Shown here piece by piece: positions 1 through 19,519 of a stretch of 19,519 nucleotides of DNA; positions within the stretch are counted from its first letter, which is position 1, and the number at the start of each line of letters is the position of its first letter. The translations under genes and the position numbers were made by a program. The notes beneath the pieces were generated by a model. That model was given only the letters and a program-made list of their open reading frames with translations, was not told where the DNA came from and did not search any database. This DNA comes from Clostridia bacterium (GTDB lineage: Bacteria > UBA6262 > WVXT01 > JAUXBS01): positions 1 through 19,519 of the forward strand of contig JAUXBS010000005.1 in the NCBI GenBank assembly GCA_030619245.1, in the 5' to 3' direction.

Positions 1-876
1 AAGAAAATTCTTGATTATACTCGTGTGTTTTTTATCAGTTCCTATTACCCGCAACTGCTGGCAAAGCTCATAAGTGGTCATATCAAGTACGGTAATTCTA
101 TATCTTTTCTTCATATACTTCCTGACAATCTCAGACAGGATAATGTAATGCTGCTTAATCTCTCCCTTTTCTATTAAGTTCATATTCCTTAATTTTTCAA
201 GCCTGTCATACGCAAGCTCGTCAGCGGGTTTAGCCGGTTCCTTCGCGCCGAAGAAACCGCTTTCTTTTACCTTCCTGGTGAAGTAAAATATTGAGCCCCC
301 TGTAAGGATTAAAAGCGGTACGCCAAACCACAGGAACCAAAACAGCCAGGAATGCTTTATATTAACGGGGGACTTGATATCCCGGATATCATCCTTGTCC
401 GACTCGGAGGATTTTACGCTTTCAACAAATATGGATATTTCACCTGATTTCGCTTCCTTCTTTTCCCCGTCCTTGCCAAGCCACTTTACGGTGAACGGTT
501 CTATTTTAAATTCACCGGTGGTAAAAGTCGTTATCAGGTACCTGAACTCATGGACCAGCTTCCCCCTCCTCCGCTTTGGGTCAAGCACTTCATAATCTTT
601 CAGTTCGAACTGCCGGAGGGTATCGGCAATATCAGGTATTGATACGCTTATCTTTTTTCTATGGCTGATAGTAACCGTATACTTTATCTTGTCCCCTATG
701 GTTATCTTTGGTTTATCAACCGTTGCGCTTATGGTTACAGCTGCCTTCCCCTCCTTTTTTGCAGGGGCGTTTTTCACCGTATCAGTGGCCGCTCCCAATA
801 CGATTACCTGAAATATCGATAATATGGCTACAGTTATTATAAGCGCTGGTTTGTTATTTATCTGCTTTCCTGTCAT
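1..876 (-). CDS. BatD/DUF4381-like membrane protein, C-terminus beyond window
   Basis: The frame is open for 292 codons from ATG 876 to the window edge, so the C-terminus is missing. An in-frame GTG at 882 is an alternative start. A hydrophobic N-terminal segment (about residues 11-30) looks like a signal sequence. A beta-rich extracytoplasmic region follows (about 40-185, including the motif KPKITIGDKIKYTVTI). One strong membrane helix lies around residues 192-212 (WLFWFLWFGVPLLILTGG), and then a basic cytoplasmic helical domain with LRNMNLIEKGEIKQHY and a YMKKRYRI stretch. This architecture matches the BatD/DUF4381 proteins found beside MoxR ATPases and DUF58 proteins. It starts 16 nt after the preceding gene, with a weak GGGAAG Shine-Dalgarno sequence. 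The likely role, inferred from the family and neighbours, is an envelope component of a MoxR chaperone system. The family call is moderately secure and the substrate is unknown. Confidence 0.7.
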   Translation of the reverse strand, partial: MTGKQINNKPALIITVAILSIFQVIVLGAATDTVKNAPAKKEGKAAVTISATVDKPKITIGDKIKYTVTISHRKKISVSIPDIADTLRQFELKDYEVLDPKRRRGKLVHEFRYLITTFTTGEFKIEPFTVKWLGKDGEKKEAKSGEISIFVESVKSSESDKDDIRDIKSPVNIKHSWLFWFLWFGVPLLILTGGSIFYFTRKVKESGFFGAKEPAKPADELAYDRLEKLRNMNLIEKGEIKQHYIILSEIVRKYMKKRYRITVLDMTTYELCQQLRVIGTDKKHTSIIKNFL

Positions 877-892
877 CTTCACGCTTCTTCCC

Positions 893-1834
893 TTAATCCT
901 TAACAAATAAATCATCATATATCTTAACGTTACCCGAAATGAATGATTTCATCATGAAATCTTTCATTAATTCCTCTTGCTTCTCCTTTGTTAGAGTTGT
1001 CCTTACATTGTTCCCTGCCTCTTCAAGGGACTTCTGCCTTTCAGCGCCATCCTTATTCTCTACATAATCATCCCTGTGGGATTCATAATACAGTTCTATC
1101 TCCTTGTTAGTTATACTTATCTTGTCCTGCACTTCTTCCTTTATGAGTTTCTGCATCATCGCCGCCTTCTTTGCTTCAAATGCCTGGGATATAATATCCT
1201 TATCCCTGTCATACCCCTTCCTCTTTGCCTTCTCATAGAAGAGTTCACCCGCAATGTACTGCTGAAGGAATTCAAGCTGTTTCTCCTCATCCTCAAACAT
1301 TTCCTGATAATAAACAGGCAGCTCTCCTATCTTCCTCTGCAGTTCATCCATGGTAATTTCTCTTTCACCTATCTTTGCGACAATCACCGCCCCTCTGGGA
1401 GCTTTGCCTTTCTTCTTACCGGGGGTGGTATACTGCTCCATCTCCAGCTGCGCGTCCAGTGAACGCCCGAGCCGTTCAAGGCATTCTACAGACTTCTGAT
1501 TAACCTCGTCCATGAGCCCGCTGTTAGGAGCCAGTACTCTTACCTTAAGGTACGCAGCAAGAGCGTTTTCATAATCCCTCAGGTTCTCCATGTATATATC
1601 GCCCGTCAGGTATGAGAGGTTAGCCCTCTGCCTTACTGACAGGCCGGGAATTTCTGTCAGGCTCTCATATACCTCTGCCGCTTTCCTGTAAAGCCCCTTA
1701 TTAAGCAGAGAATTAACGTATTCCTTTCTCTTCTCCATGTCCAGCGCCGGCCCCAGCTTCTTCTGCTGAATGAAAACCAGAACCAGCATGACTATAATAA
1801 TAACGGATAAGATATAAGGTAAGTATTTTTTCAT
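893..1834 (-). CDS. Membrane-anchored TPR plus SurA-N-like protein without a PPIase domain
   Basis: This is a 313-residue protein with an N-terminal hydrophobic anchor (about residues 5-23). Helical, TPR-like repeats follow (about 35-130; KGLYRKAAEVYESL and DYENALAAYLKVRVLAP). After a Lys/Gly-rich linker (about 138-146) comes a segment typical of the SurA/PrsA N-terminal chaperone domain (about 150-255): IVAKIGEREITMDELQRKI, then QYIAGELFYEKAKRKGY, then ITNKEIELYYESHRDDY. In SurA and PrsA this region is followed by a parvulin isomerase domain, but here only about 55 residues remain, so that domain is absent. The protein is probably a non-enzymatic periplasmic chaperone or adaptor. It sits 16 nt after the DUF58 gene (GGGAG ribosome site), inside the MoxR operon. 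The domain reading is from motif recognition; the function is inferred. Confidence 0.6.
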   Translation of the reverse strand: MKKYLPYILSVIIIVMLVLVFIQQKKLGPALDMEKRKEYVNSLLNKGLYRKAAEVYESLTEIPGLSVRQRANLSYLTGDIYMENLRDYENALAAYLKVRVLAPNSGLMDEVNQKSVECLERLGRSLDAQLEMEQYTTPGKKKGKAPRGAVIVAKIGEREITMDELQRKIGELPVYYQEMFEDEEKQLEFLQQYIAGELFYEKAKRKGYDRDKDIISQAFEAKKAAMMQKLIKEEVQDKISITNKEIELYYESHRDDYVENKDGAERQKSLEEAGNNVRTTLTKEKQEELMKDFMMKSFISGNVKIYDDLFVKD

Positions 1835-1850
1835 CTGAACTCCCTTCCTG

Positions 1851-2729
1851 CTACCTGAACCTCTTTGCCCTCAATCTGAAGAATTTCAATAAAGGCTCAA
1901 TATATGGCTGGTCTGTATATATGTCTATACTGTCAAGCCCCATGGACCTGAACATCTTCTTCCTGTCCTCGAGCCTTCTATTATACTCTTCACCATACCT
2001 GTCCCTGAACAACCTATCCCCGGTATCAACCGTAACATACTGGCCGGTCTCGGAATCCTCCAGTTCAATAAACCCGACATTGGGCAGTTCCTTTTCCCTG
2101 GGGTCGGTAATGGTGACTGCTATTACATCATGCCTCCTGTTGGTTATGTTCAATGCCTTCTCATATCCTTCCCCGATGAAATCGGATATTAAAAAGGTTA
2201 CCGCCTTCCTCTTGTTAACCTCGTTCATGTATTCAAGCGCTCTTGTAATATTGGTCCTCCTGTGCGACGGCTTGAAGTACAGAATCTCCCTGATAATCCT
2301 CAGTATATGAGTCCTTCCTTTTTTCGGAAGTATGTACTTTTCAACCTGGTCGGTAAATATAATCATGCCAACCTTGTCATTGTTCTTTATCGCAGAAAAC
2401 GCAAGGACCGCCGAAAGTTCTGCCGCAAGTTCGCTCTTCATCTTCTCCCGGGTGCCGAAACTGCCCGAAGCGCTCATATCCACCAGGAGCATCACCGTCA
2501 ATTCCCTTTCCTCAATGAACTTCTTGACGAAGGGCTTGCCGTACCTTGCCGTAACGTTCCAGTCTATAGTACGTATATCATCTCCCGGCTGGTACTCCCG
2601 CACTTCCGAGAACTCCATGCCCCTGCCCTTGAACACACTCTCGTACTGCCCCGAGAACACATCACTCACCAGGCGTCCGGTCCTGATTTCAATCCTTCTT
2701 ACCTTCTGTAATACTTCTTTTGGAATCAT
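1851..2729 (-). CDS. DUF58 domain protein (vWA-like, MoxR partner)
   Basis: This 292-residue protein is a clear DUF58 member. The signature VREYQPGDDIRTIDWNVTAR lies near residues 43-62, after GRGMEFSE. A vWA-like fold follows with the MIDAS-type motif LLVDMSASGSFG (about residues 81-92) and the later strands VGMIIFTD and VTFLISDFIGEG. No signal peptide or membrane helix is visible, so it is probably cytoplasmic or peripheral. DUF58 proteins are nearly always encoded directly after a MoxR AAA+ ATPase, as here (43-nt gap). They are thought to act with it in assembling or maturing envelope or metal-dependent protein complexes. A GAGGGG sequence precedes the ATG and supports this start. The family assignment is secure; the client protein is unknown. 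Confidence 0.9.
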   Translation of the reverse strand: MIPKEVLQKVRRIEIRTGRLVSDVFSGQYESVFKGRGMEFSEVREYQPGDDIRTIDWNVTARYGKPFVKKFIEERELTVMLLVDMSASGSFGTREKMKSELAAELSAVLAFSAIKNNDKVGMIIFTDQVEKYILPKKGRTHILRIIREILYFKPSHRRTNITRALEYMNEVNKRKAVTFLISDFIGEGYEKALNITNRRHDVIAVTITDPREKELPNVGFIELEDSETGQYVTVDTGDRLFRDRYGEEYNRRLEDRKKMFRSMGLDSIDIYTDQPYIEPLLKFFRLRAKRFR

Positions 2730-2772
2730 TTCAATCCCCTCACGTTTCGCGAAAAATAAGTTGAGAGTTTAC

Positions 2773-3762
2773 TCATGGTACTTCCACGTGGTCAAATACA
2801 TTCTTTAAAATATCTTCCGACGTCGTATTCTCTGCCTCTGCCTCATAAGTAGCAATAATCCTGTGCCTTAAAACATCCATCCCTATAGTTTTAATATCCT
2901 CCGGGATGACATAACCCCTGCCCTGCATAAAGGCATATGCCCTGGCGACAGTGGCCAGGTATATGGTTGCCCTCGGTGATGCCCCGTATGAAATCAGGTT
3001 CTTTAAATCATTCAACCCGTATTCCTCCGGCTGGCGTGTTGCAAAAACAATATCAATAATGTAATTCTTTATCTTCTCATCAATGTAAACTTCGTTTACT
3101 ACAGAGCGTACCTTCATAATCTTGTCGGGAGAAATTATCTTCTTGATTTTTATTTCCTTGCCCGTGGTCATCCTCTCCATTATCTGCCTTTCCTCATCCT
3201 TCCTGGGATAAGTAATTCTTAGCTTGAGCATGAACCTGTCAATCTGCGCCTCCGGCAGGGGATAGGTCCCTTCCTGCTCTATTGGGTTCTGTGTCGCAAG
3301 CACGAGGAACGGCTCTTCCAGTTTAAAGGTCTCCGTCCCTATAGTCACCTGCCTTTCCTGCATAGCCTCAAGCAGCGCGCTCTGCACCTTGGCCGGCGCC
3401 CTGTTGATTTCATCCGCAAGAATAATGTTTGAAAATATAGGACCCTTCTTCACACTGAAGCCACCGTCCTTGGGGCTGTATATCATCGTACCCACTAAAT
3501 CAGCCGGCAGCAGGTCAGGCGTAAACTGCAGCCTCTGGAACCTGGTATCAATCGTGTCGGCAAGAGTTTTTACCGAAAGGGTCTTTGCCAGTCCGGGCAC
3601 GCCCTCAAGAAGAACGTGGCCGTTTGCAAGTATTGACAACAACAAACGTTCCACGAGGTATTGCTGACCGACAATGACCTTTCCTATCTCTGCCATTAAC
3701 TCTTTTACAAACAAACTCTCCTTCTGCACCTTTTCATTAATTGCCCTGATGTCCTGCTCCAT
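2773..3762 (-). CDS. MoxR-family AAA+ ATPase
   Basis: This is a MoxR chaperone-type AAA+ ATPase of 329 residues. Visible motifs are Walker A GVPGLAKT (about residues 54-61), Walker B IILADEINRAP (Asp/Glu 117-118), sensor 1 LVLATQNPIEQEGTYPLPEAQ, and a C-terminal lid domain containing SYGASPRATIYL. The reading frame extends ten codons further upstream to 3792. However, a strong AAGGAGG lies at 3777-3771, eight bases before ATG 3762, and it falls inside that extension, so 3762 is the better start. MoxR ATPases use ATP hydrolysis to mature or activate partner complexes. The downstream DUF58, chaperone-like and BatD-like genes form the usual partner set. The gene follows murI by 57 nt and may share its transcript. 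Confidence 0.95.
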   Translation of the reverse strand: MEQDIRAINEKVQKESLFVKELMAEIGKVIVGQQYLVERLLLSILANGHVLLEGVPGLAKTLSVKTLADTIDTRFQRLQFTPDLLPADLVGTMIYSPKDGGFSVKKGPIFSNIILADEINRAPAKVQSALLEAMQERQVTIGTETFKLEEPFLVLATQNPIEQEGTYPLPEAQIDRFMLKLRITYPRKDEERQIMERMTTGKEIKIKKIISPDKIMKVRSVVNEVYIDEKIKNYIIDIVFATRQPEEYGLNDLKNLISYGASPRATIYLATVARAYAFMQGRGYVIPEDIKTIGMDVLRHRIIATYEAEAENTTSEDILKNVFDHVEVP

Positions 3763-3819
3763 GACTTTTTCCTCCTTAATTATAATCCTCAAAACTTTTA
3801 CAAATACAGGTATGCGCCC

Positions 3820-4617
3820 TTATAACTCAACCTTCTCAATATTCCTTATTTCCTTCTCAATAAAGTTCCTGCCAAGAGAAACAAACTTTTCCGGGTCATC
3901 GCTGACAAAGTACTTATGTTTTACGGTTTCCCCGCCGCCCTTTCTTAACAGGTTCTTCTCATTTAAAACCCTCCTGACTTCTACTGCCGTCTCCTCCGCA
4001 GAATCCACGAGTTTCACGTTAACCCCCATAACCCTGGTAATTATTTTTTTTAAAAGAGGGTAATGAGTGCAGCCAAGAACAAGCGTATCCACTTTTTCAT
4101 CTTTAAGCGGCCCAAGGTATTCCTTGGCAATCAATAAGGTGACCTGTTTATCAATCCACCCCTCCTCCACGAGGGGAGCAAACAAAGGACACGATTTAGT
4201 GAATATTTTTATTTCTGAATCTAATTTTGAAATTGCTTTTTCGTAAGATTTGCTTCTTATTGTCGCAGTTGTACCGATTATACCGACTTTCTTATTTTTC
4301 GTCAACCTCAGCGCTGCCCTGGCCCCCGGATTAATAACATCTACAACAGGAATAACAGCTCTTCCCCTTAAAGCATCTATTGCATGGGAAGAAGCGCTGT
4401 TACACGCAACCACTATTACCTTCACCCCCTGTTTTTTAAGGAATTCCATAATTCTCAGAGAAAATCTTGTAATCGTATCTCTTGACTTCGTCCCGTAAGG
4501 AAGGTGCGCCGTGTCTCCGAAATAAACAATCTCTTCATCCGGAAGCTGTTTGAATATCTCTGAAACTACCGTCAGTCCGCCAAAACCTGAATCAAATACT
4601 CCAATTGCCCCGTTCAT
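3820..4617 (-). CDS. murI: Glutamate racemase
   Basis: This cytoplasmic enzyme interconverts L- and D-glutamate to supply D-Glu for peptidoglycan precursors. At 265 residues its length is typical. The N-terminal motif GVFDSGFGGLTV contains the conserved Asp9-Ser10. The two catalytic cysteines are visible as VVACNSASSHA (Cys72) and LGCTHYPLL (Cys183, followed by His185), and GDTAHLPYG (about 34-42) is also conserved. A GGAG sequence lies just before the ATG. The gene begins 9 nt after the amidase gene, so cotranscription of the two cell-wall genes is likely. All key residues are intact and I see no reason to doubt the call. Confidence 0.97.
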   Translation of the reverse strand: MNGAIGVFDSGFGGLTVVSEIFKQLPDEEIVYFGDTAHLPYGTKSRDTITRFSLRIMEFLKKQGVKVIVVACNSASSHAIDALRGRAVIPVVDVINPGARAALRLTKNKKVGIIGTTATIRSKSYEKAISKLDSEIKIFTKSCPLFAPLVEEGWIDKQVTLLIAKEYLGPLKDEKVDTLVLGCTHYPLLKKIITRVMGVNVKLVDSAEETAVEVRRVLNEKNLLRKGGGETVKHKYFVSDDPEKFVSLGRNFIEKEIRNIEKVEL

Positions 4618-4626
4618 TATTCACTC

Positions 4627-6153
4627 CTACCTCTCAGCCCAACTCTTGTAATCCTTAATCCCTTCATAAATAATTTTTGCCATCATGTACTGGAATCCTC
4701 TTTTTCTTAATTCCCTTTCTTCCGCAGGATTTGAAATAAACGCGGTTTCTATTAACACAGCAGGCATCTGCGCGCCCCTCAACACATGGAAACCCGCCTG
4801 CTTCACACCCCTGTTTATTAACCCTCCTTTTTTGCTGACTGATTTACTTATAAAGGAACATGCCTCGCTGGACTCGTTAACATATTCATTTATTCTCATA
4901 TCCCGGAGTATTTTATACAAATCACTTGATTTTTCGTACCCTTCCTCAAGCCCCAGCACGGAATTCTCTATGTTTGCCACAGCCTGAGCTTCATCATCCG
5001 TGGCTCTTTCTGACAGAAAGTATATCTCAAACCCCCTGGTACTCTTTCTTAATGAAGCATTCGCATGAATGCTTATGAATAAATCCGCCTTCTTCTGATT
5101 GGCTATCTCCGTTCTTTGCGCCAGGGGTATAAATATATCTGAAGTTCTTGTCATTATGACTCTGCAGTTAAGATTATTTGTCAGATACCTTGCAAGCTGG
5201 CGCGCTATTTCCAGAACAATATTCTTCTCCTTTACGCCTTTTGGCCCGATTGCCCCCGGGTCTTTTCCCCCATGGCCCGGATCAATCACTATCGTCTTAA
5301 TTTTTTTCCTGGCGCTCTTTATTGCCGCAACAATTTCCTCTTTTTCCCTTGTTTTCTTGACATCAATAACTATTCTCAAGGGCCTTTCCTTCTTCTCTAT
5401 TATATGCCCGCCAGCATCCTTGCCAAGCCTGAGTTCTATCAAAGCAGAATCTGTCTCCTGTAAACTCACAACTTCCTCAACAATACTATCCTCAATGGTA
5501 AAAGTGCCCGATTCAGTATCGACACTACCCTTGTTCACCCTTATATAAAGTTTTTTATCTTCAATTCTGGTTGCCTTATATGTCAGGTCTTCCGATAACC
5601 TTATAACAGTACGCGTATAATTCAAATGCGGGTAAACTATTACATCCGTAATGTTTACTACTGTCATTATTTCCTCTTCTGTTTCCTGCTCTTCCCCCCT
5701 TTTTCCGGACCTGCTGATAATACGCAGGAGCTTATTTGAATAATTCCACGTAACAGTACGGCCCGCAATAGCAACAAAAGCGCTTGATAGTATCCCCTCC
5801 AGCGGCACCCAGATATTGTTGTTAATCATTACCGTACTCTTATTCATTTTTCTGCGGACCCAGTTTATAATAACGTATGGGCTATCAACAGTAAAAATAA
5901 CCTTTCCTTTTTCAAGGCCCAGCGATTTCTGGCCGGGTCTCTTCCCGGGTTTAAGCTTAGCATCAAAGATACCTGCAACATCATCTATCTTCAAATACCC
6001 CTTCTTTTCAATTAGAAACATATTAATTTTTATTCCCGGCTTATCATCGACCAGCACATTGATCCTGATTTTTTCACTTTCAACCGCGCAAACATTCATT
6101 GACGATAAAATCAATCCAACAACAGCAATAACAAATATAAGTTTTTTCTTCAT
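4627..6153 (-). CDS. Secreted N-acetylmuramoyl-L-alanine amidase (Amidase_3) with AMIN-like domain
   Basis: This 508-residue exported zinc amidase should cleave the amide bond between N-acetylmuramic acid and the stem peptide. It has a signal peptide (about residues 1-23, ending near MNVCAVES). A copper-amine-oxidase-N-like beta domain follows (about 30-147). Next is an AMIN-like domain (about 165-267), starting near VNITDVIVYPHLNYTRTVIR. The catalytic Amidase_3 domain (about 286-500) carries VIDPGHGGKDPG (His294), Glu309 in GVKEKNIVLEIA, SIHANAS (His363) and the C-terminal catalytic Glu in VLIETAFISN. The layout resembles AmiC-type or Firmicute/cyanobacterial AMIN amidases used in cell separation. 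Its ATG overlaps the stop of the upstream receiver gene in an ATGA, so translation is probably coupled to the signalling genes, a hint of regulation but not proof. Confidence 0.93.
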   Translation of the reverse strand: MKKKLIFVIAVVGLILSSMNVCAVESEKIRINVLVDDKPGIKINMFLIEKKGYLKIDDVAGIFDAKLKPGKRPGQKSLGLEKGKVIFTVDSPYVIINWVRRKMNKSTVMINNNIWVPLEGILSSAFVAIAGRTVTWNYSNKLLRIISRSGKRGEEQETEEEIMTVVNITDVIVYPHLNYTRTVIRLSEDLTYKATRIEDKKLYIRVNKGSVDTESGTFTIEDSIVEEVVSLQETDSALIELRLGKDAGGHIIEKKERPLRIVIDVKKTREKEEIVAAIKSARKKIKTIVIDPGHGGKDPGAIGPKGVKEKNIVLEIARQLARYLTNNLNCRVIMTRTSDIFIPLAQRTEIANQKKADLFISIHANASLRKSTRGFEIYFLSERATDDEAQAVANIENSVLGLEEGYEKSSDLYKILRDMRINEYVNESSEACSFISKSVSKKGGLINRGVKQAGFHVLRGAQMPAVLIETAFISNPAEERELRKRGFQYMMAKIIYEGIKDYKSWAER

Positions 6154-6521
6154 TCTTTTACCTTTAAAAATTTCTTTACTATATCTATAACGCTTCCCGG
6201 GGTACAGGGTTTTGCAAGGTATCCGTCACAACCATGTTCCAGGGCCTTTTCCTCATCCCCGCTCATAGCATGAGCGGTTATTGCAATTATCGGGATATTC
6301 TTTAATTCATCATCCGCCTTGATACGTTTAGTTGCCTCCCAGCCATCCATTTTTGGAAGTGAGAGGTCCATTAATATAATATCAGGTTTTTCCTGTACTG
6401 CCTTTTCAATACCATCTTCGCCATCAACTGCTTCCACAACCTCATAACCGTAATGAATCAACACGGTTCTGATAACCTCGCGATTATCCACGTTGTCTTC
6501 AACAAGAAGCACCTTTTTCAT
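6150..6521 (-). CDS. Stand-alone response regulator (REC only), kinase-coupled
   Basis: This 123-residue protein is a single receiver domain with no output domain. The acidic pocket is VEDN (Glu8-Asp9), the phospho-acceptor is Asp52 in ILMDLSLPKMDGWEA, the conserved Thr is in IIAITAHAM, and the conserved Lys is in YLAKPC. The ALEHGCDGYLAKPC ending is typical of DivK-like or hybrid-kinase receivers. The gene overlaps the histidine kinase stop (ATGA at 6521-6518) and the amidase start (ATGA at 6153-6150). It is therefore probably the cognate receiver of that kinase, translated in the same polycistron. With no output domain it must act through protein contacts or as a step in a phosphorelay. Confidence 0.93.
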   Translation of the reverse strand: MKKVLLVEDNVDNREVIRTVLIHYGYEVVEAVDGEDGIEKAVQEKPDIILMDLSLPKMDGWEATKRIKADDELKNIPIIAITAHAMSGDEEKALEHGCDGYLAKPCTPGSVIDIVKKFLKVKE

Positions 6522-8425
6522 GCCTTCTCCGCCTTCCCGGTTTTATCTTCTTTTTTCATCACAACCGGTATTTTTAAGGTCAACGTTGTTCCCCTGCCAA
6601 AAACGCTTTCTGCCCTTATCTCCCCTTCCATGATGTCAATCAGTTTCTTTGTTATGGAAAGCCCCAATCCCGTACCGCTGTATTGCCTGGTGGATGAACC
6701 ATCAACCTGCCTGAACTCATCAAATATATAAGGCAGGTCCTCTTCCTGTATGCCAATACCCGTATCCATAACTTCTATTTCAACCTTACCGTCAGACTTA
6801 TCTGAGCTTGCCCCAATTTTTATCTTCCCTTCCCTGGTAAACTTAATTGAGTTAGTAATCAGGTTAACCAGAACCTGCTTCAACCTGTTCCTGTCTGTGA
6901 ACAGTTCAGGAACATTATCATCCACGCTCTTTTCAACCACAAAGTTCTTCCCCTGTACCAGTGGTTCCAACGTGACAATTATTTCATCAATTAACAACTT
7001 AAGTTCGAATTTCGAAGGACTCAGCATTATCTTCCCGGCCTCAATTCTTGAGAGGTCAAGTATATCGTTTATCAACTGAAGTAATGCCTTTGCGTTCTTC
7101 CCTATCTTATTAAGAGCATCCCCCTGTTTTTCAGAAATATCACCATAAATCTTTTCCTCCATTAATGCTGAAAAACCAATTATGGCATTCATGGGAGTCC
7201 TTAACTCATGCGACATATTTGCAAGAAACTGAGACTTTAACCTGTCAGCTTCCTTCAACTTTATATTTTTTTCTTCAATTTCCTGATGGGCTTCCTTCAA
7301 ATCCCTGGTGGCGGCATTTATCTTCTCACCAAGCCCGCCGTATGACTCATTTAATTTTTCAGCCATCTTGTTAAATTCGCTGGCAAGTTTTTCTATCTCA
7401 TCTCCTGTCTTAATGTTCAGGCGGTAATTAAGGTTGCCGGCTCCTATCATTTCAGCTCCGTGCTGCAGGTCATGAATTGGCTCAGTCACCATTCCGCCGA
7501 AACGAACACTGAAGAACAGGGCGACAGCAAGCTCTGCAAATGTAAGAATTATAAAAAATATCTTTAACTGTATCAAATTAGCGTATGCATTCTTAATCGG
7601 CTGCTGAAAAATAACACCCCATTTTGAAAGATGCGTTAACTTGTACGCTGCCAGCATTTTTCTGTTTTTGTAATCCAGAACTTTTTTTACCCCGGTCTCG
7701 CCCCGGATCACCTCCTTCACAATCCCCTCATCCTCACTTAAATCATTCAACAGCATCCTTTCATCCGGGTGCGCAAGGACGACCCCCTTCCTGTCAACGA
7801 TGTATATATAACTGTTTTCATCCGGCTTTACCTTATCCAGCATCCTGGAAAGCGTTTTTAAATCAATCCCTCCCACGAGGGTCCCTAAAATCCTGCCAGC
7901 GCTGTTTTTCACGGGCGCGTAAACCACCACCACAGCAGGGTCACGTATATAATTGGAATAAAACACATCAGATATCCCCGGTTTCACAGTATCAATACTC
8001 GCTGCCGCCGAGAACTTCTTGCCGATGATGCTTTTATTCCGGGGATAGACTGTCTTTACTACCCCCCTCCTGTCCTCTGCAAGAATAAAGGTAAAGTTCT
8101 TGTACCTATTCTTTATGCTGGAAAACCTGCTCCTTAACTTGGGAAAGTTCCAGTACTCCATTCCTTCAATAATCGTTGGTTGGTGGGCTGCATCAATAAT
8201 CACCTTCTGGCAATCAATAACGTACTGGTCCACGAGCTTAATGAGGCTTTCCTCCAGGGCAGAACGACTGGAACGAACCTGCTCTTTAATAGTGTTTTGA
8301 TAAAGAAGGAGCGTGCTATAGCCCAGAACAACAGGAAAGAGCGCTATAATGAAGAGTAAGATAACTATCTTTTTTCTTATGCTAAAAAATATCCTGTTTT
8401 TTTTTAGACGGTTGATGAGGCTCAT
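6518..8425 (-). CDS. Membrane sensor histidine kinase (Cache-HAMP-HisKA-HATPase)
   Basis: This is a 635-residue sensor kinase. Transmembrane helix 1 is about residues 20-43. A large extracytoplasmic double-Cache-like sensor runs about 45-280, with VYAPVKNSAGRILGTLVGGI and YIVDRKGVVLAHPDE typical of that fold. Transmembrane helix 2 (about 285-306), a HAMP domain (about 308-360) and a coiled coil (about 365-398) follow. The HisKA domain holds phospho-acceptor His406 in NMSHELRTPMNAIIGFS. The HATPase_c domain (about 505-622) has the N-box LVNLITNSIKFT, the G1 box DTGIGI and the G2 box GTGLGLSI. The ATG at 8425 has no obvious Shine-Dalgarno sequence and lies only 15 nt from the end of a MITE-like element, which may have replaced the original leader. 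The partner receiver is encoded directly after it. Confidence 0.95.
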   Translation of the reverse strand: MSLINRLKKNRIFFSIRKKIVILLFIIALFPVVLGYSTLLLYQNTIKEQVRSSRSALEESLIKLVDQYVIDCQKVIIDAAHQPTIIEGMEYWNFPKLRSRFSSIKNRYKNFTFILAEDRRGVVKTVYPRNKSIIGKKFSAAASIDTVKPGISDVFYSNYIRDPAVVVVYAPVKNSAGRILGTLVGGIDLKTLSRMLDKVKPDENSYIYIVDRKGVVLAHPDERMLLNDLSEDEGIVKEVIRGETGVKKVLDYKNRKMLAAYKLTHLSKWGVIFQQPIKNAYANLIQLKIFFIILTFAELAVALFFSVRFGGMVTEPIHDLQHGAEMIGAGNLNYRLNIKTGDEIEKLASEFNKMAEKLNESYGGLGEKINAATRDLKEAHQEIEEKNIKLKEADRLKSQFLANMSHELRTPMNAIIGFSALMEEKIYGDISEKQGDALNKIGKNAKALLQLINDILDLSRIEAGKIMLSPSKFELKLLIDEIIVTLEPLVQGKNFVVEKSVDDNVPELFTDRNRLKQVLVNLITNSIKFTREGKIKIGASSDKSDGKVEIEVMDTGIGIQEEDLPYIFDEFRQVDGSSTRQYSGTGLGLSITKKLIDIMEGEIRAESVFGRGTTLTLKIPVVMKKEDKTGKAEKA

Positions 8426-8440
8426 ATTAAATGCTTAATA

Positions 8441-8669
8441 TAGTGTAGTGTCTCTTAAATTCCTTCACATTTGCGATAGGTATTCTAAGCATAGTCAAGA
8501 GGTGAGGTGTATCCTCTGCGACACATAATCGATGAACGACGCAAGCTATGTTTAAAAAACCCCGCCTTCCGGGAAAGCCCTTCTTGACCGGCTTCTTCGT
8601 CACTCCCCCCTTAAATCCGGCTCAAATCCATACTTTCAAATGTCAAAGTATTTAAGAGGCCCTACACTA
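8441..8669. mobile_element. MITE-like element with 33-bp terminal inverted repeats
   Basis: The ends at 8441-8473 and 8637-8669 are inverted repeats. The outer 19 bp agree at 17 positions (TAGTGTAG at each tip, then CTCTTAAA), and the full 33 bp agree at 28. Both ends begin with TA, consistent with a TA target duplication as made by Tc1/mariner-IS630 type transposases. The interior (about 163 bp) has no ORF of note, so the element is non-autonomous. It separates two response-regulator genes from their probable kinase. Its right tip supplies the last two codons and the stop (CTAGTGTAG, minus strand) of the neighbouring receiver gene. The family name is unknown; the call rests on structure alone. 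Confidence 0.65.
8554..8573 (-). terminator. Possible weak Rho-independent terminator inside the MITE-like element
   Basis: Read on the minus strand, CCCG (8573-8570), a five-base loop and CGGG (8564-8561) form a short stem, followed by G and six T residues (8559-8554). The stem is only four base pairs, so activity would be weak. If active, it would separate transcription of the receiver pair from that of the kinase. Confidence 0.3.
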
Positions 8670-9039
8670 GTATCCTTTCTATTTTTTCCATAAGGCGATC
8701 CCAGTCAACCGGTTTCAGAACGTAATCAACCGCTCCAACCTCAAACCCTTTTTCAACATCGTTAATCAGTTCCTTTGCCGTTATGAAAATAATGGGAATC
8801 TTTTTCGTGCTTTTATCGCCCTTTATTATCTTGCACAGAGAAAAACCATCAACTCCCGGCATGGCAACATCAAGAAGTATAATATCAGGTTTTTCCCTGC
8901 GTATAAGTTCAATACCTTTAACAGGGTCAAGAGAACCCAGGAACCTGTATCCGTTTGCTTTTATTCTCGATTCGGTAATCTCCATAGCATGCTGGTCATC
9001 GTCTATCAGCAGTATCTTGGTTCTTGATTTATTTTTCAT
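8662..9039 (-). CDS. Stand-alone response regulator, stop codon supplied by MITE-like element
   Basis: This is a 125-residue receiver domain with no output domain. The acidic pocket is IDDD (Asp13-15), the phospho-acceptor is Asp57 in IILLDVAMPGVDGFSL, the conserved Thr is in IIFITAKE, and the Lys is in YVLKPVDW. The start overlaps the stop of the preceding receiver gene (ATGA, 9039-9036), so the two are translationally coupled. The final codons, Leu-Val-stop, lie in the terminal repeat of the adjacent element. The original C-terminus was therefore probably replaced, although the protein is still full length for a REC domain. Its partner is inferred to be the kinase on the other side of the element. 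Confidence 0.92.
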   Translation of the reverse strand: MKNKSRTKILLIDDDQHAMEITESRIKANGYRFLGSLDPVKGIELIRREKPDIILLDVAMPGVDGFSLCKIIKGDKSTKKIPIIFITAKELINDVEKGFEVGAVDYVLKPVDWDRLMEKIERILV

Positions 9040-9425
9040 TTTTTATTGCCCGTTTTAGGAAACAGCATTAAATTGATTCCAAGCATCATCTGTTTCAGGT
9101 CAAACGGTTTTGTAATGTAGTACTCTGCCCCGTACTTATAACCGGCAAGCACGTCCTCATCCTTATCTTTTGACGTAAGCATTATTACGGGTATACCGGA
9201 AGTTAAGGGATTCTCCTTTAACTTCTGCAAAGCCGTTATCCCATCCATTATAGGCATCATGATGTCCATAATGATTAAATCAGGTTTTATGGTTTTTGCC
9301 TTTGCAATTGCCGTTTCTCCTTCTAAAGCAGTAATGATTTCATGATTCTTGCTTTCAAGGAAATCTTTTACTAATTGCAGGCAATCCTTATCATCATCGA
9401 CTACAAGAATTCTTTTTCTTTCCAT
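9036..9425 (-). CDS. Stand-alone response regulator (REC only)
   Basis: This is a 129-residue single receiver domain: acidic pocket VVDDD (Asp10-12), phospho-acceptor Asp54 in LIIMDIMMPIMDG, conserved Thr/Ser in VIMLTSKD, and Lys in YYITKPFDL. It resembles the receivers that serve PatA/CheY-like roles, but no output region follows. GGAG lies shortly before the ATG. The gene starts 30 nt after the tmRNA 3' end with no hairpin between them, so it may be read through from ssrA or from a promoter inside it. It is coupled to the next receiver through an ATGA overlap. Confidence 0.92.
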   Translation of the reverse strand: MERKRILVVDDDKDCLQLVKDFLESKNHEIITALEGETAIAKAKTIKPDLIIMDIMMPIMDGITALQKLKENPLTSGIPVIMLTSKDKDEDVLAGYKYGAEYYITKPFDLKQMMLGINLMLFPKTGNKK

Positions 9426-9455
9426 TATTTACTCCATAATTAAATCTTGAATCAA

Positions 9456-9806
9456 TGGAGGCGAGCGGAATCGAACCGCTGTCCAGAAGCATTTCAGTAA
9501 TACGTCAACAAGCTTTGCTTATATTTTAATCTCATGCCAGCCATCTCCCATAAGCAGGATACGGAAAGCACCAGCCTTTAAAACTTCATCCCTTCCCCCA
9601 AGGCAAAGGAAGAAACCATTCCGTTTTTATTGCACTCATCCCCGCCCAACGGACAGGACAGTGAGAGCGTAATTCCTTAAAAGGAATTAAACTGCTAGCT
9701 TATTAAGCTGCACTTAAAATTTACTGTCGATTGATTAACGAGCCTTCGACAAACCTCGGCCTGCAGTACTACTTCCATAAACCCCTGTCGAAACCTGTGC
9801 GCCCCC
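9456..9806 (-). ncRNA. ssrA: tmRNA (ssrA) with an apparently degenerate tag
   Basis: This is the trans-translation RNA that rescues stalled ribosomes with SmpB. The 3' end holds a T-arm (AGCGG-TTCGATT-CCGCT) and acceptor strand CGCCTCC plus discriminator A. It pairs with the 5' GGGGGCG (9806-9800) over seven base pairs, including the G3-U70 pair read by alanyl-tRNA synthetase; CCA is not encoded. The conserved 5' block GGTTTCGACAGGG and H2 strand GCCGAGG are present. PK1 has TGTCGA (9751-9746) pairing with TCGACA (9730-9725). Thirteen bases further lies AAGT followed by GCA (9711-9709), the expected resume codon; the next codons are GCT TAA TAA. H5 forms around these stops (TGC AGCTT aat AAGCT a GCA). 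The encoded tag would be only Ala-Ala. The length of 351 nt is normal. smpB is immediately upstream. Confidence 0.93.
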
Positions 9807-9850
9807 CTTCCTGTGAATCCTCCTCCCCTCATGGGGGAAACACATTTTCC
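9806..9850. repeat. 45-bp direct repeat, copy 1 (abuts tmRNA 5' end)
   Basis: This 45-bp sequence recurs without mismatch at 9917-9961, in the same orientation and 111 bp away. It contains a CCCC-TCAT-GGGG hairpin. Its left end coincides with the first nucleotide of the mature tmRNA, so on the minus strand it forms the immediate 5' leader of ssrA. Confidence 0.9.
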
Positions 9851-9916
9851 CCCGTGTTGACGTTCGCTCAGCAAGCTTTCGCTCACTGTCTCCCCTTTTT
9901 GTGGATTCTTTTTTTA

Positions 9917-9961
9917 CCTTCCTGTGAATCCTCCTCCCCTCATGGGGGAAACACATTTTCC
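9917..9961. repeat. 45-bp direct repeat, copy 2
   Basis: This is an exact second copy of the 45 bp at 9806-9850, placed 14 bp after the smpB stop. The 66 bp between the copies contains a duplicated TTCGCTCA octamer and no gene. The open frames crossing these repeats (9735-9956 and 9695-9886, minus strand) are products of the repeat and tmRNA sequence and are not called as genes. Confidence 0.9.
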
Positions 9962-9975
9962 TGCATACAAATAAT

Positions 9976-10422
9976 TTATCTTCTTTTCAAAACCCTTCTT
10001 ATTTCCCTGTCTGATTCACGCTTCTTGATGTCATCTCTTTTATCGCGCTTTCTTTTTCCTTTTACAAGCCCAAGGGAAACTTTTATCTTGCCATGGTTCA
10101 GGTATAACTGAAGAGGAACCAGGGTTAACCCTTTTTCCTGCACCTTGCCGGTTAACTTCCTTATTTCGCTTTTATGTAAAAGCAGTTTCCTTTTTCTTTC
10201 GGGATTGTAATCCTTGCACCTGGTTTTCTCATACAGGCTTATATGCACCTTCTGCAGGAAAACTTCACCGCTTTCTATGAGCGCATACCCATCCTTCAGT
10301 ACTGCCTTGCCGCCTCTTACAGATTTCACTTCATTACCTGTAAGGACTATCCCTGTTTCAAAAGACTCTGCTATATGATAATTGCGCTTTGCAGCCCTGT
10401 TATCAGCAAATACCTTGCCCAT
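9976..10422 (-). CDS. smpB: SsrA-binding protein SmpB
   Basis: This 148-residue RNA-binding protein delivers tmRNA to stalled ribosomes. Family motifs run along the length: FADNRAAKRNYHIAESFETGI, LTGNEVKSVRGGKAVLKDGYA, NPERKRKLLLHKSEI, YLNHGKIKVSLGL and KGKRKRDKRDDIKKRE, ending in the basic C-terminal tail REIRRVLKRR that reads the mRNA channel. The frame is open to a TTG at 10458, but that TTG is part of an excellent -35 box. ATG 10422 also matches the usual SmpB N-terminus, so 10422 is chosen. No Shine-Dalgarno sequence precedes it; the promoter geometry suggests a leaderless mRNA. ssrA lies 169 bp downstream on the same strand, the common arrangement. Confidence 0.96.
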   Translation of the reverse strand: MGKVFADNRAAKRNYHIAESFETGIVLTGNEVKSVRGGKAVLKDGYALIESGEVFLQKVHISLYEKTRCKDYNPERKRKLLLHKSEIRKLTGKVQEKGLTLVPLQLYLNHGKIKVSLGLVKGKRKRDKRDDIKKRESDREIRRVLKRR

Positions 10423-10429
10423 TTTTACA

Positions 10430-10458
10430 ATAATATCAAAATTTATAGTTATTTTCAA
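10430..10458 (-). promoter_or_regulatory. Sigma-70-type promoter of smpB (extended -10)
   Basis: On the minus strand TTGAAA (10458-10453), a 17-bp spacer and TATTAT (10435-10430) match the -35/-10 consensus closely, with TGA before the -10 giving an extended -10. The predicted start, about 7-8 nt on, falls at 10423-10422, which is the A of the smpB ATG. Confidence 0.7.
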
Positions 10459-10552
10459 ATAAAAAATACTTATAAAGATATTTATATATTATATAAAGTG
10501 AGAAATAAGGATATGTTTCATTATCGTAAATTTTAATGAATCTTTATATTTC

Positions 10553-10581
10553 TTGACTTTTATTATAAATTAATTTAATAT
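10553..10581 (+). promoter_or_regulatory. Probable sigma-70-type promoter of tRNA-Leu
   Basis: TTGACT (10553-10558), a 17-bp AT-rich spacer and TAATAT (10576-10581) precede the tRNA by 21 bp. The -35 box matches consensus at five of six positions and the -10 at four. An overlapping TATTAT at 10579-10584 is an alternative with a 20-bp spacer. Confidence 0.5.
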
Positions 10582-10602
10582 TATCAGGTATTTCGTTCTT
10601 TT

Positions 10603-10687
10603 GCCGAAGTGGCGGAACTGGCAGACGCGTACGGTTCAGGGCCGTAAGCACTTAATGTGTGTGGGGGTTCAAATCCCCCCTTCGGCA
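10603..10687 (+). tRNA. tRNA-Leu (anticodon CAG)
   Basis: The acceptor stem is GCCGAAG (10603-10609) with CTTCGGC (10680-10686) and discriminator A at 10687. The anticodon stem TACGG/CCGTA encloses loop TTCAGGG, with CAG at 10637-10639. A long variable arm typical of class II tRNAs and a GGGGG-TTCAAAT-CCCCC T-arm complete the fold. It decodes CUG. CCA is not encoded, as for the tmRNA. It is the only clear plus-strand gene in the window. Confidence 0.97.
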
Positions 10688-10694
10688 TTTATTT

Positions 10695-10727
10695 TGCATG
10701 TTTGTGTATATTCGTAGAACTTAGCAG
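10695..10727. repeat. Diverged copy of the addA 3' end (Fe-S motif coding segment)
   Basis: This 33-bp segment matches 13409-13440 at 28 of 32 aligned positions with one gap, including an exact 13-mer (TTGTGTATATTCG); all four substitutions are transitions. The other copy encodes the CxxCx5C motif at the end of the AddA-like protein. Read on the minus strand, this copy gives KFYEYTQTC, with the middle Cys changed to Tyr and a frame shift next to it. It lies 7 bp after the tRNA-Leu gene. Confidence 0.65.
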
Positions 10728-10743
10728 CCCCCGGCTGCATTAC

Positions 10744-10764
10744 CTCCGGATACCGGGGATTTTT
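10744..10764 (+). terminator. Rho-independent terminator after tRNA-Leu
   Basis: CTCCGG-ATA-CCGGGG (six pairs including one G-U) is followed by ATTTTT. It lies about 57 bp beyond the tRNA and overlaps the stop codon of the convergent phosphatase gene. A second perfect hairpin, GCAGCC-CCC-GGCTGC (10724-10738), lies just upstream. Confidence 0.6.
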
Positions 10765-13345
10765 AAGGCAATACTGCTTTTATATGTTCCGCAACCTTCC
10801 TTTCAGGCTTATCGGAACCTGCCATGACAGTGTAGGAACCCTCCCGGAATACCTTCGGTGTGTACTTTCTTCCCCTGATGCGTATGGTATAAAGAACCTC
10901 CGAATTTGATTCGTTGATTACCTGTATAACAGGATTATCCATTTTGAAATCCATTTCGGGCAAATGCGCCTTCACTCCCGTTCCATAGTTATCCTCCTGC
11001 TTTATGGTTTTTGGCCAGCCCTCGTACTGGTCTTCCAGGTTGCCGGGGTCCGATCCCCTGGGATAGCACTCGAAGGTTATGGTACGTTCGTTCTTGTTAA
11101 AGCGGGCAATGCTATAACCCGTGGAAGTTTTGTCGAAATTGCCTCTGATGGGATTGTTCATTTTCACTGAAGGGTTGGCAACGGCCCACACTGTGATATG
11201 GTTACCGAAACCATCAAGGTATTCCCCGGTGTATCCGGGCATACCGTCCACCCGGTTGTTCCCGGGTTTAACAGGATTCCAGTAACGTACCCAGAAATTG
11301 GATATAGAAGGGCAGCACAGCGAGTACCCTGCATCGTTCCACTCCTCTATCCCGTGGTGAATGATGCTTGCCAGGTGCTGGTCTCCTGCCAACATTACGG
11401 CAAAGCCTTTCCGAATTTCACGCAGTGCCCTGTTCCTGCCGGATTGCGGCCATCCATTGGAATCGGTATCCTGGTCGAATTCCTTGTTTGGTATATTCTC
11501 GTTAAAGGTCTGCAGATTGGTAAATATGGTCTGCGACAGGACTGCCTTCATTTCCACGTTGCTGCTCCAGTCCATTGCCCATTCCCTCAGGAACTCAAGC
11601 TGTCTTTCACCCAGGAGCCGAGCCCCGTCAACGTCTGCTTTTCCAGGGTCGTACCCGGAGTTCTGTATATGCCCGTCCCATATGTCCGCAGTGGTTATAA
11701 TTGTATTGGGTGACTTGAACTTGCGGTCTTCTATTATTGCAAAGCTGATACCGCCCAGGTTCATGGGTGCGTAATACACCCCTATACCCTGATGGACCGG
11801 TGTGGAATCGTACGGGTCCGGCAGGTGGCTTACCTGTGTGCGTTCCACCATATTTACGAACCCGGGGCTCATCACGTACCCGCCGTTATTCCAGTTGCCA
11901 TCCGGTGAGGGACGGCCGTCCCATCCCCACAGGTTTGGATGGAAAACGTCATGGTCGTCCGGCAGGCAAATACATGGAGTATCTTTTACAATATCCCTGA
12001 AGGCCCAGCACCACAGCTGCCACCTGCTCTGATAATCTATCCTGGCTATATGCTCGGGTTTCCTTCTTGACCAGTCTTCGTATACCTGGTCGCCGGTGAA
12101 GACGAGCAAATGCGGTTTCGTTGACCGCGCATGCTCTACTATTGAATTGTGGGGGAACTTCACATTGGCATCCGTCCAGCGGATATTGTCACCGTAACAG
12201 TCCCAACCGGGTTTTATAGCCATGATAGCGTTACCGGTAAACACGGCCACCTTTATCTCATTTTCGTTAAGCGGGTCCGGCTGTATGGTTCCTTCCCATA
12301 TATAGTCCGTCCCGTTTTCATCCGCCATAGAATAAACCACCCTGTACTGTTTCTTTTTAGCGGGGTCCCAGTTCTCTATCCTGAAAAGCACCGTGTATGA
12401 ATCCGCTATTATTTCCTCCGTTGCGGCTGCCTTCCAAGCCTGGCCCTCATTGTCCCTGAGTTCAAGGGTTACCTTTTGATTATATTCCCGGGCAAGCATT
12501 GCCATCTGGGCAGTGAGCTTTAACACCTTGTCATGCACAGTGTACTGAGCGCACAGTATCGGCCCGAATATCCTGTCCTTATTATATTCCACCCTGCTGC
12601 CGCCAACCTTCCAGTCCCTGAACCAGTAATGGTATACTTTAATACCGGTATTTGCCACCAGTGCGATATTGCCCTCCAGTTTCACGGAGTCATAATCCTT
12701 TAATGTAGCCCTGCTCAGCAATTCGTCCGTACCGTCACTGTACACGGAAAGGGTTATGTCACAGCCCCCATTTTCCGAAGGCTTCAAACTTAGCCTGAGT
12801 TCAACGTCTTCGTGCTTCTTTCCGGCGAAACCTTTGCCCTCAATGGAAGTAGCTTTAAGCTTTTTATGTCCGGCTGCATCATAGTTCCCGCGGAAGGCCG
12901 CCCTGCCTTTACCGTCAACTCCGGCTATAATGCCCCCCAGTTTCCCGGGGCTGTGGTGGACCAGGGCCGCGGCCCGGTAATCAATTTCACCGGAACCGGC
13001 GCCCAACAGGAATCCACTCCAGGAATTCTCCTTTAAACTCCCCTCCTCTATAAGGCCTGTCCTCACGCTCATGGTCAGTTCACCTTTCTTCTTCAGGGCG
13101 CAGGGCAGGAGGTGCACCGTCCGCATGGGCAGTGAACTGTCCACGCATTCCAGCCTGCCATTTGATATCCTCCAGTCCCTCATGAGGTTGGACCAGTATT
13201 CGGGGCCTATCCACCGCTGTGTAATGTTTTCAGGCCATGCACTCTGGAAGACGGTTTCCGAATGAACGGAAAGTTGTACTAAAAATAACAATAGAAACGT
13301 AATTAAAAAAATGACCTGCAACTTCTTCCCGGATGAATTTAACAT
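10763..13345 (-). CDS. Secreted PhoD-like metallophosphatase with N-terminal beta domain
   Basis: This 860-residue protein has a signal peptide (hydrophobic about residues 10-26, cleavage near VHS-ETV). An N-terminal lectin/LamG-like beta region runs about 45-250 (MRDWRISNGRLECVD; YHYWFRDWKVGG). Next comes a PhoD-type N-terminal beta domain (about 255-355), then a calcineurin-like phosphatase core with LLVFTGDQVYEDW (Asp419), CLPDDHDVFHP (463-466) and VMLAGDQHLASIIHHG (654-665). These resemble the metal ligands of alkaline phosphatase D/phosphodiesterase enzymes, but the substrate cannot be told. It is longer than typical PhoD (about 500-600 residues) because of the N-terminal region. AAGGA precedes the ATG by about 10 nt. 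It follows addA by 37 bp on the same strand, without an obvious functional link to DNA repair. Confidence 0.8.
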   Translation of the reverse strand: MLNSSGKKLQVIFLITFLLLFLVQLSVHSETVFQSAWPENITQRWIGPEYWSNLMRDWRISNGRLECVDSSLPMRTVHLLPCALKKKGELTMSVRTGLIEEGSLKENSWSGFLLGAGSGEIDYRAAALVHHSPGKLGGIIAGVDGKGRAAFRGNYDAAGHKKLKATSIEGKGFAGKKHEDVELRLSLKPSENGGCDITLSVYSDGTDELLSRATLKDYDSVKLEGNIALVANTGIKVYHYWFRDWKVGGSRVEYNKDRIFGPILCAQYTVHDKVLKLTAQMAMLAREYNQKVTLELRDNEGQAWKAAATEEIIADSYTVLFRIENWDPAKKKQYRVVYSMADENGTDYIWEGTIQPDPLNENEIKVAVFTGNAIMAIKPGWDCYGDNIRWTDANVKFPHNSIVEHARSTKPHLLVFTGDQVYEDWSRRKPEHIARIDYQSRWQLWCWAFRDIVKDTPCICLPDDHDVFHPNLWGWDGRPSPDGNWNNGGYVMSPGFVNMVERTQVSHLPDPYDSTPVHQGIGVYYAPMNLGGISFAIIEDRKFKSPNTIITTADIWDGHIQNSGYDPGKADVDGARLLGERQLEFLREWAMDWSSNVEMKAVLSQTIFTNLQTFNENIPNKEFDQDTDSNGWPQSGRNRALREIRKGFAVMLAGDQHLASIIHHGIEEWNDAGYSLCCPSISNFWVRYWNPVKPGNNRVDGMPGYTGEYLDGFGNHITVWAVANPSVKMNNPIRGNFDKTSTGYSIARFNKNERTITFECYPRGSDPGNLEDQYEGWPKTIKQEDNYGTGVKAHLPEMDFKMDNPVIQVINESNSEVLYTIRIRGRKYTPKVFREGSYTVMAGSDKPERKVAEHIKAVLP

Positions 13346-13382
13346 ATGCCCTCTTCCTTATACTTTACCACTGCAACTGACC

Positions 13383-16300
13383 TTACAGTGAAGTTCTCCC
13401 CTTTTTCCTGCATACTTGTGTATATTCGCAGAATTTACAGGCGCTTTCCGACTCCGCAGGCTTGAACTCCCGGTTTTTTACCTTCTTGATAATCCCCTTG
13501 ATTTTTTCCTCTATATCCTTTTCCTCATCACTGCTGATATCCAGGTCCACGAGTTCATTACTCCTCAGGAACCACAGGCTTAACTTCTTTACCGGATTAC
13601 AGCCAAGCAGTTTTTCCGCGCCCCATTTGTACACAGCCAGCTGGAATTTCTCCTTCTTTTTACTGCCTGTCTTGTAATCAATAATACGATAGCCGTCACC
13701 GGTAGCGTCTATCCTGTCTATGGTCCCCCTCACTTCCCATCCATCAATGAATAAACTGAACGGCTGTTCCAGGAGCACAACGTTTTCCGGCTTGTTGTTT
13801 TTATTGTTAATGAAGTTCTTCAGTAAATCTTTTGCTTCCCCGCCGTAGGCCTCCTCACTTTCCTTCCCGGTTTTACCGTAAGCCCCGGCAAGTTCACAAA
13901 ACCTGTCTTTTACCCTTTTATCATCCCATTTAATGTTTTCTTTTAAATCTGACATGTACTCTTCCAGTACCATATGAATTATCGAACCAAACGTGTAACC
14001 CTCCATTAACGGCCCTTCCCCCGGGGCAGCCTCTGCTTCAGTCTCAAACGGGAGGTTAAAAACATAACGGTATTTATACCTCAGGGGACAACGTTCATAC
14101 ATAACAAGTTCACTTACAGAAAAATGCCCCGGAGATACTCCCGGGAGAACCGGAGGCTTATAGGTTGTGAACAGATTTTCCTCAACCTGCCTTGCTGATA
14201 CCGGCTGCAACTTTTCTTCTTCCGGCTGCAGGTAATGCCGGCCCTTCCATTCCTCATCATCCTTCCTGAAACCCTTTCTCCTGTCAACGATTAAATCCAC
14301 AAATTCCGGCAATAATTTCTTGTCCTTATCAACAAACATCTCCAGGAACCTGCTCATCTTCCTGTTCCCCGCCAGGCTGCCGGAAAGTATCAATTTCCGC
14401 TCAGCCCTTGTCATTGCAACATAAAGCAGCCGCATTTCTTCCGGATTAACCTCACTGCCGCCCCTCCCCTTCCGGGTGTCTTTTTGTTTGATAACCTCTT
14501 CGGGGCTGTATGAATAAACCTCGCTCTTTCCGCCTGAAGGGAAAGCCCTGTCCCTTATATCCGCCACGAACACCACGGGGAATTCCAGCCCCTTTGCCTT
14601 GTGAATGCTCATTATATGAACTGCATTTTCCTCACTGAGCCTTGCCTCGCTTTCAACGGATTCCTGCCCTGTAACCTCTTTCAGGTACGCGATGAAATCA
14701 GCAAGCGTGGAAAATACATTCCTTTCCTCAAATTTCTGGACAAGGGCATAAAGTTTCTTAATATTAGCAAGGCTTCTCTTCCTTTCACCCGGAAGAAGCG
14801 AATGGCAGTAATGCAGGTAATTACTCTCTGTAATTACCCGGTAAACAAGGAGCGATAAACTGCTTGCCCTCTTCCTGAAAAGGAAATCATTGATGAATAA
14901 CCCGGCATCCTCAAGAACTGATTTTACATCACCCTCTATTTTTATTTCATCCAGCCCGGACAGGGCATCGAAAAGAGGAGAATGCCTCCTTAAAACCCTC
15001 TTCTCTTCCTCATCATATTCCTCTTTAATATTTAACACCGTCAATTCAGCAAGCGTGGAATTCTTTATCCTGTAAAGCGGCGAACGCAGTACCCTTACAA
15101 GTGACAGGTCATCAAAGGGATTGTTGATTACACTGAGGAGCGCCACTATGTCCCTGATTTCAGGCCTTTCGAAATAACCCCTCCCCCCGCTTGTAATAAA
15201 CGGTATGCCGTATTTCCGGAGAGCGTTTTCAAATATTGATACCGGGGTTTTGACGCTCCTTAACAGGATTGCGATTTCACTCAGCTTATCTACTTCTTCA
15301 TCACGGCGCAGCTCAATAATCCTCCTGGCAATGAACTCCGCTTCAGCCTCCCTTGTTTCTGCCGGGAAAATCTCGCAGCAGCCCCCTCCTCCCCTCTTTT
15401 TGGAATTTATTGGTTCATATTCCTTCATGGCCCGCCCGGACACCTTATTGACAACCTCAAGAACCTCGTTGCATGAACGGAAGTTTTCGGTGAGCCGGAT
15501 AACGACGCTGTTCTCACCGTCAAAGCTCTCCAGGTTTTCAGGTTTCGCCCCCCTGAACCCATAAATCGACTGTTTCACATCGCCCACGATGAAGTAATTA
15601 TCAGAAAACATCCTCAACAGTTTATGCTGCAGGGGAGTTGTATCCTGGTACTCATCAACGAGAACGTACCTGAACTGTTTCCTGTACTTTTCTTTTATTG
15701 CTTCTTTCTCAGTCAGCATTTTAAGAGTTTCCAGCAAAAGCCCCGAGAAGTTAAAAAGATTTTTGTCCTTCATCTCCTGCTCGTAAAGTGAATATATTTT
15801 ACTTATAAGCCTGCACAACTCCCTGTTTTCCTCTTTTGCTTTCTCCTGCATCAGCAGAAAGCCTCTCGATGAAATCGCATTGTTCCTCAACTGGATAATA
15901 TACCTGTACAGGTCCTCAATAAAACTGTCTATGCTTTTATCCACCATAACCTGCGGAAGCCCCTTATAATTGAACGTCCTCCCGCATACCCTGATAAACA
16001 GCAGTTTTTCCTCAACCTCATCAAGTATGCGGAACTCCGGGTTAATTCCCAGTTCAAGAGCATTCTCCCTTAAAATGCGGTTGCAGAAGGAATCAATGGT
16101 TGAAACATATAGTTTATTCATGAGAACCCTGCAGTTATCGCGTGATAACTTGTTGAATTCCGCCTCCAGGCGGCCGCGCATCTCTCCTGCCGCCTTGTTT
16201 GTAAAGGTCACAGCAAGGATGCTTTCCACGGCTCTGCCATCTTCCATCCCTTCCGCCTTCAGTGATGAAAATATTCTAAGGAACCTTTCAACAAGAACGG

Positions 16301-16391
16301 TAGTCTTTCCCGTCCCCGCGCCTGCCCTTACACAGACGATTCCCTCAAGTGTTTCTATGGCTCTTTTCTGTTCCCCGGTTATTTCCTTCAT
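13383..16391 (-). CDS. AddA-like UvrD-family helicase/RecB-type nuclease
   Basis: This 1002-residue protein is predicted to process double-strand DNA ends for recombination. The helicase core looks canonical: Q/motif I TGEQKRAIE and AGAGTGKT (about 23-30), motif Ia AVTFTNKAAGEMRGR, motif II VLVDEYQDTTPLQ (Asp246-Glu247), motif III VGDVKQSIYGFRGA, motif IV LTENFRS, motif V MSIHKAKGLEFPVVFV and motif VI LLYVAMTRAERKL. The C-terminal PD-(D/E)XK nuclease has GTIDRID (Asp892), IIDYKTG (Asp905, Lys907) and QLAVY. Fe-S-type cysteines are in YERCPLRYKYRY and CKFCEYTQVC. The frame opens 16 codons earlier, but ATG 16391 overlaps the upstream stop (ATGA) and begins right at the Q motif, so it is preferred. 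RecB-like identity is possible, but there is no RecC or RecD here. Confidence 0.88.
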   Translation of the reverse strand: MKEITGEQKRAIETLEGIVCVRAGAGTGKTTVLVERFLRIFSSLKAEGMEDGRAVESILAVTFTNKAAGEMRGRLEAEFNKLSRDNCRVLMNKLYVSTIDSFCNRILRENALELGINPEFRILDEVEEKLLFIRVCGRTFNYKGLPQVMVDKSIDSFIEDLYRYIIQLRNNAISSRGFLLMQEKAKEENRELCRLISKIYSLYEQEMKDKNLFNFSGLLLETLKMLTEKEAIKEKYRKQFRYVLVDEYQDTTPLQHKLLRMFSDNYFIVGDVKQSIYGFRGAKPENLESFDGENSVVIRLTENFRSCNEVLEVVNKVSGRAMKEYEPINSKKRGGGGCCEIFPAETREAEAEFIARRIIELRRDEEVDKLSEIAILLRSVKTPVSIFENALRKYGIPFITSGGRGYFERPEIRDIVALLSVINNPFDDLSLVRVLRSPLYRIKNSTLAELTVLNIKEEYDEEEKRVLRRHSPLFDALSGLDEIKIEGDVKSVLEDAGLFINDFLFRKRASSLSLLVYRVITESNYLHYCHSLLPGERKRSLANIKKLYALVQKFEERNVFSTLADFIAYLKEVTGQESVESEARLSEENAVHIMSIHKAKGLEFPVVFVADIRDRAFPSGGKSEVYSYSPEEVIKQKDTRKGRGGSEVNPEEMRLLYVAMTRAERKLILSGSLAGNRKMSRFLEMFVDKDKKLLPEFVDLIVDRRKGFRKDDEEWKGRHYLQPEEEKLQPVSARQVEENLFTTYKPPVLPGVSPGHFSVSELVMYERCPLRYKYRYVFNLPFETEAEAAPGEGPLMEGYTFGSIIHMVLEEYMSDLKENIKWDDKRVKDRFCELAGAYGKTGKESEEAYGGEAKDLLKNFINNKNNKPENVVLLEQPFSLFIDGWEVRGTIDRIDATGDGYRIIDYKTGSKKKEKFQLAVYKWGAEKLLGCNPVKKLSLWFLRSNELVDLDISSDEEKDIEEKIKGIIKKVKNREFKPAESESACKFCEYTQVCRKKGRTSL
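13409..13440. repeat. Parent copy of the duplicated addA 3' segment
   Basis: This segment lies inside the addA coding sequence and encodes CKFCEYTQVC. It is matched at 10695-10727 (28 of 32 aligned positions). The two copies are in the same orientation and flank the phosphatase gene. Confidence 0.65.
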
Positions 16392-19321
16392 TGTTCCCCA
16401 TCGCAAAGGAATTTCCAATCGCACCTCTTGCATTCCCATTTTTCCCGGGCCTTCTGCGGGTAACTGCCCCTGCGGATTTCCTTAACAGCCTCCCTTATGC
16501 GGCCCGCGGCCTTTTTAAGCGCCTCCGTGCTTGATATTGATTCCCTGAACTTGTATTCCTCCCCGAGTATTACTTCTGCCTTTATCCTTGCCCTGTCCCT
16601 GTCCAGGTCCTTGCGCAGCCAGTAAATGGAAAGCTTTCCCACATTTATTTTAAGGCCCTCCCTGGCCGCAAAATAATAAATGGGAAGCTGATAATTCTCC
16701 CCATCCCTCATCATTCTGCACAGTTTAAACTCCATATCAGCGCCCTTGCCCGTCTTATAATCAATGACTTCATAAGCGCCGTCGTCCAACCGGTCTATCC
16801 TGTCAATCCTGCCTGTAAATACACTCCCGTCACATTCCCACCTGAAAGGTTTTTCACATGCCTCAACCTTAAATGAATTTTTACTGTTTGCCGCAACATC
16901 CAGGTATCTTGCAAATACCCGTTCAGCAAGGCTCCTGTAAACTTCTCTTTCAAAAACAGTATCAAACTCCATGCTCTCAGAAAACCCCTTCCTGATTTCC
17001 TTTCCTATATATTCCCTGGCTTTCTCCTCCTTCATCAATTCCGCCCGGTTATACTTCTCATGGAATCCCGCGAGTATCCCGTGAACAACATGCCCAAACG
17101 CCATCTGTGGTTTATGGGGCAGCCAGATATGTATTAATGAAGTAAAGAAGAACTTTGCCGGGCACCGGCCATGTGATTCAAGTTTGCTTGCGGAAAATGT
17201 GAAACCCTCCGGTAACTTTACCCTGTCACAGAGCGCACCGGTGGAATACCGGTTTCTTACCCTTCCCAATGCTTCGTATTTCTTCCGGAATCTTTTCTTC
17301 AAAATAGACTCAAGCTCATTATTATCCGTCCTTACCCAGGCGCCTGCCAGGTCATCAGCAGTCAGTATGCCGCTCTCCTCTTCAACCCCGAGCACTGACG
17401 GCACATCAAACAACTTGAAACCGGTCCCGGAATTAATAACCTCCTCCACGTATGAAGACCTGCGTATTTCCTCCCCGCCTTCACCGCCTTCCGCGAAAGT
17501 AAGGAACAGTTTTTCATTTGCGCGGCTGCAGGCAAGCCTGAATATCCTTTTTTCTTCATTTATATGGGAAAGCGTGTCTATAACAGGTTCAAGCTTTAAT
17601 CCTTTTTTCTCTTCATTACTTAAAAGGCTTGATACCGGCAGGTCCCTTGGGAACCTGCCTTCCACCACTCCGGTTACAAACACCACGGGAAAAAACCTTC
17701 CCCTGGAATGCTGGACGGTCATTATTTTTACGGTATCCTCTCCGGGCTCAAAATACACCGTTTCGTCCCTCCCGTAAGAAGCTAGTATTTCATCAATATA
17801 GCTCATGAAATCAGAAAAAGAAGAACGCCCCTCTACCCTCCGGAAACTTTCAACTATTTTTATAAAATAATTCAGGTTCCTTGCAATCTTGCTGTTTTCA
17901 CTCCCCTCCCGGATGTACCCGAATTCCATGAACACCCTGTAGAGCAGTTTCTCAATGGGTAATTGTTTTAAAGACTCCCGTAACTCAGCCATTATCCCGC
18001 CAAGCATTTCAAGGGACCCAACGGTCTTTTTACTTACCCTGTTTTTCAAATCATCCCTGAGGGGAGGTTCAAGAGCGTCAACCAGGGAAATTCTCTTCCT
18101 TTCAGCGAATGAAATAAGCCGTTCCACTTCAGGGGGGTCTATTCTTAACCCCGGAGCGCAAAGGAGCCGCACGACATTATCATCGGCTGATTCACTTTCC
18201 CCCCGGATAAGTTTAAGGATGGCAATAATCTGTATTATTTCAGGTTGTTTGAAGAAGGCAATGCCTCCCGTAACCGAATACGGAAGCTCATAAATCTTCA
18301 TTGCTTCCTCAATATTCCTTACATCCCTTGACATACCACGGACCAAAATCGCTATATCACCGTAATGATACTGCTTCCTTGTAAGTTTATACGCCTGCCG
18401 GGCAACAAACAGCGCTTCCTCGTTGTTCCCTGAACATCTTATCACCTTTTTGCCGGGGTTGCGCCTTATCTCATCCGACAGTTCAATTTGTACCGGATTG
18501 AAAGCATTAATAAATGCGGTTTTAATCTTACCCGGCATTGCCCCGCGGAACATGAACACCCCTTCATCCTCAGCGCCGCTTACCAGGACTTTCCTGCCCC
18601 CCTCCGCGAGCAGTGAAAAGAGCCGGTACTGATTGAAGTCTATATTCTGATAATCATCTAACAGAAATATCTTAAACCTGCCCCTGTACGCTTCCAGCAC
18701 TTCCGGATGCTCGGAAAAAAGTTGTATGGTATTGAGCACCAGGTCCCTGAAATCCATGAAGTTGCCTTTTCTAAGGTATTCATTGTAACTCTTATAAATC
18801 ATTGCCAGGTCGGAATATTTTGGTTTGCCCTTATCAGGAAGAATGCTTTGATTGTTCAACTTAAGCAGGTCTATAAAATCAACTACTTCATTGATAAACC
18901 CTTCTGTGCTTTTCACGCTCTCATAGTATTTCAAGTCCAGGCCGGCAGTAACCTTCTTTAACACGAGTTTTTCTTCAAGCCCTTCTATTACATGGAAATT
19001 GGGATATATTCCCTTGATATCATTGTAATGCTTGCGTAATATTTTCTTTGAAAAAGCCGTAAAATTACTCAACCATAGTTCCCTGTACCCTTTACCCAGC
19101 AAAGGGCTCAAGGATGTTCTCAAATCCTCTTCATGCTCCGTAAAACACAACGCCTCCTCCGGCTTAACTTCACCCGTAGAAAAACAATACTGCAGGGTTC
19201 TTACCAACACCTCTGTCTTACCGCTGCCGGCAGGCCCGGATACAAGAACAGCCCCGTCCCCTGAGGTAACCGCCTTATGCTGCTCTCCTGTTAAATTCTT
19301 CAGTATATTATCTTTGGTCAT
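16388..19321 (-). CDS. AddB/AdnA-like UvrD-type helicase-nuclease with altered motor motifs
   Basis: This 977-residue protein is the first gene of the operon. The N-terminal UvrD-like motor has LTGEQHKAV and Walker A GPAGSGKT (29-36). Other motor motifs deviate: motif II is LLDDYQNIDF (Asp222-Asp223 in place of Asp-Glu), motif III VSGAEDEGVFMFRGA, motif V QHSRGRFFPVVFV, and motif VI ACSRANEKLF. Its ATPase may therefore be weak or structural. The C-terminal RecB-type nuclease looks intact: GRIDRIDRLDDGAYEVIDYK and the downstream NYQLPIYYFA. Fe-S cysteines are in HGRCPAKFFFTS and CKRCDWKFLC (964, 967, 973). Partner-gene position and nuclease/Fe-S layout match AddB; retention of helicase motifs is closer to the mycobacterial AdnA type. 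No Shine-Dalgarno sequence is seen before ATG 19321. Confidence 0.82.
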   Translation of the reverse strand: MTKDNILKNLTGEQHKAVTSGDGAVLVSGPAGSGKTEVLVRTLQYCFSTGEVKPEEALCFTEHEEDLRTSLSPLLGKGYRELWLSNFTAFSKKILRKHYNDIKGIYPNFHVIEGLEEKLVLKKVTAGLDLKYYESVKSTEGFINEVVDFIDLLKLNNQSILPDKGKPKYSDLAMIYKSYNEYLRKGNFMDFRDLVLNTIQLFSEHPEVLEAYRGRFKIFLLDDYQNIDFNQYRLFSLLAEGGRKVLVSGAEDEGVFMFRGAMPGKIKTAFINAFNPVQIELSDEIRRNPGKKVIRCSGNNEEALFVARQAYKLTRKQYHYGDIAILVRGMSRDVRNIEEAMKIYELPYSVTGGIAFFKQPEIIQIIAILKLIRGESESADDNVVRLLCAPGLRIDPPEVERLISFAERKRISLVDALEPPLRDDLKNRVSKKTVGSLEMLGGIMAELRESLKQLPIEKLLYRVFMEFGYIREGSENSKIARNLNYFIKIVESFRRVEGRSSFSDFMSYIDEILASYGRDETVYFEPGEDTVKIMTVQHSRGRFFPVVFVTGVVEGRFPRDLPVSSLLSNEEKKGLKLEPVIDTLSHINEEKRIFRLACSRANEKLFLTFAEGGEGGEEIRRSSYVEEVINSGTGFKLFDVPSVLGVEEESGILTADDLAGAWVRTDNNELESILKKRFRKKYEALGRVRNRYSTGALCDRVKLPEGFTFSASKLESHGRCPAKFFFTSLIHIWLPHKPQMAFGHVVHGILAGFHEKYNRAELMKEEKAREYIGKEIRKGFSESMEFDTVFEREVYRSLAERVFARYLDVAANSKNSFKVEACEKPFRWECDGSVFTGRIDRIDRLDDGAYEVIDYKTGKGADMEFKLCRMMRDGENYQLPIYYFAAREGLKINVGKLSIYWLRKDLDRDRARIKAEVILGEEYKFRESISSTEALKKAAGRIREAVKEIRRGSYPQKAREKWECKRCDWKFLCDGEQ

Positions 19322-19335
19322 TTTATTAATTTATT

Positions 19336-19355
19336 CTAGTGTAGTGTTACTAACA
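19336..19355. repeat. 20-bp direct repeat, copy 1, upstream of the helicase-nuclease operon
   Basis: This 20-mer (CTAGTGTAG then TGTTACTAACA) occurs again, exactly, at 19377-19396. The first copy extends into a GTGTTA-C-TAACAC palindrome. Its first 11 bases after the C equal the tip of the MITE-like element at 8441. It starts 15 bp upstream of the operon's ATG. Confidence 0.85.
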
Positions 19356-19376
19356 CCAGGAAAGTCATACGGTAAT

Positions 19377-19519
19377 CTAGTGTAGTGTTACTAACATATC
19401 TTTACATATGCTGGAAGTATTTTGCTTCATCGTCAAGGAACGAAGAGTGAGAATACTGTACGTATGTGAACGATGAGTGACGCCGACGATGGACAAAAGA
19501 CGACAGCCCTTCGGGAAGG
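19377..19519. mobile_element. Probable left end of a second MITE-like element, truncated by window end
   Basis: It begins with the second copy of the 20-bp repeat (19377-19396), whose tip TAGTGTAGTGT is identical to the tip of the element at 8441. Inside it, a CGATGA-GTGACGC block (about 19468-19484) resembles CGATGAACGACGC of that element, and the terminal CCTTCGGGAAGG resembles its CCTTCCGGGAAAG. No coding frame is visible. The opposite terminal repeat would lie beyond the window. Confidence 0.4.

What the first reader, a model, noticed from the sequence alone, without database searches (positions are those of the whole stretch)
9687..9730. tmRNA whose tag reading frame appears reduced to Ala-Ala-stop
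The tRNA-like domain, PK1 (TGTCGA/TCGACA) and H5 are recognisable. As I recall the Thermotoga tmRNA, PK1 is followed by 13 bases ending AAGT and then the GCN resume codon; here the same 13-base spacing and AAGT lead to GCA at 9711, with A at -4. The next codons are GCT TAA TAA, with the stops in the H5 loop where tmRNA stops normally sit. The tag would be Ala-Ala after the Ala carried by the tmRNA, giving an Ala-Ala-Ala tail in place of a tag of roughly 8-35 residues. That could mean rescue with a minimal alanine degron (compare RqcH alanine tails, known to be degradable by ClpXP), rescue without real tagging, or a deletion between two GCA codons in this strain or assembly. Alternative frames: GTG at 9713 gives VQLNKLAV-stop, an unusual resume codon but plausible length and hydrophobic end; a third frame ends in CSLIS and lacks a typical degron.
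Basis: partly seen in the sequence, partly recalled or inferred. Interest (0 to 1): 0.78.

Follow-up and report, generated by a model that had tools for sequence, protein, structure and literature searches.

The report
tmRNA encoding an Ala-Ala tag
This bacterial ribosome-rescue RNA appears to encode a tag of only two alanines instead of the usual ten or so residues; such minimal tags have been reported before, but this genus looks like a separate lineage that evolved one beside close relatives with normal tags.

Summary
Window 9453-9806 (-) is a full standard-form tmRNA (RF00023, 166 bits). Its resume site reads GCA GCT TAA TAA (9711-9700), an Ala-Ala tag. An assembly error is very unlikely: the other held species of the genus has the same tag region although its tmRNA differs at 38 of 354 bases. 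Three sister-family genomes have normal tags (ADTNKLALAA, ADTTKLALAA, ADTKLALAA) after the same TAAGT|GC context. The short tag therefore looks derived: a two-base change of spacing puts a latent TAATAA in frame; no tag was cut out. A second, unnamed phylum has the same design in 35 of 35 tmRNAs read. The kind is in print: PMC11915505 reports 25 tmRNAs with Ala-Ala tags, especially in Fermentibacterota. Best reading: ordinary SmpB-tmRNA rescue leaving an Ala-Ala-Ala C-terminus. Ala-Ala-COO- is the part of the E. coli tag most important for ClpXP (PMC7652416), and five of five full ClpX proteins of the phylum keep the contact motifs. Degradation itself is inferred. Main frame rival: a GTG resume codon giving VQLNKLAV.

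The parts
9453..9806 (-). tmRNA (ssrA) gene, standard form; tRNA-like ends with a G3-U pair in the acceptor stem; CCA not encoded
   Evidence: RF00023 166.1 bits, cut-off 47; ARAGORN 9456-9806; acceptor letters printed
9746..9751 (-). PK1 5' arm TGTCGA
   Evidence: sequence; identical in five tmRNAs of the phylum
9725..9730 (-). PK1 3' arm TCGACA
   Evidence: sequence; identical in five tmRNAs of the phylum
9712..9716 (-). TAAGT, frame-setting context with A at -4
   Evidence: shared by all five tmRNAs of the phylum; role of this A from PMC2481249
9700..9711 (-). Tag frame GCA GCT TAA TAA: Ala-Ala, then two stops
   Evidence: identical in G001
9694..9711 (-). Short predicted hairpin holding resume codon, Ala codon and stops
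   Evidence: predicted folds
9670..9689 (-). Helix at the H5 position, no tag stop in its loop; one double and one single compatible change against G001
9690..9713 (-). Rival frame GTG...GTT, VQLNKLAV (stop TAA at 9689-9687)
   Evidence: open in both species of the genus
9976..10458 (-). smpB, directly upstream of the tmRNA; full length with basic C-terminal tail (ORF from TTG 10458; an ATG at 10422 is a likelier start)
   Evidence: NF003843 186.8 bits, TIGR00086 172.1 bits; ORF

Best explanation
This is a working SmpB-dependent tmRNA whose tag frame is two codons, Ala-Ala, and whose product is still a proteolysis signal. Alanyl-tmRNA with SmpB enters the stalled ribosome and takes over the chain (inferred from conserved parts: tRNA-like domain with G3-U pair, intact smpB next to it). 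The ribosome resumes four bases after the conserved A, at GCA, adds two alanines and is released at TAATAA (inferred from the shared TAAGT context). The chain then ends Ala-Ala-Ala-COO-, which ClpXP most likely still reads, since the last two alanines are the main part of the E. coli tag for ClpX (inferred). The short tag probably arose in this genus by a small change of spacing that brought a latent TAATAA into frame.
For: Identical tag region in the other held species of the genus. Between the two tmRNAs 17 of 106 predicted pairs changed, 3 on both sides, 14 on one side, 0 broken. Same TAAGT|GC context as three sister-family tmRNAs with normal tags. A at -4 in 48 of 48 tmRNAs read outside the phylum. 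Same Ala-Ala-stop in 35 of 35 tmRNAs read from a second phylum. smpB adjacent and full length. ClpP in 6 of 6 and ClpX over cut-off in 5 of 6 genomes of the phylum; GYVG, TRDV and RKH motifs in 5 of 5 full ClpX. [quoted passage not shown] PMC2584231: H. pylori tmRNA with stops right after the resume codon still supports viability. PMC11915505 reports natural Ala-Ala tags.
Against: No peptide, expression or degradation data. The rival GTG frame is open in both species and related to the sister family's tag. Only two species of the genus were available, and the unchanged run at the tag is not significant by itself (permutation P 0.116). In H. pylori the cut tag cost stress tolerance and competence. 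The -4 count used a script that favoured A at -4.
Confidence: 0.5

Rival explanations
1. The tag is Ala-Ala as above, but it only lets the ribosome terminate; the Ala-Ala-Ala end is not a useful degron. tmRNA here does rescue without marking proteins for destruction.
For: H. pylori lives with a tag restricted to two residues but loses stress tolerance and competence (PMC2584231). Mitochondrial tmRNAs appear to lack a tag frame yet are kept (PMC11915505).
Against: Both codons are Ala in both lineages, though any sense codons would serve for rescue alone. Ala-Ala-COO- is what ClpX reads most in E. coli and the contact motifs are kept.
Confidence: 0.3
2. The ribosome resumes two bases earlier, at GTG (9713), and makes VQLNKLAV, a tag of normal length with a hydrophobic end; the Ala-Ala-stop is a coincidence.
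For: Open in both species of the genus, with a stop kept as TAA or TAG; letters related to the sister family's ...NKLA...; H. pylori resumes at GUA, a Val codon.
Against: Needs U at -4: in E. coli a pyrimidine there left no measurable activity (PMC2481249), and 48 of 48 outside tmRNAs have A. The TAAGT|GC context is unchanged from the sister family. The TAA-to-TAG change lies in the H5-position helix and is explained by pairing. None of the 48 outside tags begins with a Val codon as read here.
Confidence: 0.13
3. A +1 frameshift at GCT TAA makes AANKLAV, so that the stop is leaky and a longer tag is sometimes added.
For: After GCT the +1 frame reads AAT AAG CTA GCA GTT stop, matching the sister family's NKLA (sequence).
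Against: Two stops in a row; no slippery run that I recognise; in the second phylum no frame but Ala-Ala is shared (31 of 31 unique segments Ala-Ala).
Confidence: 0.03
4. Assembly error or decayed tmRNA.
For: Draft genome, 76% complete, 288 contigs.
Against: Identical tag region in an independent assembly of another species; 0 of 17 changed pairs broken; smpB intact.
Confidence: 0.02

Closest known systems
Two-residue (Ala-Ala) tmRNA tags, 25 sequences, e.g. Fermentibacter daniensis (PMC11915505, 2025; passages and part 1 of 2 of the Results)
   Same: Standard-form tmRNA, tag Ala-Ala then stop.
   Different: Reported as especially common in Fermentibacterota. Three of the six genomes of the window's phylum have records labelled Clostridia bacterium; whether this genus is among the 25 could not be checked.
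H. pylori SsrA-STOP mutant (PMC2584231, abstract and passages)
   Same: Stops soon after the resume codon; rescue still works.
   Different: Engineered; two residues added in all by the paper's count, so one codon read, against three here; natural tag is longer.
RqcH alanine tails (named in PMC7652416 and in search listings)
   Same: C-terminal alanines that target chains to ClpXP.
   Different: Made by RqcH without tmRNA; RqcH (PF05833) is over cut-off in 0 of 6 genomes of this phylum.
Tag-less tmRNAs of mitochondria and some plastids (PMC11915505 passage)
   Same: Reduced coding part.
   Different: Those appear to have no tag frame; here resume site, two codons and stops are present.

Membership tests
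tmRNA (RF00023) | Full match to the family model | tested here: met
   166.1 bits against 47, model positions 1-374
tmRNA (RF00023) | Alanine-type acceptor stem with G3-U pair | tested here: met
   GGGGGCG against CGCCUCC (letters)
tmRNA (RF00023) | SmpB partner | tested here: met
   adjacent smpB over both curated cut-offs
tmRNA (RF00023) | A four bases before the resume codon | tested here: met
   TAAGT before GCA
tmRNA with usual tag | Tag of several residues (mode 10 in PMC11915505) | tested here: not met
   two codons from GCA; 48 outside tmRNAs read have 6 or more (four corrected by hand)
Ala-Ala-tag tmRNA (PMC11915505) | Tag frame Ala-Ala then stop | tested here: met
   GCA GCT TAA TAA; same in G001
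Ala-Ala-tag tmRNA (PMC11915505) | Tag added to proteins in the cell | not testable with these tools
   needs peptide or reporter data
ClpXP degron | Substrates ending Ala-Ala-Ala are degraded | not testable with these tools
   only the presence of ClpX/ClpP and contact motifs was tested

The most novel reading that the evidence does not exclude
Ala-Ala tags evolved at least twice, in this genus and in another phylum, each time with the stop codon placed inside the hairpin that holds the resume codon. The result is a hard-wired alanine tail, read by ClpXP, that does the work of a full ssrA tag. The rest of the usual tag would then be dispensable in nature.
Probability: 0.4. Interest if true: 0.68.

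Novelty: new member of a known kind. Interest (0 to 1): 0.5.

Why it matters
The ssrA tag is usually described as a degron of about ten residues. A tag pared to Ala-Ala, present in both held species of a genus and in 35 of 35 tmRNAs read from another phylum, makes it testable whether Ala-Ala-Ala alone suffices for protein quality control. The sister family with normal tags gives a natural before-and-after pair.

Tried and rejected
Deletion between two GCA codons: rejected, the tmRNA is not shorter than its relative's (354 against 351 bases, G003). ARAGORN's tag: rejected. The unchanged run at the tag as evidence by itself: not significant, P 0.116. Absence of RqcH as the cause: PF05833 is over cut-off in 0 of 6 genomes of the phylum, with weak below-cut-off matches in the four sister-family genomes; three of those have normal tags and the fourth (G004) no tmRNA found, so absence does not track the short tag. 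ArfB as a back-up: small proteins with an RF-1 domain were found in both families, but the three tested (G001, G000, G004) stay below the ArfB cut-off; left open. Alignment A2 mixed orientations and was not used.

Limits of the pattern searches. Pattern 1 matched 3 of 386 genomes; read backwards as a control it matched 7 times, so a bare match means little. G000 and G001 are tmRNAs; G140 was judged a chance match from its letters. Pattern 1 would catch about half of ordinary tmRNAs (24 of 48; 23 of 48 at the true resume site). Pattern 2 matched 38 places in 37 of 386 genomes, with about 40 control matches; its own sensitivity was not computed, two near variants give 30 and 35 of 48. Of the 38 places, 15 loci were printed: 3 with Ala-Ala (G107, G244, G372), 12 normal tags matched at their end. 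G173 and G311 look like tmRNAs and were judged normal from match span only; G000 and G001 are the known ones; the other 19 do not look like tmRNAs in the letters shown. So 5 of 386 genomes with an Ala-Ala tag is a lower bound.

Full report
WHAT IS THERE. The window's minus strand carries smpB (9976-10458) and then a tmRNA gene (9453-9806). The tmRNA matches the whole RF00023 model with 166.1 bits against a cut-off of 47 and is the only match over cut-off in the held genome, a 1.5-Mb draft in 288 contigs, 76% complete. The PK1 arm ends at 9725; 13 bases ending TAAGT follow; then GCA GCT TAA TAA at 9711-9700. Read from GCA the tag is Ala-Ala. The other frames give VQLNKLAV* from GTG and CSLIS* from TGC. 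ARAGORN reports a different tag far downstream, which I take as a mis-call.

NOT AN ASSEMBLY FAULT. The phylum has six held genomes. The one other genome of the genus, G001 (98% complete), has the identical run GCAGCTTAATAAGCTAGCAGTTTA. The two tmRNAs of the genus differ at 38 of 354 bases, none of them at positions 89-119. That run is not significant by itself (permutation P 0.116). The changes elsewhere respect pairing: of 106 predicted pairs 17 changed, 3 on both sides, 14 on one side, 0 broken. Both genes look functional.

THE SISTER FAMILY HAS NORMAL TAGS. G003, G002 and G005 of the same order carry ADTNKLALAA, ADTTKLALAA and ADTKLALAA, each after TAAGT|GCT; in the fourth, G004 (83% complete), no tmRNA over cut-off and no SmpB was found. 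PK1 and the resume codon are 12, 12 and 13 bases apart there (G002, G003, G005) and 13 here. The run AATAAG(C/T)TAGCA of this genus matches AATAAGTTAGCA of G003 but lies two bases closer to the resume codon. In G003 the letters TAATAA are already present, out of frame. The simplest history is a small change of spacing that brought TAATAA into frame (inference). No block was lost; the tmRNA is 354 bases against 351 in G003.

WHICH FRAME. The rival frame GTG CAG CTT AAT AAG CTA GCA GTT stop keeps the sister family's NKLA and is open in both species. A Val resume codon is known: GUA in H. pylori (PMC2584231, passages). But it needs U at -4. In E. coli every change of that A reduced activity greatly and C or U left none measurable; the authors see it as the mark for a ruler of four bases (PMC2481249, passages). 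Of 55 genomes with a tmRNA over cut-off, I read 53 (G044 and G052 were not fetched): 5 in this phylum and 48 outside. In those 48, A stands at -4 in 48, and the shortest tag is 6 residues (ANTLVA, G043). The script miscalled four of the 48 (G030, G038, G039, G058), which I corrected by hand; G058's start is uncertain. The scoring favoured A at -4, so this count is not fully independent. I give the GTG reading 0.13.

A SECOND LINEAGE. Two pattern searches over 386 genomes, which from their order appear to be spread over many phyla, found Ala-Ala-stop tmRNAs in G000 and G001 and then also in G107, G244 and G372. Reversed control patterns matched about as often as the real ones, so the five were accepted only on reading them as tmRNAs. 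G107's phylum has 42 held genomes, 34 of them with a tmRNA over cut-off. I read 35 tmRNAs from those 34 genomes (G407 has two): 34 by the script, and G419, which that script read in the wrong orientation. All 35 have GCC GC[A/C/G] TAA with A at -4 (the search expression required that A). In 31 unique segments of the 34, frame 0 is Ala-Ala in 31, and the other two frames share no common tag. PMC11915505 reports 25 sequences with 2-residue Ala-Ala tags, especially common among the Fermentibacterota (passage). The window's tmRNA shares its PK1 and neighbouring letters with its sister family, so its short tag most likely arose separately.

SHARED ANATOMY. In this genus the resume codon, Ala codon and stops lie in a short predicted hairpin (GCAGCUU-AAU-AAGCUAGC), followed by a regular helix at the H5 position with no tag stop in its loop. 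Of ten segments of the other phylum folded, eight form a small hairpin over the same letters with a helix behind it; G415 and G408 fold differently as single sequences. In the sister family the first hairpin holds the start of the tag, and the stop lies in the loop of the next. Placing the stop in the resume hairpin thus seems to free H5 from coding (inference).

HOW IT WORKS. Inferred: SmpB-tmRNA enters, adds its alanine, the ribosome reads GCA GCT, stops at TAATAA, and the chain ends Ala-Ala-Ala. H. pylori with stops right after the resume codon is viable, so one round of translation suffices for rescue, but a mutant with the cut tag loses stress tolerance and competence (PMC2584231, abstract and passages). 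The terminal Ala-Ala-COO- is the most important element of the E. coli tag for ClpXP, with critical contacts by Y153, V154, T199, V202, R228 and H230 (PMC7652416, passages). ClpP was found in 6 of 6 genomes of the phylum and ClpX over cut-off in 5 of 6 (G002 partial). In the five full ClpX proteins the GYVG, TRDV and RKH motifs are present in 5 of 5 (fitting them to the E. coli numbers is my recall). RqcH (PF05833) is over cut-off in 0 of 6 genomes. Degradation of Ala-Ala-Ala ends is plausible but not shown.

NOVELTY. The kind is in print, in a short passage of PMC11915505. The listings of my searches (most showed only the top part of the papers found) held no other paper that I recognised as reporting natural Ala-Ala tags. 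What this adds: a lineage with the short tag beside normal-tag relatives, a likely route of origin, its presence in 35 of 35 tmRNAs read of another phylum, and the two-hairpin layout.

Noticed in passing
window 9806-9850 and 9917-9961: An exact 45-base direct repeat between smpB and the tmRNA; the first copy touches the tmRNA 5' end. Its 40-base core occurs only these two times in the held genome with up to 3 mismatches.
   Followed up: partly
L042 1825-2073; L043 near 1820: The sister-family tmRNA of G002 carries a group I intron in the T-loop region (RF00028, 51.8 bits against 50); G005's tmRNA match breaks off at the same place but no intron reached cut-off there.
   Followed up: partly
window 9453-9456: CCA is not encoded in this genus's tmRNA (CTCCATTG, CTCCATTA in G001), while G003 of the sister family encodes CCACCA.
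   Followed up: no
L095 78-485 (-), L097 1450-1854, L094 1477-1809: Small single-domain GGQ proteins of the release-factor kind, below the ArfB and PrfH cut-offs; possible other rescue factors.
   Followed up: partly
L179 and L193: Genome G407 (listed contamination 4) holds two different tmRNA genes, both with Ala-Ala tags; may be mixed bins.
   Followed up: no
window 13383-19321 (-): Two adjacent UvrD-type helicases, each with a PD-(D/E)XK nuclease domain, look like an AddA/AddB-type pair (my reading).
   Followed up: no
window 9456-9806 (-): ARAGORN calls the tag of this tmRNA as AGAFRILLMGDGWHEIKI, which shows that automatic tag calls can miss very short tags.
   Followed up: yes
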